A stretch of 64,000 nucleotides of DNA, from the NCBI GenBank assembly GCA_014058405.1, contig CP047423.1:2418001-2482000 (forward strand). The letters run 5' to 3'. Numbering within the stretch: position 1 is the stretch's first letter; the number at the start of each line of letters is the position of its first letter. This document shows, in pieces, positions 1 through 64,000 of this stretch. The notes under the pieces were generated by a model. It did no database searches, was not told where the DNA came from, and was given only the letters and a program-made list of their open reading frames with translations. A program made the translations under genes and the position numbers. This stretch comes from Candidatus Nitrospira kreftii. Lineage in GTDB: Bacteria > Nitrospirota > Nitrospiria > Nitrospirales > Nitrospiraceae.

Positions 1-250
1 CCCAGTCAATGTGCCCATCCAAAAACTGGATTCGAAGACGGTTGAGAAAACCTAAGCGCCGTGGTCGATCGATCAGTTCTGTATCCGCGATCGTGTCAGC
101 AGCTCGAGCGAACAGATAGGCCAGCCCAACCTGATCGCGCACATCGGCTGGAACAACGGCTAAAGTCGTATAAAAAAGGCGCGAGACTTTTTTGAGCAGA
201 TCCTGCAACAGTTCGTGTTTGGATGAGGTGGTCGCTGCCGAAGAATCCAT
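1..250 (-). CDS. Squalene/phytoene synthase family protein (N-terminal part, runs off the window)
   Basis: The reverse strand reads from an ATG at 250 to the window edge, giving about 83 residues with no stop. The protein starts MDSSAATTSSKHELLQDLLK and then carries VSRLFYTTLAVVP and YLFARAADTIADTE. The second stretch is the family signature around the first Asp-rich diphosphate-binding motif of head-to-head prenyl synthases. These enzymes join two prenyl diphosphates to make squalene or phytoene, for hopanoids or carotenoids. The C-terminal three quarters lie outside the window, so squalene and phytoene synthase cannot be told apart here. The gene is transcribed away from htpX, and the two share a 357-bp intergenic region. 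Confidence 0.75.
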   Translation of the reverse strand, partial: MDSSAATTSSKHELLQDLLKKVSRLFYTTLAVVPADVRDQVGLAYLFARAADTIADTELIDRPRRLGFLNRLRIQFLDGHIDW

Positions 251-510
251 TTCACTCAGTTTCACTATGCCATCCGCCTCGTTGGTTCGACAACTGCCCA
301 AAGGCCACACTCATTTCGAGTAGAAGCTGAAGTGAGTCGGATCGATTGTAACTCTCGGAAACTATTGGAAGGACTGTTTACCAGCTTCCCTACCACATTT
401 TCTAACAGGAACGCCAAGAGACGGTCAACATTATCCATGTACTTTCAGGAACCCCACATATCTTGACTTTACCTTATGAGATCTTATTCCTATACCGATG
501 CGTCAGACGG

Positions 511-547
511 TTGACAGTGTATCCCTAGCAGCGGATTTGTGTATAAT
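511..547 (+). promoter_or_regulatory. Probable htpX promoter (extended -10 TTGTGTATAAT)
   Basis: A perfect TATAAT lies at 542-547, preceded by TTGTG, 61 bp before the htpX start. A perfect TTGACA lies at 511-516, but its 25-bp spacing is too long for a standard sigma-70 pair, so the -10 is probably used in an extended form or with another factor. The same 11-mer occurs before the tRNA-Ala (8226) and before the desaturase gene (23989). Nothing else is evident in the 251-510 part of this intergenic region. Confidence 0.45.
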
Positions 548-607
548 TGTGGCAGTTCATCAACTCGCCTCGGATGAGGCCAATGTTTGTCTTCAAGGAG
601 GCTTACA

Positions 608-1495
608 ATGAAGTGGTTTAAAGGCATAGGCCTACTACTGATCGCAAATATTCTCATCATGGTGACACTTTCGATCACCGTACCTATCGTTATCAATGTG
701 ATCTTACCAATGTTCGGAATCGATGTCCGTGGGTCCGTCGACCTCACATCGTTGGTATGGGCTGCCATGTTTGGGTTCGGTGGAGCATTCATCAGTTTGG
801 CATTTTCGAAGCAAATGGCGCGAGCGATGCTCAACTGTCAGCAGATTACCCAACCTCGTTCGCAGGCTGAACAGGTTATTTATGGTTCCGTGCGGGACAT
901 TGCTCAACGTCTGCATATCACCATGCCTGAGGTGTGGGTGTACGATTCGCCAGATCCCAATGCCTTCGCGACAGGACCCAGCAAGAACAATTCGATGGTG
1001 GCCGTATCGACTGGATTACTCCAGAATCTCAAGGAAGATGAAGTCAAGGCTGTTCTCGCTCACGAAATGGGTCACGTCTATAACGGCGACATGTTTGCGA
1101 CGACCGTCCTGGCGGGGTTGATGAACACGTTTGTATATTACATCGCGATGTGGGTACGTCGTTTCTTCGCAGAGCGAGATCAGGCAGCCTTAGGCTTCGG
1201 TCTCTCTCTTGTCCTTCAGATCATTGTCAGTATCTTAGCCTCCATTGTTATCAGCTGGTTTTCACGTCGTCGTGAATTTGGAGCCGACGCGTTTGCCGCC
1301 AAAGTTTACGGCAAGGACTCTATGATCGGGGCACTCCGATCCATTGATCGGTGGGTGAATCGCTCTCAATTCGAATACTCTGGACAGGACGCACTCGCAA
1401 CGATGAAAATTTCCGGCAAGACAGGTGGGTTCATGAGTTTGTTCTCAACGCACCCACCGATTGAAGTACGGATCGCGGCGTTAGAGCGACTTTAA
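608..1495 (+). CDS. htpX: Membrane zinc metalloprotease HtpX (M48 family)
   Basis: The 295-residue protein has two N-terminal membrane segments (roughly residues 5-30 and 45-70), then the zinc-protease motif HEMGH in AVLAHEMGHVYNGD, two more hydrophobic segments, and the downstream SRRREFGADAFAA helix that supplies the third zinc ligand (Glu). HtpX degrades damaged inner-membrane proteins alongside FtsH, and its length fits the family. The start at 608 was chosen because AAGGAGG ends 6-7 bases before it; an upstream in-frame ATG at 587 has no such site. The TAA overlaps the stop of the convergent gene at 1492. Confidence 0.93.
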   Translation: MKWFKGIGLLLIANILIMVTLSITVPIVINVILPMFGIDVRGSVDLTSLVWAAMFGFGGAFISLAFSKQMARAMLNCQQITQPRSQAEQVIYGSVRDIAQRLHITMPEVWVYDSPDPNAFATGPSKNNSMVAVSTGLLQNLKEDEVKAVLAHEMGHVYNGDMFATTVLAGLMNTFVYYIAMWVRRFFAERDQAALGFGLSLVLQIIVSILASIVISWFSRRREFGADAFAAKVYGKDSMIGALRSIDRWVNRSQFEYSGQDALATMKISGKTGGFMSLFSTHPPIEVRIAALERL

Positions 1496-1779
1496 TCCCG
1501 TTTCTTAAAAAACGTAATGTGGGCGCGGTATTCATCAATCGCCGCGCCCAAGCTCACATTACCCCGTGGGATGTTGGCCTCGATAGCCTGTTCGATGTCA
1601 GGATCGTCGATCTCAACCTCGTAGAGGTCCTGGATGTTCGTTCTTACTGGCCCCCCGATACTCTCTCGTGGCAAAAAGATTTCCTTCCAGACCTCTTTTT
1701 CCACTAAACACACATCTCGAAACCGCTCGTACAGCAACGTCAGCTTTTCCGGTTCCGTAATTCTGACACGCACACCCAT
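1492..1779 (-). CDS. Small conserved-looking protein of unknown function
   Basis: This encodes 95 residues, starting MGVRVRITEPEKLTLLYERF and ending ITFFKKRD. It is soluble, slightly acidic and has no signal peptide, membrane segment or Cys motif. A strong AAGGGGG Shine-Dalgarno lies 4-5 bases before the ATG, which argues that it is translated. Its stop overlaps the htpX stop tail to tail (TTA at 1492-1494 against TAA at 1493-1495). I do not recognise a family, and no function is proposed. Confidence 0.7.
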   Translation of the reverse strand: MGVRVRITEPEKLTLLYERFRDVCLVEKEVWKEIFLPRESIGGPVRTNIQDLYEVEIDDPDIEQAIEANIPRGNVSLGAAIDEYRAHITFFKKRD

Positions 1780-1800
1780 ACAGCCCCCTTCTTTCTGAAC

Positions 1801-2445
1801 CTACCTCATTAGTTTATTCCCGCGAGACATACCCGACGCATCGTCAATGACCATAAAACGCATCGTACCGACCTGATTCACAGCATGAAACGGCTGTTGC
1901 CCTAGCGGCGTGATATAGATCTTTGCTAGGTAATTTCCAACAGCCCATCTCTCGCCTGACCTTTTCAACTCAAGATAACCATATCGTTCATGCCCAGGCA
2001 CTTCCAGCACATCCTTACCCAATGGGTTCTCATTCAGGTGGTCATCCGACTGCTCACGGTACCATTGCACTGCAAATTGTGCTGGATCTTCCAATGGAGC
2101 CACTTCAAAAACGATGTAGATCGCTGGAACTTCCGGCGTGAATATTGAACTCGGCCCGATCGGTTTTAGCCGTGGGTCCTGGGTGTACCACCCTTTCCGT
2201 CCAAAGGTATCCCATTCCACTTCAAAGCCCTTGGCCATCTTAATCCAGGTAAACAAGGATTGTGGAACCCCTTTTTCCTGAAAGTCGAATGATGGGCTTG
2301 AGGTAGAGCCGATCTCGGTAGACTCTTGCTCTTTGGCAGGCAGGAGCTCCTTGGCCATTCCTGCCTGGCTCTGGCACACAGCCAGGCAGACCATGCAAAG
2401 CACTCCCCATCCTTGTGTCGATCTAGCCTTTAGCTTGTCGACCAT
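1801..2445 (-). CDS. Exported protein of unknown function
   Basis: The 214-residue protein begins MVDKLKARSTQGWGVLCMVC and continues with a hydrophobic stretch ending near SQAGMAKE, which is a plausible Sec signal peptide with cleavage after about residue 31. The mature part is rich in Trp, Pro and Gly and resembles a small periplasmic beta-sheet domain: FTPEVPAIYIVFEVAPLEDP, then a segment that mentions substrate-like WYREQSDD, then FHAVNQVGTMRFMVIDDAS. It ends just before the start of the unknown gene at 1779 on the same strand (21-bp gap), so the two may be co-transcribed. Family not recognised. Confidence 0.7.
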   Translation of the reverse strand: MVDKLKARSTQGWGVLCMVCLAVCQSQAGMAKELLPAKEQESTEIGSTSSPSFDFQEKGVPQSLFTWIKMAKGFEVEWDTFGRKGWYTQDPRLKPIGPSSIFTPEVPAIYIVFEVAPLEDPAQFAVQWYREQSDDHLNENPLGKDVLEVPGHERYGYLELKRSGERWAVGNYLAKIYITPLGQQPFHAVNQVGTMRFMVIDDASGMSRGNKLMR

Positions 2446-2866
2446 CGTATTTATCCTACTGAGCCCCTCTTCTAGGGGTCAATGACTACCGGATGACATT
2501 CGGATGACATTGCGTGGGGCAATTCCTCACTTTGCCTGGGAGGGGGAACTCGGCGATCACCTTGGGGACACCGTAATTTTTGGAGGAATATGTCCGGACG
2601 AGAGTTAGGTTCGGGCTCAACGACTACGTCTTCGACCTAGTACAGCCAACAGACTTGGCAAAGGCAATCGCCATGTTGACCCTGGTAAATGCCATCAGTT
2701 GAGCGATTGGAGTTGTACGGTGTGCTGGGCTGATACATGTCAGCTGCATAACTCAGGAGCTTTCATGAACCCCTACCCACAGAACAATATGCGTACTATC
2801 GACTTATCGGGAATTGCCGTTATTGAAACCCTTGCAACAACTCATCCCCCAGACCGTTAATACCAA
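2446..2866. other. Intergenic region with a possible transposase-flank relic
   Basis: These 421 bp hold no convincing ORF. A short direct repeat GGATGACATTC / GGATGACATTG lies near 2491-2512. The stretch GGGGACACCGTAATTTTTGG at 2564-2583 resembles sequence often seen beside REP-associated (Y1) transposase genes, from memory only. No transposase remains. The promoter of the upstream-facing gene at 2445 should lie in the left part. Confidence 0.35.
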
Positions 2867-3094
2867 TCAGTAGGGACCTATCCCAGAACCGACCACACGA
2901 TTCTTCTCTTCTTGCTTCAGCTTGTCGAACGCCTTATCGGCATGGTCACGGACCTGTTCCTGCGTCATAGTCGACGTTGGTTTAGGCGCTTCAGCAGCAC
3001 ACCCACCAATACTCACCAGCACCACCCCGATTACAGGAAAGGCCCATCTATGTCCGCATCCCATTTTCCACGTCATTATGCTGAACATCTGCAT
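2867..3094 (-). CDS. Small lipoprotein of unknown function
   Basis: This 75-residue protein has a short charged start, a hydrophobic core (WAFPVIGVVLVSIGG) and a lipobox ending in Cys (SIGGC at about residues 29-33). The mature part is short and charged: a Pro/Thr linker, then a helix with DHADKAFDKLKQEEKNRVV. It would be a lipid-anchored periplasmic peptide of about 43 residues. The true start may be one of the internal Met codons (MTWKMGCGHR), which would shorten the signal region. The function is unknown. Confidence 0.55.
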   Translation of the reverse strand: MQMFSIMTWKMGCGHRWAFPVIGVVLVSIGGCAAEAPKPTSTMTQEQVRDHADKAFDKLKQEEKNRVVGSGIGPY

Positions 3095-3238
3095 CCTCCT
3101 CGGTCCTGATGGATTGATCGTGTAGCCTGCATCATACCATCCTTATACCCGAATACCATTTGGAACCCATATCGTTGACTCGATGAGAGCAGGAGGGTAT
3201 GCTCCCACTCCACAGTCTTATAACTCATGAGGCCTCCC

Positions 3239-3685
3239 ATGTCACTGAACGATCGGCTGACCGAAGACCTGAAGCTCGCCATGAAATCTCGCGATCAACT
3301 TCGCATGGACGTGATCCGGATGATCAAAGCTGCGGTCTTGAACAAGGAGGTCGAACTGAAGCGGGACCTCGATGATGCTGAAATGAGTCGAGTGATGACG
3401 ACCCTTGTGAAACAACGTCGGGAGTCCGTCGAGCAATTTGAGAAAGCCCAACGTTTGGAACTAGCCGCGAAAGAACGTAAGGAAATCGAGATCATAGAAT
3501 CCTACCTTCCCAAACCGCTGACCCATCAAGAACTTGACGCTCTCGTTGCATCGGTCCTCACCGAAACAGGGGCATCGTCCATGAAGGATATGGGACAGAT
3601 CATGAAGGTTGTCATGGCCCGCGTTGCGGGACAACCTATCGACGGTAAGCAAGTCAGCGAACTGGTCAAAAGCAAACTCTCCTAA
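3239..3685 (+). CDS. GatB/YqeY domain protein
   Basis: The 148-residue protein MSLNDRLTEDLKLAMKSRDQ is the stand-alone YqeY fold. It is an all-helical domain related to the tRNA-binding tail of the GatB subunit of Glu-tRNA amidotransferase. Hallmarks seen are the N-terminal DLKLAMKSRD and VIRMIKAAVLNKEVE, the central ESYLPKPLTHQEL, and the C-terminal GKQVSELVKSKLS. The length matches the family. The ATG at 3239 follows GAGG at 3229-3232; an upstream in-frame ATG at 3227 overlaps that site and is less likely. Its exact cellular role is not established for the family. Confidence 0.9.
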   Translation: MSLNDRLTEDLKLAMKSRDQLRMDVIRMIKAAVLNKEVELKRDLDDAEMSRVMTTLVKQRRESVEQFEKAQRLELAAKERKEIEIIESYLPKPLTHQELDALVASVLTETGASSMKDMGQIMKVVMARVAGQPIDGKQVSELVKSKLS

Positions 3686-3767
3686 TTCATCTCAAAATAT
3701 GTTTGCTATACTGGATTCCACCGATGGAATCTTCAGTTTTCTTCGTGTTAGGCCGTTAAGAAAAACT

Positions 3768-4406
3768 ATGGCGATCCTCATTGTCGATGACTCCCCTGAA
3801 CAACATCTTCTTCTCCAGTCGATCCTGACCAAGGCCGGCCACGACCAGATTGTGGCGGTGGACTCAGCCCGGGCAGCTTTTGAACTGATGAAGCTCGACG
3901 GAGGGCAATCCTCGGTCGAGGTCGATTTGATATTAATGGATGTTTTGATGCCTGATCTTGATGGTGTCGAGGCTTGCCGGCGGATCAAACAACAGGTGCA
4001 TCTTCAGGACATCCCAATCATCATGGTGACCGCTAAGAATGATCTTGACAATCTGAAGGACGCATTCTCAGCCGGCGCGATGGACTACATCAATAAACCA
4101 GTCAAAAGTGTGGAACTCCTCGCGAGGGTGACGTCGGCCTTGACCTTAAAAAATGAGATGGATTGCCGGAAGAAGCGCGAAGCCGAGTTGCGTCGCAGCA
4201 ATGAAGAACTGCAGCGGGCGATCAGGGAAGTCAAAGTATTGCGAGGCCTGATCCCGATCTGCGCCTCGTGCAAGAAAATCCGCAATGACGGCGGGTTTTG
4301 GCAACAGATCGAAGAATATATCGGTGAACATTCGGAGGCAGAGTTCAGCCATGGGCTCTGCCAACCCTGCCTCAAAAAGCTTTATCCTGGCGTTTACCAG
4401 GACTAG
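3768..4406 (+). CDS. REC-domain response regulator with C-terminal Cys4 module
   Basis: This 212-residue protein has a receiver domain at residues 1-125: ILIVDDSP acidic pocket, phospho-acceptor Asp58 in [10 protein letters not shown], Thr in IIMVTAKND and Lys in INKPVKS. A short coiled coil follows ([18 protein letters not shown]). The tail is [17 protein letters not shown], then a C-terminal CQPC, so it has two CxxC pairs that could bind metal. This tail occurs at the end of many PAS/REC signalling proteins, but its role is unsettled. It has no DNA-binding or enzymatic output domain. An extended -10 TGCTATACT lies at 3704-3712. It is followed 47 bp later by the diguanylate cyclase gene, so the two are probably co-transcribed. 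Confidence 0.85.
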
Positions 4407-4453
4407 CTGTTACGATTCCGCCAGTCACCCTCCGGTTCAAACCGTGTGAATGT

Positions 4454-5458
4454 ATGAGCATTTTGATTGTTGACGACTCTGTGGATGATCGCCTGCTTCT
4501 GCAGGCGATTTTATCCACCGCTGGATACGAAAACATTCATTCGGCGGATTCTGCTGCCGCTGCATTTAAGTACCTGGGGCTCGATGGGGGCAAACATGGG
4601 GTCGCGCGAGTCGATCTCATTCTCATGGATATTTTGATGCCGCAGATGAGCGGGATTGAGGCCTGCCGCCAAATTAAGGCCGTCGATCGCTTCCGTGACA
4701 CACCCATCATCATGGTGACGGTCAAGACGGACCCGGTCGATCTTCAGTTGGCATTTGCCGCAGGTGCCATGGATTATGTGGCGAAACCGGTCAACAAGAT
4801 CGAACTGCTGACTCGCGTGCGCTCGGTGCTCCGACTCGTTCACGAGGTCGACCGTCGCCGCGCGCGCGAACAAGAACTCTTGGAGGTCATGCGGCAACTC
4901 CAAGAAGCCAATCAGATGCTGCTTCGTCTCTCCTGTTTAGACGGACTGACCGGTATTACCAACAGACGTCAGTTTGATGATTTTCTGGATCAAGAATGGC
5001 GGAGAGCCGTTCGCGAGTCGACTCCGTTGTCCCTGATCATGTTCGACATTGACCGATTTAAGACCTATAACGACACGAAGGGTCATACAGCGGGCGACGA
5101 ATGCCTAAAGCAAGTGTCCGCGGCTATTTCCAGTTCTGTGAATCGCCCTGGCGATTTGGTTGCCCGCTACGGCGGAGACGAATTTGTCACGGTACTGCCT
5201 GGAACCGGAATTGACGGGGCAGCGCAAGTAGCCGAAAGTCTACGTCGACGAGTGGAATCGTTGGGCATTAAAAACTCGGACGGGGAACTCGTGACGATCA
5301 GCGTTGGATATGCCTGCGTTGTTCCCAACCGGCATTCATCTCCTACCGATCTCATTAAGGCAGCTGACCAGGCTTTATATCAGGCCAAACAAGAGGGACG
5401 CAATCGAACGAAATCGGCTAGCATTCTCTCGTTGGTCCAGGATACGCACAACGACTAG
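4454..5458 (+). CDS. Response regulator diguanylate cyclase (REC-GGDEF)
   Basis: The 334-residue protein is built like PleD with one receiver. REC spans residues 1-125 with phospho-Asp59 ([10 protein letters not shown]), followed by a helical linker and a GGDEF domain from about 165. The active site is intact (RYGGDEF, residues 238-244), so it should make cyclic di-GMP from two GTP. An RPGD inhibitory site stands five residues before it, which predicts product feedback. The REC domain is close to those of the proteins at 3768 and 11079. It lies between a REC-Cys4 protein and a hybrid kinase, which is its likely phosphate source (inference). Confidence 0.92.
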
Positions 5459-5495
5459 GCACTGCCACACGCTATCACTGATCGCTCACACGCTC

Positions 5496-7778
5496 ATGTC
5501 ACGTAGCCCTCGTGGAGAATCTCCAGGACAAGCTGAGGCTCCAACCAAATCCTCTCAACGTTCTCTCACTGGCACCAGACAGAAGGTGATTTCACGAAGG
5601 CAACAACGCTCACCTCAAGGCCCGCTATCACTTGATCCAACGGCAACCGTGTTTCTTGAGCAATATCAGGAGACGCTCCACAAACTGGCGCAAAGCGAGG
5701 CTCTCAATAGTGGTGATCTTCCCCGTGCATTCCGAGTTATTTCGAAGGCTGCTTGTGCCTTACTTCGAGTCGAACGTTCTAGCGCCTGGCTGTTGTCGAA
5801 GGAACGCAATGCAATCGCACTGGTCGACGTATATGAAACCTGTCGAAGACGCTCCAGATCGGATTTAGTGCTCCCATCAGCCAACTGTCGACACTATATT
5901 CAATCACTCGCTCGAGAACATCATGCCGTTGCGGTTTCTCACGCTTTTTGCGATCCACGGACTCAAGAACTTGCAGACACCTATTTCTCTCAGTTCGATG
6001 TTCAAGCCACACTCAGCGCTCCCATTAGGCAGAAGGGAAAGCTCGTCGGCGCACTCTGCGCCGAGTCTATCGGAGCACCTCGCCAGTGGACCCGGCAGGA
6101 AGCGCATGTAGCCGGGCTATTAGCAACGATGGCAACCCTTGCAATTGAGGCATTCGATCGACGAGAAGTAGAACAGGCGCTACGCGTTGCGAAAGAGGCT
6201 GCTGAAGTCGCGAGTCGAGCCAAGAGTGAATTCCTTGCCAGCATGAGTCATGAAATTCGTACCCCGATGAATGCTATCATCGGTATGGCTGACCTCCTCT
6301 GGGAAACTCCTCTTACACCGGATCAACGCAAGTATCTCAGGATTTTTCGCCGCGCAGGTGGCACACTCCTGAATCTGATTAACGATATCTTGGATCTTTC
6401 CAAGGTTGAGGCCGGCCACCTGGAATTGGAAGCCATCGAATTTGATTTGAGCGAGGTTGTCGATAAAGCCATCGATATATTGGCGATGCGAGCGAATGAG
6501 AAACGCCTTGAACTCACTTCCCATGTGGACTCAGACGTGCCGTGCCAGTTGATCGGTGATCCGACACGACTGACACAAATCTTGATCAATCTGATTGGTA
6601 ATGCACTCAAATTCACCGAAGCCGGCACAGTGGAAGTTCGTGTCACCCACGATCCCACTCGGCATACTGCCGGTGCGGTTCAGCTTTCTGTTAGTGACAC
6701 AGGAATTGGAATTCCTCCGGACAAACTCGATTTAATCTTCGACAGCTTCACGCAAGCACATGTCTCAACGACACGACGGTATGGAGGAACAGGCCTGGGC
6801 CTTGCGATTACCAAACAGCTCGTCGAACGAATGAACGGTCGGATCTGGGTAGAGAGTATCATGGGAAGCGGCAGTACGTTTCGGTGTTCCCTCCTCTTTC
6901 AGGTTCAACCGACATCTATGCAGCAGAAATCCACAGCTCCAATCGATCTGACCGGAGTCCGAGTCCTCGCCGTAGACGATCATCCGACCAACCTCCTCAT
7001 ACTGCAGGAAACATTAAGCGCATGGGGAGCCGAGGTGACGGAAGCAGGCAATGGAAAGATCGCGCTGGAAAAACTCCAATGCGCGGCCCAACAGAATAAG
7101 ACCTATGAACTTCTCCTCCTCGACTGTCGTATGCCAGAGATGAGCGGCTTTCAAGTTGCCGAATATGCCAAAGCGCTCTCCACTGGGCGAGGCCCGACAG
7201 TGATCATGCTCACATCAGATCATTGGGCTGACGATATTGCACGGACCTATGATCTCGGTCTTGGTGGGTACTTAATCAAGCCTATTCGACGAAGCGACCT
7301 TTTGCAATCAATCGGGATTGCGCTAGGCCGTACAAAAGGAACGCCTCTGAAGCCTACGCAGCCCCTTGAACCAACTTCAACAACCTCAACACGAGTCTTG
7401 CGTGTTCTATTAGTCGAGGATTCTCCGGATAATCAACTGCTGGTCCGGTCCTACTTGAAACAAACAGACTATCTACTAGAGATTGCGGAGCACGGCGCTC
7501 TCGCATTGGATAAATTTAAGACCTCGCACTTCGATGTAATCTTGATGGACATACAGATGCCTGTCATGGACGGCTATGCGGCCACAAAAGCGATGCGATC
7601 ATGGGAGCGAGAGCACGATTTAGCCCCCACACCAATTATTGCTCTCACCGCGTTAGCCCTCAAAGAGGAAGAAGCTCGGATCTTTGAAGCTGGTTGCAAC
7701 ACCCATCTTACGAAACCCGTGAAAAAGTCCACTTTATTAGAGATTCTCCGAGCACACATGAAGCACATCATCTCGTGA
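5496..7778 (+). CDS. GAF-containing hybrid sensor histidine kinase with two receiver domains
   Basis: This 760-residue protein has no membrane segment, so it is cytoplasmic. The order is a GAF-like domain (about 50-215), HisKA with His252 in [15 protein letters not shown], a HATPase domain (N box [15 protein letters not shown]1 [11 protein letters not shown]2 GTGLGLAI), receiver 1 (VLAVDDHP, Asp543 in LLLLDCRMP) and receiver 2 (VLLVEDSP, Asp685 in VILMDIQMP). It is a phosphorelay kinase that passes phosphate to an HPt protein, encoded by the next gene with a 4-bp overlap. The start at 5496 is a judgement: an in-frame ATG at 5304 would overlap the upstream cyclase gene by 155 bp. Confidence 0.9.
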
Positions 7779-8101
7779 CACACCCTTTATCCTCCGACTT
7801 CCCAGACACGATTATTGTGGAGATTAGCCGTGACCTTGAGGAGATTGTACCTATCTTCTTAGGTAACAGAGAGAACGATCTCCAAACACTTCGGGACGCG
7901 CTGACTCGACAAGACTTCGGAACTGTCCAGAATATTGGCCATCGCTTGAAAGGTGATGGAGGCGGCTACGGATTCGATCGGATTACCGAGATTGGAGCTA
8001 TGATGGAACAGGCAGCCAAACAGCAGGACGGCTCGATGATCGAACAACAAATCGTGGAACTCGAGGAGTATCTCAGACGCGTCTCTGTCGTCTATCGGTA
8101 A
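7775..8101 (+). CDS. Stand-alone HPt phosphotransfer protein
   Basis: The 108-residue protein carries the HPt signature [14 protein letters not shown] with the phospho-accepting His56, in an all-helical context that fits the four-helix bundle ([20 protein letters not shown], then [14 protein letters not shown]). It starts at a GTG whose last two bases form part of the TGA stop of the hybrid kinase (GTGA at 7775-7778), so translation is coupled and the amounts are probably matched. In many hybrid kinases this domain is fused at the C terminus; here it is a separate protein and could serve several receivers nearby. Confidence 0.85.
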
Positions 8102-8225
8102 GCGGGTGCCATGCGACTAGAATGGCTTTCCCACACAAGACTTCAAGAATTTAACGCCGGGCACCACTCGAGAGGTAGCCGTCGTAGCCTAATGGCCAAT
8201 GTACTAGTAGAGACTCTGTCACAGG

Positions 8226-8236
8226 TTGTGTATAAT
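8226..8236 (+). promoter_or_regulatory. Probable promoter of the tRNA-Ala gene (TTGTGTATAAT)
   Basis: The 11-mer TTGTG+TATAAT is identical to the motif before htpX and before the desaturase gene. TATAAT lies at 8231-8236, about 120 bp before the mature tRNA, which would give a 5' leader for RNase P to remove. No good -35 hexamer stands at 16-18 bp upstream. Confidence 0.4.
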
Positions 8237-8357
8237 AGCCCTACGGGCCAAGTGGACCGACGTTCCTCCCCGTTCTTCTACCGCAGCTACAGGACTGTAC
8301 GCTGGTGTGCAGCAAACACTGCGGGATACATGGTTCGCATTGTCCGCTTTTTCAGGT

Positions 8358-8433
8358 GGGGGGCTAGCTCAGTTGGGAGAGCACTACGTTCGCAACGTAG
8401 GGGTCGGGGGTTCAACTCCCCTGCCCTCCACCA
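8358..8433 (+). tRNA. tRNA-Ala, anticodon CGC
   Basis: The cloverleaf was read directly. The acceptor stem GGGGGGC (8358-8364) pairs with GCCCTCC (8423-8429) and includes G3:U70, the alanine identity pair. The D arm is GCTC/GAGC (8367-8382). The anticodon stem CTACG/CGTAG encloses the loop TTCGCAA, giving anticodon CGC at 8391-8393, which reads GCG. The T arm GGGGG TTCAACT CCCCT lies at 8406-8422. Discriminator A is at 8430 and an encoded CCA at 8431-8433. No other tRNA is adjacent. Confidence 0.97.
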
Positions 8434-8617
8434 ATCGTTTCTTATATACTGTCGACTACAGCAAGATGAACAAGATGAAATAGTGATAGTGGGTCTTCCT
8501 CTAAAGGGTGTGCTTCCTTGACGACGATAAAATAGGAAAACGATCTCTTTAATTATGAGATATCGCCAACTACGTCTTATTCACAGGTGAATTCTAACTC
8601 AATAAAGGGAGGCATAA

Positions 8618-8959
8618 ATGATCAGAAAATCTTACAGTGGTGCACTGATCCTCGTTGCGCTGGGAGTCTTCGTTGGTGTGCCTATGGTGAATGCTCAGCC
8701 ATCCCCGGCTGGTAACGTGAGAGACGCAGTTACGCACGCGAAGGAAGCAGTGGATCATGGCAAACAGGGGCATGCTGACGCACTCGTAACCCATGCGGAA
8801 AAGTCGCGCAACCATGCTGAAAGAGGAGGCAAGAATCCGCACCTCAACGAAGCGATTAATCATCTAAACGAAGCCGTTGAACATGGCAAGGCGGGCCATG
8901 CCGACGTTGCCACAGAGCATGCTGAAACGGCTCTCACACATCTGAATGAAGTCAAATAA
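8618..8959 (+). CDS. smbP: SmbP-type small metal-binding protein, periplasmic
   Basis: The 113-residue precursor has a clear Sec signal peptide (cleavage expected after VNA, residue 26) and a short, His-rich mature chain with no Cys. Eleven His residues fall in a helical heptad-like rhythm. H40, 47, 52, 59, 66 and H82, 89, 94, 101, 108 have identical spacing 42 residues apart, so the chain is an internal duplication (DHGKQGHAD matched by EHGKAGHAD). This matches SmbP of Nitrosomonas europaea, a small periplasmic protein that binds several divalent metals such as copper. A Shine-Dalgarno GGGAGG precedes the ATG, and a strong terminator follows at 8997, so it is a monocistronic gene. Metal preference here is an inference. 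Confidence 0.85.
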   Translation: MIRKSYSGALILVALGVFVGVPMVNAQPSPAGNVRDAVTHAKEAVDHGKQGHADALVTHAEKSRNHAERGGKNPHLNEAINHLNEAVEHGKAGHADVATEHAETALTHLNEVK

Positions 8960-8996
8960 CCCATTACACGCTGACAGCGAACGTAGATGACCCACG

Positions 8997-9033
8997 ACGG
9001 GCAGGGAACCCATAACCCTGCCCGTTTCTATTT
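8997..9033 (+). terminator. Rho-independent terminator of smbP
   Basis: A perfect 10-bp stem ACGGGCAGGG (8997-9006) / CCCTGCCCGT (9016-9025) with a 9-base loop is followed by a T-rich run (TTCTATTT). It lies 38 bp after the smbP stop. Confidence 0.85.
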
Positions 9034-9137
9034 CAGTACCATCTTGCCCCTCATGCCTCGCACCCTTCACAGTGTTGCTTCTGCTGACGACGATGAATGT
9101 CATACGAGGCCGCGAAGAGGCGTGCCGCACTCTACAA

Positions 9138-9812
9138 TTACGCTGCACTAATAATCGCCGCATCCTCCCCCTTCGCATCCTTAATCAACACCCGTCGACC
9201 ATCGACTCGCAATCGGCCTTCGGCAAAGAGTTGCACGGCGCGTGGATAGATCTTATGTTCTTGGACGAGAATTCTGGCGGCAAGAGTTTCAGGAGTGTCA
9301 TTGTCGAGGATCGGGACAGCTGCTTGAATGATGATCGGCCCTTCATCCACCCCCTCCGTCACAAAATGCACGGAACAGCCGGCCAGCTTGCAACCCCAAT
9401 CGATAGCTTTCTTCTGTACGTCCAATCCGGGGAAAGACGGTAGCAGAGAGGGGTGGATGTTCATCATGCGGTTCGCATAGGCGTTGACGAGGACCACCGT
9501 GACGATCTTCATGTAGCCTGCGAGCAAGACAAGATCAACCTCATGTTGGTGTAGTACTTCCAGCAATGCTTGGTCATAGATCTCACGACTGTCCTGTCGT
9601 CCGGCAAATGGTTTTGGATCGACGAATAAGGCCTTGAGCCCATGTTTTCGAGCCCGCTCCAATGCACCCACATCCTTCTTGTTACTAATAACACATACAA
9701 TCTCAGCTTCCACCTGACCTGCTTCGATCGCATCGATAATAGCTTGTAGATTGGAGCCACGACCAGATGCCAGCACCGCTACTCTCAAAGGAGTCGTTCG
9801 GTTAATCGGCAT
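9138..9812 (-). CDS. purN: Phosphoribosylglycinamide formyltransferase
   Basis: The 224-residue enzyme transfers formyl from 10-formyl-THF to GAR in step 3 of purine synthesis. Seen are the N-terminal phosphate loop [19 protein letters not shown], the catalytic [12 protein letters not shown] (Asn and His of the N-x-H pair), and [13 protein letters not shown] with the catalytic Asp. It is slightly longer than E. coli PurN at both ends. Its ATG lies inside the end of purM (11-bp overlap), so the two are co-translated. Confidence 0.96.
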
Positions 9813-10839
9813 AGTCGACCTCCAGCTCTTTGTCTTTCGCCTCCACTATTTCTCCGATAGGCCAGCCCTGATCGCCAAGCAGCGCCGCACGGTCTAGTAC
9901 TCCAGCCACTGAGTCTGGTGGTACCACAAGAATCAACCCGATCCCCATATTGAACACCCGATACATCTCGTCACGATCGACTTGTCCTAATCGGCCGATG
10001 ACGTCAAAAATCGGCGGTACCGGCCAGGACTTGCGCGTGATTCTCGCTCGCACGCCCTTGGGGAACACGCGTGGGAGATTCTCCGTAATACCCCCACCCG
10101 TAATGTGTGCGATCCCCTTGATCGGAAATTGCTCAAGGAGCGCTAAAATCTGTTTCGCATAAATTCTGGTGGGCGTGAGCAGCACCTCTCCGATCGATCT
10201 ATCGAGCTCGGAGAGACGACTGGAAGCTGTCAGCTTGGCTTGGTCAAACAGCACCCGCCGAGCCAAGGAGTAGCCATTGCTGTGGAGTCCTGAGGAAGCC
10301 AAACCTAGGACTAGATCACCGGGAGCGATGTGCCGACCATCAATAATCTTGGAGCGATCGACTACTCCAACCGCAAACCCGGCTAAGTCGTATTCCCCTC
10401 CTGGATAAAATGAAGGCATCTCGGCGGTCTCGCCACCGATCAGAGCGCAGCCAGCCTGGCGGCAACCTTCAGCGATGCCAGCCACAACCTCCTGTGCCTT
10501 GGATACGGACAGCTTCCCAGTCGCAAAATAGTCCAAGAAAAACAGTGGTTCCGCTCCACTCACCGCGATGTCATTGACACACATGGCTACCAAATCGATA
10601 CCAACGGAATCATGTTTGTCCATCATGAACGCGATCTTGAGTTTAGTCCCGACGCCGTCGGTTCCTGAGACAAGAACTGGTTCTTTGTACTTGCCTGCCT
10701 GGAGACCAAACAAACCGCCATACCCGCCCAAGTCGGTCAGAACTTCCGGGCGAAACGTCGACCGGACAAGAGGCTTGATACGATCAACAAATTCATCGCC
10801 AGCATCAATGTCCACGCCAGCATCACGATACGTTGTCAT
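9802..10839 (-). CDS. purM: Phosphoribosylformylglycinamidine cyclo-ligase (AIR synthase)
   Basis: The 345-residue enzyme closes FGAM to AIR with ATP, step 5 of purine synthesis. It begins [20 protein letters not shown], the usual PurM start, and carries the nucleotide/metal region [13 protein letters not shown], the [17 protein letters not shown] segment and [15 protein letters not shown]. The length is normal. It is the first gene of a purM-purN operon and has a good promoter 67 bp upstream (10906-10934). Confidence 0.96.
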
Positions 10840-10905
10840 GAATCACACCCAAAACAGCCACGATTGTGGCTTGCTTAACCTCGAGTTTCGTGTCGTTGGG
10901 GAGGC

Positions 10906-10934
10906 ATCTTAGCGGAGGGTACTACAGAGGTCAA
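10906..10934 (-). promoter_or_regulatory. Sigma-70-type promoter of purM-purN
   Basis: On the reverse strand TTGACC (10934-10929) and TAAGAT (10911-10906) are 17 bp apart. This is near-consensus spacing and would start transcription about 60 bases before purM. Confidence 0.6.
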
Positions 10935-10991
10935 CGCACCGATTGGAGCCTCACGGAAAGAGTTGTCCACCCCTGGCGTTCCGCTTTTTCC

Positions 10992-11019
10992 TTGATGCTC
11001 TAGAAATATTGCCTATACT
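10992..11019 (+). promoter_or_regulatory. Sigma-70-type promoter of the REC protein gene at 11079
   Basis: TTGATG (10992-10997) and TATACT (11014-11019) are separated by 16 bp, about 60 bp before the start codon. Confidence 0.5.
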
Positions 11020-11078
11020 GACGACAGAGTAGGATCTGTCCCTGTCTGTGCCTGGAACCCTTACGGATGGCCATCTAG

Positions 11079-11693
11079 ATGGGTATTCTGATCGTTGATG
11101 ACTCACCGGATGAGCGCCTGCTTCTTCACCATATTCTAAAGAACGCAGGTTATCGTGATCTCATCACCGTCTCGTCTGCAAGAGATGCCTTTACACAATT
11201 AGACTTGGATCACGCTGGCAACAACGCCCTCAGCCTTGACCTGATTCTGATGGATATCAAAATGCCCGATATGGATGGTGTTGAGGCCTGTCGACGTATC
11301 AAAGCGGTTCCTGCCTTGACACAGATTCCCATCATCGTGGTGACCGCACGCAGCCAGAAAGACTTCCTTCAGGCCGCATTCGACGCCGGCGCAGAAGACT
11401 ATATTCGGAAGCCTGTCGAGTCAGCCGAACTCCTTGCTCGAGTCAAATCAGCATTCAAGCTTAAACAGGAGTCCGAAGCACGAAAGAGCTGGGAAGAAGA
11501 GGTGACTAAAACGATCAATGACCTTGACCGAACCGTGAGCGACATGGAGGCTTTACAGCAATTGATCCCGGTCTGTCCGACGTGCAGGAAGTCTCATCCT
11601 TCGCAAATCTCTGAGGCCGCGCTGAACGAGTATGCCCAGTCCCATCCCCGAATGAAATTTCAGAGTCTGATGTGTTCGACGTGTAGAGTATAA
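11079..11693 (+). CDS. REC-domain response regulator with variant Cys4 tail
   Basis: This 204-residue paralogue of the protein at 3768 has a receiver at residues 1-125: [18 protein letters not shown], phospho-Asp59 in LILMDIKMPD, TARSQ and RKPVES. A helical linker follows, and the C-terminal tail is LIPVCPTCRK ... CSTCRV. The tail keeps the two CxxC pairs but has lost the KIR..GFW and FSHG core seen in the relative. It has no DNA-binding domain. It is a single-gene unit facing ntrX. Its partner kinase cannot be told from sequence. Confidence 0.85.
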   Translation: MGILIVDDSPDERLLLHHILKNAGYRDLITVSSARDAFTQLDLDHAGNNALSLDLILMDIKMPDMDGVEACRRIKAVPALTQIPIIVVTARSQKDFLQAAFDAGAEDYIRKPVESAELLARVKSAFKLKQESEARKSWEEEVTKTINDLDRTVSDMEALQQLIPVCPTCRKSHPSQISEAALNEYAQSHPRMKFQSLMCSTCRV

Positions 11694-11712
11694 CTCTCGC
11701 ATTTTTCGATCC

Positions 11713-13104
11713 CTAGCTTTCAGGTCGCATCTCCACATCCAGCAACTTAATTTTTCTGTGGAGATGGCTTCGCTCGATCTTGAGGTCTTCTGCCGTCCGT
11801 GAAATATTCCAGTGATGCTCACGAAGTTTTCGGCTAATATATTCTTTCTCAAATGCATTTCGAGCATCCCGGAGTGAGTCGTATGATTTTGCAAGAAGGG
11901 GATTGGACGACGGAACGGCAACCGCAACGGCTCCGGTAGTTCTCCCCTGCAAGGACATGGCGGCCTGTGAACCTTCAATAACATATCCTGGAACCATGAT
12001 CATGAGTCGCTCGATCAGGTTCCTCAATTCCCGAATGTTACCCGGCCAATCGTACTGTTGGAGCACCGCCATCGCCTCGGGCGACACTTCCTTCATCCGC
12101 AATCCCTGTTCCTCGGAATGGATTTTCATGAAGTGTTGCACCAGGGCTGGAATATCCTCACGCCGCTCCCGCAACGGAGGCACCACAATTGGAACAACAT
12201 TGAGGCGGTAAAACAAGTCCTCTCGAAAGTGCCCATTACCGATTTCCTTCTCCAGATCTTTATTGGAAGCCGCGAGCACACGTACATCAACCTTCATCAA
12301 CTTGGTACCGCCGACTCTCGTAAACTGCTGCTCTTGTAAGGCCCGCAGAACCTTCGCTTGGGTACTGAGACTCATATCCCCGATTTCGTCGAGGAACAAG
12401 GTCCCCCCATCAGCCTGTTCAAACTGCCCACGCTTCATCGACGTCGCTCCCGTAAACGAACCTTTTTCATGTCCGAACAGCTCACTCTCAATCAAAGTCT
12501 CGGGAATAGCGGCACAGTTGACAGCCACGAACGGATGGTCCGAACGGGTACTGTGCATATGGATGGCTCGGGCGACCAGCTCCTTACCCGTTCCATTCTC
12601 GCCCCCAATCAGTACGCGACTATTCGTAGGGCCGGCAGTCTGGATGAGTTCCCGTAATCGTTGCATGGTCGGAGAATGCCCGACCAGCTCGAACTTTTGT
12701 TGGACTTTGGTCCGTAGAGATCGATTCTCCTGTGCCAATCGGTATTGCTCCAGTGCATGCTTGACACGGAGCGTGACGTTTTCGAGCGACAGCGGCTTCT
12801 CGATATAGTCATACGCACCTAACTTGATGGCTTTCACCGCCGTTTCAATGGACCCGTGCCCGGAGATCATCATCACCTGCGTGGCAGGCACAAACTCTTT
12901 TACACGGCGCAAGGTTTCGAGCCCGTCCATTTCCGGCATCCAAATATCTAAAATCATGAGATCCGGCGGGTCTGTCCCATAGATCTTCAGTGCCTCCGCT
13001 CCTGTCGCTGCGACGGCCACTTCATATCCTTCGTCTTCCAGGATGCTCCGCAAGGATGTCCGAATCGCTTCTTCGTCATCCACAATGAGAATCGATGCCG
13101 ACAT
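11713..13104 (-). CDS. ntrX: Sigma-54-dependent response regulator, NtrX type
   Basis: The 463-residue protein has a receiver (1-125, MILDIWMPEM), a sigma-54 AAA+ domain (about 140-385; Walker A GENGTGKE, Walker B TLFLDEIGDM, and sigma-54 contact loop GSFTGA instead of GAFTGA) and a Fis-type helix-turn-helix (NISRTAEDLKIERSHLHRKI). Phosphorylated protein activates sigma-54 promoters. It stands 95 bp after the NtrY-like kinase on the same strand, the classical pair for nitrogen or redox sensing. The start at 13104 follows GGGAGGACAG; an upstream ATG at 13131 lacks such a site. Confidence 0.88.
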   Translation of the reverse strand: MSASILIVDDEEAIRTSLRSILEDEGYEVAVAATGAEALKIYGTDPPDLMILDIWMPEMDGLETLRRVKEFVPATQVMMISGHGSIETAVKAIKLGAYDYIEKPLSLENVTLRVKHALEQYRLAQENRSLRTKVQQKFELVGHSPTMQRLRELIQTAGPTNSRVLIGGENGTGKELVARAIHMHSTRSDHPFVAVNCAAIPETLIESELFGHEKGSFTGATSMKRGQFEQADGGTLFLDEIGDMSLSTQAKVLRALQEQQFTRVGGTKLMKVDVRVLAASNKDLEKEIGNGHFREDLFYRLNVVPIVVPPLRERREDIPALVQHFMKIHSEEQGLRMKEVSPEAMAVLQQYDWPGNIRELRNLIERLMIMVPGYVIEGSQAAMSLQGRTTGAVAVAVPSSNPLLAKSYDSLRDARNAFEKEYISRKLREHHWNISRTAEDLKIERSHLHRKIKLLDVEMRPES

Positions 13105-13199
13105 CTGTCCTCCCTCTCGTCCCACCCCCAAGAATTCGCATACAACACACCATCGATGACTTTCGTACTTGCCGACGAGAACTGACGATCATTTCCCCT

Positions 13200-15533
13200 C
13201 TACACCGGTAAGTCAAACGTAAACACAGCTCCCCTCGGTTGATTATTCCCAGCTTGGATCTGTCCTTCATGGTCCGTGATAATTCGGCGGACGATCGCCA
13301 GTCCCAATCCGGTTCCTGTTTTTTTCCGGGTAAAATAGGGCACAAACAGGCGTTCCTGATCTTCTGGCGCAATGCCAGGCCCCTCATCTGCAACCGTTAC
13401 CATGGCGCGCCGTCTTTTCGTATCGTATTTTGTAGCGACCCACAGTCGCCCTTTTTGATTCATCGCCTGAACCGCGTTATCGAAAAGATTCACAAACACG
13501 CGCCGCAGTTGCTCACGATCGAAGTTGAGGGACGGCAGGTCGTCATCCAGATCAAGAATAAGTTCAAGATCCTTCTGCGCTTCTCGATACAATGTCGCCA
13601 CTTCTCGAACCACATCATGCAGCGATTGTCGCGTCATTTGCGGAGCGGGAAGACGGGCAAATTTTGAGAACTCATCCAACATTTCCTTCAAGCTACTCAC
13701 TTCGTTGATGATCACATTGGTTGCATCGTCAAAGACCCGATCCAGATCCGGAGACTTTTCGAAGAACTTTTTGCGTAACCGCTGGGCCGAAAGCTGAATG
13801 GGCGTCAGTGGGTTCTTGATTTCATGTGCCACGCGCCTCGCAACTTCCTGCCAGGCCGCGACCTTCTGCGCCTTAATCAACTCCGTCAGATCTTCAAACA
13901 CCAACACAAACCCCAAATCTTTGTTGGCTTCATCTCGCATACGAGAGCCTTTCAAGCCGATCGTGATCAATTTTCCTTGAATGTCCACCTGTCCTTCAAG
14001 GTCGAGATCATCCCGCTCATCAGCCAACATTCGATCATAGGCTGTCTGAAATAGGTCCAAGCCAAATTCCTTGAACACCTCATTGGCCGGCTTCCCCCTG
14101 AACCGATCAGCCGCCAAACTGAGAATACGTTCAGCCGATGGGTTAAACGTGGTGACTATTCCATGACGATCGATCGACAAAAGCCCAGCGGCAATCGTAT
14201 CCACAACTGTTTCGATGTAGGCCCGCCGTCGGTCCAACTCCACGTTCGTATTTCGAAGCGTGAGGTTTGCTTCTTCCAGCTTAGACTTACTTCCCTGCAG
14301 ATCCTGCGTCATCCGATTGAACGACTCGATCAACGTTCCGATCTCATCGGTCGCCTTCGCATCGATTTGTACGGAGAGATCGCCCTGGGCCACCGCTTCC
14401 GTAGCCTCCGCTAGCCGTTGGATAGGAACGGTGATACCGCGCGCCACGTAGAACCCAAACCACGTCGCACTGAACAGAATCAGCACCGTCACCACGGCAA
14501 CGAACAAATAGGCCCCGGCTTTGATGGGATTCTTCATCGCCTTAATCTGTTTATACTCCGCATATTGCCGACCGATCCCCTCCATTTTCGTCAATAGGGA
14601 CTCGGGGACGTAGGTTTCCACCACGACGACCCCCTCTAATTCACCCCGCCGATTGCCGGAAGCTACCGGGATCGCCGCACGGACTAATCTGCCGGTCTGT
14701 GCCTCCTGGACAGAAGTGAACTCTTGCTTCCCATTGATCACTTGGAGCACCAATTGACTGATCGGCAGTTCCAACACACCGAGAGGAATGTCGGCATCAA
14801 GCGCTTTTGTCAAGGTTTCCATCTTGTTCGAAAACACTTCAATCCCGGCAACTCCATATTCCATCCGTTTCCGAGCCATCGCGGCAATCAAGAGATCGCG
14901 CTGTTCCGGAATAAGCATATCTTCGCGAAACAATTCCTGCGAGATCGCGCGTGCACTGTTCACCGCCAGCGAGACATGCCCCGCATGCTGCAAGCGCGCC
15001 ACCTCATAGGAGTCTTTCATCACCTTCTCGATGTGCTCACTGAACCAGACATCCACGGCCTTGTTCACCAACCCGCTCGCGAGCAACGCCAGCAAGACGG
15101 TAGGAATCAACGAGAACCCGATAAAAGCGGCGATGAGCTTCGTACGAAATCCTGACCCGACGAGCCGATGTCGACGTTCAAAATACGCCTTAATCAGATT
15201 TCTGGACAACAAGAGAACCAACACAACGAGACCAATGAGGTCCAAATTGACCAAGAGAAGCACCAGGGCGTAACTGGTCGTAGGCAAGAAGGAGCCGGTC
15301 TCCTGCAAATCAGGCGCAGCAATCTGTGAGTAATACAGCGTAAGGGCAACGCAAGGGACCAGGAGAATGAGGACAATCCAGACGGGGCGAAGATGAGGTC
15401 TTTTTCGCTCGGGCGGCTGAGCCCGGTTAGCCGAAGGCCTGTTGAACCTACCACTCATCACGGCCGACTCAAGATCCTTCTCTTCGCCTACAGTCGATCT
15501 TCCCGCGTGCATAGGCTGATTCGGCTTAAACAT
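13200..15533 (-). CDS. ntrY: NtrY-like transmembrane sensor histidine kinase
   Basis: The 777-residue kinase has several N-terminal membrane segments within about residues 50-165, a periplasmic sensing region of roughly 200 residues, another membrane segment near 345-370 (AYLFVAVVTVLILFSATWFG), HAMP (VPIQRLAEATEAVAQGDLS), a PAS domain (IVTTFNPSAERIL), HisKA with His570 (VAHEIKNPLTPIQLSAQRLR) and HATPase ([32 protein letters not shown]). This order is that of NtrY. It should phosphorylate the NtrX protein encoded next. The signal it senses is not visible. Confidence 0.88.
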   Translation of the reverse strand: MFKPNQPMHAGRSTVGEEKDLESAVMSGRFNRPSANRAQPPERKRPHLRPVWIVLILLVPCVALTLYYSQIAAPDLQETGSFLPTTSYALVLLLVNLDLIGLVVLVLLLSRNLIKAYFERRHRLVGSGFRTKLIAAFIGFSLIPTVLLALLASGLVNKAVDVWFSEHIEKVMKDSYEVARLQHAGHVSLAVNSARAISQELFREDMLIPEQRDLLIAAMARKRMEYGVAGIEVFSNKMETLTKALDADIPLGVLELPISQLVLQVINGKQEFTSVQEAQTGRLVRAAIPVASGNRRGELEGVVVVETYVPESLLTKMEGIGRQYAEYKQIKAMKNPIKAGAYLFVAVVTVLILFSATWFGFYVARGITVPIQRLAEATEAVAQGDLSVQIDAKATDEIGTLIESFNRMTQDLQGSKSKLEEANLTLRNTNVELDRRRAYIETVVDTIAAGLLSIDRHGIVTTFNPSAERILSLAADRFRGKPANEVFKEFGLDLFQTAYDRMLADERDDLDLEGQVDIQGKLITIGLKGSRMRDEANKDLGFVLVFEDLTELIKAQKVAAWQEVARRVAHEIKNPLTPIQLSAQRLRKKFFEKSPDLDRVFDDATNVIINEVSSLKEMLDEFSKFARLPAPQMTRQSLHDVVREVATLYREAQKDLELILDLDDDLPSLNFDREQLRRVFVNLFDNAVQAMNQKGRLWVATKYDTKRRRAMVTVADEGPGIAPEDQERLFVPYFTRKKTGTGLGLAIVRRIITDHEGQIQAGNNQPRGAVFTFDLPV

Positions 15534-15670
15534 TCACACGCCTCAACACACCTTCGCTAACAGAACAAGTCATCGCTTATCCCTGTTCGTCGGCGTCTAA
15601 AGCCATCTCAACGCGACACACATAGATTACGAAATGTCGAGATTTGAACAACGAGCAGAACAACGGAATC

Positions 15671-16063
15671 TTATTTGGGTGAGGCCAACGTGACATACTT
15701 CATACGAAGCGCGTAAAGCATATCACGCAGAACCGTCTGCTCATCAGGTGTCAGATTACCCTTCGTCTTGTCTTCCAAGACAGACAACAGATCGATAATC
15801 TCTTTGGCTTGCGGCAGGTTCACAGGCATGGGCGATTGTTGAGGGTCCAGTTGCTCCCCCATCAGCATGAGCGATGACGAGCCGAGTGAAATCACAAACG
15901 AAGAAAAGGTAACCGGAGGTACTGGAGCCACATGAGCCGATTCGGTTGATGCAGCAGCAGAAGCCGTGGTTTCTTTTGCGGTTGAAGCCGTCGCAGGAGC
16001 GCTCTCTCCCCCCGCACTTCCTCGCCTGTCACGAACGACGAATCCCTGCTCCTCATCGATCAT
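15671..16063 (-). CDS. DUF1844 domain protein
   Basis: The 130-residue protein starts MIDEEQGFVVRDRRG and has an Ala/Thr/Ser-rich spacer (about 20-45), then a conserved domain: FSSFVISLGSSSLMLMGE and KEIIDLLSVLEDKTKGNLT ... ERRL-like DMLYALRMKYV. This matches the small DUF1844 family, whose function is unknown. Genes of this family are often found as single genes near housekeeping loci. A -10 motif TATGATAGG lies 41-49 bp upstream. Confidence 0.8.
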   Translation of the reverse strand: MIDEEQGFVVRDRRGSAGGESAPATASTAKETTASAAASTESAHVAPVPPVTFSSFVISLGSSSLMLMGEQLDPQQSPMPVNLPQAKEIIDLLSVLEDKTKGNLTPDEQTVLRDMLYALRMKYVTLASPK

Positions 16064-16103
16064 TTCTCAACCCCTTGGTAGGATCCACAGATACCGTCGG
16101 TAC

Positions 16104-16112
16104 CCTATCATA
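16104..16112 (-). promoter_or_regulatory. Recurrent -10-like motif TATGATAGG before the DUF1844 gene
   Basis: Reverse-strand TATGATAGG stands about 44 bp from the start codon. The same 9-mer, in the same position and orientation relative to its gene, occurs before citrate synthase (51131) and malic enzyme (55900). Here it lies inside the short palindrome CCCTATGATAGGG. Confidence 0.4.
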
Positions 16113-16222
16113 GGGCCTAGTTGCTCGCAAGCCATCACCGAGATTGAAGAGGAAGTCGACGTCGGTATAGAGTGGTACCACTGCGCGGTTCGCAGTGGAC
16201 GGCCAGGAAGGATTCATCTTCG

Positions 16223-17110
16223 ATGTCGACACAATTTACTAAAGTCGTTGAGTTGATGGCTACATTGCGCGCGCAGAATGGCTGTCCATGGGACCGGAAA
16301 CAGACCCATGAGTCACTGAAACCCTACCTGCTCGAAGAGGCCTATGAAGTCCTCGAGACGATCGATCACGGTGACAAGCAGAAACTTCGTGAAGAACTCG
16401 GAGACGTGCTCTTGCAGGTCATTTTCCACAGCCAGATCGCCGCTGAAACAGCTTCCTTTACTGTTGAGGACGTGCTCGACACCCTGGCCAAGAAGTTAAT
16501 TCGCAGGCACCCCCACGTCTTCGGACACAACGGCCAAGCAGACCAGGCATCGAATAGTGAACAGGTCTTGGCACAATGGGAAGACATCAAACGTGCCGAA
16601 CGTGAAGCCGCCGGCAATACGCAATCGGCACTTGAAGGAGTGCCCAAAACCTTACCGGCGTTGTTGCGCGCCTACCAAATTCAGGCACGCGCGTCTCGCG
16701 TCGGCTTCGATTGGCCACAGAACCAGGAAGGGATCGAGCAGATCATCGGAAAAGTGACCGAAGAAATCGATGAACTGCAGGAGGCACTGCAGCTCAGTCA
16801 CACGCCTGCCGAAACAGAGTCCAGCCGATCCGACAGTCGTCAAAGGATCGAGGGGGAGATCGGGGATCTGTTCTTTTCGTTAGTCAACCTCGCTCGTTTT
16901 CTCAAAACCAATCCTGAGGACGCCCTGCGCCGTGCGACAAATCGATTTATTGATCGCTTTCACCTTGTGGAAGCACAGGCTACAGGGCAAGGACGGGCGT
17001 TGACAGAGATGACATTGGCTGAGATGGATGCATTATGGGAAGAAGCCAAGCGCCGGTTGGAGCATCCCTCCACGCCCACCCCTCCACCCATGGAGAATCG
17101 AATCACATGA
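16223..17110 (+). CDS. mazG: Nucleoside triphosphate pyrophosphohydrolase MazG
   Basis: The 295-residue protein carries two MazG folds. The first has GCPWDRKQTHESLKPYLLEE, with the EExxE and later ELGDVLLQVIFH metal-binding helices. The second has SRVGFDWPQ and the EIGDLFFSLVNLARFL helix. It hydrolyses (d)NTPs to (d)NMP and diphosphate and so clears aberrant nucleotides. Size and layout match E. coli MazG (263) plus a longer tail rich in Pro. The start at 16223 gives the standard N terminus; a further ATG at 16172 would add 17 unlike residues. The next gene overlaps it by 4 bp (ATGA). Confidence 0.93.
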   Translation: MSTQFTKVVELMATLRAQNGCPWDRKQTHESLKPYLLEEAYEVLETIDHGDKQKLREELGDVLLQVIFHSQIAAETASFTVEDVLDTLAKKLIRRHPHVFGHNGQADQASNSEQVLAQWEDIKRAEREAAGNTQSALEGVPKTLPALLRAYQIQARASRVGFDWPQNQEGIEQIIGKVTEEIDELQEALQLSHTPAETESSRSDSRQRIEGEIGDLFFSLVNLARFLKTNPEDALRRATNRFIDRFHLVEAQATGQGRALTEMTLAEMDALWEEAKRRLEHPSTPTPPPMENRIT

Positions 17111-17724
17111 GTAAGAACGAAGCACCGTACAAAGAGGGAAAGCGCGCCGGAGCTCATCCGCTACTGGTAGTCTTCGGCACCCTCATCGGGTTGTGGTTAT
17201 TCGTCGCCTTGATCGTCCCAAGCTCGAGGAACAAACAGGCCACTGGAACCGAAGGTCCCACTGTTTCAGTCATCGAAGACCCGGAAGCAACTCCGGTCAT
17301 GTTCAAGGTGCACACGACCATCCCAGACATGAATACCCTAGGGCTGGTCGTACCCGCTCAAGCGACAGATAGTCAAATCGTTGCGCTCTTGAAACGCTTG
17401 AAGGAAGCACGACTGGATGGAACCCTCACTGAACATCTTCCAGCCACCACACCGGGTCACAAGCTGGGTGACCACGCCATCGCCGATATTTTCATTTTTT
17501 CAGACAAGCAATTTGCGGAACCAGATACAATCCGCACACTAGAGCGCGGGGCTCATGCTCCAGGATCACTTTATCCAGACGCAGTTCCCTTCGAGGTAGC
17601 GATGGAAAACGTCCGTGGGTACTACCGGATCGATCTCAATGACACCGGCAGCCCGGACACCGGTTCTCTCGGATTTGCGGACGAATCAGGCGTGCACTCC
17701 AAACACCACCGAAGAATCTTTTAG
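17107..17724 (+). CDS. Membrane-anchored protein of unknown function
   Basis: The 205-residue protein has a basic N terminus, one membrane segment (PLLVVFGTLIGLWLFVALIV, residues 22-41) and a periplasmic-side domain of about 155 residues. That domain has MFKVHTTIPDMNTLGLVVP and ALLKRLKEARLDGTLTEHLP, then a stretch with GDHAIADIFIFSD. It ends in a His-rich tail (SKHHRRIF). The ATGA overlap with mazG indicates co-translation. I do not recognise the domain. Confidence 0.7.
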   Translation: MSKNEAPYKEGKRAGAHPLLVVFGTLIGLWLFVALIVPSSRNKQATGTEGPTVSVIEDPEATPVMFKVHTTIPDMNTLGLVVPAQATDSQIVALLKRLKEARLDGTLTEHLPATTPGHKLGDHAIADIFIFSDKQFAEPDTIRTLERGAHAPGSLYPDAVPFEVAMENVRGYYRIDLNDTGSPDTGSLGFADESGVHSKHHRRIF

Positions 17725-17756
17725 TGCGTCCCGCTGACGCTACTTGGTGGATCAGA

Positions 17757-18173
17757 TTAAATTCCCACTCTCCGCTTGATTTCCTCACGGACAGCCGCCT
17801 GGTCCGCTTCAAATAAGCGTTCCAGCTTGGGGAACAGATGGCCCTGCGGGCCGACAAACGGAGGCAACATCACATCACGTCGTTCTGCCAACGAGCCTTC
17901 CTTGTCGGCAACCCGCATTTTCAAATCGGCAATAGTCTTGGAAAGAATGTTACTAATCAGCAACTGCTGTCCGGGCGAGCCGGCCACAACCCCTAACAGA
18001 CGCCTCTTGAATGGCTCCAGCTCATCCGGTATAGAAACCTTCACGCGCACGGCATGCGGCGTCGCCCAAGTCGACCGTTGTATCGAGTAGTCGTAGGAAA
18101 AGGCTTGTTCCCTCGGTTCCCGAAATGGGCCACTGACATCCAAGATAGTAAGAGAATTTTCGGTTGATTGCAT
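17757..18173 (-). CDS. Hypothetical soluble protein
   Basis: The 138-residue protein starts MQSTENSLTILDVSGPFREP and has no signal peptide or membrane segment. A beta-rich first half (WATPHAVRVKVSIPDELEPF) is followed by helices (LLISNILSKTIADLKMRVADKEG) and a charged end. It is convergent to the membrane-anchored protein gene (32-bp gap) and has its own promoter candidate upstream. No family recognised. Confidence 0.6.
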   Translation of the reverse strand: MQSTENSLTILDVSGPFREPREQAFSYDYSIQRSTWATPHAVRVKVSIPDELEPFKRRLLGVVAGSPGQQLLISNILSKTIADLKMRVADKEGSLAERRDVMLPPFVGPQGHLFPKLERLFEADQAAVREEIKRRVGI

Positions 18174-18221
18174 GATTCAACTGATTTCCTGGGTGAATGT
18201 TTGTCGGCTGCGTGTCGTTGC

Positions 18222-18251
18222 ACTATAGGAGCTTGCGATCGAGTAGGACAA
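18222..18251 (-). promoter_or_regulatory. Candidate promoter of the gene at 17757-18173
   Basis: Reverse-strand TTGTCC (18251-18246) and TATAGT (18227-18222) are separated by 18 bp, about 50 bp before the start codon. Confidence 0.4.
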
Positions 18252-18417
18252 GAGGCTATGTATAAAGATTGATAGTGAGGGATGCTGAGCGTGGATTCAT
18301 TCGACGAGCCTCGTCTACACAACACGCTACTGAGGCGAAACAAGGGAGATCGAAGATACCCAGACAGCGCTTGAACAGCCTGATAGACTGTAATCAAGAA
18401 CTCGTTGTGACCAAGGC

Positions 18418-19263
18418 ATGGCCAAGAAGGACTATCCCGGACTCGTAATCGTACCTCCCAGCGATCGGACCATCTTACGACGTCGAGTGGTCCGGTGGAG
18501 TCTGTTCCTCATCCCCGTCATGTGGTTCGCCTCGACAGTCATGGACTGGCCCCCCACATCCAATAACGACACAGACTGTCAGCGCACGACCAACGAGACT
18601 ACCCTTCAAAATCGACCAGAGGAATGTGGCCAATCCAGTCAAGCAACCACCACAGAGAAGACGGGTGAGGACGACTTCAGCCTGACCCAAATCTCTCAAG
18701 CTGAAAGCCTGACCCAGTCTCAGCCTTCAGCCCACTTAGCTGCCCCGGAGAACAATCCGCCTAACCCTGAGTTCAATCACCATGAGAATCCGACGACGAA
18801 ACTATCTGCTCCGGCAGGCCCTCCAGCGGATCGCACTGGAACAAGCTCGAACGACGAACAATCAGCGGCAAGTGTGCCGTCCACTAAAGCCACGTCGCAT
18901 CCGATTCCTGACACCAAATTGGCGGAGCACGGTGATGCATTCGCGCAGTATCGCCTTGGCAAATATTATGAAAAGCTAAATGGACGACAAGCACCAGAGT
19001 CCATCAGTTGGTACAAGAAAGCCTCCAAGGGATTGCGCCGCTTAGCCGAGGCTGGAAATGGACAAGCCATGTATGTCCTCGGCGTCATGCACGCCTATGG
19101 ACGAGGAGTGGCAAAGAATACGGAGGAGGCGCGCCGCTGGCTGACCCACGCAGTCGAACAGAACGTGAAAGCGGCTCAGCCAGTTCTTGCTAATCTTGAA
19201 GCAAAACAGACGGTCAATCCTAAACCGAAAGACAGAGGTTCAGCTCAAAGCGCGAAGCAATAA
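18418..19263 (+). CDS. Sel1-repeat membrane protein
   Basis: The 281-residue protein has one N-terminal membrane anchor (WSLFLIPVMWFASTVM, about 28-43), a long low-complexity region rich in Ser, Thr, Gln, Asn and Pro (about 50-160), and then two Sel1-type TPR repeats: AQYRLGKYYEK, and AMYVLGVMHAYGRGVAKNTE with the classic YGxGVxxNxxEAxxW pattern. Sel1 repeats act as protein-protein scaffolds, here on the periplasmic side. The partner is unknown. It ends 27 bp before the flavin reductase gene on the same strand. Confidence 0.75.
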   Translation: MAKKDYPGLVIVPPSDRTILRRRVVRWSLFLIPVMWFASTVMDWPPTSNNDTDCQRTTNETTLQNRPEECGQSSQATTTEKTGEDDFSLTQISQAESLTQSQPSAHLAAPENNPPNPEFNHHENPTTKLSAPAGPPADRTGTSSNDEQSAASVPSTKATSHPIPDTKLAEHGDAFAQYRLGKYYEKLNGRQAPESISWYKKASKGLRRLAEAGNGQAMYVLGVMHAYGRGVAKNTEEARRWLTHAVEQNVKAAQPVLANLEAKQTVNPKPKDRGSAQSAKQ

Positions 19264-19290
19264 TACTCGTCCTCCCTAGCTGACTCAACC

Positions 19291-20022
19291 ATGTTGCCCC
19301 CTACGACACGCATCAAAACCAAAACGCCGAGTCCTTACAAACTGACTGCCATCGAAACGGTCACTCACGATACCAAAACGTTCCGATTTGAACTGCAGGC
19401 ACATGCAGCACTGGACGTCCAGCCTGGAGACTTTCTGTATGTCCATGCAACACTCGACGGCAAGGCGGTGAAGCGCGCGTATACGCCTTCTTCCCTGCCC
19501 GGCACAGCAGGCTCTTTTGATCTCACCGTCAAGCGCTACGAAACTGGTATGGTCTCAAAGTATCTACACGATCAGCAGACTGGAAATACCGTCCTCATGA
19601 GTGGCCCGAATTCCGGAGGACATTGGGTCGATGGAATGGCAAAACGTGTAGGATTCGTGGCCGGAGGAACCGGCATCACCCCGATGATTGCCATCATTCG
19701 CTGGATTCTTACCAAGAAGCTGGACGTAGAACTATTCCTGACCTTTGCCAATAAGACAGAATCGGACATTATTTTCCAACAAGAATGGGAAGACAATACC
19801 CGACAATTTCCGAACTTTCATTGTCACCACGTCTTGGAACAGCCACCGCCAGGATGGTCTGGCGGCACTGGCCGCATCACAGCGAACATATTGCAACAAC
19901 ATCTCCCTGCGCCATCCTCTGACACCTGTATTTTCCTCTGCGGTCCCCCGCCGATGGTTGATTCCGTAGAAACCACTCTCCAGGACCTTGGCTACCCGCA
20001 GCAGACCATTATCCTCCCGTAA
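19291..20022 (+). CDS. FAD/NAD(P)-binding oxidoreductase (ferredoxin-NADP reductase fold)
   Basis: The 243-residue protein has the two-domain FNR fold and no iron-sulfur domain. The FAD site is KRAYTPSSLPG. The nicotinamide-binding part has GFVAGGTGITPMIAIIRWIL and the C-terminal IFLCGPPPMVDSVE. Such proteins move electrons between NAD(P)H and a ferredoxin, cytochrome or partner subunit. The partner cannot be read here, as no ferredoxin or cytochrome is adjacent. Cofactor preference is also not visible. Confidence 0.85.
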   Translation: MLPPTTRIKTKTPSPYKLTAIETVTHDTKTFRFELQAHAALDVQPGDFLYVHATLDGKAVKRAYTPSSLPGTAGSFDLTVKRYETGMVSKYLHDQQTGNTVLMSGPNSGGHWVDGMAKRVGFVAGGTGITPMIAIIRWILTKKLDVELFLTFANKTESDIIFQQEWEDNTRQFPNFHCHHVLEQPPPGWSGGTGRITANILQQHLPAPSSDTCIFLCGPPPMVDSVETTLQDLGYPQQTIILP

Positions 20023-20185
20023 CGATGCTGTAATCGAATCATTCCCGTGTTCCAATACTTCTCAGCTATCTTCTCCGGCCTGAAAGAATTTACCCGAGAC
20101 ATATACACTATGCTTCCGGGGAAACGTCCGAACAACGCCTATATGCAATGCACCAATGAATGAAGTTTGGGATGCAGTTGGAGAG

Positions 20186-21679
20186 TTAGACTGAGTCCGT
20201 ACCTATGGTTGGGCGCCGTCCATGGCTGGTTTGACCTGCAAGATCTTGGATGACACGATCAGCCGCAGTCGCCCCATCACGGATACAGTCGGGAATGCCC
20301 ACTCCGCGATAGCCAGCCCCTGTGAGAACTAGTCCAGGGTACCGGCTGATAGCGGCATCGAGTTGCACTAATCGGTCCAGGTGGCCAAGCGTATACTGCG
20401 GCATCGCCTTCCACCACCGATTCACCTCCGTGTAACTCGGTTCTGCCTTGATCCCGCTTAACGCAGCGAGTTCGGCTCGGACTTTTGCCGTCACCGCCGC
20501 ATCATCGAGTTGGAGAATATCCTCACGCCCCACTCCACCGGCATAGCAGCGCACCAACAACTGTTCCGCTGGTGCACGATACGGCCACTTGAGCGATGTC
20601 CAGGTTGCCGCGATCAAATCTCGTTGCTCCGATCGAGGCACGATAAATCCAAATCCTTCGATCCCGCTCATCAATGCCCTGGGAAAGGCCATCGCAATCG
20701 TCGCGGTCGACGCATAAGGAATCAAATCCAGCAGCCCTCCGGCAATAGGTGTCAACGGGCGTAACAGATCGGCTGACACATAGGCCGGCGTGGCCAGCAC
20801 GACACTTTCCGCCGACAGCGCCGATCCATCGTGAAGGATCAGATCGTACATCCACCGTCCTAATTCGTGCGATCTCACACGGAGGGCTTCAACGCGTTTC
20901 TCAAGCTGGAGCTCTACACCCTGGTCCGTCAATCGGTGTGTGAGGGCAGTCACAAGATCACCGAGCCCATTTTTCAGACTCACAAACATCGTCCGCTTCG
21001 GTTGTCCAGGCGATGCCGGCGAAGCTGTTCTCTTGGCATCCATCATCCCGCGAACAACGCTGCTATGCTGTTGTTCCAGCTCAAAGAAGCGTGGAAACGT
21101 GGCCCGCAGGCTCATCTGCTCGGCATCTCCTGCATAAATCCCCGCCATGAGCGGTTCCAAGACCCGCTCATACGCCTGTGCGCCGAATCGTCGACGAAGA
21201 AAACCGGCGAGTGACTCATCGCCTGTCGAAGGACCAGGGGGAACCGCGATTTCCAACCCCATACGAATAAGGCCTGTCCACGTGAGGAGTCCGCTCCGAA
21301 GGAACGGTTTCAACTGCCTCGGAACAAAGGACAGCAGTCCCTCTGGCAAATCGTGCAGCCGCCCCTTGTAGAAGACACACGCCTTCTTGCCTGTCTCGTT
21401 GGTATTGATGAGTTGATCGGCAAGACCAAGCTTCGTGCAGAGCTCAAGACCGGCCGGTTTTTGAGAAAGGAAGGAATCCGGCCCCGCCTCCGTAACTATT
21501 TCGCCAACCCGATGTGTGACGATCTTCCCCCCCCATGATGACCCGGCGTCTAGGACAGTACAGCGAAGGGAAAGACCGGCCGCTGACGCACGTTCCAGTA
21601 GAGCATAGGCGGTAGCCAGGCCTGAAATACCCCCACCCACTATGACGACTGAGCGTGGTCGAGTCACGACTGAATGCAA
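20186..21679 (-). CDS. hemG: Protoporphyrinogen oxidase (HemY/PgoX type)
   Basis: The 497-residue flavoprotein oxidises a protoporphyrinogen or coproporphyrinogen precursor to the porphyrin. It starts with the Rossmann motif VVIVGGGISGLATAYALLE, includes VTEAGPDSFLSQKP, and ends with the FAD C-terminal motif LVLTGAGYRGVGIPDCI. It overlaps hemH by 16 bp and is the last gene of the hemE-hemH-hemY-type operon. Whether it acts on coproporphyrinogen, as in Gram-positives, or on protoporphyrinogen cannot be decided from motifs. Confidence 0.92.
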   Translation of the reverse strand: MHSVVTRPRSVVIVGGGISGLATAYALLERASAAGLSLRCTVLDAGSSWGGKIVTHRVGEIVTEAGPDSFLSQKPAGLELCTKLGLADQLINTNETGKKACVFYKGRLHDLPEGLLSFVPRQLKPFLRSGLLTWTGLIRMGLEIAVPPGPSTGDESLAGFLRRRFGAQAYERVLEPLMAGIYAGDAEQMSLRATFPRFFELEQQHSSVVRGMMDAKRTASPASPGQPKRTMFVSLKNGLGDLVTALTHRLTDQGVELQLEKRVEALRVRSHELGRWMYDLILHDGSALSAESVVLATPAYVSADLLRPLTPIAGGLLDLIPYASTATIAMAFPRALMSGIEGFGFIVPRSEQRDLIAATWTSLKWPYRAPAEQLLVRCYAGGVGREDILQLDDAAVTAKVRAELAALSGIKAEPSYTEVNRWWKAMPQYTLGHLDRLVQLDAAISRYPGLVLTGAGYRGVGIPDCIRDGATAADRVIQDLAGQTSHGRRPTIGTDSV

Positions 21680-22614
21680 GAGGAAGATACGTGTGCCGCC
21701 AAGATGTCGCGTAACGTCTCGATGAGGGCGGGTGAGTCGTTCAACATCGCAATGCGCTCGAGACGCATTCCCTTCTTGACGGCCAACTGTCTTAATTCGA
21801 TATCGATATCGTACAGAATTTCAACATGGTCACAGATAAACCCAATGGGGGCCACCAGGACAGAGCGATGCCCCGCCTGCTGGATGGTATCCAACACGCT
21901 TTCGACCGTCGGCCCAAGCCACGGCTCGCTCGATCGCCCCTGGCTTTGGTAGGCAAAGTACGTTGGTTGGCCTTCCAAGAATTCTGTCACCGCCTCAACG
22001 GTGCCGTTCACTTCGTCCGGATAGGGATCCTTCATGGCAACGATCCGTTCCGGTAGACTATGAGCGGTAAACAATATAGGCACCGACGCCCGCACATCGG
22101 GAGGAAATGTGAGTAGCCCCACTCGAATATTGTCGACAATCCCCGCAATCAGTCGGGGGTGCCGATTCCAACTGCCGACATAGGTCATGCTGGTACGGTC
22201 TCCGAACTCAACACGGGCCTCTTCGACTTTCTTTCGATAGGCTCCGGTGCTCAGCGAGGACTGTTGAGGAGCCATACACACGCCGATGATCTCCTCTGGC
22301 GATTCGTTCAACAATTCGGCATAGGTTTCTTTGATAAAGGGATGCCAATGACGCAACCCGACGCATACCCGGTATTGGATCTGCCCTGACTTATTGAGTC
22401 GCTGTTCCAATTTCTTTGCGACTTCCTGGGTAATCCCAACGGCAGGCGATCTGCCCCCGGTGGCACGATACCGTTCACGAATTTCCTCTACGAGCTCTGG
22501 GGACGTCGGTCTGCCTCCACGAACATCGAGTAAAAACGGCTCAACGTTCTCCAGACAATCGGGCCCACCCATCGCCATGAGCAGAACCGCAGTATGGCGC
22601 GTTACCTCTGGCAT
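21664..22614 (-). CDS. hemH: Ferrochelatase
   Basis: The 316-residue enzyme inserts Fe2+ into the porphyrin. Seen are the N-terminal LLMAMGGPDCLENVEPFLL, the active-site His in LFTAHSLPERIV, and PIGFICDHVEILYDIDIELR, which contains the metal-path Glu. It has no C-terminal Cys cluster, as in most bacteria. It overlaps the following hemG and is separated from hemE by about 185 bp of repeat-like sequence. Confidence 0.94.
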   Translation of the reverse strand: MPEVTRHTAVLLMAMGGPDCLENVEPFLLDVRGGRPTSPELVEEIRERYRATGGRSPAVGITQEVAKKLEQRLNKSGQIQYRVCVGLRHWHPFIKETYAELLNESPEEIIGVCMAPQQSSLSTGAYRKKVEEARVEFGDRTSMTYVGSWNRHPRLIAGIVDNIRVGLLTFPPDVRASVPILFTAHSLPERIVAMKDPYPDEVNGTVEAVTEFLEGQPTYFAYQSQGRSSEPWLGPTVESVLDTIQQAGHRSVLVAPIGFICDHVEILYDIDIELRQLAVKKGMRLERIAMLNDSPALIETLRDILAAHVSSSCIQS

Positions 22615-22639
22615 CGTGCTACGTCGTTCGCCTCCTGTA

Positions 22640-22795
22640 TCTTGTGAAGCGCGAGAAGCAGGACCGGTTCCGAGTTGAACGTTTCATGTTTCGAGTTTCA
22701 AGTTCCAGAAGCGGTTGCTAGACAACTTGAAACCGGAAACCTGCAACCCTGTATCCTGCATGACGAGATACGCTTCACGAGGAACGCTTCACTTA
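22640..22795. repeat. Intergenic mosaic repeat between hemE and hemH
   Basis: This stretch is made of short recurring words: GTTTCAAGTT (22695-22704) and its exact inverse AACTTGAAAC (22724-22733), then ACGCTTCAC twice (22770-22778 and 22784-22792) and GTGAAGCG-like words in the other direction near 22653. The same words (GTGAAGCGT, GTTTCA, ACTTGAAAC) recur between sthA and tenA at 39640-39775. It has no coding potential. Confidence 0.5.
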
Positions 22796-22799
22796 CTAC

Positions 22800-23825
22800 T
22801 CACCGTTGGCTCAGCTTGTGTACCATATCGATCGTCGCAGCCACGTGATCAACTGGCGTGGTCGGCAGGATGCCATGACCGAGATTAAAGATATGACCAG
22901 AGCGCCCCCCGGCTCGCCGCAAGATATCCTCCACGCGGCGTTCAATTTCATGGAGCGGTGCAAATAGCACGAGTGGGTCGAGATTTCCTTGTACTGCCCG
23001 ATCATGTCCGACCATCGTCCAGGCTTCGTCCAGGTGAACCCTCCAATCAATCCCGATGACATCACCGCCTGCCTCGCGCATCTGATGCAAGATCGCCGTG
23101 GTGCCGGTCCCGAAGTGAATCATCGGCACCCCTTCCCGCTTAAGGCCCTCAAAAATCAGTTGGACATGCGGCATCACATATTCGGCATAGTCACCCGCCG
23201 AAAGACACCCGACCCAACTATCAAACAATTGAATCGCTTGAGCTCCGGCCCTTATCTGTCGACGGAGATATCCGGTGATCACACGCGCAAACTTATCCAT
23301 AAGCTTGTGCCATGCGGTAGGATCTCCATACATCATCTGCTTCGTGTGCAAATAGTTGCGGGACCCGCCGCCTTCAATGGCATAACTCGCAAGTGTGAAC
23401 GGCGCACCTGCAAATCCAATGAGCGGTACTCGTCCATTCAGAGCCCGTCGCGCTTGCCGAATGGCTTCGGCCACATACTCGAGCTCGTCGCCGTCTATGA
23501 CTTTGAGTTGATCCACCGCTACCCGGTCGCGCACCGGATTATGGATCACCGGCCCTTCCCCTGCGGCAAACTCGAGGTTGAGCCCCATCGGTTCCAGTGG
23601 AAGCAAGATATCGGCAAAGATAATGGCAGCATCCAACGGGAATCGATCAATGGGCTGGAGCGTAACCTGGGCCGCCAGCTCGGGTGTCTTGCACATGTCG
23701 AGGATGGAATGGTTCGCGCGCAACATCCGATACTCAGACATGTAGCGCCCGGCTTGGCGCATAAACCACACAGGGGTACAGTCAACAGGCTCGCGACGAC
23801 AGGCTTTGAGAAATCGATCGTTCAT
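22800..23825 (-). CDS. hemE: Uroporphyrinogen decarboxylase
   Basis: The 341-residue enzyme converts uroporphyrinogen III to coproporphyrinogen III. It has the signature VWFMRQAGRYMSEYR with the catalytic Arg pair, FAGAPFTLASYAIEGGGS, the conserved QLFDSWVGCLSAGDY, and the C-terminal FNLGHGILPTTPVDHV. The length is typical. It is the first gene of the haem operon. Confidence 0.96.
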   Translation of the reverse strand: MNDRFLKACRREPVDCTPVWFMRQAGRYMSEYRMLRANHSILDMCKTPELAAQVTLQPIDRFPLDAAIIFADILLPLEPMGLNLEFAAGEGPVIHNPVRDRVAVDQLKVIDGDELEYVAEAIRQARRALNGRVPLIGFAGAPFTLASYAIEGGGSRNYLHTKQMMYGDPTAWHKLMDKFARVITGYLRRQIRAGAQAIQLFDSWVGCLSAGDYAEYVMPHVQLIFEGLKREGVPMIHFGTGTTAILHQMREAGGDVIGIDWRVHLDEAWTMVGHDRAVQGNLDPLVLFAPLHEIERRVEDILRRAGGRSGHIFNLGHGILPTTPVDHVAATIDMVHKLSQR

Positions 23826-23988
23826 AGTTCGCGCATTTTAGAGAGGCATAGGCGAGGGTGTCAAACTGACAAATTGAGCTTCAATTCTTCTCGGGAAGTC
23901 CAGCATTTCAGTAGACAGAGGCCCTTGTTCCGGTACAATGAAGACTGGAGGGCTGCGCGAAAACTCTGGTTTCACTTTCCTGACATGT

Positions 23989-23999
23989 TTGTGTATAAT
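23989..23999 (+). promoter_or_regulatory. Probable promoter of the desaturase gene (TTGTGTATAAT)
   Basis: This is the same 11-mer as before htpX and the tRNA gene, with TATAAT at 23994-23999, 106 bp before the start codon. There is no clear -35 at standard distance. It lies in the 279-bp divergent region shared with hemE. Confidence 0.45.
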
Positions 24000-24104
24000 G
24001 TCTTCCCAACCTACTCTGGACGCTTAATCAGTTTAATCGGGACCCCGGCTCCCTGTTTTCCACCACAGTGACGTTGCCGATCCCCCGACCTAGAGGAGAA
24101 TTGT

Positions 24105-25160
24105 ATGCCCGACGCGCAATCGCTTCGCTCGACCAAAGCCCCTGATGCCTGGTACTCTTTTCTGCGCTGGTTCGATTCCTGGGCGGGCCTTGAACACACG
24201 AAAGTAGAGGGACCTCCCAAGGTAGACTGGATTCGAAGTATTCCCTTTCTGGCCGTACACCTGGTGTGTTTGGGAGTCATTTGGGTAGGCTGGAGTTGGA
24301 CCGCCGTCGCCGTCGCGGTGGCCTTCTACTACATCCGCATGTTTGCGATCACGGGGTGGTACCACCGCTACTTCTCCCATCGCACGTTCAAGACCACCCG
24401 CACGGTCCAATTTTTATTCGCATTGCTCGGTGGCTCTTGCGCGCAACGTGGCCCCCTGTGGTGGGCCGGCCATCACCGTCATCACCATATCGCCTCCGAT
24501 ACCCCGGAGGATGTGCATTCCCCGCGCCAGGGTGGATTTCTGTGGTCGCACATGGGTTGGATTATGTCGCAGACATTTTACGCGCCGCGCCTGAAGGGAA
24601 TCGCCGATTTTGCGAAGTTTCCGGAGCTGCGGTTTCTCGACCGGTTTGATGTCCTTGTTCCCACCATTACCGGATTCGGGATGTTCGGCCTGGGTATGCT
24701 GCTGGAAGCCCATGCACCAGGGCTTGGGACCAACGGCCCTCAGATGCTGATCTGGGGCTTCTTCATCTCAACCGTCGCATTGTTTCATGGAACCTGCACG
24801 ATCAACTCCTTGTCCCACGTCTACGGCTCCCAACGGTATGAGACCGGCGACGACAGCCGAAATAATTTCTTCCTGGCCCTGATCACTATGGGAGAAGGTT
24901 GGCACAACAATCATCACTATTACCCCGCCTCGACCAGACAAGGCTTCTACTGGTGGGAAATCGACATGACCTATTACTGTTTGAAGGGGCTTGAGTGGCT
25001 AGGCCTGGTCTGGGATATCCGTGGTGTCCCTGTATACGTGCGAGAAGGAAAAACCAAACGGGATTCTGACCGCAGCGTACTCAAACAGAAGATGGACACA
25101 GCGGCGAAGGACGCTGAGCTGCCAACCCCTCAGCCGGAACTTGAGCTAACCGCTCGTTAG
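24105..25160 (+). CDS. Membrane fatty acid desaturase (acyl-CoA desaturase type)
   Basis: The 351-residue membrane protein has the three di-iron His boxes of delta-9-type desaturases: HRYFSH (about residues 86-91), HRHHH (123-128) and HNNHH (267-271). Four hydrophobic segments surround them (for example IPFLAVHLVCLGVIWVGWSW). It introduces a cis double bond into a saturated acyl chain using O2 and an electron donor, which tunes membrane fluidity. A long charged C-terminal tail follows. GGAG before the ATG supports the start. The stop overlaps the convergent unknown gene by 4 bp. Confidence 0.93.
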   Translation: MPDAQSLRSTKAPDAWYSFLRWFDSWAGLEHTKVEGPPKVDWIRSIPFLAVHLVCLGVIWVGWSWTAVAVAVAFYYIRMFAITGWYHRYFSHRTFKTTRTVQFLFALLGGSCAQRGPLWWAGHHRHHHIASDTPEDVHSPRQGGFLWSHMGWIMSQTFYAPRLKGIADFAKFPELRFLDRFDVLVPTITGFGMFGLGMLLEAHAPGLGTNGPQMLIWGFFISTVALFHGTCTINSLSHVYGSQRYETGDDSRNNFFLALITMGEGWHNNHHYYPASTRQGFYWWEIDMTYYCLKGLEWLGLVWDIRGVPVYVREGKTKRDSDRSVLKQKMDTAAKDAELPTPQPELELTAR

Positions 25161-25630
25161 ATCCAATCCGTACTCTCCTCTGACCCTGGCCGAACAGACG
25201 CTTGATTGGCCAGGGTCTCCCGAATTCTTCGACTCACGTCATCAATGGCCTTTCGTTCCTCATGGGAGGATAGCACCCAGGCCTCGCCAGGGCTCAGCTC
25301 GAATCGATAATGCTCATTTCTGAACGTGAACCATTCGACATAGGGATGCGGCTCCAGATTGGGGTGCGGATCGAGCGAAATCAGATTGACCGTTCCGATC
25401 TGTGGGTTTGCCATATCACCAATGATCTGGCCCGCCATATCATCATCTTCGAACCGACCGTTACGAAATCGAATGACTTCCCCTGCGATATCCGGCTTGA
25501 AATTGCCGCGTAAATAAAAATCAACTGAGCCGATCACGGCAAACACGACCTGCCCAACGACGGTTCCTTCGACCCGATTGTCCAAGAATCCCTCACAAAC
25601 CCACCGCCCATTACCAAACTTCTGTGCCAT
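25157..25630 (-). CDS. Hypothetical protein
   Basis: The 157-residue soluble protein starts MAQKFGNGRWVCEGFLDNRV. It alternates beta-like strands rich in Gly, Val and Phe (GQVVFAVIGSVDFYLRGNF) with a central acidic stretch, and ends with a helical tail (EERKAIDDVSRRIRETLAN). GGAGG before the ATG is clear. It converges on the desaturase gene. No family recognised. Confidence 0.7.
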   Translation of the reverse strand: MAQKFGNGRWVCEGFLDNRVEGTVVGQVVFAVIGSVDFYLRGNFKPDIAGEVIRFRNGRFEDDDMAGQIIGDMANPQIGTVNLISLDPHPNLEPHPYVEWFTFRNEHYRFELSPGEAWVLSSHEERKAIDDVSRRIRETLANQASVRPGSEESTDWI

Positions 25631-25652
25631 TAAACCCCTCCTGCCGAAATGA

Positions 25653-26477
25653 TCATCCGCTGAACGCTCCGATCACAACAGCCAATAAGATGAGTGCACT
25701 CCCAATCCATCCCTGCATGTCCAGAGTCTCTCCAAGAAAATACCATGAGAGCCAAGCCGCATAGGCTGGTTCAGACGCAAACAGTAGCGCCACCTGCTGA
25801 GCGGGAACCAGCTGCTGTGCCCACATTTGAACAGCAAATGCCAATGTCGCGAGTACGCCCGTAACCCCCAGACCGACCAGCAAGACAGCGGTGGGGGAAA
25901 ATGCGGCTGATGGAGACTCCTCCCACCAGGGAGCAGGAAGAAACAGGACAGTCATCGCCAGCATCTGCCAAACGAGTAACGACGGTGCATCGACTTGTCT
26001 GGTGAATCGCTCGAGACAAATGATATGACCCGCGAACGCGACCGCGCATCCGAGCGTCATAAGATCTCCGATATTCATAGAGGTATCGGGCTTGATCAGC
26101 AACCAGAGCCCAACGACCGCAATCGCTGTTGCCATCACTACCCGCCGGTCGATCCGCATCAAGATCAATGGAACAAAAACTACATACAGCGCCGTCAGAA
26201 AGGACGAATTCGATGCAGTCGTATGCTGGAGCCCAACGGTTTGCAGCACATATCCGAGGAAGAGGAAAACGGTGGTCAGCGCACTCGCCCCTAATACGGC
26301 ACGATCACAATGCAATCGACGGCGACTGGCCGCAAGCCATAGCAGGATCAACAGGGTGCCGAGAAAAAATCGAAGAAACAGGAAAGAGAGCGGAGAAATT
26401 TGGTCAAGTGCCGCCTTGGTGGCTGGGAAGGTCGCGCCCCAGATAACCGTCGTCAGTAAGAGTGCAAGTCGGGGCAT
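25653..26477 (-). CDS. EamA/DMT-family membrane transporter
   Basis: The 274-residue protein has about ten membrane segments in two EamA halves. The first starts MPRLALLLTTVIWGATFPAT, the usual DMT beginning with WG.TF. The second half is VLLVGLGVTGVLATLAFAVQ ... LLFASEPAYAAWLSWYFLGE, with the conserved P and GE pair. Such proteins export or import small metabolites; the substrate is unknown. An ATG at 26519 would add residues encoded by the repeat-like sequence upstream, so 26477 was preferred, although no strong Shine-Dalgarno is visible. Confidence 0.88.
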   Translation of the reverse strand: MPRLALLLTTVIWGATFPATKAALDQISPLSFLFLRFFLGTLLILLWLAASRRRLHCDRAVLGASALTTVFLFLGYVLQTVGLQHTTASNSSFLTALYVVFVPLILMRIDRRVVMATAIAVVGLWLLIKPDTSMNIGDLMTLGCAVAFAGHIICLERFTRQVDAPSLLVWQMLAMTVLFLPAPWWEESPSAAFSPTAVLLVGLGVTGVLATLAFAVQMWAQQLVPAQQVALLFASEPAYAAWLSWYFLGETLDMQGWIGSALILLAVVIGAFSG

Positions 26478-26494
26478 GACAAAAGAAGTGCTGC

Positions 26495-26552
26495 GTGCTG
26501 AGTGGAAAGCCTTGAGCAAGAACGCTCAATCATTTCACTCGGAACTCAGCAC
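26495..26552. repeat. Inverted repeat GTGCTGAGT / ACTCAGCAC
   Basis: GTGCTGAGT (26495-26503) and its exact inverse ACTCAGCAC (26544-26552) flank 40 bp. A second, degenerate copy of the word follows (ACTCGGCAC at 26558-26566). The element lies between the EamA gene and a small unknown gene and codes for nothing obvious. Confidence 0.45.
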
Positions 26553-26575
26553 TCAAGACTCGGCACTTTCTTGGT

Positions 26576-26779
26576 CTAGGGTTTGCACAAGGGGCACAAT
26601 CGTTGTCGATTCACTCCGGCCTGCTCCATGGCCATGAGCGCACGCTCCTTATCGGGATAGTCAAACCAGCCGCCTTCCCAGAAATCGCTCGAGGTCGACG
26701 TGGACGGAACCTCAGAACAACGATCTCGATGGAGCGTTACTCGATCGATCCCACGGGCAATGTGAAGCCAGTATGTCAT
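26576..26779 (-). CDS. Small protein with a C-terminal CxxC
   Basis: The 67-residue protein has LHRDRCSEVP near the start (His/Cys pair) and ends RQRLCPLCKP, so it has three Cys and a His that could form a small zinc site. The middle is GGWFDYPDKERALMAMEQAG. Its layout (one Cys early, CxxC at the end, an aromatic and helical middle) looks like a tiny zinc-binding domain, but I do not recognise a named family. No strong Shine-Dalgarno is seen, so the start is uncertain. Confidence 0.5.
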   Translation of the reverse strand: MTYWLHIARGIDRVTLHRDRCSEVPSTSTSSDFWEGGWFDYPDKERALMAMEQAGVNRQRLCPLCKP

Positions 26780-26877
26780 GGCAGAGCAATCAGGGGTGAA
26801 TAGATCGCGGTAACAGGCTGGGAAACGGCATGCGGGATATGATGCGCCTACCCTTCACTCATAACCCCCTCAGCGAA

Positions 26878-27054
26878 CTATGGGAGGAGCTGCCACTCAT
26901 CCTTCTCGATGAAGACCTTCACGCCGGTCCCCAACTTTTTGACATCATCTTTCTCGAAGAGCTTCATGTAACGCTCGATTCGATCCTCATCATCGATTCG
27001 TTCTTCCTGCATCATCCCGTTGTGACCTTTGTACCGTCGAATCAGCACTGGCAT
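26878..27054 (-). CDS. Small 58-residue protein of unknown function
   Basis: Reading the reverse strand from the ATG at 27054 gives MPVLIRRYKGHNGMMQEERI, a charged helix (DDEDRIERYMKLFEKDDVKK) and the strand-like end KVFIEKDEWQLLP, then TAG. An AGGAGGG Shine-Dalgarno stands five bases before the ATG, among the best in the window, and the codon use is like that of its neighbours. The charged middle contains no Cys or membrane segment. The function is unknown. Confidence 0.65.
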   Translation of the reverse strand: MPVLIRRYKGHNGMMQEERIDDEDRIERYMKLFEKDDVKKLGTGVKVFIEKDEWQLLP

Positions 27055-27211
27055 CGAAGCCCTCCTATGAAGCTGGCAGTTGAGCAGCGTAAGTTGTTAC
27101 AATAAACGGGTATCAGTGGGCCGGTCAAGATCGCCTACACTAGGCAGGCTTGTCAAGGTCCGAATCTCCTACAGATTAGATTGCGGCTACTGAAAGAAAG
27201 GATCGAATCCC

Positions 27212-27532
27212 GTGCCACTCTATGAGTACCAATGTGGACAATGTGAGAAACAATTCGAGGCAACGCAATCCGTCTATACGAGGATCGAAGACACCGAATG
27301 CCCTCATTGTCATGCCAGGCAAGCCACTCGCCTGATGTCTTCGTTTTCCTCCTCAGTCAGTGGCGACCGCAAACCAGGATTCACGGAACTCAAAGCCAAG
27401 GCCATGGGCCAAGAACGGATGCAGCGATTCGCCAAGCTACCTCCGTTGAACGCACAGCGCAACATGCCGCCGCCCAATATGTCTTCCGATTCAGACTCAA
27501 CGGAACAAGGAGAATCGATCCCTGGATCGTAG
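27212..27532 (+). CDS. FmdB-type zinc-ribbon protein
   Basis: The 106-residue protein starts from GTG with MPLYEYQCGQCEKQFEATQS and then has CPHCHARQATRLMSSF, the two CxxC knuckles of the FmdB putative regulatory family. The tail is low complexity (Pro/Asn/Ser). Members are widespread and are suspected of regulatory roles, with no proven mechanism. It is followed 17 bp later by an exported binding protein gene on the same strand. Confidence 0.88.
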   Translation: MPLYEYQCGQCEKQFEATQSVYTRIEDTECPHCHARQATRLMSSFSSSVSGDRKPGFTELKAKAMGQERMQRFAKLPPLNAQRNMPPPNMSSDSDSTEQGESIPGS

Positions 27533-27549
27533 ACGTAAACAACTTCCTT

Positions 27550-28407
27550 ATGCCATCCCGCATGATGTCATCGCCCGGCTACCCCGAGGCAACGAGCCGA
27601 CTGGTCACCGCCCTACTTCTCAGCATGACTCTTTTCCTGTCTCCTTCTGGTGTATGGGGCCAACTCGCAGGCAACCTGGTCATAGTCGGCAACGGGCCGG
27701 AGCGACCGACCATGGAAGCGTTAGCCCAGGCTTTTGAAAAAGCCAACCCCCGCACCTATATCGACGTCCTGTGGGATGAGAAATCCATGCCGTTGCAATT
27801 GGTCAAGACTGGCCATGCTCATATCGCCGTGACAGGCGTCGAAGACCAGGCGCTGATTGCGACGCAAATCGGCTGGGATGGGATCGGCATTCTCGTGCAT
27901 CTTTCAAACTTCACCACAGAAGTTACCACGCAGCAGGTTGCCGACATCTTTTCTGGAAAGATTAAAGAATGGTCTGAGGTAGGGGGGCCAGAGACCAGAA
28001 TTCTTTTGATCGACCGCGCCGGCAATCAGAACATCCGGGAGGCCTTCGAATCTCAACTCGGAATTATCGATAGCATTCCTCAGACCGCCACGATGATTGC
28101 TGCCGATGACATGGTCATTTCGACGGTCGTCGGAACGATCCCACCACTGTCTGCTGCAGCCTATATTTCATTAAGCACAGGGAGCTCCGCTGTGACACAG
28201 GGAGTCGCCGTGCGCCTTTTGCGAGTCGATGCGGTTGAGCCTGAAATCCCGACTGTGAAGGACGGGCGATATAGCCTACGACGGCCTCTGTTCCTCCTGT
28301 CAACGAATGGCCCGAACCCCCTCGTTGACGCGTTTGCCAACTTTGCGCTATCTCCTCCGGGGCAAGCTATCGTCGGAGAAACATATGTCCCGATGCCCAG
28401 CAAATAG
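27550..28407 (+). CDS. Periplasmic phosphate-type substrate-binding protein (PBP-like)
   Basis: The 285-residue protein has a signal peptide (VTALLLSMTLFLSPSGVWG, cleavage near residue 37). The mature part is like the PstS family: GNLVIVGNGPERPTMEALAQ, then HIAVTGVEDQALIATQIGWD, IFSGKIKEWSEVGGPETRIL (typical of PstS-like proteins) and PLVDAFANFALSPPGQAIV. No permease or ATPase gene is nearby, so it may work alone, as a sensor or for storage, rather than in a transporter. The start at 27550 is one of several Met codons (27562 is next). Confidence 0.75.
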   Translation: MPSRMMSSPGYPEATSRLVTALLLSMTLFLSPSGVWGQLAGNLVIVGNGPERPTMEALAQAFEKANPRTYIDVLWDEKSMPLQLVKTGHAHIAVTGVEDQALIATQIGWDGIGILVHLSNFTTEVTTQQVADIFSGKIKEWSEVGGPETRILLIDRAGNQNIREAFESQLGIIDSIPQTATMIAADDMVISTVVGTIPPLSAAAYISLSTGSSAVTQGVAVRLLRVDAVEPEIPTVKDGRYSLRRPLFLLSTNGPNPLVDAFANFALSPPGQAIVGETYVPMPSK

Positions 28408-28429
28408 TTCCGAAGCAAAGGAGGTCCCG

Positions 28430-28882
28430 ATGGCTCCACGATTCCTGTCGTCTCTCTTGCTATTGTTGTCGCTCACGCTTCTACTCGTCCCTGTCCATGT
28501 GTTTGCCGAAGGTGGAATGATCGTTGATGGTGCCGGTTATACGCTACACGACACGGAATCGATTAAAGGACACAATGAGCAGACGGTCGAAAAAGACCCT
28601 GTTTGCGATAGCAGCAAGCGACCAAAAATCATCAAGGTGGAACCGGATGAAGCCAAGCCAGGAGAGACCGTGACGATCAAGGGGGAACAGTTTGGAACCA
28701 AGGACTGTTTCCGCGGCGTGGCGTTTAGCGCGGGAGGTCCGATCAAGATCGACTATACATATATCAACGACACCAGCATTCAGGCAACGGTTCCCGATGT
28801 TCAGCCAGGCATGTCATTCATCGATGTTGTCACCAGCGGTGGGAATGCGCGCTCAAAAGCATTTCTCGTCCAGGCCAAGTAA
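28430..28882 (+). CDS. Exported IPT/TIG-domain protein
   Basis: The 150-residue protein has a signal peptide (FLSSLLLLLSLTLLLVPVHV, cleavage after VFA) and a single Ig-like IPT/TIG domain: KIIKVEPDEAKPGETVTIKG, then GVAFSAGGPIKIDYTYIND and ATVPDVQPGMSFIDVVTSGG. A disulphide is possible between the Cys in VCDSSKR and that in KDCFRG. AAAGGAGG precedes the ATG. It lies 22 bp after the binding-protein gene, so the two are probably expressed together at the cell surface. The partner is unknown. Confidence 0.75.
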   Translation: MAPRFLSSLLLLLSLTLLLVPVHVFAEGGMIVDGAGYTLHDTESIKGHNEQTVEKDPVCDSSKRPKIIKVEPDEAKPGETVTIKGEQFGTKDCFRGVAFSAGGPIKIDYTYINDTSIQATVPDVQPGMSFIDVVTSGGNARSKAFLVQAK

Positions 28883-28936
28883 GCCCCCGGAATAAAAGGC
28901 ATTATCGCGCCCGTATGCTCTGTGAGTGCCTTGTCG

Positions 28937-29815
28937 TCATTCAGTGGCTTCTCTCCGTACCGCTTTGGCGAGGTTTTCAGGCGTACCGATATCAAGATAG
29001 CTGTCTTGTGGAAACTTCACCGTCTGTATCGCCAGCCCAGCCTTGAGAGCTGCTTGGAATACCACGCCCACCGCTAAGTCTCCTCCTGGATCGTTGGTGG
29101 TGCTAACCAAGACACTCATATTACGCTTCGTCTCGTCGGCACGGAGAAACTGGTGCAAAAACTCCGAAAAGACCGGCGTCCAGACGGCGAAGCACCAGCC
29201 GAACGTCAGTGTAGTTGAAGCCGGTTTCATCACAATCTCACGAACCCGCCCCTCCGTGTCGCTATCCACCATGTCCCAGATGCGCGTGTCTTCAATACGA
29301 TGCAGACCGAGCACAACGTCTGCCCCGGTTCGCTCCTGTTGTTCTATCAATCGTGCATAGGCATCGAGTGGGCCAAAGAGGATGTCGGGAAAGCCAAACG
29401 CGATACGGTGCTGTGCGATAAATGGATATGCACGATCAAGAGTATCAGGGGGACCGACTGATCCAGGAATGACAAGGTAGGCAAGCGAGAGGCCTACCCC
29501 CTGTCCCTGCTGAAAATAGTTCGGGATGTCCCATTTCCCCTCGCGGATGACGATGAAGGTTTTAGAAATGCCGGCGGCTTTGAATTTTTCCAAGAGATAT
29601 TGTGCAGCCACTTTTGGTCGCGGCATCCCTGTCTTCGTATCTTTTGCGAACCCCACAGGAAACAATTCCTTGCTACAGGGAAACGGCTGCAGGCGCTTCG
29701 CTTGGCCAGCCGCAGGGATAAGTCCCACGACTTCCGGCCAAACAAGACGAGGTGGATCGGAGCGAGATGCGACCATACGACACACATTATCGCCGGATTC
29801 AGATACTGAGTCCAT
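28937..29815 (-). CDS. Sugar nucleotidyltransferase (GalU/RmlA type)
   Basis: The 292-residue protein has the nucleotidyltransferase signature VVGLIPAAGQAKRLQPFPCS with KELFPVG, and later SLAYLVIPGSVGPPDTLDRA and FPDILFGPLDAYARLI (metal-binding Asp region). Such enzymes join a sugar 1-phosphate to an NTP, giving an NDP-sugar for polysaccharide or cell-wall building. The sugar cannot be read. The true start may be a later Met (MVASRSDPPR), since the first 14 residues look unlike the family. Confidence 0.8.
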   Translation of the reverse strand: MDSVSESGDNVCRMVASRSDPPRLVWPEVVGLIPAAGQAKRLQPFPCSKELFPVGFAKDTKTGMPRPKVAAQYLLEKFKAAGISKTFIVIREGKWDIPNYFQQGQGVGLSLAYLVIPGSVGPPDTLDRAYPFIAQHRIAFGFPDILFGPLDAYARLIEQQERTGADVVLGLHRIEDTRIWDMVDSDTEGRVREIVMKPASTTLTFGWCFAVWTPVFSEFLHQFLRADETKRNMSVLVSTTNDPGGDLAVGVVFQAALKAGLAIQTVKFPQDSYLDIGTPENLAKAVRREATE

Positions 29816-29990
29816 GGACTTTCACCATACATCGTGCTCTCAGGCAACCACCTCACACCCCACTGCCACTTCAAAGACTGATTGAACCAGATCTTCGTCT
29901 GGCAACTTTGGAACCGAGTGAGATTCGCGTGTTTTATACACTCGTACTTGTGTGTTAGAATGAAGGCTGTGTACCTGAGGAGTTCTTCCG

Positions 29991-30365
29991 ATGCGAAATA
30001 TCTGGAGTTATCGAGCCTTCACTCCCTTGTTTTTTCTCGCAAGCCTAACTCTCGCGCTACCGGTTTCAGCAACTCCACCTATCAAAGAGCGGCTTCCCTT
30101 AACGCTGACCGGCACAGGTTGTAACGGCAAGGAAACCGAGATGAATGCTGTTCTGCAGGCAATCCCTGGTGTGACCGGTGTGTATTTCAATCGTGTCCCC
30201 GGTCATGTCCTCGTGGACATTAATCCAGCTATTGTGAAACCAGCTGATGTGATCACCCGCGTCAACGAGGCGGCATCCTCATGGCAATGCAAAGTCGAAT
30301 TCATAGAGGGATGTATTTCGGCTCCCATGCCGACGGCCTCAGCCGCTCCACACCAGCATGAGTAG
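29991..30365 (+). CDS. Exported heavy-metal-associated-like domain without CxxC
   Basis: The 124-residue protein has a signal peptide (FLASLTLALPVSA, cleavage near residue 28) and a ferredoxin-like HMA fold: GTGCNGKETEMNAVLQAIPG, VTGVYFNRVPGHVLVDINPA, then KPADVITRVNEAASSWQCKV. The usual CxxC metal loop is reduced to GCNGKE with one Cys. Two further Cys (SWQC, EGC) and a His-rich end (PHQHE) are present. It might bind metal or mercury-like ions with different ligands, or have lost that role. TAGAAT at 29955-29960 could be its -10. Confidence 0.7.
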   Translation: MRNIWSYRAFTPLFFLASLTLALPVSATPPIKERLPLTLTGTGCNGKETEMNAVLQAIPGVTGVYFNRVPGHVLVDINPAIVKPADVITRVNEAASSWQCKVEFIEGCISAPMPTASAAPHQHE

Positions 30366-30568
30366 TAATCGATGACGGGTGTCTCACTACAATCACATGC
30401 GGCCGCTCGACGCCCGCCCATCCTAATTCCGTGAGCCTTGCGGAGAATTAAACTGAAAATACGTTGATTCCTGCCAGAGCGCTGTTCGTGAGCCAAGTAG
30501 AAAGGCAACTGCCAACACCGGCAATGTAGGGCCCCATCAACTCCGATTCTCCAAAAAGTTGATACTTG

Positions 30569-30862
30569 TCACTCCAGAGGTGGTAACGCGGCCGGTGATC
30601 TGAGCAGAGGTTTTTGATTTTTGGAATCTTGATCGATCAGTTTTAACGCCTCCAGTTGAGCCTCTAACTCTTCGATTCGTTTATCTCGCTCACGAATTTG
30701 CTTTCGAAGATCGCGTGCCTTTGCTGATTGATCGACCACAGGAGTGGGTTTATGCTCTACCGGGGGAGGAGGAACGACAGCGCATGCCTGCAAAACAACG
30801 GAAATCGTCACTACGCTGCTCAAAGCACCTCCATTCATCCTGTCCCAGAACCTCAAGTTCAT
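30569..30862 (-). CDS. Lipoprotein with coiled coil
   Basis: This 97-residue protein (start at MNLRFWDRMNGGA) has a hydrophobic signal and the lipobox VVLQAC, a Pro-rich linker (VVPPPPVEHKPTPVV) and a charged coiled coil (KARDLRKQIRERDKRIEELE ... EALKLIDQ). It should be lipid-anchored and reach into the periplasm, perhaps as a small envelope spacer, similar in build to Lpp-like proteins but unrelated in sequence. The start is uncertain: frames continue upstream to 30973, and an internal Met (30838) is also possible. Confidence 0.6.
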   Translation of the reverse strand: MNLRFWDRMNGGALSSVVTISVVLQACAVVPPPPVEHKPTPVVDQSAKARDLRKQIRERDKRIEELEAQLEALKLIDQDSKNQKPLLRSPAALPPLE

Positions 30863-31109
30863 CGTGCGTGAACCTATACGACCAGGTCGAGATTTCTCAA
30901 GTCCATAGTTCCATACTCTTCGCCTAGGATATCGCTTCTCAACGGCTGCCTCAACAGCAGAACACTCGCTCATCGCCGATTTGTCGGCAAGCCGGCGACA
31001 ACGCCAGGTTGGCTTGGAAGGTACGTGTCATGCATAACAAGATAGGTCTGGCGACAGCTTTAGCTGAGGCGCACGGACGAGATGTTACAGTCGGCTGTTG
31101 CAGAACTCG

Positions 31110-31352
31110 TTAGGAGAAAATCACCGAAAGACCGGATCGCCGAAGAGAGGAAAAGACGATTGGCAAATTGCCGACTTCGCTGCACGACAGTAGCGCAATT
31201 TCCCGACTGTCATTGAAAGATTGGAGCAGGAGAAGAACACCGAGAGACACGGCAATGATGCTGGGCCAGATCATGGAGAGCGCACCGAGAACGAGGAGGA
31301 GCGCTATTGCCGCCCAGGTATGCTGGACGAACCGGCTCTTAACTGCGGTCAT
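31110..31352 (-). CDS. Small membrane protein
   Basis: From the ATG at 31352 the 80-residue protein reads MTAVKSRFVQHTWAAIALLL with a long hydrophobic run (two possible membrane segments, ALLLVLGALSMIWPSIIAVS and LGVLLLLQSF), then a polar tail. AGGAAGG stands 5-7 bases upstream, which is why this start was preferred over an in-frame ATG at 31442. The function is unknown. Confidence 0.45.
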   Translation of the reverse strand: MTAVKSRFVQHTWAAIALLLVLGALSMIWPSIIAVSLGVLLLLQSFNDSREIALLSCSEVGNLPIVFSSLRRSGLSVIFS

Positions 31353-31680
31353 ACGATCCTTCCTCGCGCATGCCCCACCTGCACAACTACGCGTTCTAGA
31401 GTGAATGGGGTAGACCATAACACATAATGATGAACCGCACACAACTAGGAATCCTACTAGAAAGCGTTTCTTGAATACGGACCGTTAAGAACGCAAGGAC
31501 TATGCCTCAAAGTATCCGCGTGAGAGCTGAGTGAATTACGTAGAATCGCCCTTGCCGGCCTCTAAGTAGTAGCCTCGGGAAGCGTATCTCTTTTGATTCA
31601 GTGCATCCGAACGGATTCACCATGCGTGTGTGCGGGATATAAGTGCGTGCATGGCGCGGGCACAATCGCCGTGATGAATG

Positions 31681-32781
31681 TTACGACGCGCCTGACTGGT
31701 TCGTAGTCGGGTTCGATCGGAAACCCTGTATCATGTTCCATACACGGAAAACATCAAGAGTCAGAGTCGCGCCGTACGTCGGTCCATAGTCGCGCTCCGC
31801 GATATTCCCCATGCTATCGTTCCACGTTTCAAGCCGCACCGGTCCACAAGACCCCGCAATGGCCCAAGCAAAATGTTCCTGGCTCTGCCCCGTCGTATTC
31901 ACGAAAATCCCGGAGTCCCATACGAGCGCAACCTCAATCTCCCATGTCGGAATTGTTTCACCCGTCTCAGTCGTCACGTACTGACCAAAGGCGATCGACG
32001 GCTGCACCAGTCCGGCGGTTCTTCTCACGGAATGTAGTACGGCTCCGTTGTCCTGATAACTGATCCGCCCGAGGACGGAAGCTCGTGCGCTCACATCCCC
32101 CCAGCTTCCAGAATAGAGTGTTGGCGTAATCGGCATCCGCCTGATACCAGCTCGAAGAAACCCTTGCTGATAAATCGTGCCGACAGAAAACCCAGCACCC
32201 GCAAAAATGACTTTGGGGCGAAACAAAGGAAACCATCGTGTGATGGACCCATCGATCATGGCGTCAGTTTCTCGACGAGGATCCACCGTTGGAACCGTCG
32301 GCAGCTGACGAAGTTGATGGACGACCTTGTTTTGAAGGTATTGCGTGGGCTCGTCACCTGTGGGACTGACTCCAGCCGTGAGGTTGGTGCTCCAGCCTTG
32401 TAGGAATCCACCCCAATGGTGAGTCCAGCTCATCGTGATCAAGTTAAAGCCGAGCGTATTCCCAACTGTAGAATCATACTTGTTCCCCAAACCATCCGTC
32501 GGTGTGAACCGATTGAGGGTCAACCCCCCGGTCAATGTGGAATACTGATCAGGAAATGCCATGGCACCCCAATGGACGGATGGAGCAGGAGATTCGCTCC
32601 ACGCGAGAGAATGGAACAATCCTACCAGCCCCACCGACAGGCACATGCTTAGGAAGTGGATCAACCTCCTTGTCACCCACCGAGACCTTCTTGTCTGGCG
32701 ACGAGTTCCTACTACACGGGCATGCGCTTCCTTGATATCTCTGAACCGTTGCGTAGCTGAAATCGGCATGATCCTGACCAT
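31681..32781 (-). CDS. Exported protein of unknown function, possibly a beta-barrel
   Basis: The 366-residue protein has a basic N terminus, a signal-like hydrophobic stretch (FLSMCLSVGLVGLFHSLAWS, near residues 43-62) and a mature part rich in Gly, Thr, Trp and Tyr with alternating strands (GGLTLNRFTPTDGLG, HHWGGFLQGWSTNLTAGVSP, FGQYVTTETGETIPTWEIEV, then YGATLTLDVFRVW). This pattern fits an outer-membrane barrel or a beta-rich periplasmic protein. It is not clearly any named family. A long N-terminal basic region suggests that the true start is further in. Confidence 0.65.
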   Translation of the reverse strand: MVRIMPISATQRFRDIKEAHARVVGTRRQTRRSRWVTRRLIHFLSMCLSVGLVGLFHSLAWSESPAPSVHWGAMAFPDQYSTLTGGLTLNRFTPTDGLGNKYDSTVGNTLGFNLITMSWTHHWGGFLQGWSTNLTAGVSPTGDEPTQYLQNKVVHQLRQLPTVPTVDPRRETDAMIDGSITRWFPLFRPKVIFAGAGFSVGTIYQQGFLRAGIRRMPITPTLYSGSWGDVSARASVLGRISYQDNGAVLHSVRRTAGLVQPSIAFGQYVTTETGETIPTWEIEVALVWDSGIFVNTTGQSQEHFAWAIAGSCGPVRLETWNDSMGNIAERDYGPTYGATLTLDVFRVWNMIQGFRSNPTTNQSGAS

Positions 32782-33028
32782 CGGAAAAGACCTTTCTTGA
32801 TGAAGACATGAGCAGGAGAGAACATCGGAGACACTCTACATACCACAGAATGAGGTGACGCCCAAATCGTCGAGCACGCGAGCCAGAATAACTTTCCGAT
32901 TCCATATCACACGTGCCCCTACTCTGCAGCGCTTCTCCCTCGACAGACCTCCGGATCCTATGCTAGCTTACCCTCTCGTTTTTCTAAGGTCACTCCCTCA
33001 TTCACGCGAAAACTCGCAGGTTCAGAAT

Positions 33029-34447
33029 ATGTTCAAGAAGATCTTAGTGGCTAATCGTGGTGAAATTGCCATGCGGATTATTCGCGCCTGCCGCGAGTTG
33101 AATATCGCCACCGCCGCGATCTATTCCGAAGCGGATTCAACTGGAATCTACGTGAAAAAAGCGGACGAATCCTACATGGTCGGGCCCGGACCGGTGAAGG
33201 GATTCCTTGATAGCAAGCAGATCGTGGATCTCGCCAAACGAATCGGCGCTGATGCCATCCATCCAGGATACGGATTTCTCTCTGAAAATGCGGAGTTCGC
33301 CGAGCTCTGTCAGACCTCAGATATCACATTCATCGGCCCTTCGACTCATGCCATTACCCTCATGGGTAGCAAGGTGAAAGCACGAAAGCTCGCCGAGTCA
33401 GCCGGCGTTCCGGTTGTGCCCGGCACCGATGGAGCTATTACCAACGTCAAGGACGCCCTGGCCTTCGCAAAAAAAACGGGATACCCCGTCATGATCAAGG
33501 CGAGCGCCGGAGGCGGCGGTCGTGGCCTTCGAGTAGTCCGGTCCAATGAGGAACTGCGCGAGAATATGGAGGTTGCGGCGCGAGAAGCGCAGGCGTCTTT
33601 TGGAGACGGCAGCGTCTTCATCGAAAAATATGTCGAGCGCCCGCATCACATTGAGTTCCAAATTCTGGGAGATCGTCATGGCAACATCATTCATCTCGGA
33701 GAACGAGACTGTTCGATCCAGCGACGACACCAGAAGCTGATTGAGATTGCGCCGTCGTTGGTGCTCACGCAGGAGCTCCGGGAAGAGATGGGCAACGCCG
33801 CAATCACCATCGCCCGAGCAGTGAATTACGACAACGCGGGAACCGTGGAGTTTCTCCTCGATCAAGAAGGTAAGTTCTACTTCATCGAAATGAATCCGCG
33901 CCTCCAAGTCGAGCACACGGTAACGGAGCAGATTACCGCCATCGATATCGTACGGAATCAAATCAAGATCGCAGCAGGCCTGCCGCTCAGCATTCAGCAG
34001 AAAGACGTCATCCTACAAGGCCATGCAATCCAATGCCGGATCAATGCGGAAGACCCGAAAAACAATTTCCTGCCCTGCACGGGCACCGTCACGGCGTACC
34101 TCTCTCCCGGTGGAATCGGCGTTCGCATCGACGGAGCGGTGTACAAGGATTACACCGTGCCACCCTACTATGACGCCCTACTGGCTAAGTTGACGGTCCG
34201 GGGCCGCACGTGGGAAGAAACCGTCAGCCGGATGAGACGCTCGCTTGAAGAGTATGTGCTCCGTGGAGTGAAAACGACGATTCCCTTCATGGAGGCGATC
34301 ATGCAGGAGCCTGATTTTATCGCCGGACGCTTTGACACATCGTATCTGGACACCCACCCTGAATTGTATTCGTACCATGAGTTTGAGCAGCCCGAAGATC
34401 TTGTTCTCGCGCTGTCTGCCGCAATCGCTGCTTACGAAGGACTCTAG
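33029..34447 (+). CDS. pycA: Pyruvate carboxylase subunit A (biotin carboxylase)
   Basis: The 472-residue subunit has the biotin carboxylase fold. It starts MFKKILVANRGEIAMRIIRA, has the ATP-grasp loop KASAGGGGRGLRVV, the metal-binding ENAEFAELC and FLLDQEGKFYFIEMNPRLQV (Glu/Asn pair), and the carboxylase motif RLQVEHTVTE. It carboxylates biotin with bicarbonate and ATP. The directly downstream gene carries the carboxyltransferase and biotin domains, so the pair is the two-subunit pyruvate carboxylase and not acetyl-CoA carboxylase. The start at 33029 gives the family N terminus; frames continue 58 residues upstream but are unlike it. Confidence 0.92.
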   Translation: MFKKILVANRGEIAMRIIRACRELNIATAAIYSEADSTGIYVKKADESYMVGPGPVKGFLDSKQIVDLAKRIGADAIHPGYGFLSENAEFAELCQTSDITFIGPSTHAITLMGSKVKARKLAESAGVPVVPGTDGAITNVKDALAFAKKTGYPVMIKASAGGGGRGLRVVRSNEELRENMEVAAREAQASFGDGSVFIEKYVERPHHIEFQILGDRHGNIIHLGERDCSIQRRHQKLIEIAPSLVLTQELREEMGNAAITIARAVNYDNAGTVEFLLDQEGKFYFIEMNPRLQVEHTVTEQITAIDIVRNQIKIAAGLPLSIQQKDVILQGHAIQCRINAEDPKNNFLPCTGTVTAYLSPGGIGVRIDGAVYKDYTVPPYYDALLAKLTVRGRTWEETVSRMRRSLEEYVLRGVKTTIPFMEAIMQEPDFIAGRFDTSYLDTHPELYSYHEFEQPEDLVLALSAAIAAYEGL

Positions 34448-34493
34448 TAATCCGGACAACGCCGCCGAGACCTCACACCATACACGAGACGTT

Positions 34494-36449
34494 ATGGCAA
34501 AAAAACGACCAGCAGCAAGAAAACAGGCGAAAAAGACCGCATCGTATGTTCCGACGGTGAAGACATCAAAAAAAATCACATCACCCCCCAGTGAGTTCAC
34601 GATCCAACCGGCCGTCGGTAAGCCGGTCCTGATTACCGATGTCGCGCTGCGAGACGGACATCAATCCTTGCTGGCTACCCGCATGCGCACCGAGGATATG
34701 CTGCCGATCGCGCAGAAGCTCGATGCTGTCGGTTATTGGTCGCTGGAAGTGTGGGGTGGAGCGACTTTCGATACCTGCCTGCGATTCTTGAAGGAAGATC
34801 CTTGGGAACGGCTCCGAGCGTTACGAGCCGCGATGCCCAATACCAAACTCCAGATGTTGTTGCGGGGACAAAATCTTGTCGGTTATCGACATTACGCCGA
34901 CGATGTGGTGGAACGCTTCATCGAACGTTCGGCTACGAACGGGATCGATGTCTTCCGCATCTTCGATGCCCTGAACGACGTGAGAAATCTCGATCGGGCC
35001 GTGAGCGAAGTCAAGGCCTGCGGCAAACACGCGGAAGCGGCCATCTCCTATACAGTGAGCCCGGTGCATAGCATCGACCGTTTCGTGGATCTTGCCAGGA
35101 AGTTGGAAGATCTGGGGACGGATACCATTTGCATCAAAGATATGGCTGGGCTCTTGGCTCCGCTCGATGCGTATCGCCTGGTGCGTCGCCTGAAAGCGGC
35201 GGTCAAAGTTCCGCTCCATCTTCACTCCCACTACACCTCGGGAATGGCCTCCATGTCTTCGTTGATGGCGATTCTTGGAGGGCTCGACATGCTGGATACC
35301 TCGATTTCGCCGCTCGCTGGAGGAACATCTCACCCGGCGACAGAAACGTTGGTCGCCGCACTCCAGAACACGCCCTATGACACGGGACTGGAACTCGCAT
35401 CCTTCCAGCCGATCACCGAACACTTTCGAACTGTTCGTCGCAAGTACCGTCAGTTCGAAAGCGATTTTACCGGTGTCGATGCCGAAATCCTCATGTCGCA
35501 GATTCCTGGTGGTATGTTGTCGAACCTGGCGGCTCAATTAGCCGAACAGAACGCTCTGGACCGGATGAAGGAGGTCCTTGACGAAGTGCCGCGTGTACGA
35601 AAAGAGATGGGGTATCCTCCGCTCGTCACCCCGACCAGCCAGATCGTCGGAACCCAGGCCACCCTCAACGTGTTGACCGGAGAACGGTACAAAGTCATCA
35701 CAACTGAAACGAAGAACTATTTCTTGGGACTCTACGGCCGTGCGCCGGGGCAAGTCGATCTCGATGTGATGGCACGCGCGACCGGCGACGAAACCCCGAT
35801 CAAGACCAGACCCGCCGATCGCCTGGAGCCTGAATTGGACGACGCTAAAAAAGAACTACCCGAGTCGGCCCAAAGCATCGAGGACCAGCTGTCGTTCGTG
35901 CTCTTCCCCGCCATCGCGCGTGACTTTTTCGAGGCTCGTGAAAAAGGCGATCTGACCCCGGAACCGCTCGAATTCGGCTCGGCAAAAGGGCCTACGACCG
36001 CTCATGAACTGCATCTGGCCCCCGTGGAATTTAATGTGACGGTGCATGGCGAGACGTACCACGTGAAAGTCTCGGGTTCCGGTCGAAAGATCGACGGTCG
36101 CAAACCCTACTATATCCGGGTCAACGATAAGCTGGAGGAAGTCTCGCTCGAACCGATCCAGGAAGTACTGGCCGGTGTTCCCGAATCCCAGGAGACCCAT
36201 TCTGGAGGAAAACCCAAACGACCCAAACCTTCAAAACCGGGTGACGTCGCCCCGCCCATGCCGGGCCGCGTCGTAAAGATCCTCGCGGCAATCGGTGATC
36301 AAGTACAAGCCGGAGACCCACTGTTAATCATCGAAGCGATGAAGATGGAAAGCCAGGTCCCCGCACCCATCGATGGAAAAGTCGCGACGATCCTGGCGAG
36401 CGAGGGAGATAATGTGAAGACGGATGAAACGGTCATCCAACTTGAGTAG
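34494..36449 (+). CDS. pycB: Pyruvate carboxylase subunit B (carboxyltransferase and biotin carrier)
   Basis: The 651-residue subunit has a lysine-rich N terminus, a DRE-TIM carboxyltransferase barrel (VALRDGHQSLLATRM, with the metal-binding region GGTSHPATETL), a linker domain (about 350-500) and a biotinyl domain at the C terminus with the biotin Lys in IEAMKMESQVPAP. With PycA it makes oxaloacetate from pyruvate and bicarbonate. In Nitrospira this is an entry to the reductive TCA cycle (known). It could instead be an oxaloacetate decarboxylase alpha chain, but no beta or gamma membrane subunits are adjacent. A 47-bp gap separates it from pycA. Confidence 0.92.
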   Translation: MAKKRPAARKQAKKTASYVPTVKTSKKITSPPSEFTIQPAVGKPVLITDVALRDGHQSLLATRMRTEDMLPIAQKLDAVGYWSLEVWGGATFDTCLRFLKEDPWERLRALRAAMPNTKLQMLLRGQNLVGYRHYADDVVERFIERSATNGIDVFRIFDALNDVRNLDRAVSEVKACGKHAEAAISYTVSPVHSIDRFVDLARKLEDLGTDTICIKDMAGLLAPLDAYRLVRRLKAAVKVPLHLHSHYTSGMASMSSLMAILGGLDMLDTSISPLAGGTSHPATETLVAALQNTPYDTGLELASFQPITEHFRTVRRKYRQFESDFTGVDAEILMSQIPGGMLSNLAAQLAEQNALDRMKEVLDEVPRVRKEMGYPPLVTPTSQIVGTQATLNVLTGERYKVITTETKNYFLGLYGRAPGQVDLDVMARATGDETPIKTRPADRLEPELDDAKKELPESAQSIEDQLSFVLFPAIARDFFEAREKGDLTPEPLEFGSAKGPTTAHELHLAPVEFNVTVHGETYHVKVSGSGRKIDGRKPYYIRVNDKLEEVSLEPIQEVLAGVPESQETHSGGKPKRPKPSKPGDVAPPMPGRVVKILAAIGDQVQAGDPLLIIEAMKMESQVPAPIDGKVATILASEGDNVKTDETVIQLE

Positions 36450-37413
36450 TCCGAGAGTCGAGCATCTCGCTTCCCCCTACCGACCATGGCCCCTTGTGCC
36501 GCTCGTCCTCTGCCTCTTATCATCCCTGATGACCGCTTGTGCCCCACCCTCGCAGATGCCTCCTTATTTTGACGCGTTCCATCGCCTCCCGATCAAGACG
36601 GCGGTGGTCCATGAACAGCGTATAGCGTACCTTGATGTCGGCGCCGGCCCACCCGTCATCCTGATCCACGGCTTTGGCGGATCCATGTGGCAATGGGAAC
36701 ATCAGCAACACGCCTTATCGCAACAGTTCCGGGTGCTGACACCGGACCTACCCGGTTCTGGGCTTTCCGACAAGCCAGACATCGATTACCGTACGGACCA
36801 GATGCTGGACTTTTGCATCGGATTTATGAATGCCCTTCAAATTGACAAGGCGACGCTGGTCGGTAATTCCATGGGTGCGGGATTAGCCAGTGGCATGGCA
36901 ATCGCCCATCCCACGCGCGTCGACAAACTGGTGCTCATCAGCGGATTGCCGTCGCAGGTCATGGCCAAGCTCAGTAGCCGGTCATTCAGGAAAGCCTTGG
37001 AGACGCGAGCCCCAGTCTGGCTGATTTCGTTGGGGAATTGGTTGTTCGGTGGAATGGCGACCGAATCCGTGCTCAAGGAAATCGTTCACGACCATACCTT
37101 GCTCACACCGGCCGTCATCGACCGGTCAAACCGCAATCGTCGACGCCCCGGCATCATCAAGCCCATCATGGCCGTGCGAAATGCCCTCCCCTCCTGGGAA
37201 ACCGATTTTGCCCCACGGCTCAGCACCATCGCACACCCAACCCTGATCATCTGGGGTGAGTACGACCGGGTGTTCCCCATTCCCGTGGGTGAAGAACTTC
37301 ACCATAGGATCCGTGGATCACAGTTTGTCAGAATCTCCGATGCCGGTCATATGCCGCAATGGGAACGTCCGGAGCTGGTGAACCGATCGCTGATCGCGTA
37401 TATTCAATCGTAA
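36424..37413 (+). CDS. Alpha/beta hydrolase lipoprotein
   Basis: The 329-residue protein has a signal/lipobox region (LVLCLLSSLMTACAPP, Cys near residue 39) and an alpha/beta hydrolase domain: ILIHGFGGSMWQWEH (oxyanion HGF), nucleophile Ser in VGNSMGAGLA, Asp in IIWGEYDRVFPI and His in SDAGHMPQWERPE. It would act on small ester or amide substrates at the outer face of the membrane; the substrate is unknown. The gene overlaps pycB by 26 bp, so the two are co-translated, though no functional link is known. Confidence 0.85.
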   Translation: MKRSSNLSSPRVEHLASPYRPWPLVPLVLCLLSSLMTACAPPSQMPPYFDAFHRLPIKTAVVHEQRIAYLDVGAGPPVILIHGFGGSMWQWEHQQHALSQQFRVLTPDLPGSGLSDKPDIDYRTDQMLDFCIGFMNALQIDKATLVGNSMGAGLASGMAIAHPTRVDKLVLISGLPSQVMAKLSSRSFRKALETRAPVWLISLGNWLFGGMATESVLKEIVHDHTLLTPAVIDRSNRNRRRPGIIKPIMAVRNALPSWETDFAPRLSTIAHPTLIIWGEYDRVFPIPVGEELHHRIRGSQFVRISDAGHMPQWERPELVNRSLIAYIQS

Positions 37414-37475
37414 CTTCGAGCGGCATTACCATAAACGATGACCGATCACTCATTATCTTCAGAAAGGAGCATACA

Positions 37476-38141
37476 ATGCAGACACGATATTATGGATTTA
37501 TCGGCACAGCCCTGTGTCTTTCCCTTGGCCTCATGGGATGCCAGACAACGGCAGGATCATCCGGACAGGCCTTCTCCTACAAGAACATGCCGGTGGCCGA
37601 CGGAAGTGCGACCGCTGGAGAAGGGAACAAGGTCCTATTCAAAGGCAATCCTCTACCGTTGAGCGGCAATGGGGTGAAGGTTGGGGATATCCTACGGGAC
37701 GTCAAGGTTACACAGAACGATTTGACGCTCGTCAATATTGTGGAAACGCAAGGCGCGGGAAAAGTGCGCATCATCAATATTGTTCCCTCCCTTGATACAC
37801 CGGTCTGTGAACAACAGACACACCTGCTCAGCGAGAAAAATAAAGGCCTTGATAAAATGGTCGAACTTATCACAGTCAGCGTCGATACCCCATTTGCGCA
37901 GAAACGTTTTGCTCAGGAAGCCAAGATTGCCAATGTGACATTCTTGTCCGATTATCGCGGCGGCGACTTCGGGAAAACCCATGGTCTCTTTTTGGAAGGT
38001 CCGCACATTTTGACCAGAGCCGTCATGGTCGTCGATAAGATGAATACCATTCGCCATCTTCAAATCACCCCTGAGCTCACTCAACTGCCGGATATGGAAG
38101 AGGCTTTCCAGATCGCCCGCCGTTTGGTGACGGAGAGTTAA
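37476..38141 (+). CDS. tpx: Thiol peroxidase (Tpx family) lipoprotein, lacking the resolving Cys
   Basis: The 221-residue protein has a signal peptide with Cys22 in LGLMGC, which fits a lipoprotein, followed by a Tpx domain. The peroxidatic Cys111 stands in SLDTPVCEQQTHL with its Thr108, and Arg181 is kept. The second Cys, used in E. coli Tpx to form the disulphide (Cys95, in the motif PFAQxRFC), is Ala146 here (TPFAQKRFAQ). Cys22 is the lipid site, so the mature protein has a single redox Cys and should need an outside thiol to be reduced. A Shine-Dalgarno AAAGGAGC precedes the ATG. Confidence 0.88.
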   Translation: MQTRYYGFIGTALCLSLGLMGCQTTAGSSGQAFSYKNMPVADGSATAGEGNKVLFKGNPLPLSGNGVKVGDILRDVKVTQNDLTLVNIVETQGAGKVRIINIVPSLDTPVCEQQTHLLSEKNKGLDKMVELITVSVDTPFAQKRFAQEAKIANVTFLSDYRGGDFGKTHGLFLEGPHILTRAVMVVDKMNTIRHLQITPELTQLPDMEEAFQIARRLVTES

Positions 38142-38227
38142 CCTGACACGATCTTGGAACCGAGGTGACGGGCGCGCCTCTCACGTATGCCAGGCACAGC
38201 CGTCACCTCAGCATGCGTGAAGCGCTG

Positions 38228-39631
38228 ATGGCTCGTTACGATCTACTCGTCATCGGTACAGGACCAGCCGGCCAAAAGGCTGCCGTTCAAGCGGCAAAGC
38301 TCGGTAAGAAGGTCGGCATCATCGAACGGAAGATGGTCCTCGGTGGCGTCTGCATCAACACCGGCACCATTCCCAGCAAGTCTCTCCGTGAAGCGGTGCT
38401 TTACCTCTCCGGATTCCGCCAGCGCAGCATCTATGGCGGCGCCTACCGACTGAAAAAGACGATCACCATCGAAGACCTGGCCTTCCGAGCCAACCACGTC
38501 ATCAAGCACGAGATCCAGATCGTCCAAGATCAAATGGCGCGCAATCGGATCGACATGTTTTTTGGGACGGCCAGTTTTCTCGATCCCCATCGTCTCCGCA
38601 TTCAAACGACCCGTGGCGCGCTCGAACTCACGGCCGACTTCATGGTGATCGCCGTCGGTACGGAGCCGGCTCGACCGGCCCATATTCCTTTCGACAACCA
38701 CACCATCATCGATACCGACGGACTGCTGACGCTTAAACGGATTCCCAAGTCCCTTGTCATCGTCGGAGGCGGTGTCATCGGGACCGAATATGCCTCCATG
38801 CTCGCTGCCTTGGGAGCTCCGGTCACCCTCATCGACAAACGACCGCGGTTACTGGAGTTTGTCGATGCGGAGATCATCGATGCGCTGCAGCGACAAATGA
38901 AGGAGTTAGGCGTCACGCTGTATCATGAGGAAGAAGTCCTTGCGATCAAGCGAAATTGGGACAATTCCATCCACGTCTCCTTGCGAAACAACCGGCCGCT
39001 TCGAACATCGACACTCATGTATGCGATCGGGCGTGTCGGGGCCACCCGCACCCTCAACCTCGATGCGATCGGACTGAAACCGGATAGCCGAGGACGGTTG
39101 ACCGTTAATGAGCACCTCCAAACCGCTATCCCCCATATCTATGCAGCCGGTGATATCATTGGATTTCCGGCGTTGGCTTCAACCTCGATGCAGCAGGGAC
39201 GCCATGCAGCCAGCCATGCGTTCGGTCATTTCGATCGTATCGATACCTCGCTGTTGCCATATGGAATCTATGCGATTCCAGAAATTTCCATGGTGGGACG
39301 AAACGAGGAGGAACTGAAGCACGCTGAGATTCCCTATGCCGTCGGCATCGCCCGGTACAAGGAGATCGCGCGAGGGCAACTGATCGGCGACGAAACCGGC
39401 ATGCTCAAACTCCTGTTTCATCGAGACACCAAACATCTTCTGGGAGTTCATGCAATCGGTGAAGGGGCGACGGAGTTGATCCACATCGGCCAGGCAGTCA
39501 TGGCCTTTCACGGAAAGATCGATTATTTCATCGATACGGTCTTCAACTATCCGACCCTGGCCGAATGTTATAAGGTGGCGGCACTGGACGGCATAAATCG
39601 GTTGCCGAGACCCTGGATTCCGTACCTCTAA
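38228..39631 (+). CDS. sthA: Soluble pyridine nucleotide transhydrogenase
   Basis: The 467-residue flavoprotein has the disulphide-reductase fold: FAD motif LLVIGTGPAGQKAA, GGVCINTGTIPSK with one Cys at 42 and Thr in place of the second redox Cys (as in SthA and unlike lipoamide dehydrogenase), NAD motif SLVIVGGGVIGTEYAS and IYAAGDIIGFP. The C-terminal VFNYPTLAECYKVAALDG is like SthA. It moves hydride between NADH and NADPH. It could be mistaken for lipoamide dehydrogenase, but the missing second Cys argues against that. The start is uncertain (Met at 38213 is five residues further up). Confidence 0.85.
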   Translation: MARYDLLVIGTGPAGQKAAVQAAKLGKKVGIIERKMVLGGVCINTGTIPSKSLREAVLYLSGFRQRSIYGGAYRLKKTITIEDLAFRANHVIKHEIQIVQDQMARNRIDMFFGTASFLDPHRLRIQTTRGALELTADFMVIAVGTEPARPAHIPFDNHTIIDTDGLLTLKRIPKSLVIVGGGVIGTEYASMLAALGAPVTLIDKRPRLLEFVDAEIIDALQRQMKELGVTLYHEEEVLAIKRNWDNSIHVSLRNNRPLRTSTLMYAIGRVGATRTLNLDAIGLKPDSRGRLTVNEHLQTAIPHIYAAGDIIGFPALASTSMQQGRHAASHAFGHFDRIDTSLLPYGIYAIPEISMVGRNEEELKHAEIPYAVGIARYKEIARGQLIGDETGMLKLLFHRDTKHLLGVHAIGEGATELIHIGQAVMAFHGKIDYFIDTVFNYPTLAECYKVAALDGINRLPRPWIPYL

Positions 39632-39639
39632 GGTTCGTG

Positions 39640-39775
39640 GTGCGTCGTTCGTGAAGCGTCTCTCGTCCGGACTCGATGTGTCTAGTTTCAGGTTTCACGT
39701 TGCTCATTTCGGTCCACGACAATTTTGAAGACAAACTTGAAACACTCGCAGGTACAAGGCTGCATGTTTCATAAG
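39640..39775. repeat. Intergenic mosaic repeat between sthA and tenA
   Basis: This region contains GTGAAGCGT (39651-39659), GTTTCAGGTTTCACG, then AACTTGAAAC and a final GTTTCAT. These are the same short words, mostly inverted, as in the hemE-hemH gap at 22640-22795. No coding capacity is visible. Confidence 0.45.
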
Positions 39776-39797
39776 ATCTGACGATAAGGAGTGCCTC

Positions 39798-40466
39798 ATG
39801 TCGTTTTCAAACCATCTTAGAAAACTCACTGTTTCAATCTGGGACGCTCAGTTAAGCCATCCCTTTGTTACCGCGCTTGGCGACGGAACGCTGCCCGAAC
39901 AGAAATTCCAGTACTACATTCTGCAAGATGCACGATTCCTGGGAGATCTCTCTCGTGTCTTTGCCGCCGGTGCGCTGAGAGCTCCGGACTCCGACAGTGC
40001 GCTTCGCTTCGCCAAACTCGCCGAGGAAACCATTACGGTTGAACGCGGTCTGCATGAGAACTATGGCAAACGCTGGAATCTCACACCGAAGCAGATGACC
40101 TCGGTACCCATGGCGCCCACTAATTATGCATACACGAGGCACATGCTGGCCGTCGCTGCTGCGGGAACAGCCGCAGAGGTCACAGTGGTGGCCCTCCCCT
40201 GTGCATGGGTCTACTGCGTTGTGGGACGGCACCTGCTACGAAAAGGCCCACCGCCCAAGAATCATCCCTACCGCGACTGGCTGATGCTCTATGCCTCGCC
40301 GGAGTTTGCCGAGGTGCAAGTGTGGATGCGGAAGAAGGTCGATCAGTGGTCCAAAACCGCCGGAAAAGAGGAGCTGCGCCGGATGGAAGAATCGTTCATT
40401 ATCAGCTCACGGTACGAATGGATGTTCTGGGAGATGGCGTGGAACGAAGAACAGTGGCCGGTCTAG
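39798..40466 (+). CDS. tenA: TenA-family thiaminase II / aminopyrimidine aminohydrolase
   Basis: The 222-residue helical protein keeps the family residues at the same numbers as B. subtilis TenA: Asp44 (YILQDARFL), Tyr112 (TNYAYTRH) and the catalytic Cys135 (VALPCAWVY). TenA salvages the thiamine pyrimidine by hydrolysing aminopyrimidines. A TenA-like oxidase role (as for PqqC relatives) is unlikely because the catalytic Cys is present. A clear AAGGAG precedes the ATG. It stands alone with no thi genes nearby and no visible TPP riboswitch upstream. Confidence 0.88.
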   Translation: MSFSNHLRKLTVSIWDAQLSHPFVTALGDGTLPEQKFQYYILQDARFLGDLSRVFAAGALRAPDSDSALRFAKLAEETITVERGLHENYGKRWNLTPKQMTSVPMAPTNYAYTRHMLAVAAAGTAAEVTVVALPCAWVYCVVGRHLLRKGPPPKNHPYRDWLMLYASPEFAEVQVWMRKKVDQWSKTAGKEELRRMEESFIISSRYEWMFWEMAWNEEQWPV

Positions 40467-40868
40467 GTCGACTGGCTCCGCAACGGTGGCTCCCTCTCGC
40501 CACACTTCATATCTCTTCGATCTCGGGCCCAGGACATCCTTAAGAGATATAGACGATCAACAACACCAACTCAAATGGCAGCAACGTTGCGATGATACGC
40601 CTCATAAAGCTCCTTGGCTTCTAGTGAAGGACCACCACGCGAGCCGTCGTAATTGAGCTACCCGACATTCTCGCACCGCGCCGATACTCTACACGCTTCT
40701 GTACGATGTGCAATCCGGCAAGATGGCTTCAGATAAATGGCCTCATCCTATAAGGACCATTCGGACCTGGCTTTGAGTCAGTATTGAATCAACGCATGGA
40801 GAATATGTGAGTAAGTGCGCGTGGAGCATCTCGTCGAGAGTGCGAAGAAAGGAGGGCCTAGCCATTCG
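40467..40868. other. Non-coding stretch with an inverted repeat
   Basis: About 400 bp without a supported gene. ATATCTCTT (40509-40517) and its exact inverse AAGAGATAT (40542-40550) are 24 bp apart. They could form a stem after tenA, but there is no T-run. The remainder has no clear repeat or RNA. Confidence 0.4.
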
Positions 40869-41033
40869 TCAGAGGGTGACCATGGCTACCCATTCCTCAT
40901 AGGCTGCGGCATCCATCCGCTCATTGTTCGAGGGCCTCAGAACGAACGGAGCAGTCATTAAATAGGCTTCTGTTTCCCGTTCGTGCTGATCCAGTCGATG
41001 CACGAAAATCAGGCTTTTACGAAGCCTACTCAT
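40869..41033 (-). CDS. Possible 54-residue protein after tex
   Basis: The reverse strand reads MSRLRKSLIFVHRLDQHERE, then TEAYLMTAPFVLRPSNNERM and a short end, stopping at TGA. The ATG stands six bases after the tex stop, so it could be translated by read-on ribosomes, and codon use is ordinary. No strong Shine-Dalgarno or known domain is present. A weaker candidate. Confidence 0.35.
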   Translation of the reverse strand: MSRLRKSLIFVHRLDQHERETEAYLMTAPFVLRPSNNERMDAAAYEEWVAMVTL

Positions 41034-41038
41034 GCTTA

Positions 41039-43441
41039 CTATAGCTTTTGCCTGGCCTTTGCTAACGCCAATGCCATGGCACCGATTGGTTGTGGTGTTC
41101 GTGCCTGAGCTTGTGTTGCGGCTGCCACCCCCGGACCCCGTGGGTCACGCGCGACCTGACTGCTAGTCTGTGCCGATGCAGGTTGACGGCTTGCCGTATC
41201 TTCAAGACGCATGGTCAGCGCAATACGCTGGCGCTTCAGATCCACGTCGATGACCTTCACCTTGACGACCTGACCCGGCTTGACCACCTCGTGTGGATCT
41301 TTGATAAATCTATTGGCCAATGCGGATACGTGCACAAGACCGTCCTGGTGCACCCCGATATCGACGAACGCGCCGAAGGCCGCCACATTCGTCACCACTC
41401 CCTCCAGCACCATGCCAGGTTGTAAATCACTCAGAGTCTCGACCCCCTCCCGGAAGGTTGCCGTCTTGAATTCAGGACGCGGGTCGCGCCCTGGTTTTTC
41501 TAACTCGACAAAAATATCCTGCACCGTCGGTAGTCCGAATTGCTCATCGATAAAGTCACTGGGTGACAGCCCTTTGAGGACAGCTGGTTGACGCATCACC
41601 TCGGCGATCCCTGTTCCCAACCGCGTCAGAATCCGTTCAACGACCGGATAGGCCTCCGGGTGCACGGCAGATCGATCCAGGGGATTATCACCATCAGGAA
41701 TTCGCAGAAAACCGGCTGCCAGCTCAAACGTTTTCTCGCCGAGGCGAGGGACCTTACGGATCGCCGTCCGATTTGTGAACGGACCGTTCGCATCCCGATA
41801 GTCCACGATGTTCTTAGCCAGTGCCTTGTTGAGACCAGACACCCGTTCCAACAGCGGGGCCGACGCCGTATTGACGTTGACACCGACGGCATTCACGCAA
41901 TCTTCCAGTGTCGCATCGAGCGACCGCGCGAGGGCCCGCTGATCCACGTCATGTTGATATTGGCCGACTCCGATCGCCTTCGGCTCAATCTTGACCAGCT
42001 CGGCCAGCGGATCCTGCAGGCGGCGAGCGATCGACACCGCACCCCGCACGCTGACATCGAGCTGGGGAAACTCGGCTGCAGCAAAGGCCGACGCTGAATA
42101 GACCGATGCCCCAGCTTCACTCACCACGATTTTTGCCACCGGCTGTTCAGGCTTCTGCGCTGCGACCAACTTAATCACCTCACCTGCCAGTTTGTCTGTC
42201 TCTCGGCTCGCCGTCCCGTTGCCGATGGAGATCAATTGCACACCATGCTGGATGATGAGACGCGCAAGTATCGTCAACGACCCCTGCCAGTCGTTGTGAG
42301 GTTGATGGGGATAAATTGTCGCCGTTTCCAATAATTTCCCCGTTGCATCCACCACCGCCACTTTACAACCAGTCCGAATGCCAGGATCCAGACCAAGGAT
42401 AGCCTTCGGTCCAGCGGGCGCCGCCAACAACAGTTCGTGCAGGTTACGGGCAAAGATCTTAATCGCCTCGGCTTCGGCGGCTTGACGCAACTGCACCAAC
42501 AATTCAGTGCTCAATTGCAGATGCAATTTCACGCGCCAGGCCCAATCACAGACACCAATCAGCCATGCGTCGGCCGGCCGCCCGCGATCCTCAATGTGGG
42601 CATGAGCTGCGACCATCGATACACAGGGGTGAGGGACGACTGCATCAAGCACTTCCCCCAAGCCCAACTCCAGCTTTAATACCCCAAGGGCGCGACCACG
42701 AAACAGCGCGAGCGCCCGATGCGATGGAATGGTCTTGATCGGCTCGACATACGCATAGTAATCACGAAACTTCTCGGCCTCGGCCGTTTCCTTGTCTTTC
42801 ATCACGGCTGAGGTGAGCACTCCCTCCTCCCACAGCCTCGTTCGCAGCCCGGCCAACAATTCAGCGGTTTCGGCAAATCGCTCTGTGAGAATATCCCGCG
42901 CCCCTTCCAATGCCGTTTTCGCATCAGGCACATTGATCGCCTCCACGCCTTCTGCGGCAGGGACCACACGAATGTACTTGAGCGCTTCCTGATCAGGATG
43001 CAAGGTCGGATCGGCCAAAAGGCTATCGGCTAACGGCTCCAAGCCTGCCTCGCGCGCCACCATTGCGCGAGTGCGGCGTTTGGGCTTAAACGGCAGGTAC
43101 AAGTCTTCTATGGCTTGCTTCGTCGTCGCCGCCTCAATGCTGGTGCGCAATGCATCCGTAAGTTTCCCTTGTTCATCGATTGAAGCCAGAATGGCAGCAC
43201 GCCGCGCCTCAAGTTCACGTAGGTAAAGCAGTCGGTCTTCCAGCGTCCGTAACTGCGTATCATCCAGATTGCCTGTTACCTCTTTTCGATAGCGGGCAAT
43301 AAAGGGAACCGTCGCGCCTTCGTCGAGCAGCGAGACCGCTGCCGAAACCTGATGAAAACCGACGCCCAGCTCATTGGCAATCATGAGCGGAATTTTGCGT
43401 TTCTCTACTTCTGATGAAGTCTGAGTTGTGGCAGCCGTCAT
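41039..43441 (-). CDS. tex: Tex-family RNA-binding transcription accessory protein
   Basis: The 800-residue protein has the Tex layout: an N-terminal helical Tex_N domain ([20 protein letters not shown]), a YqgF-like nuclease fold ([20 protein letters not shown]), helix-hairpin-helix motifs ([20 protein letters not shown]), and a C-terminal S1 RNA-binding domain ([20 protein letters not shown]). Tex acts in transcription and RNA metabolism and in stress resistance, with a role not fully settled. A short Ala/Gln-rich tail follows the S1 domain. The length is typical for the family. Confidence 0.95.
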
Positions 43442-43571
43442 ATGTCCTGATAACCGACCTTTCTGAACGCGTGAGCAATACGCGCGCTCTGACCATGTGG
43501 TGAGAATACTATCCGCTGATGAATGGAGTAACGTATATTCAGGAAGCTATAGCAAACAATTAGTCACAACC

Positions 43572-44282
43572 TCAACGAGCCAGAGTGCCGAATGCTGCAA
43601 ACAATTGCCCCGACAGATAGCGGGTTCCCTGAACATCGCCCGAACGTTTACGGCGCAGAAAGTGGTTCAGTACTCGCCCGTCGGGAGCCTTGTGAAGATC
43701 CGGGTGCTGAAGGTTCATGCGATAGCGTTGAATGCCGCTTGAGAGCGAACTGACGAACAGCACAGTTCCATCCGGTTCGACCTTCTCCACAACACCGACG
43801 TGTGTCAGCGGATCATTGGGCAGGCCGTCCCTGTTGAAATCCCACGTGTTATGGAAAAAGACCAGGTCTCCCGGATGGACGGTCGGGCCATAATGAATTC
43901 GCCCATGTTCAACCACGTGAGTATAAATGCGCCCAACTCCGTTTCCTCCATCCAGTTCCCCCAGTCCACCGTACAAGTCCACACGCTGTGACGCATAGAC
44001 GCCTCGGACGAAACCGGAACAGTCGGAGTTATAACGCCGCCCATCGACTTCAACCCGAGACTTTCCCACAAATCTCACAGCCGTCTTCGCCAATGCCTTC
44101 TGTTTCTGGATTCCCCTGGCCATGGCGCAGCACAGTGCTCCGCGAGTACCCATGGTGGGAATCACGAGGGGTCCATCAGATGCCGACTGACGTCCCGTCG
44201 CGGCACAGCCAGAGAGCACACCTGAGACCAACAAGGCCACACAACCGATCATGATGGAATACGTATGGTTATCTGAACTCAT
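43572..44282 (-). CDS. NlpC/P60-like lipoprotein hydrolase
   Basis: The 236-residue protein has a lipobox (LLVSGVLSGCAATG) and an NlpC/P60-type cysteine peptidase domain. The catalytic Cys stands in RRYNSDCSGFVRGVYASQ, followed by VHPGDLVFFHNTWD and the His in DPLTHVGVVEKVE. Such enzymes cut peptidoglycan peptides. It also has an extra Cys pair near ALCCAMARG. The start at 44282 gives a standard lipoprotein signal; a Met 12 residues further up is possible. Confidence 0.8.
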   Translation of the reverse strand: MSSDNHTYSIMIGCVALLVSGVLSGCAATGRQSASDGPLVIPTMGTRGALCCAMARGIQKQKALAKTAVRFVGKSRVEVDGRRYNSDCSGFVRGVYASQRVDLYGGLGELDGGNGVGRIYTHVVEHGRIHYGPTVHPGDLVFFHNTWDFNRDGLPNDPLTHVGVVEKVEPDGTVLFVSSLSSGIQRYRMNLQHPDLHKAPDGRVLNHFLRRKRSGDVQGTRYLSGQLFAAFGTLAR

Positions 44283-44336
44283 ACTGCTTGAGTATACAGG
44301 CCAGCCGCTGCAAGGCAAGACCTCCTTTCCGCTCCG

Positions 44337-45773
44337 TCATCCCCCCGCACTCCCGACTGGTCCACCCGGCTCCGTCATGCGCCAGGGGTCAAGGAGTTGA
44401 GTGAGGCGCTTATCAGGCAATACTTTTCGATCTTTTGCCGCCTGCCTAACAGTCTTTCCAGACTTATACGCCTCTTTGGCTAACTTGGCCGCCGCTTCAT
44501 AGCCGATCTCAGGAGCCAGCGCCGTACACATCGCCAAGCTCTCCTCGATCAAGCTCTTACATCGTTCCTCGTTCGCCTTGATGCCCTCAATACACTTTGC
44601 CGCAAAGTTGGTGGATGCCGATGCCAGAATCTCAATAGACTGGAGCAGGTTATAGGCCATGACCGGCATCATGACGATGAGCTCAAAATTGGCTGCCTGG
44701 CCACCGACTGTCACCGTGACATCGTTCCCTATCACCTGAGCACAGATCATCGTGACGGATTCGGCAATCACAGGATTCACCTTTCCCGGCATGATGGACG
44801 AACCTGGCTGCGTTTCCGGTAAATTTATTTCGCCAAGCCCACACCGCGGCCCAGAGCCGAGCCAGCGAATATCGTTGGCAATCTTCATCAAGCTCACGGC
44901 CAGAGTCCGGAGATGGCCGCTCGCTTCAACTAATGAGTCCTGTGCCGACTGTGCCTCAAAATGGTTCTTGGCCTCTTTGAATGAACAGCCGGTCTCTCGC
45001 GAAATGATGGCCATCACTTTGGCCGAAAACTTCGGGTGGCAGTTCAACCCTGTGCCCACAGCGGTTCCACCCAAAGCAACCTCACTCAGTGCCTCCTGCG
45101 CCCGCTTGACGCGCTGAATACCGAGCTCGATCTGACGGGCATAGCCACCGAATTCCTGGCCGAGGCGAACCGGCGTGGCATCCTGCAAATGCGTCCGCCC
45201 GATTTTCACGATCTGATCGAATTCCTTCGCCTTCCCTTTTAGTGCTTTGTGCAACCGAGTGAGCGCCGGCACGAGCTGTTGCTCCATCAATTCCGACGCA
45301 GCGATGTGAATAGCCGTGGGAATCACATCATTGCTCGATTGGCCGAGATTCACATGGTCGTTCGGATGAACGAGCTTGCTTCCACGCGCCCCGCCAAGCA
45401 GCTCAGTGGCACGATTGGAAATGACCTCGTTCGTGTTCATATTGGTCGAGGTGCCGGAACCGGTCTGGAAAATGTCCACGGGAAACTCGGCATCCAGTTT
45501 TCCCTCCACCACTTCCGTCGCCGCCTGCTTGATGGCTTCTGCCAGCTTCTTGTCCAACAAACCCAGGGAGTGGTTCACAGCCGCCGCGGCCCGCTTGATC
45601 ATGCCCATGGCTCGAATCACCGATCGCGGCATGCGCAGCGGACTGATCGGAAAGTTCTCAATGGCGCGGGCCGTCTGCACGCCGTAATAAGCCTCGGCGG
45701 GAACCGCCAGTTCTCCCATCGTATCTCGCTCAACTCGAGTCGATCCTGACGACTGACCTTGATTCGTTTTCAT
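44337..45773 (-). CDS. fumC: Fumarate hydratase class II
   Basis: The 478-residue enzyme has the fumarase/aspartase fold with TSTNMNTNEVISNRATE, the HVNLGQSSNDVIPTAIHIA substrate region, and the signature GSSIMPGKVNPV with the catalytic Ser loop. GNDVTVTVGGQAANFELIVM matches fumarase rather than aspartase. It hydrates fumarate to malate, reversibly, in the TCA cycle. The start at 45773 follows GGAG by eight bases; an ATG at 45803 would add ten residues. It is a single gene that faces a terminator of the next locus. Confidence 0.94.
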   Translation of the reverse strand: MKTNQGQSSGSTRVERDTMGELAVPAEAYYGVQTARAIENFPISPLRMPRSVIRAMGMIKRAAAAVNHSLGLLDKKLAEAIKQAATEVVEGKLDAEFPVDIFQTGSGTSTNMNTNEVISNRATELLGGARGSKLVHPNDHVNLGQSSNDVIPTAIHIAASELMEQQLVPALTRLHKALKGKAKEFDQIVKIGRTHLQDATPVRLGQEFGGYARQIELGIQRVKRAQEALSEVALGGTAVGTGLNCHPKFSAKVMAIISRETGCSFKEAKNHFEAQSAQDSLVEASGHLRTLAVSLMKIANDIRWLGSGPRCGLGEINLPETQPGSSIMPGKVNPVIAESVTMICAQVIGNDVTVTVGGQAANFELIVMMPVMAYNLLQSIEILASASTNFAAKCIEGIKANEERCKSLIEESLAMCTALAPEIGYEAAAKLAKEAYKSGKTVRQAAKDRKVLPDKRLTQLLDPWRMTEPGGPVGSAGG

Positions 45774-45923
45774 GCGTGGGGCTCCATGGGTAAGTGATTC
45801 CAACTCCTTGCGGGCGTCATGATAAACTCAGCCTACTGATTTTCACAAGAGTTCTCCCCATGGGCTTCGATACGACCTTGACGATGGATTCTGGAAATGG
45901 AGACGCAGGAACGAAATGTAGAC

Positions 45924-45953
45924 AAAAAAATGGCCCGCCTGGGGAGGCGGGCC
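45924..45953 (-). terminator. Terminator of the small membrane protein gene (GGCCCGCCT hairpin)
   Basis: On the reverse strand GGCCCGCCT (45953-45945) pairs with AGGCGGGCC (45940-45932) across a 4-base loop and is followed by seven T (45930-45924). It lies about 80 bp after the stop at 46037. The same 9-bp stem is used at 49301-49332. Confidence 0.8.
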
Positions 45954-46036
45954 TTCCGGACGACCGGTGCCCAAGCGATCCATGGTACTATCTCGTTACA
46001 GCGTGAGGGACAGGGCAACTGCTCCTTTGCAGCTGA

Positions 46037-46300
46037 TCAAATTCGAGTCGCTTCTTCCTCGACACCTTTTGCGCTCGTATCCTCTGATTGGAACATCTGT
46101 GCCCCTTCGCCTCCGGCCATCCTGAACAAATGTATGATGTCTATCCCTATACCGACCAAAGCAAGGCACCACCCCCCGACAATCATCCACCAAACCAATG
46201 AAAACAAGTCTGCCGGTTGGTCGAAGTTGAACACGGCAACGACACCCCCGAGAACGAGCAGAATCCCGACCGTCATCAGCGAATAACTGAGAGTTTTCAT
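46037..46300 (-). CDS. Small inner-membrane protein
   Basis: The 87-residue protein MKTLSYSLMTVGILLVLGGV has two membrane segments (LMTVGILLVLGGVVAVFNF and LVWWMIVGGWCLALVGIGID), a short loop between them and an acidic C-terminal tail (GGEGAQMFQSEDTSAKG). GAGGTG stands just before the ATG at 46300; a Met six residues upstream has a weaker site. A strong terminator follows. The function is unknown. Confidence 0.65.
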   Translation of the reverse strand: MKTLSYSLMTVGILLVLGGVVAVFNFDQPADLFSLVWWMIVGGWCLALVGIGIDIIHLFRMAGGEGAQMFQSEDTSAKGVEEEATRI

Positions 46301-46764
46301 CTTCACCTCATTCAACATGTTCGGTGCTTAAACAAGGTCGACTATGAGGCAGAGTGCTCCCCTCCTTCCTCATCTGCCTATGACAGCTATCAACACCTCC
46401 ATCTGTGTGTGGCCATAGCGAGGATGGTGATTAAAATTACGGGGACTCTACTTGTTTCCCTCGAATACGCAATCCGTCAAGATGCCCCTGTTCAGTAGAT
46501 CCGATTGGTCCTTCATGCACGATGAACCGAATGACCCGAGGAACACTCGCGGGAAGCCGCATATGAAGTGAGGAGACGTGCGTCCTCGCCATCACTTTTG
46601 CCCAAGAGACCACCCATTGAAAGGACGGAATGCCCAGATTACAATCCAAAGACTTGTTCGTTCGGTCTGGCCAACGCACCTCTACGATCGGTGGGACGAT
46701 GGGGCACACTATGCAGAGAACGACTCAGCCTTGCGCTAATACCTTGGCTGCAGCAAGAGGTAAC
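46301..46764. other. Long intergenic region with one doubtful ORF
   Basis: These 464 bp hold no gene that I can defend. One reverse-strand reading frame (46437-46592, MARTHVSSLHMRLPASVPRV onward, 51 residues) has no Shine-Dalgarno and is only a possibility. The region must hold the promoters of both flanking divergent genes. Confidence 0.35.
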
Positions 46765-47223
46765 ATGCTGCGGTCTCTGTTCATCGTTTTCGGAGTTCTC
46801 TTGGCATCCCCAGTCCATGCGGCAAGCCCTCTGGCAGCTCAAGTCTGTAGTCTGCTGACAGTCCCTACCTTATCGACTCTCCAGTCAAGCAAAGGGACCG
46901 GAGAAGGCTGCGCTTGGCAATGGCCGGATGCTCAGGCGCTGTCGGTCTATGTCCATATCCAGCAGCAAGATGAAACGGTGGATGCGATGAAACAGATCAT
47001 GGAAGCGAATTTACAGAATCCGGTCTTCAAGAAAGCCCCCTTCCCCGTCTGCACGGGAGGCGACATGGTGGTGGGGGATTTCAAGAACGGACGTGGCCCC
47101 GGTGGAGTGGGATACACAAAATGCTCTGGGTTTGTATTGACGTTCGGCTTCCAAGGGACGGAGGCTCACAAATATCTCCCCATCGTCGCAAAGAAACTCA
47201 CCGGCACAACCTTCAGTCGCTGA
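46765..47223 (+). CDS. Exported protein with conserved cysteines
   Basis: The 152-residue protein has a signal peptide (MLRSLFIVFGVLLASPVHA, cleavage after AA) and a mature domain with four Cys (AQVCSLL, GEGCAWQW, FPVCTGG and YTKCSGF) that may form two disulphides. A central Gly-rich stretch is VVGDFKNGRGPGGVGYTK. AGAGG stands before this ATG, and it gives a normal signal peptide, whereas an in-frame ATG at 46630 adds residues that look non-coding. Family not recognised. Confidence 0.7.
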   Translation: MLRSLFIVFGVLLASPVHAASPLAAQVCSLLTVPTLSTLQSSKGTGEGCAWQWPDAQALSVYVHIQQQDETVDAMKQIMEANLQNPVFKKAPFPVCTGGDMVVGDFKNGRGPGGVGYTKCSGFVLTFGFQGTEAHKYLPIVAKKLTGTTFSR

Positions 47224-47659
47224 AGGTCATCATTTTAGGGCCACCGTGAATTCTCCGCAGTCGACACTGATCCGACTCGGATGACGCACAGAACGGGATA
47301 TAACCTCACCGTCTCTGAATGTAACCCCGTTCTTCTCTTCGACCGGACTCAACCCATCATAGACAAAGTTGACATCTCACTTCCTGTGCTAAGCCCAATC
47401 GAAGTTTTGTTGGTTGTACCGGTGCGGTAGCCAGTTGCTTTCTCCACTTTTTCATATGGAGACTTTCTTCACACTCTTACGAATTCACATGAAACCCCCA
47501 GCCAGTAGCCTACCGATCTTTACACTGGTGCATGAGAGTCGGGAAACAAGCCTCTTCTCTGATGCTGTCCTTGTGGTAGACTCCACCCCCGCAACTCATG
47601 CCCATCGCCTCCAGCGGACCAGAGTTATGCTAGCCAAGTGATCGACTTGAGGTAGGCAG
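47224..47659. other. AT-rich intergenic region
   Basis: This stretch of 436 bp holds no supported gene; short frames (for example one at 47414) lack a Shine-Dalgarno. It precedes the AT-rich membrane protein gene and shares its base composition, unlike the surrounding GC-richer genes. Confidence 0.35.
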
Positions 47660-48823
47660 ATGCTTCGATGGATCAGAGGTCAATACTTCCCATCTGGATT
47701 CGATGAGTGGTGTGAACTAGTAGAAGCTTCCCCTGATTCAGGTCTCCCCAGCCTTACTTTTTCAAAGTACGTGCAGGAGCACCGCAAAGGCAGTTGGGGT
47801 GCTGCTGCCGAATCGTTTTTTACTTCAGTCACAAAACCAGAGACGCGTTGGTCCTATCTCAGAATTGACCCTTCCGGTGATTACATCAAACACCAGCTAA
47901 AATTGAAGTTTCCCGAAGAGCACAGAACTAGCGCGATAAGCACAGAAACAACACATGCTTGGCGGTTGAGTGTCAGTGGAATCTTCAAGCTCTTGGAATG
48001 CATCAATGCAAGGGTGGGATTGTGTTCTCTACAACCTATAGGTGGAACGCCGCATGTACGATTAGTTAATTGCATGATCAGGAAATTAGAGATCCCGGCC
48101 AAATCATCAATCCATCCGGGTGAAATTACTTTGGAACTAGATGGCAGCTGGATTGGCACATTGGTACTCGCACCTGGCTGTCTAAAGAATTTTCGTGTGA
48201 CCGGAGGAGGCATTGCGCAGATTGAATGTCCTCCGTCTGACAGTCAAAACCCCTTCGCCGGAGAAGTGTCGTTTAAAAATACTTTCGTTCCTTCCTCCTC
48301 AAGGGAAACCAAACTATTTTGTGGACCTCATGCCTATCGCAGTCTCTATGCCCACCTGAAGAAACTAGACAACTCACTGATGGCGAACTTAATGCGATCT
48401 CGCCAGCTTCGATCAGAACGAGCGGCGGAACAAGGAATTGCGAATGTTGCAAACTGGATCTATGGTGCATTCGCAGATTATGGGATGAGTCCAGGTAAGC
48501 CGATCTGTTGGGTGCTTGGTGCTTATATTCTTGCGTTCGTCGGTTGCTACAACTTTGATCCTGGCATGCTGGCAAAGTCAGATAGCTTTTACGTTGGAGC
48601 TTACTCTGTGCTGCTTGATGAAAACGGAGGCCGTTACACTCGATCTTTTCTACTTCCATTCCACTCGATCATTAATCCATTTGGGGTCTTCTTCGATACA
48701 CGAAAGATATTCGTACCAACCACAGGTTTGGGGAGCATGCTGTTAACCCTTCAAGGGTTGTTCTCCGATATCCTCCTGGTCATGACAGCATTGAGTATTA
48801 GGCGAAGGTATAAAGCCGAGTAA
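47660..48823 (+). CDS. Membrane protein of unknown function, AT-rich
   Basis: The 387-residue protein has a long soluble part (1-275) with no obvious domain, then an ANWIYGAFADYGMSPGKPIC stretch followed by a membrane segment (WVLGAYILAFVGCYNFDP), a polar loop of about 60 residues, and a second segment (MLLTLQGLFSDILLVMTALS). This C-terminal layout (two membrane helices around a soluble loop, with a closing LSIRRRY) is like the tail of some pentapeptide-repeat membrane proteins, but the repeats are absent. Codon use and GC are visibly lower than in the neighbours, which hints at transfer. Confidence 0.65.
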   Translation: MLRWIRGQYFPSGFDEWCELVEASPDSGLPSLTFSKYVQEHRKGSWGAAAESFFTSVTKPETRWSYLRIDPSGDYIKHQLKLKFPEEHRTSAISTETTHAWRLSVSGIFKLLECINARVGLCSLQPIGGTPHVRLVNCMIRKLEIPAKSSIHPGEITLELDGSWIGTLVLAPGCLKNFRVTGGGIAQIECPPSDSQNPFAGEVSFKNTFVPSSSRETKLFCGPHAYRSLYAHLKKLDNSLMANLMRSRQLRSERAAEQGIANVANWIYGAFADYGMSPGKPICWVLGAYILAFVGCYNFDPGMLAKSDSFYVGAYSVLLDENGGRYTRSFLLPFHSIINPFGVFFDTRKIFVPTTGLGSMLLTLQGLFSDILLVMTALSIRRRYKAE

Positions 48824-48871
48824 TGGCAGCCATGGTCCACCTCAGGTGGATTTCCTGGTATACTTGAAGGT

Positions 48872-49024
48872 ATGCCTACAAAAAAGCCATCACTAGGTTC
48901 GGCCCGAGCCTCCAAGCGTAAATCTAAGGTCTTCGGCGGGTTCAGCAAAAAAACCGACAAGCCGCTTCCTGATACCAGTCGGATACCGTGGTTTCCGCCC
49001 ATGACAAAGACTGGCTGTCGCTAG
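48872..49024 (+). CDS. Possible 50-residue basic protein
   Basis: The frame reads MPTKKPSLGSARASKRKSKV, then FGGFSKKTDKPLPDTSRIPW and FPPMTKTGCR. It is strongly basic (Lys/Arg rich), with GAAGG close before the ATG. It starts 48 bp after the membrane protein gene. No domain is recognised; basic peptides of this kind may bind nucleic acid. The short length keeps confidence low. Confidence 0.4.
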   Translation: MPTKKPSLGSARASKRKSKVFGGFSKKTDKPLPDTSRIPWFPPMTKTGCR

Positions 49025-49300
49025 GTTGGTCCGGGCCCTCCTGAGTCAGCTCCGGCCCTCTGAATACGGCTCCGGGGCAGACGTCTAAGCTCGCCTTGAC
49101 AATGGCATCAATTGGGGTCAAGTCTTGCTTCGTGCATCATTCTTTCCACCGCGCATTCTTGAAGCACCTGACGGTATAGTGGAGCGAGAACACGCTGCAC
49201 CTACCTGAGCGGCACCTCTCACATTCATACATTGTCGTACCAAGCATTAGCCTTACCCTCAACATAAGAAGATTTAGCGACTTTGTGGAGCAGCTCTGCA
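49025..49300. other. Intergenic region with transposase-like flank words
   Basis: This part has no supported gene. It contains CAATTGGGGTCAAGTCTTGC (49109-49128), which resembles sequences that accompany REP-associated or other Y1 transposase genes, recalled from general experience. No transposase is left, so it would be at most a relic. The terminator of hsp20 begins at its right edge. Confidence 0.35.
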
Positions 49301-49332
49301 AAAGAAAAAGGCCCGCCTGGGAGGCGGGCCTT
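49301..49332 (-). terminator. Terminator of hsp20 (GGCCCGCCT hairpin)
   Basis: On the reverse strand the arms AAGGCCCGCCT and AGGCGGGCCTT (11 bp) enclose a 3-base loop and are followed by TTTTTCTTT. It lies 28 bp after the hsp20 stop. Confidence 0.88.
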
Positions 49333-49359
49333 CATTGTACGAATCCTCTGCGAAGCGAC

Positions 49360-49809
49360 TTACGCCACCTTTACTTCGATGGCCTTTGGTTTCGCCTTCT
49401 CCGACTTCGGCAGATGGAGATTGAGGACTCCATCCTTGAACTCGGCCTTCACCTTGTCGTCGTCAATCACATCGGGCAAAGAGAAGGTTCGAACGAAACT
49501 ACCGTACGATCGCTCGATCCGATGATACTTCTTCCCCTTCTCTTCCTTCTCGTGCTTGCGCTCTCCCTGAATCGTAAGGACCCCATCTTCCAGTGTGACT
49601 TTCACGTCCTCTTTCTTCACATCAGGGATCTCAGCCTTGATCTGGTATTCCCCTTCCGTTTCACTGATATCGACGGAGGGCGTCCAATCCGCGACAATCA
49701 TAGTCTCCTTGCCGTTGGACGACCGTGTCGCCGGACGCGCAAACATGCGATTCAACCGATCTGAAACTTCCTCCAACTCTCGAAACGGATCCCATCGTAC
49801 CAGTGCCAT
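49360..49809 (-). CDS. Small heat-shock protein Hsp20
   Basis: The 149-residue protein starts MALVRWDPFRELEEVSDRLN, the usual class A beginning, and has the alpha-crystallin domain (TPSVDISETEGEYQIKAEIP, EDVKVTLEDGVLTIQGERK, IERSYGSFVRTFSLP) and the GVLNLHLPK signature at its end. It forms oligomers that hold denatured proteins for refolding by other chaperones. AAGGAGG before the ATG, an upstream promoter candidate and a strong terminator make it a single-gene unit. Confidence 0.95.
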   Translation of the reverse strand: MALVRWDPFRELEEVSDRLNRMFARPATRSSNGKETMIVADWTPSVDISETEGEYQIKAEIPDVKKEDVKVTLEDGVLTIQGERKHEKEEKGKKYHRIERSYGSFVRTFSLPDVIDDDKVKAEFKDGVLNLHLPKSEKAKPKAIEVKVA

Positions 49810-49888
49810 GGTAACCTCCTTCTGGGTTTGCCTATTGGATTTTCAGGTTATCGCTACTGGCGCTGCGTCGACTCAACTGCCTGATTGG

Positions 49889-49916
49889 TAGATAAACCTG
49901 ACCAAGAGGAAGTCAA
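49889..49916 (-). promoter_or_regulatory. Candidate promoter of hsp20
   Basis: Reverse-strand TTGACT (49916-49911) and TATCTA (49894-49889) are 16 bp apart, about 80 bp before the start. The -10 is poor for sigma-70; the CCCTTGACT half resembles a heat-shock -35 (CTTGA), which suits a chaperone gene. Confidence 0.35.
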
Positions 49917-49947
49917 GGGCCTGGGAAGGTCGCGGTAAATACAGGTG

Positions 49948-51081
49948 TTAGCGTTGATCGATAGGCACATACGGTCGATTGTGCTCGCCGGAGTAGATTT
50001 GGTCGGGACGGAACAGTTTATTTTCCCGCAACTGTTCCAGCCAATGGGCGAGCCAGCCCGAGACTCGGGATATCGCAAAGAGCGGGGTAAAGAGGTCTAC
50101 GCTGATGCCCATTTTGTCGTAAATGATGCCTGAATAAAAATCCACGTTCGGATAGATACCTTTGCTGCTCAAGGATTCTCCGGCCGCAGCTTCCACTTCC
50201 AAGGCCACTTCATACAGCGGCGAGCTTCCTGATTCGGCAAATAGCCGGCGACAGAGTTGTTGCAGCACCGTCGCACGAGGATCTTTTACTTTATAGACAC
50301 GGTGACCGAATCCCATCAGCTTTTTCTTGCTCTCCATGGCGCGTGTGACATACGACCGCGCCTTGTCGGCGGTGCCGATCTCTCTGAGCATCACCACCAC
50401 TTCCTCGTTCGCGCCCCCGTGTAAGGGACCTTTCAAGGCACCGATAGAAGACGCGACGACGGTATAGGGATCGGCCAGAGTCGACGCCGTCACCAATCCG
50501 GTAAAGGTAGACGCATTCATCGTATGCTCGGCATGAAGAATGAGGCAGTCATCGAAAATATCGGCCCACAATGACGGAGCCACGGACTCCGTGAGCATGT
50601 ACAAAAAGTTCTCGCTGAAGCCGAGATCATCGCGCGGAGGGATCGGATCGTCTCCGTGCCGCAGTCTCGCCCAGGCAGCCACGATCGTCGGTAATTTAGC
50701 CACGAGCCGCACCGCGCTCCAATAGTTATTTTCCACGTTCTTGACGTTGCGACCTGGGTAAAACATCCCGAGCGCCGCCACCGCTGCTTGCAACGCGTCC
50801 ATCGGATGGCCCTGTTCAGGCAAGCATTTCAGCAAATCGACGATGCGGAACTTGATGCGTCGATGATGGGTGACGTCCTTGTTCCATTGTTGGAACTCGG
50901 TGGCCGACGGGAGGTGGCCGAAGAGAAGAAGATACGCTGTTTCCAGGTAGGACGATTCGGCGCAGAGCGTCTCGACTCGAATCCCGCGATACTCAAGAAT
51001 CCCACGCTGGCCATCGACATCGCTGATCGATGACGTCGCGGCTGGAACACCGGCTAAACCCGGCATGAAGTCATGCGGCAT
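49948..51081 (-). CDS. gltA: Citrate synthase
   Basis: The 377-residue enzyme condenses oxaloacetate and acetyl-CoA. The catalytic residues are seen as His in LHAEHTMNASTF, His in GALKGPLHGGANEE and Asp in IYPNVDFYSGIIY; the CoA-binding FGHRVYKVKDPRA is also present. It is of the shorter type (as in B. subtilis CitZ), without the long N-terminal regulatory region of E. coli GltA. In organisms with a reductive TCA cycle the same reaction can run towards cleavage under some conditions (known for other taxa). A -10 motif TATGATAGG lies about 55 bp upstream. Confidence 0.95.
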   Translation of the reverse strand: MPHDFMPGLAGVPAATSSISDVDGQRGILEYRGIRVETLCAESSYLETAYLLLFGHLPSATEFQQWNKDVTHHRRIKFRIVDLLKCLPEQGHPMDALQAAVAALGMFYPGRNVKNVENNYWSAVRLVAKLPTIVAAWARLRHGDDPIPPRDDLGFSENFLYMLTESVAPSLWADIFDDCLILHAEHTMNASTFTGLVTASTLADPYTVVASSIGALKGPLHGGANEEVVVMLREIGTADKARSYVTRAMESKKKLMGFGHRVYKVKDPRATVLQQLCRRLFAESGSSPLYEVALEVEAAAGESLSSKGIYPNVDFYSGIIYDKMGISVDLFTPLFAISRVSGWLAHWLEQLRENKLFRPDQIYSGEHNRPYVPIDQR

Positions 51082-51130
51082 AACCCACCAGCAATTGGAG
51101 ACAAGGTTCTACGTTGATACGTGCCATTAC

Positions 51131-51139
51131 CCTATCATA
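51131..51139 (-). promoter_or_regulatory. Recurrent -10-like motif TATGATAGG before gltA
   Basis: Reverse-strand TATGATAGG lies 50-58 bp before the gltA start, the same word as before the DUF1844 gene and malic enzyme. A TTGC stands 14-20 bases further up. Confidence 0.4.
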
Positions 51140-51214
51140 GCTCCGTGCCATTCTTGCAATGGAATATCGTGGTTGGCATACTGACCACAGCCAACGTACG
51201 AGCGCGATCAGGCC

Positions 51215-51631
51215 ATGTTCAATGCGGTACGAGAGACGTGGATGCGACGAGCAGGCGTCATCGTCTGCTTTCTGGTTTTAACGGTGGAATTCCTCGGGCC
51301 GTCTCTCGTCATGGCCGACGATGGTGTTGTGGCCTTCGCAGTGGTCAGCGAGGATCCCAAGGATACGGCGCGAGTACCAGCCAGAATCGCCATCGACGGG
51401 ACGGTTTCACAAATGAGATTGCTGGCGTCGGAACAGATTCTTTCCAACCTGATTTGGAAGAAACTGGAAATCTGCCACGCGCTCAAGCTGGAAGGGCACA
51501 AGTCTCAAGACGGATTCCACGTCCTGTCGGTTCGGGCCATTGATGCCGCCATGTTACCGATGGTGTTGCAGGGATTTGCCGGAGATTGTCTGCTACGAAA
51601 GGCCTTGGAGATCGCGCCCTTTGTCGATTGA
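51215..51631 (+). CDS. Exported protein of unknown function
   Basis: The 138-residue protein has a signal peptide (RRAGVIVCFLVLTVEFLGPS, cleavage after MA) and a short mature part with VVAFAVVSEDPKDTARVPAR, DGTVSQMRLLASEQILSNLI and a Cys pair (EICHALKLEG, AGDCLLRKAL). The start may be the second Met (51242), which gives a standard signal. It is divergent from gltA and convergent with the next gene. Family not recognised. Confidence 0.65.
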   Translation: MFNAVRETWMRRAGVIVCFLVLTVEFLGPSLVMADDGVVAFAVVSEDPKDTARVPARIAIDGTVSQMRLLASEQILSNLIWKKLEICHALKLEGHKSQDGFHVLSVRAIDAAMLPMVLQGFAGDCLLRKALEIAPFVD

Positions 51632-51649
51632 GCATGGAGGCCTTGTCGT

Positions 51650-52024
51650 TCACATCATGCAGTCCGGACAACGATCGGGTTCCTGGTCTGAATCGCATTC
51701 CTCCATCGTCAACGGGAACAATATCTCGCAGGATCGGCAGGGTCGAATTTCGAAATAGGGAACACCATGCTCATCGATGTCCGTCGGAAGCAGAAGCTCG
51801 CGCGGATCGTAGCCTACAAGCCCTCCGTCATGGAACTTCACCACAGCAAGGCGGTCGTTAAAAACCTCGAAGATAGCTTCTTGCTCCTGGCGCGCAAGAA
51901 CATGGCCGAGCACAAAAACCGGCTGTCCCTTACGTTTGATACGAAGGTCCTTCAGGGTCCGCTCCGAGGCGGTGGTGCAGGCAAATTGACCGGCTGAGCT
52001 GGTTCCGACCCACGGCATGGACAA
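51650..52024 (-). CDS. Protein with C-terminal zinc-ribbon-like CxxC pair
   Basis: The 124-residue protein has an SH3-like beta region in the middle (GQPVFVLGHVLARQEQEAIF, VKFHDGGLVGYDPRELLLPT) and a C-terminal Cys cluster: IRPCRSCEILFP, then DRCPDCMM. The two CxxC pairs should bind one zinc. No membrane or signal segment is present. The start is probably the first Met, although an internal Met is possible. Function not recognised. Confidence 0.7.
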   Translation of the reverse strand: MSMPWVGTSSAGQFACTTASERTLKDLRIKRKGQPVFVLGHVLARQEQEAIFEVFNDRLAVVKFHDGGLVGYDPRELLLPTDIDEHGVPYFEIRPCRSCEILFPLTMEECDSDQEPDRCPDCMM

Positions 52025-52111
52025 TCCTATGGCACAACAGTTACTGTTCGGGATCTAAGCATAGACTGAAAAAAATCGTCAAGGCGTGTTTTTCTCACCA
52101 AGGAGTTACTT

Positions 52112-52462
52112 ATGGCGGATATCACGATCTATCACAAACCAACCTGTACGACATGTCGACAAGCAGTCCAGCTGCTCAAAGAGAGCGGCCAATCCTTTAC
52201 GGCAATCAACTATTATGAACGCGCATTTACCAAGACGCAGCTCAAAGCGATTCTGAAGAAGGCCGGCTTGTCCCCTCGAGACGTGCTCCGAACTAAAGAA
52301 GACATCTACCAGGAGCTCGGTTTGGGGAAGAAACAACTCTCCGATGACCAGCTCCTCGATATGATGGTCCAGCACCCGGACCTTATTCAACGGCCGATTG
52401 TCGAAAAGGGCGACCAGGCGATGCTTGCGAGGCCTGCCGATTCGATCAAGAAACTCCTCTAG
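52112..52462 (+). CDS. ArsC/Spx-family thioredoxin-fold protein
   Basis: The 116-residue protein MADITIYHKPTCTTCRQAVQ has the glutaredoxin-type CxxC (Cys12 and Cys15) and the typical ArsC-like core: YYERAFTKTQLKAILKKAGL, MVQHPDLIQRPIVEKGDQA. The RPI motif is the family cis-Pro region. The ArsC type reduces arsenate with thiols, while Spx proteins regulate RNA polymerase; here the CxxC and small size favour a reductase-like role, but no ars genes stand nearby. AAGGAG before the ATG supports the start. Confidence 0.85.
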   Translation: MADITIYHKPTCTTCRQAVQLLKESGQSFTAINYYERAFTKTQLKAILKKAGLSPRDVLRTKEDIYQELGLGKKQLSDDQLLDMMVQHPDLIQRPIVEKGDQAMLARPADSIKKLL

Positions 52463-52487
52463 CAGGATGCTGAAAAAGTCCGCACTT
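52461..52487. repeat. Repeat-family word AGCAGGATGCTGAAAAAGTC
   Basis: The stretch AGCAGGATGCTGAAAAAGTCCGC starts at the tail of the ArsC-like gene and reaches into the intergenic gap before RNase D. From memory, GGATGCTGAAAAAGTCCGCC is the start of an intergenic repeat that is frequent in Nitrospira and some deltaproteobacterial genomes. Only one fragment is seen here. Confidence 0.4.
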
Positions 52488-53697
52488 AGGAGTCTGATAT
52501 TTCGGCCGAAGGTGACCACCGAACGGCCAGGATGTCCGGATCGACCGTCACGGCCAGTTTTCCATCCAGCGCGTTAAGCAGGACATCTCCAACGAGGATG
52601 CGACGCCATCCTCGCAGAAGTGGGAGCTCCAGAGCAGCGCGATCGGTTTTGGCATCGACCAATGCCTGCAAGTCTGCTGTCGTTGCCAGCAGAGTCGGCG
52701 CGATCTCTGCTTTGAGAGCGCACGCCTTCACGAGCGCCTGCAGGAGTTCGACCAGCCCGGTAGACTCCGGTTCCGGTTTGCGCTCTTTCGAGAGCACGGG
52801 CCAGGCAGAGGGAGGAAGCGCCATGGCCGCTTGGATGATGTTTAACAGAATCTCTCCGTTGCGATCCGCCTCCGAGCTATGGAGGCCTCTCACTTTGCGC
52901 AATTCGTCCATCTGTCTCGGGGGATGCCGTGCCAGCTGGAGCAGGACTTCATCCCGAACGACCCGACTGCGAGGGACATTTCGACGTTTCGCTTCCCCTT
53001 CCCGCCAGGCCGCAAGTTCACGAAGAATCGCAGCCGACTTCGGCTTGAGCTGATCCCACCCTCGGATACGTTGATAGCGCTCTTGCGGCTCGCGCCGAGT
53101 CTCGCTGACAACCCCCTCAAGGCGAGCGAACTCTTCGTGCGCCCATGGCAGCCGTCCAAGCTTCGACAACCGGCTGTGTAAATGATCATGAATTGCCAAC
53201 AGAAAGGTCACATCATCCAGCGCGTAGGCGAGTTGCTCATGAGACAGCGGGCGGGCACTCCAATTCGTAAAGGTATGCGCCTTATCCAACTTCTTCCCAT
53301 GCACTCGTTGAACCAGATTGGCATAGGCGACCTGGGAGCCGAACCCCACCATCGCGGCGGCGATCTGAGTATCGAAAAAGGGTTTGGGGATCTGTCCGGC
53401 ATGGACCGCAAACAGATCGAGATCTTGCCGCCCCGCGTGCACCACTTTTTCGACTCCCGGATCACAGACGATCTCCCAGAACATATCCAGCGCTTCATTC
53501 GATTGGACGGCTGGAAAATCGATGATGGCGGCCGTGCGTTCCGTTGCGACTTGAATCAGCTCAAGCTTCGGCACGAAGCTATCTTCGCCTACGAATTCCG
53601 TATCTAATGCCAACCGCGGGCTATCTTTCAGTTGCTCGCACAACTCGCTCAACCCGGTCGAGCTCGTAATGTAGTGATGCGGTGTGGGTATTGTCAC
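52486..53697 (-). CDS. rnd: Ribonuclease D
   Basis: The 403-residue protein has the DEDD exonuclease motifs LALDTEFVGEDSF, VVHAGRQDLDLF and YALDDVTFLLAIHDHL (DEDDy type), and HRDC-like helical domains after about residue 210 (LRELAAWREGEAKRRNVPRS, LHSSEADRNGEIL). RNase D trims tRNA and other small RNA 3' ends. The GTG at 53697 was chosen because the family starts near VTIPTPHHYITSSTGLSELC. The frame continues up to 53943, overlapping the J-domain gene by 239 bp, with non-family residues. Confidence 0.9.
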   Translation of the reverse strand: MTIPTPHHYITSSTGLSELCEQLKDSPRLALDTEFVGEDSFVPKLELIQVATERTAAIIDFPAVQSNEALDMFWEIVCDPGVEKVVHAGRQDLDLFAVHAGQIPKPFFDTQIAAAMVGFGSQVAYANLVQRVHGKKLDKAHTFTNWSARPLSHEQLAYALDDVTFLLAIHDHLHSRLSKLGRLPWAHEEFARLEGVVSETRREPQERYQRIRGWDQLKPKSAAILRELAAWREGEAKRRNVPRSRVVRDEVLLQLARHPPRQMDELRKVRGLHSSEADRNGEILLNIIQAAMALPPSAWPVLSKERKPEPESTGLVELLQALVKACALKAEIAPTLLATTADLQALVDAKTDRAALELPLLRGWRRILVGDVLLNALDGKLAVTVDPDILAVRWSPSAEISDS

Positions 53698-53704
53698 AGG
53701 CCTG

Positions 53705-54334
53705 TTACTCAGAAGGGGAATAGGGTCGATCGGGAGGTCGCATCGGTTCCGTGTTGCTGAGGCTGAGATATTCTTTGAGAAACTGATACGCTTCCAGCAT
53801 CCGGCGGAGCTCAGGCTCTGAACTCCGGTCGCCGTTGTTCGAATCAGGATGGAGTTGCTTGGCTTTGTTGCGGAAGGCCGCCGTGACATCAGCGAGAGAA
53901 CTACCGAACTCCACCCCCATGATGGCGTAGGCGTCCACCGCATTGTTCACGGTCGTGGGATTCTCCGATAAGCCGCCACTCCCACTGGCGGCCTTCAGCA
54001 TGTCCGCAAGACTGACTCGTTTCCGCCGACGTCGCGGGCGTTCGCGAATTTCGCTGTCGAACTCGTCCCAACGGTCTTCCACGAACTCCAACCGAGACTC
54101 GAGTCGCATGGCACCGCTCAGGTCGCGGATCACTTCCAATTCTTCTTCGATTTCGATCAGCGACTTAATGATCTCCTCCAGTCCATGTTCGACCTGAAAA
54201 AACCCATCGACCCGGTCTTCCATCATCGTCTCGACGGCACATTCCAAACTGTCTTCGGTTTTCGATCGTAGGGAAGCAATCCGCTTTTGCATCCCGCTGC
54301 GAAATTTGAGAAATTTTGCCGTTGAAAATGGCAT
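53705..54334 (-). CDS. J-domain protein with N-terminal helical part
   Basis: The 209-residue protein has a predicted helical, charged N-terminal two thirds (MPFSTAKFLKFRSGMQKRIA, then VDGFFQVEHGLEEIIKSLIE) and a C-terminal J domain: VDAYAIMGVEFGSSLADVTA, with the HPD motif in AKQLHPDSNNGD and LRRMLEAYQFLKEYLSL. J domains stimulate DnaK ATPase and recruit it to clients, so the N-terminal part may choose the client. GAGGGG stands before the ATG. It overlaps nothing and is followed 7 bp later by rnd, so the two are probably co-transcribed. Confidence 0.85.
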   Translation of the reverse strand: MPFSTAKFLKFRSGMQKRIASLRSKTEDSLECAVETMMEDRVDGFFQVEHGLEEIIKSLIEIEEELEVIRDLSGAMRLESRLEFVEDRWDEFDSEIRERPRRRRKRVSLADMLKAASGSGGLSENPTTVNNAVDAYAIMGVEFGSSLADVTAAFRNKAKQLHPDSNNGDRSSEPELRRMLEAYQFLKEYLSLSNTEPMRPPDRPYSPSE

Positions 54335-54437
54335 CGGTCCCCTCTAACTCCTGAGAGGCCGCATTCTACCACAGCCACAGCTGCGGTCTGAAGGCTACAA
54401 AAACATATCTGTGGCAGACAGGTCACCGGCGGATGAG

Positions 54438-55880
54438 CTACTCGAGTTCAGTTGGATCGTCTGGTTTGGCTCGTCTTCTAGCGACTCCGGTGGCACGAGC
54501 GGCTGCAGCGACAGCTCGCGCAACACGAGGGACGACGTCTTTGTCAAAGACACTGGGAATAATATAATCTTCGCTCAACGTGTTCTCGGGAATGACGTTG
54601 GCGATGGCTTGGGCTGCAGCCAATTTCATGGTTTCGTTGATCTCGCTGGTTTGCACGTCGAGCGCGCCCCGAAATATTCCTGGAAATGCCAATGCATTGT
54701 TGATCTGGTTGGGATAATCGGACCGCCCCGTCGCAAAAATTGCGGCATGAGAGACCCCAAGCTCCGGCGAAACTTCCGGATCTGGATTGGCCAGCGCGAA
54801 GACGACCGAGCTGGGCGCCATGAGATCGAGATCATCGGCGGTGAGCACATTCCCCACCGAGAGGCCGATAAAGACATCGGCCCCTTTCAGCGCCTGGCGC
54901 AGCGTCCCTCTTGGGCGATCTCGGGTCAAACAGGCACGAAGATCCGTTCGGCAGGCGCGGAGTTGCTCGGCTTCTCCGTAGAGAATGATGCCCTCCTTGT
55001 CACAGCCCAGCAGATGCGTCGCCCCGGCAGCCAGCAAGATGCGGCAACAGGCCGTACCTGCGGCACCCAGACCATTGACGACGATGCGAACTTGGTCCAG
55101 CTGCTTTCCTGTCACCTTGAGGGCATTGGTCAACGCAGCGAGCAGGACAACGGCCGTGCCGTGCTGATCATCATGCATCACTGGAATATCAAGTGCTTGT
55201 TTCAGTTTCTGCTCGATCTCAAAGCAGCGCGGCGCGCTGATGTCTTCCAAATTGATTCCGCCGAACCCGGGTGCGATCCCTTGAACGATCCGAACGATCT
55301 CATCAGGATCCTGGCTGTTCAGGCAGATGGGCCAGGCATCGATCCCGGCGAGTTCTTTGAAGAGCATCACCTTGCCCTCCAAGACCGGAAGCGCCGCTTC
55401 CGGTCCAAGGTTCCCCAACCCCAACACCGCAGATCCATCAGACACAACGGCCACGCTGTTACTCTTGCTCGTAAAGGTATAGACCTTGGACTTGTCTTCA
55501 GCGATCGCTCGCGACACACGACCGACACCCGGGGTATAGACCATCGACAGGACGTTTCTGGTACTGATTGGAAACTTGCTGACGACCCGGATCTTTCCTC
55601 CGAGATGAAGAAGAAAAATGCGATCAGACGCTGAAAGCACAGTGACATCGGGTAATTCGCCGAGACGAGCCACGACCTTTTCCCCGTGTTCCTCGCTCTG
55701 CACGTCAAAGGTGATATCGCGAATCATGCGGGTTTTTGTTGCGGAGACCAAATCGACGGCCCCGAGATTCGCCTGCTCTTCCGCAAGGAGTGCCGCTACC
55801 TTGGCAAAAATGCCAGGGGTATTCGACAGTTCCAGACGGACCGTCAACCGATAGTTCGAATAGGGGCCGATCTCGCTCAT
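54438..55880 (-). CDS. NAD(P)-dependent malic enzyme with N-terminal ACT domain
   Basis: The 480-residue enzyme has an ACT domain at residues 8-85 (YRLTVRLELSNTPGIFAKVA), then the malic enzyme fold: NVLSMVYTPGVGRV (catalytic Tyr), FKELAGIDAWPICLN (catalytic Lys), DDQHGTAVV (metal-binding), the Rossmann loop VVNGLGAAGTACCRILLAAG, and ALANPDPEVSPELG. It converts malate to pyruvate and CO2 or the reverse. The ACT domain suggests allosteric control by a small ligand. It does not contain a phosphotransacetylase tail as in E. coli MaeB. A TATGATAGG motif stands 20-28 bp upstream. Confidence 0.93.
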   Translation of the reverse strand: MSEIGPYSNYRLTVRLELSNTPGIFAKVAALLAEEQANLGAVDLVSATKTRMIRDITFDVQSEEHGEKVVARLGELPDVTVLSASDRIFLLHLGGKIRVVSKFPISTRNVLSMVYTPGVGRVSRAIAEDKSKVYTFTSKSNSVAVVSDGSAVLGLGNLGPEAALPVLEGKVMLFKELAGIDAWPICLNSQDPDEIVRIVQGIAPGFGGINLEDISAPRCFEIEQKLKQALDIPVMHDDQHGTAVVLLAALTNALKVTGKQLDQVRIVVNGLGAAGTACCRILLAAGATHLLGCDKEGIILYGEAEQLRACRTDLRACLTRDRPRGTLRQALKGADVFIGLSVGNVLTADDLDLMAPSSVVFALANPDPEVSPELGVSHAAIFATGRSDYPNQINNALAFPGIFRGALDVQTSEINETMKLAAAQAIANVIPENTLSEDYIIPSVFDKDVVPRVARAVAAAARATGVARRRAKPDDPTELE

Positions 55881-55899
55881 AGACGTTGCTCATCGGTAG

Positions 55900-55908
55900 C
55901 CTATCATA
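55900..55908 (-). promoter_or_regulatory. Recurrent -10-like motif TATGATAGG before malic enzyme
   Basis: Reverse-strand TATGATAGG lies 20-28 bp before the start, so the transcript would have a very short leader. It is the same word as at 16104 and 51131. Confidence 0.4.
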
Positions 55909-55976
55909 ACCACGACGACCGGCAAGAAATTACGTAGCCTCATACGTGCATGAGCACCGTTGAGGTCTGCTATACG

Positions 55977-56006
55977 TTGACGCTGTTCTCGCCCCGATGC
56001 TAGGCT
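55977..56006 (+). promoter_or_regulatory. Candidate promoter of the DUF255/AKR fusion gene
   Basis: TTGACG (55977-55982) and TAGGCT (56001-56006) are separated by 18 bp. TAGGCT lies just before the ATG at 56013, so the transcript would be nearly leaderless. Confidence 0.3.
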
Positions 56007-56012
56007 GAAGAG

Positions 56013-59000
56013 ATGTCATTCTCTTCATCTTCTGAAAAGCAAAATCCTAATCGGCTCATCCACGAAACGAGTCCGTATCTACTCCAACATGCCTACAACC
56101 CGGTGGACTGGTACCCCTGGGGGCCGGAAGCGCTGCAGGCAGCCAAAGACAAGAATCGCCCCATCTTGCTCTCCATCGGCTACTCCGCCTGCCACTGGTG
56201 CCATGTCATGGAACGGGAATCCTTTGAGAACGAGACGATCGCCGAGCTCATGAACCGCTGGTTTATCTGCATTAAGGTCGATCGTGAGGAACGGCCTGAT
56301 CTTGACGAAATCTACATGGCCGCGACGGTCACCATGAATCATGGACAGGGAGGCTGGCCGATGACGGTGTTTTTGACACCGGATCAAGAGCCTTTTTTCG
56401 CCGGGACCTATTTCCCACCGGAAGATCGGTGGGGGCGCCCAGGCTTCGGCTCAGTGCTCAAGAAGATCGCCGACTATTGGGAGGCACGCCCATCGGAGGT
56501 TCAAGCCCAGGCCAAAGAACTCACCCGTCAACTACAAGGAACGCGCCAGATCCCCTCCCCCATTTCGATCAGTGAATCGCTGCTCCTCGAGGCCGTCGGC
56601 CAATTTCAAGAAGAGTTCGACGAGGCCCATGGCGGGTTCGGAACAGCTCCGAAGTTTCCTCCGGCCATGGGGTTGTCGTTTTTGCTCCGAAGTCACCGAC
56701 GCTCAGGCGATCCCAGGACGCTCGCGATGGTCACCAAGACCCTCGATATGATGGCAGCCGGAGGAATCTATGACCACATCGGCGGTGGATTTGCGCGCTA
56801 TTCGACCGACGCACGATGGCTGGTTCCTCACTTCGAAAAAATGCTCTATGACAATGCGCTCCTCGCTCGCATCTACGTTGAGGCCTATCAAGTTACCAAG
56901 AAGCCGCTCTATCGGCAGGTAACCAACGAAATACTCGACTATATCGGACGGGAAATGACCGGGCCGGAGGGAGGAATCTATTCCTCCACCGACGCCGACT
57001 CCGAAGGAATCGAAGGAAAGTTCTTTGTCTGGACGCCTGATGAAGTGGAAAATGTTCTTAAGAACGATGACGATGCTCGACGTTTTTGCGCACTATACGA
57101 CATCACGGCATCGGGCAATTGGGAACACAAGAACATTCCTAATCGCTTACGACCCATCGAAGAGGTCGCGAGACAACTCAACCTCACACCAGACGAGTTA
57201 GTGAAAACCACTTCCCGCGTCAAACCGCTGCTCTATGAAGCCCGCCGACGACGCGTTCCTCCCGGTCTGGATGACAAAGTGATCACCGCATGGAACGGCA
57301 TGATGTTATCCGCTATGGCTGAGGCGGCGCGAGTCTTCGGAGACGCCCGCTATCTCGAAAGCGCCACGCGAACCGCCGATTTCCTGCTGCGAAGTCATGC
57401 TAAGTCAGATGGCCGATTACTTCGCACGTCACGAGCCGGGCGCGCGCATCTCGATGCCTATCTGGAAGACTACGCCTACCTGGCCGAAGGACTGATCGAC
57501 CTCTATGAAGCCGGTGGCGCCGAATCGTACCTCCATGCCGCAGCACGACTCGCGGAGTTCTTGATCACGGACTTTATGGATCAGGAGCAAGGCGGCTTCT
57601 TCACCACGGCGCAGCACCATGAATCACTCATTCTCCGGCACCGGGAGGGTACCGACGGAGCGATTCCCAGCGCGAACGCGGTCGCCGCCTCAGCCCTTGT
57701 CAGGCTATCGTTCCACTTCGATCGCGACGAATGGCGCAACGCTGCAATTTCTGCTGTCCGTGTCTACGGTCGGCAGATGACTCGCTATCCCCGGGCCTTT
57801 GCCAAGAGTCTGGCCGTGCTCGATTTTCTCACGGAAGGACCGGTGGAACTGGCCATCATGGCGAGCGAATCGCCCGAGGAGTTTCGTGTCCTTCGCGAAG
57901 CGGTGGCAGAGTACTATCTTCCTAACCGCGTCGTGGCAACAGGATTGCCAGGGCAACCCTCTTCGCTTCCCCTCCTGAACGGCAGATCAGCCATCTCCGG
58001 CAAAGCAACTTTGTACGTGTGCCGGAATTATAGCTGTCGCCAACCGATCACCGACCCTCGCCTAGTCAAAGACGCATTGGTGAAGGAGTTGGTGACCACG
58101 ACGGGCAGCCATGACGAACCGAAATTATTGCGGGGCGCCGCCCTCTCAGGGCATGCCACAAGCCAAGGCACCGCAGCCTATGCTTCCCGCATGATGGCGC
58201 GAGACGGAGAGTCCAATCTCGTACACGCCTTTACGACACTGGGCACAACCGGTCTGACCACCACACGCATCGGGTTCGGCACGTACCGAGTCGATCTGCG
58301 CAATGCTGAATATCGCGACGCTTTGAAAAAGGCCTTACGGACATCGTGCAATCTGATCGACACCTCAACTAATTACATGGACGGCGACAGCGAACGGTTG
58401 GTGGGATCCGTGCTGGCTGAGCTTGCGACATCCGGCGAGATCCGACGCGATGAACTCATCGTGGTCTCGAAAATCGGATATGTGCAGGGAGAGAACCTGA
58501 AGCTTGCCGAGTCCAGAGAAACGAGTGGCCGCCCCTACCCTGAGGTCGTCAAATACGGAGAAGGGATCTGGCACTGCATCCACCCTGAGTTCTTGGCGGA
58601 TCAACTGATGTTGTCACTCGATCGGCTTGGTTTGGCTACACTGGATCTCTGCCTGCTACACAATCCGGAATACTATTTCTCAGAAGCGAAGCATCGCGGC
58701 GAAACAGACTTAGAGAAGCTTCGCACAGACTTTTATGCCCGACTCGAACGAGCCTTTACCTACTTTGAATCTCAGATTTCGGAGGGGCGATTACAGTATT
58801 ACGGCGTCTCCTCAAATACCGTCGCTTCCCCAAGTGACGATCCGGAAGCAACCTCGCTCGAGCGCATGATCCAGGCAGCAAAGACCGCAGCTCAACTCGT
58901 AGGTTCAACCAACCATCACTTTCAAGTACTTCAGTGCCCGATGAATCTCCTGGAATCCGGCCCTGCCCTAACCGCCAACACCGGCCCCACTTACGCTCAA

Positions 59001-59699
59001 ACCGTCCTTGAACATGCTCAGCAGAACCAGATCGCGATTGTGGTGAATCGACCCTTAAACGCCATGCTCGGGCAGAACAGGATGCTACGGCTGTCGGATC
59101 TGCCGCTCGAAGACAGTCCCATTGATTTCAATGCACATCTCGGGGAGCTGGGAGCGCTTGAACAGGAATACCGGAACTCCATCGCACCGCATATCCAGGG
59201 TACCGAGACTGAGGTGGCCCCAACGGAATTTTTCAATTGGTCGATCGAACTGCAACGGCTACGTCCCCAGATTCAGGGACTGGAACATTGGGAACAGATC
59301 GAACATCGCGTGATCGCCCCACGAATCAACCAAGTATTCCAGCTGCTTGACCATCGACTGTCAGGAGATACGGCTGAACAGTGGGGAAATTGGCGTCAAC
59401 GCTATGTTCCCGAACTCCTGACTCTGCTGCGCGGTCTCCGGCATGAAGCAACCGTGCGAAGCCGAACCCAAACCGGCCAAGTCACGCAAGCCATCGATCC
59501 ATTCCTGCCGGCCTCGCGTCGAGCCTCCTCACTCTCCCAAAAGGCGCTCTGGGTCCTCACCAGCACGCCAGGCGTCACCTGCGTTTTGAACGGCATGCGT
59601 ACGACTCGGTATGTTGAGGATACCCTCTCCGTGTTGAAGTGGGAACCGCTCAACGAGATCCGGACTATCTATGAAGCCGCAACACAGCTGCCTCGGTAA
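56013..59699 (+). CDS. Fusion of a DUF255 thioredoxin-domain protein and an aldo/keto reductase
   Basis: The 1228-residue protein is one unbroken frame. Residues 1-180 are a DUF255/thioredoxin fold ([20 protein letters not shown]; Cys60 and Cys63 in [12 protein letters not shown]). Residues about 200-700 are a six-hairpin glycosidase-like part of the YyaL/SPATA20 family ([18 protein letters not shown]-type region, [17 protein letters not shown]). Residues about 748-1228 are an aldo/keto reductase: ARIGFGTYR-type start, then the tetrad Asp783 and Tyr788 ([10 protein letters not shown]), Lys820 and His883 (LLHNPEYYF). YyaL-type proteins alone are about 690 residues. The reductase tetrad is intact, so it is probably active with NADPH; the substrate is unknown. 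The join is discussed in the findings. Confidence 0.9.
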
Positions 59700-59864
59700 T
59701 GTTCTCCCAGTTGCTTCATTCGAGAAGATCGCTTAGGAAGTCTGCGTCCTTCTTAGGTTAAAGACCTCACCCTCCGTTTCCTCCACATGCATGGTACGCC
59801 CGACCTTCTTCGTACTGCCCTGGCGCATGCACCTATCACAACGCAATATTTAACACATGGATCC

Positions 59865-59893
59865 TTGACAGCCCCTCACTCATTCACTAAGGT
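59865..59893 (+). promoter_or_regulatory. Candidate promoter of the ppx operon
   Basis: TTGACA (59865-59870) and TAAGGT (59888-59893) are separated by 17 bp, about 40 bp before the GTG start at 59933. Confidence 0.45.
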
Positions 59894-59932
59894 TCATCCG
59901 TCCTTCTCTTTGTTACTTTGTAGGGTATTTCT

Positions 59933-61486
59933 GTGTCAAAACTTGCCGTTATCGATATCGGAACAAATTCCATCCACATGGTACTGGCAGAAATTCTGCC
60001 GGATGCCAGCTTCAAGATTCTTGATCGCTTCAAGGACATGACCCGGCTGGGTAACGGAGCATTTGCGAGCAAACGGCTCGCCGATGAGGTCATGGCTCGA
60101 GCCCTTGAAGTCCTGAAGACGTTAGTGACACTTGCCCGCAATAAAGGTTTTGATCGTGTGATCGCCGTTGCTACCAGCGCGGTACGCGAGGCCGAAAACG
60201 GCGGTGATTTCGTCTCCATGATCATGGAAGAAACCGGACTGAGGGTGCGCGTGATCAGCGGCACCGAGGAAGCTCGGCTGATCTTCCTAGGGGTCAAAAA
60301 CAGCATTGCGCTCACGGATGAGCCTACCTTGGTGGTGGACATCGGCGGCGGTTCAGTGGAATTGATCGTGGGCCATCGGGAAGGAATGATTCATGGAACG
60401 AGCCTGAAGCTCGGAGCGATCCGATTAGCTGAACAATATCTTCCTAAAACTCCGCCCTCAGAGCGGATGATGCACGCCCTTAAGCAGGCCGTGCTCACTC
60501 ACCTTCGTGAGGCGGTGGCATCATTCAAGACTAGAAAGTTTTGTTCGCTCGTCGCCACTTCCGGTATGGCTTCCAACATCGGTGAGGTAATCCATCTGCG
60601 CCACACTGGACGGCCGTTGCCACAGCATAATCTAGCGACGGTATCGCTCAAAGATATCCGTGCCCTTGAAGCAGAGCTGGCTCAAGCCTCAGTGAAGGCT
60701 CGCTTGTCCATTCCTGGCCTGGATCCTAAACGTGTCGATACTCTCCTCCCGGCCACCGTCCTACTCCGCTGCCTTTTGGAGATTTCTGGCCTCACTGACC
60801 TGACATTATGCGACAAGGCTATTCGTGAGGGTGTGATCTACGATTTCATTGTCCGGCATCGTGAGGGCCTGAAAGCTGAGAACGAGATTCCCGACATTCG
60901 TCGCCGCAACGTGATCGGCCTTGCGCGCCGTTGTCATGCGCCTGAAGCGCATTCGCTGCATGTCGCTGAGCTGGCTCTGAGCCTTTTTGATCAAACACGG
61001 CGGATGCATCGCCTCGGGCCGCAAGAACGAACCTGGCTGGAATACGCATCGATCTTGCATGATGTGGGATATCTCATTAATCCACGACAGCATCACAAGC
61101 ACGCCTATTACCTCATCACACACAGCGATTTGGCAGGGTTGACCGCCGAAGAAATCGACGTGGTTGCCACCGTCGCCCGCTACCACCGGCGCTCTCTGCC
61201 GGCCCTCAAACACGAAGAATTTGACCGGCTTACCCCTCGGTTCCAACGTGTCGTCAAGATTCTTGCGGCCTTATTACGGATCGCCGATGGACTTGATCGC
61301 ACTCATTTCTCCCTTGTCAGGTCCGTGAACGTCAGATTCGGAAAGCAGATCATGATCGACGTACACCTGGCAGGCGATGCGGAGATGGAGTTGTGGGCAG
61401 CGAAGAGTCGGGCCGATCTGTTCGAACAGGTATTCCACCGACGGATCCAATTCTCAAAGATGTTGTTGGAAACCCGCAAATCATGA
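59933..61486 (+). CDS. ppx: Ppx/GppA exopolyphosphatase with C-terminal HD domain
   Basis: The 517-residue protein starts from GTG with LAVIDIGTNSIHMVLAEI and has the sugar-kinase/actin fold residues: GTEEARLIFLGV and VVDIGGGSVELIVG (catalytic Glu region). A C-terminal HD-type domain follows, with ILHDVGYLINPRQHHKHAYY and RYHRRSLPALKHEEF. It hydrolyses polyphosphate and/or pppGpp to ppGpp. The two activities cannot be separated by motif. Its ATGA overlap with the next gene, and that gene's overlap with the third, mark a three-gene operon. Confidence 0.9.
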   Translation: MSKLAVIDIGTNSIHMVLAEILPDASFKILDRFKDMTRLGNGAFASKRLADEVMARALEVLKTLVTLARNKGFDRVIAVATSAVREAENGGDFVSMIMEETGLRVRVISGTEEARLIFLGVKNSIALTDEPTLVVDIGGGSVELIVGHREGMIHGTSLKLGAIRLAEQYLPKTPPSERMMHALKQAVLTHLREAVASFKTRKFCSLVATSGMASNIGEVIHLRHTGRPLPQHNLATVSLKDIRALEAELAQASVKARLSIPGLDPKRVDTLLPATVLLRCLLEISGLTDLTLCDKAIREGVIYDFIVRHREGLKAENEIPDIRRRNVIGLARRCHAPEAHSLHVAELALSLFDQTRRMHRLGPQERTWLEYASILHDVGYLINPRQHHKHAYYLITHSDLAGLTAEEIDVVATVARYHRRSLPALKHEEFDRLTPRFQRVVKILAALLRIADGLDRTHFSLVRSVNVRFGKQIMIDVHLAGDAEMELWAAKSRADLFEQVFHRRIQFSKMLLETRKS

Positions 61487-62232
61487 GTGAGCCCCACTCA
61501 ATCACAACGCCCTCTCACCCCTACCCCGGCAAGCTGATCATCGTCGAAGGCATTGATGGATCGGGAAAGAGCACTCAACTACAGCTCTTGCACAAGTGGC
61601 TCGAATCGAAAGGTCATAAGGTTTTCTTTACTGAGTGGAATTCCTCAGAATTGGTCAAGGAGACCACGAAACGAGGGAAGAAATCAAAGAGTCTGACACC
61701 GACAACATTCAGCTTGCTGCACGCAACGGACTTTGCCAGCCGACTCTATCATCATGTTCTCCCTCCTCTAAAAGCGGGGATGATCGTCCTAGCTGATCGC
61801 TACATGTACACGGCATTCGCACGTGATGTCATCCGCGGGGTGTCGGCTCAGTGGATCCGCAAACTCTATGCCTTTGCCATCAAGCCCGATATGTCGTTCT
61901 ATTTCAAAGTTCCGATTGAGGTGGCCATTTCTCGACTCCTGCGAGGGACGCGCGGTCAGTTCAAGTACTATGAAGCAGGTATGGATATGAATCTGAGTCC
62001 TGACCTGACCCAGAGCTTTCAGATCTTCCAATCGCGAATTCTGACAGAATACGACAAGATCGTGAACGAATTCGGTCTCTTGACGATGGATGCGACTCAA
62101 GACATCGAGACGCAACAGGAGCTCATGCGGACGCTGGTGTCTGATACCCTGCGTGGCTACAAACCAAAACGAGGCACCTATGGTCGACGCACGCTTTTTT
62201 GGCGACGGTTTGACGTACATAAATCCGAGTGA
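61483..62232 (+). CDS. Thymidylate-kinase-like P-loop kinase (canonical P-loop)
   Basis: The 249-residue protein has Walker A EGIDGSGKST (Lys29), a helical lid-like part, and the nucleotide-acceptor motif LADRYMYTAFARD (Asp105, Arg106, Tyr107), comparable to DRYxxS of dTMP kinase. It is longer than typical dTMP kinase (about 210) and has a basic tail (PKRGTYGRRTLFWRR). Usual dTMP kinases read DRYxxSxxAYQ; this pair reads DRYMYTAFARD, so the substrate may differ. Its ATG overlaps the ppx stop. It is paralogous to the next gene. Confidence 0.75.
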   Translation: MSEPHSITTPSHPYPGKLIIVEGIDGSGKSTQLQLLHKWLESKGHKVFFTEWNSSELVKETTKRGKKSKSLTPTTFSLLHATDFASRLYHHVLPPLKAGMIVLADRYMYTAFARDVIRGVSAQWIRKLYAFAIKPDMSFYFKVPIEVAISRLLRGTRGQFKYYEAGMDMNLSPDLTQSFQIFQSRILTEYDKIVNEFGLLTMDATQDIETQQELMRTLVSDTLRGYKPKRGTYGRRTLFWRRFDVHKSE

Positions 62233-62902
62233 GCTCAAAGGAAAACTGATCACCGTTGAAGGGACCGACGGAGTCGGCCGCTCGACTCACATCGAGCTGT
62301 TGCAAGAATGGTTGGAGGTCCAAGGGTATGGGGTGATCACGACCGGATGGACTCGATCCAATCTCATGTCCAAAACTATCGAAATGGCAAAGGCCGGCAA
62401 TATCGTCGACCGATGGTCTCTCAGCCTTCTCTATGCAACAGATTTTGCCGACCGCCTGGAGCACCAGGTCATTCCTGCTCTTCGCTCGGGGTTTATCGTC
62501 TTGGCAGATCGCTACATCTACACGGCGTTCGCGCGTGATTTCGTGCGCAGCACTGATCGCACATGGATTCGTGACGTATTCGGGTTCGCCCCGATTCCAG
62601 ACCTTGTGTGCTATTTACGGATTGATGTCGAGACTCTTGCACTTCGTGTCATCGAAACCACTGGAATGAATTATTGGGAATCCGGTATGGACCTTCGGCT
62701 GGGAACCGATCTGTATGACAGTTTTAAGAAATATCAATCACTCTTAATCGAGGAATTCGACAAGATGGCCATTGAATTCCACTTCAATGTCGTCGACGCA
62801 AGAAAATCACCCGAAGAGATCCAGGATGAGCTCAAAGGCTATATCCTCCCCGTGTTGCAGAACCACAAACCTGTTATCGCCGCTGGAGGGGGCGGGGCCT
62901 AG
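62180..62902 (+). CDS. Thymidylate-kinase-like protein with Lys-to-Arg P-loop
   Basis: The 240-residue paralogue carries VEGTDGVGRSTHIELLQEWL, in which Arg34 stands where the P-loop Lys is expected, then LADRYIYTAFARD (Asp110, Arg111, Tyr112). It has lost the basic tail of its partner. It overlaps the first kinase gene by 53 bp, with GAGG before its ATG inside that gene. The substitution in a usually invariant ATP-binding residue suggests altered or lost activity, so the two may form a catalytic/regulatory heterodimer (inference). It converges on sixA with a 4-bp overlap. Confidence 0.75.
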   Translation: MVDARFFGDGLTYINPSELKGKLITVEGTDGVGRSTHIELLQEWLEVQGYGVITTGWTRSNLMSKTIEMAKAGNIVDRWSLSLLYATDFADRLEHQVIPALRSGFIVLADRYIYTAFARDFVRSTDRTWIRDVFGFAPIPDLVCYLRIDVETLALRVIETTGMNYWESGMDLRLGTDLYDSFKKYQSLLIEEFDKMAIEFHFNVVDARKSPEEIQDELKGYILPVLQNHKPVIAAGGGGA

Positions 62903-63432
62903 GACGGTTCGCGTTGTCGTTTCATCCGTGCCCGCTTGCCCAACACCCGCAGCTGCACCGGTGGTACCCACCAGCACAGCCGACACTGCCCCGCCCTGTC
63001 CTTACGTTCCATTTCTATACAGGCGGCCCCAGCTTTCTTGATCGGGAAATTCAGAAGCACTTTTCCACACAGGAGGAGGCTCACAACTTCTCCGAGAAAG
63101 GGCTCATGGCCTACGCAGAGAACCACAGCGTCAGAAGGCAGCGCCTGCAGCATACTCACAAGCTGTTCAGGCTTTGCTCCAACCGCTAACTCTTCTCGTG
63201 TCTCCATCTTCAGTCCAGGACAGATCACCGTGCGAAGTAACCGAGCCGTATCATACGCCCGTACGAATGGGCTCGTGAATAGATGGGTCGGCTTGCAGCC
63301 TAGTGCGGCAAGCCCTGCAGCGGCTTGTCGCACGCGCTTCTTTCCCCGCTCCGTAAGAGGACGATTTTCATCCGTTCCTTCCCATTCGTCTCGTTCTACC
63401 GCAATGCCGTGGCGAATCAGAATACATTCCAT
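62899..63432 (-). CDS. sixA: SixA-type phosphohistidine phosphatase
   Basis: The 177-residue protein has the histidine phosphatase core: N-terminal MECILIRHGIAVERD (RHG catalytic motif), FTSPFVRAYDTARLLRTVIC and the second His in VVLCVGHEPFLGEVV. SixA removes phosphate from a phospho-His of HPt-type proteins; other relatives act on small phosphate esters. GGGAGGGAG stands before the ATG. The C-terminal tail is Arg-rich, unlike typical SixA (about 160), and may bind nucleic acid or membrane. It faces the ppx-kinase operon tail to tail. Confidence 0.88.
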   Translation of the reverse strand: MECILIRHGIAVERDEWEGTDENRPLTERGKKRVRQAAAGLAALGCKPTHLFTSPFVRAYDTARLLRTVICPGLKMETREELAVGAKPEQLVSMLQALPSDAVVLCVGHEPFLGEVVSLLLCGKVLLNFPIKKAGAACIEMERKDRAGQCRLCWWVPPVQLRVLGKRARMKRQREPS

Positions 63433-63541
63433 CGCGCTCCCTCCCTGCAGTGAGACCGAAACTTACCGGAAGACCATCTTGTCGTTAACAAAGATTTTAC
63501 CGAGTGATGACCATGTTGAAACCGAGATTGAGTACACTGAT

Positions 63542-63721
63542 ATGAGCCTAGACCAGAGGTATCGCCCAGATTACGGTTTTTCTTTTGATGTTCTTGAACT
63601 ACGTCTAATATGTCCTAGCGACCGTGTGAGTGACTTCGTCTTGGCACCGCTACGCTTAATCTTAGAGAAGGAAGCCGGCATAACACAAGGCACCCAATGT
63701 CATCAGGGAGATATGTCATGA
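63542..63721 (+). CDS. Possible 59-residue protein upstream of the winged-helix gene
   Basis: The frame from the ATG at 63542 reads MSLDQRYRPDYGFSFDVLEL, then RLICPSDRVSDFVLAPLRLI, and ends with TGA overlapping the next ATG (ATGA at 63718-63721). No Shine-Dalgarno is visible. The coupling is suggestive, but the sequence has no recognisable domain. Confidence 0.25.
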   Translation: MSLDQRYRPDYGFSFDVLELRLICPSDRVSDFVLAPLRLILEKEAGITQGTQCHQGDMS

Positions 63722-63921
63722 CCCAACAAGCGAGAGCTAAATTATTGGCGATTGTGTATGAACACCGACACATTGCTCTGGAAGAACTTGTCAACAGCCT
63801 CCCCGAACTAACCTGGAACCAGGTATTTTCCATGGTAGACGAGCTGAGCCGAAGACAATTAATCTCATTGCGTCGACGGGGATTTGATTATGAGTTGCTG
63901 GCATGTTCGGTCCCAGCCTAA
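63718..63921 (+). CDS. Small winged-helix-like protein
   Basis: The 67-residue protein MTQQARAKLLAIVYEHRHIA has the make-up of a winged-helix fragment: LEELVNSLPELTWNQVFSMV (helix-turn-helix) and DELSRRQLISLRRRGFDYEL (recognition helix and wing). It is basic at the end and has no partner domain, so it could be a small DNA-binding regulator. The nearest Shine-Dalgarno is a GGGAG about nine bases upstream. The target is unknown. Confidence 0.6.
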   Translation: MTQQARAKLLAIVYEHRHIALEELVNSLPELTWNQVFSMVDELSRRQLISLRRRGFDYELLACSVPA

Positions 63922-64000
63922 AGACGCATGTTCACGCAGAGGTAATAGTTAAGGATCCGGCATGAGAAGTGGGTGCAAAACGCAGGCAGGATGTGCTGTC

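Follow-up and report, generated by a model that had tools for sequence, protein, structure and literature searches.

Thiol peroxidases (Tpx) are described by a two-cysteine mechanism based on a resolving cysteine (C_R). A published account of the family gives two signatures for them, PS(I/L/V)DTx(V/T/I)C_P around the peroxidatic cysteine (C_P) and AxxR(F/W)C, whose Cys is the C_R and lies in helix alpha-3, and describes the catalytic Arg as nearly invariant and the Leu three places ahead of it as very well conserved (PMC5302317). Peroxiredoxins with one cysteine depend on an external donor; in a one-Cys BCP, the sulfenate was reduced by thioredoxin or by glutathione/glutaredoxin (PMC8945050). 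In the cell envelope, PprX of Caulobacter, together with ScsB and TlpA, is described as a peroxiredoxin that receives its electrons from a TlpA-like protein fed through the membrane (PMC5403849). Among the titles and abstract openings found in the literature, none concerned a Tpx clade that is exported or naturally devoid of C_R. Here, we describe such a clade, every sampled member of which lacks C_R, starting from a lipoprotein encoded in the genome of Candidatus Nitrospira kreftii.

A predicted Tpx lipoprotein with alanine in place of the resolving cysteine

The window, i.e., the whole 64,000-nucleotide stretch of DNA analysed here, carries a tpx gene (Table 1) whose product reaches 136.4 bits with the NCBIfam thiol peroxidase model NF001808, passing the curated cut-off of 123, and also matches the Pfam families Redoxin and AhpC-TSA. 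Given the AAAGGAG motif ahead of the annotated ATG at 37476, the longer frame opening at ATG 37359 is an unlikely start.

The original prediction, made from the letters alone, had assigned Cys111 as C_P, placed Ala146 where C_R would stand and named Cys22 as the sole other cysteine of the mature protein, and each of these assignments held. The motif with Cys111, PSLDTPVC, is intact in the translation and conforms to the Tpx lineage motif, with Cys at the C_P position in all rows of the phylum alignment. Ala146 occupies the C_R place both in the translation (FAQKRFA) and in alignments to solved Tpx structures, in which the Cys of PFAQKRWC in the S. aureus and S. pneumoniae proteins lies over Ala146 of PFAQKRFA. 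The product contains Cys at residues 14, 22 and 111 only, and since Cys14 falls in the signal peptide, the mature protein retains just the lipid-site Cys22 and Cys111. The two-Cys signature is hence missing, the protein reading AQKRFA at that place, and it is not classed as a canonical atypical two-Cys Tpx; instead, it has the single peroxidatic cysteine, without C_R, that defines one-Cys peroxiredoxins. The catalytic Arg is present as Arg181 (R160 in mature numbering) and is invariant in the aligned mature sequences, and the residue three places before it is Ile178 (HILTR) rather than the expected Leu, a conservative change. The N terminus has the signal peptide and the conserved lipobox (LGLMGC, with Cys22) of a bacterial lipoprotein, and lipidation is predicted. 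Taken together, the product of tpx is almost certainly exported and devoid of C_R, as judged from its residues.

A structure model of the mature protein (mean pLDDT 93.4, with residues 1-8 disordered) gave Tpx as the top PDB matches in both Foldseek and VIA-align 2 (3p7x_B, Z 26.9, rmsd 1.1, 163 aligned residues) and was closer to reduced Tpx (2xpd, 24.9) than to oxidised forms (2xpe, 19.9; 3hvs, 20.6).

Table 1. Positions of the tpx gene, its parts, its neighbours and the second exported Tpx of the same genome
Feature	Position	Strand	Basis
tpx, 221 aa, thiol peroxidase predicted to be an exported lipoprotein; no resolving Cys	37476..38141	+	translation, family models, structure model
Ribosome-binding site AAAGGAG	37463..37469	+	6 bases 5' of the tpx ATG; read in the sequence
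Signal peptide of tpx, residues 1-21, ending in lipobox L-M-G ahead of Cys22	37476..37538	+	sequence; cleavage predicted
Cys22, predicted lipid attachment site	37539..37541	+	invariant in 29 aligned mature sequences
Cys111, peroxidatic Cys (C_P)	37806..37808	+	Cys in 117/117 rows of the phylum alignment
Ala146, occupying the resolving-Cys (C_R) position	37911..37913	+	alignments to solved Tpx; column counts
abh, alpha/beta hydrolase with lipobox-like N terminus, upstream	36424..37413	+	Pfam; adjoins tpx in 73/74 f1 loci
sth, Sth-type NAD(P)+ transhydrogenase, downstream	38165..39631	+	NF003585, 643 bits; 70/74 f1 loci
pycB, carboxylase subunit, pyruvate-carboxylase-like (PYC_OADA, biotin domain), upstream	34332..36449	+	Pfam; 71/74 f1 loci
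L002, second exported Tpx, PQLNTPVC	1342-1953; G000:C1:4013113-4013556	+	NF001808, 83 bits, under cut-off

Conservation in the family and phylum of the window

Within the family to which the window belongs (f1; f2 and f5 denote families of the same order and of the same class, respectively), matches to tpx were found at E 1e-8 in 108 of the 117 genomes, including 88 of the 91 good ones, and at E 1e-10 they were found in 117 of the 245 genomes of the phylum. About 70 distinct f1 cores were read, rather than every one of the 108 matching genomes, and all 70 have Ala or Ser at the C_R place. In a 117-row phylum alignment, in which two rows (L117 and L118) are PrxQ-like, the C_R column holds Ala in 86 rows, Cys in 23, Ser in 3 and another residue or a gap in 5. 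The lipobox column holds Cys in 84 rows, 83 of them lipoproteins and one (L093) apparently a chance match, which speaks against the possibility, raised with the original prediction, of an uncut signal and a cytoplasmic protein. Separately, an in-frame TGA occurs in four peroxiredoxin-like matches (L117, L118, L369 and L370), which may be selenoproteins or reflect frame damage.

Among 29 mature sequences (the window protein, 21 more from f1, 5 from f2 and 2 from f5), Cys1, P83, T87, C90 and R160 (numbered from the mature N terminus) do not vary, and Cys never occurs in the C_R column of the same alignment. The dN/dS ratio of tpx against nine relatives ranged from 0.039 to 0.111, with dS saturated (≥1.9) in 6 of the 9 comparisons and no value for a tenth pair; selection on tpx is, by this sequence measure, strong.

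The original prediction had proposed aligning Nitrospirota Tpx to see whether the Ala is general. It is so for the exported copies, which have Ala and sometimes Ser, but not for the phylum at large, because 23 of the 25 distinct non-exported copies outside the family of the window have Cys. Two f5 genomes (G239 and G250) each encode both kinds: the lipoproteins L088 and L090 lack C_R, and the Tpx proteins L089 and L091, which are not exported, have it. The genome of the window encodes a second exported Tpx, L002, which has neither lipobox nor C_R, is 46% identical over residues 68-218 and has relatives in the order of the window and in Nitrospinota, as placed in the tree. A search of the whole genome for a C_R-bearing Tpx returned no such protein, the matches being tpx, L002 and the PrxQ-like L003 only.

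Export and absence of the resolving cysteine across groups

To the phylum of the window, sampled with its own protein, we added three groups sampled with the family model, namely 60 Nitrospinota, 60 Burkholderiales and 59 genomes of the phylum to which a Desulfuromonadales locus belongs. An export signal was called in 132 distinct Tpx cores, all of which lacked C_R, and none of the 92 cores with C_R was exported; 3 further cores were neither exported nor carried C_R. Counted as exported without C_R, non-exported with C_R and non-exported without C_R, the distinct cores were 46, 2 and 1 in Nitrospinota, 3, 38 and 0 in Burkholderiales (plus 4 without C_P), 3, 29 and 0 in the phylum of the Desulfuromonadales locus, 70, 0 and 0 in f1, and 10, 23 and 2 in the rest of the phylum of the window. 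Every one of the 154 distinct exported cores from all loci has a single Cys from residue 68 of the window protein onward; Ala occupies the C_R place in 149 of them and Ser in 5. A second thiol within the Tpx fold was considered as a candidate and is ruled out by these 154 cores.

Export signals were assigned with a simple rule on hydrophobicity, and 4 of the 132 calls were set by hand (L021, L036, L056 and L168, as exported); L274 was likewise set as not exported, and L154 and L218 were left undecided. The counts, 281 distinct cores in all, exclude 19 open reading frames scoring below 80 bits to a local Tpx profile, pieces shorter than 110 aa (L256 and L098) and repeat fetches. Of the 47 matching genomes of the phylum outside the class of the window, the counts cover 25, and those for the phylum of the Desulfuromonadales locus leave aside three weak places (G474:C24, G473:C6 and G461:C47).

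Two other kinds of protein were encountered during this sampling. In four Burkholderiales genomes, a Tpx-like copy (L320, L331, L333 and L336) adjoins a normal two-Cys tpx, carries Gly in place of C_P (PSLDAAIG or PSVDAEIG) and lacks C_R; judging from these substitutions, it is probably a non-peroxidase paralogue. Six proteins (L403, L405, L406, L408, L409 and L410) represent another kind of peroxiredoxin, whose N termini resemble signal peptides and whose motif is FVPAA(W/F)TPVCSxQW; they scored 57-69 bits to the local Tpx profile and fell outside the Tpx clade.

Scanning genome contigs with the codon pattern DLPFAxxRFA returned at least 118 loci; because the pattern demands Ala at the C_R place, no frequencies are derived from it. 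Among the matches listed, there were 58 distinct Tpx cores, 44 of them exported, 12 without a signal and 2 undecided. The exported ones came from Nitrospinota (18), Pseudomonadota (15), Thermodesulfobacteriota (7), Myxococcota (2) and Nitrospirota (1), with the 44th, L216, from Nitrospinaceae, and 15 of the 34 genomes with an exported Tpx among these matches additionally encode a C_R-bearing Tpx that is not exported. The 12 distinct non-exported cores with Ala for C_R among the matches listed are scattered over taxa such as Ignatzschineria, Wohlfahrtiimonas and Dietzia, and loci of this type include L184, L193, L194, L201, L203, L206, L233 and L240. In proteins predicted to stay in the cytoplasm, C_R is lost as well, without export.

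A single cross-phylum clade of exported Tpx

In a tree of 177 rows, filtered to below 80% identity, built with the C_R column removed and without L216 and L294 in the input, the state of C_R changed 9 times, whereas export changed once, on a split with SH-aLRT support of 99. Another tree, of 82 rows with 6 outgroup peroxiredoxins, recovered the exported clade with a bootstrap of 70 and SH-aLRT of 99, nested inside non-exported Tpx; support is weak for its sister (L092) and at several of the nodes leading to it. From this nested position, C_R was probably lost on or near the branch leading to the exported clade. Its subgroups comprise the f1 and f2 lipoproteins, Nitrospinota, Pseudomonadota, Desulfuromonadales with f5, and a set from the order of the window and Nitrospinota that includes L002. 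By their predicted export and their placement in these trees, the exported Tpx form one clade that crosses phyla and lacks C_R, be it through paralogy or through transfer between phyla.

Since export arose once on the tree, its association with the loss of C_R is a single event. Repeated convergent coupling of the two is not supported, as a sign test on independent pairs contained no pair differing in export. The majority of the C_R changes on the 177-row tree came without export.

Gene neighbourhood and candidate reductants

Over window positions 32855-40466, the order pycA-pycB-abh-tpx-sth(-tenA), in which pycA is also pyruvate-carboxylase-like, is widely kept in f1, and the products look unrelated. 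The gap between tpx and sth is 24 bases when measured to the GTG start of sth, the true start of which may be later. The 74 f1 lipoprotein loci compared do not count the window itself, include four that are second fetches of one place, and have short flanks, within which tenA is present in 28 of the 74. Two of the four loci without sth end at that point, and the other two (L025 and L027) have tenA next instead. No thiol reductase adjoins tpx in the f1 loci, and none is evident near tpx in 42 loci from outside, the neighbours of which were judged by eye. Thus, no conserved neighbour is an obvious envelope donor, and we infer the donor step from the rest of the genome.

A CcdA-type gene (L120) there adjoins a gene for a TlpA/ResA-like protein with a WCGPC motif (L125). 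Further thioredoxin-fold proteins with apparent signals are L123, L126 and L127, and the DsbA family has seven matches, two of them in one frame. A search with PF02955 for glutathione synthetase gave no match in this genome. Of the two types of reductant suggested with the original prediction, a periplasmic thioredoxin and a glutathione-type compound, the former hence has TlpA-type and CcdA candidates, and the latter found no backing in glutathione synthetase. These observations make a TlpA protein fed by CcdA the leading guess for the donor.

Proposed mechanism and alternatives

We propose that Tpx, lipidated at Cys22, would face the periplasm, where Cys111 would reduce H2O2 or organic hydroperoxides and thereby be converted to a sulfenic acid. 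With no second cysteine to close a disulfide, this sulfenate would be reduced by an external thiol donor, most plausibly a TlpA/ResA-type protein supplied with electrons across the membrane by CcdA. The lone cysteine of the fold and the export signal support, as the best reading, the envelope-facing one-Cys enzyme that had been predicted, and the product very probably works as a one-Cys peroxidase. That some external donor resets it is likely. The specific choice of a CcdA-fed TlpA-type protein is more tentative, with a chance somewhat short of even, and the donor could instead be another protein or a small thiol. A point that counts against this best reading is that periplasmic H2O2 in E. coli, according to a review, is probably at the outside level (PMC8115020), which makes an envelope scavenger puzzling.

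Alternatively, resolution might occur between subunits, the C_P of one subunit forming an intermolecular disulfide with the C_P' of another, to be split subsequently by a reductase. By its title, PDB entry 3hvx is the E. coli Tpx C95S, devoid of C_R, with an intermolecular disulfide bond, and it matches our model with Z 22.8; furthermore, Yersinia Tpx is described as a dimer in solution (PMC3288085). The original prediction had named a resolving Cys supplied elsewhere in a homodimer as a finding that would contradict it. The fold contains no other Cys in the window protein or in any of the exported cores, so that a C_P-C_P' disulfide is the only such route left. The nearness of the model to reduced rather than oxidised Tpx weighs against it, although it says little on oligomers, and we consider resolution between subunits improbable.

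An equally small probability attaches to a role as a peroxide sensor, thiol oxidase or chaperone, in which the sulfenate would serve as a signal or pass oxidation to partner proteins, rather than mainly scavenging peroxide. A lone peroxidatic Cys in an envelope with DsbA-family proteins could indeed pass oxidation on, and no donor is seen adjoining tpx; however, the catalytic residues are fully kept, neither a regulator nor an obvious client is linked to the gene, and nothing positive speaks for such a role. Finally, an artefact, be it a wrong start, an uncut signal, a decaying gene or a sequencing error at the C_R codon, has no point in its favour and is extremely improbable, a wrong start or decay being ruled out by the ribosome-binding site, the invariant residues and the low dN/dS, and the rest countered by the conserved lipobox, the presence of matches in most f1 genomes and the Ala or Ser shared by the f1 cores.

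Placed in a wider frame, the externally reduced one-Cys peroxidase may belong to an old branch of Tpx dedicated to the envelope, dominant in Nitrospirota and Nitrospinota and scattered elsewhere, that dropped C_R on leaving the cytoplasm because the DsbA machinery would lock or misuse a disulfide-forming enzyme, with the sulfenate reset by CcdA-fed TlpA, and that would be a main envelope peroxide defence of nitrite oxidisers that reportedly have no catalase or superoxide dismutase. As a whole, this scenario is speculative and we regard it as rather unlikely to hold in every part. Published reports describe Nitrospina gracilis (PMC3578206) and Ca. N. defluvii (PMC8115632) as lacking both enzymes, and the latter source describes other Nitrospira, e.g., N. 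marina, as having them, so that the need for an envelope peroxide defence would differ by species.

Comparison with known systems

With the canonical two-Cys Tpx assigned to NF001808, such as those of S. aureus (3p7x), E. coli and Yersinia, the window protein shares the fold, the PSxDTxxC motif, the catalytic Arg and the position in the tree, but it differs from them in lacking C_R, in carrying a signal peptide with a lipobox and in its longer N-terminal segment. The NF001808 scores were 129-137 bits in four exported proteins, as opposed to 251 in a canonical one; the model plainly names the four scanned exported proteins of the lipoprotein and Nitrospinota types 'thiol peroxidase', and two proteins of the second exported type fall under its cut-off.

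One-Cys peroxiredoxins, such as AhpE of M. tuberculosis, Prx6 and BCP/PrxQ, share with the window protein a single peroxidatic Cys and an external donor (a proposed one in the window protein), and AhpE matches the model with Z 20-21. However, they are other subfamilies, whereas the lineage of the window has its own motif and position in the tree. The Tpx of M. tuberculosis has C_R and is cytosolic. According to the title of Trujillo et al. 2006, it acts as a one-Cys peroxiredoxin, a mode of action shared with that proposed here, but it does not represent a naturally C_R-less exported clade. By analogy, PprX of Caulobacter would employ the same mechanism as that proposed for the window Tpx, and since none of the control genomes with a match to NF001808 is that of Caulobacter vibrioides, PprX probably belongs to another peroxiredoxin lineage.

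The exported clade makes it testable why C_R is dispensable outside the cytoplasm and which partners reduce sulfenates in that setting. By descent, as its motifs and tree position indicate, the window protein is a Tpx, and by mechanism, as its predicted residues imply, it is not a canonical two-Cys Tpx.
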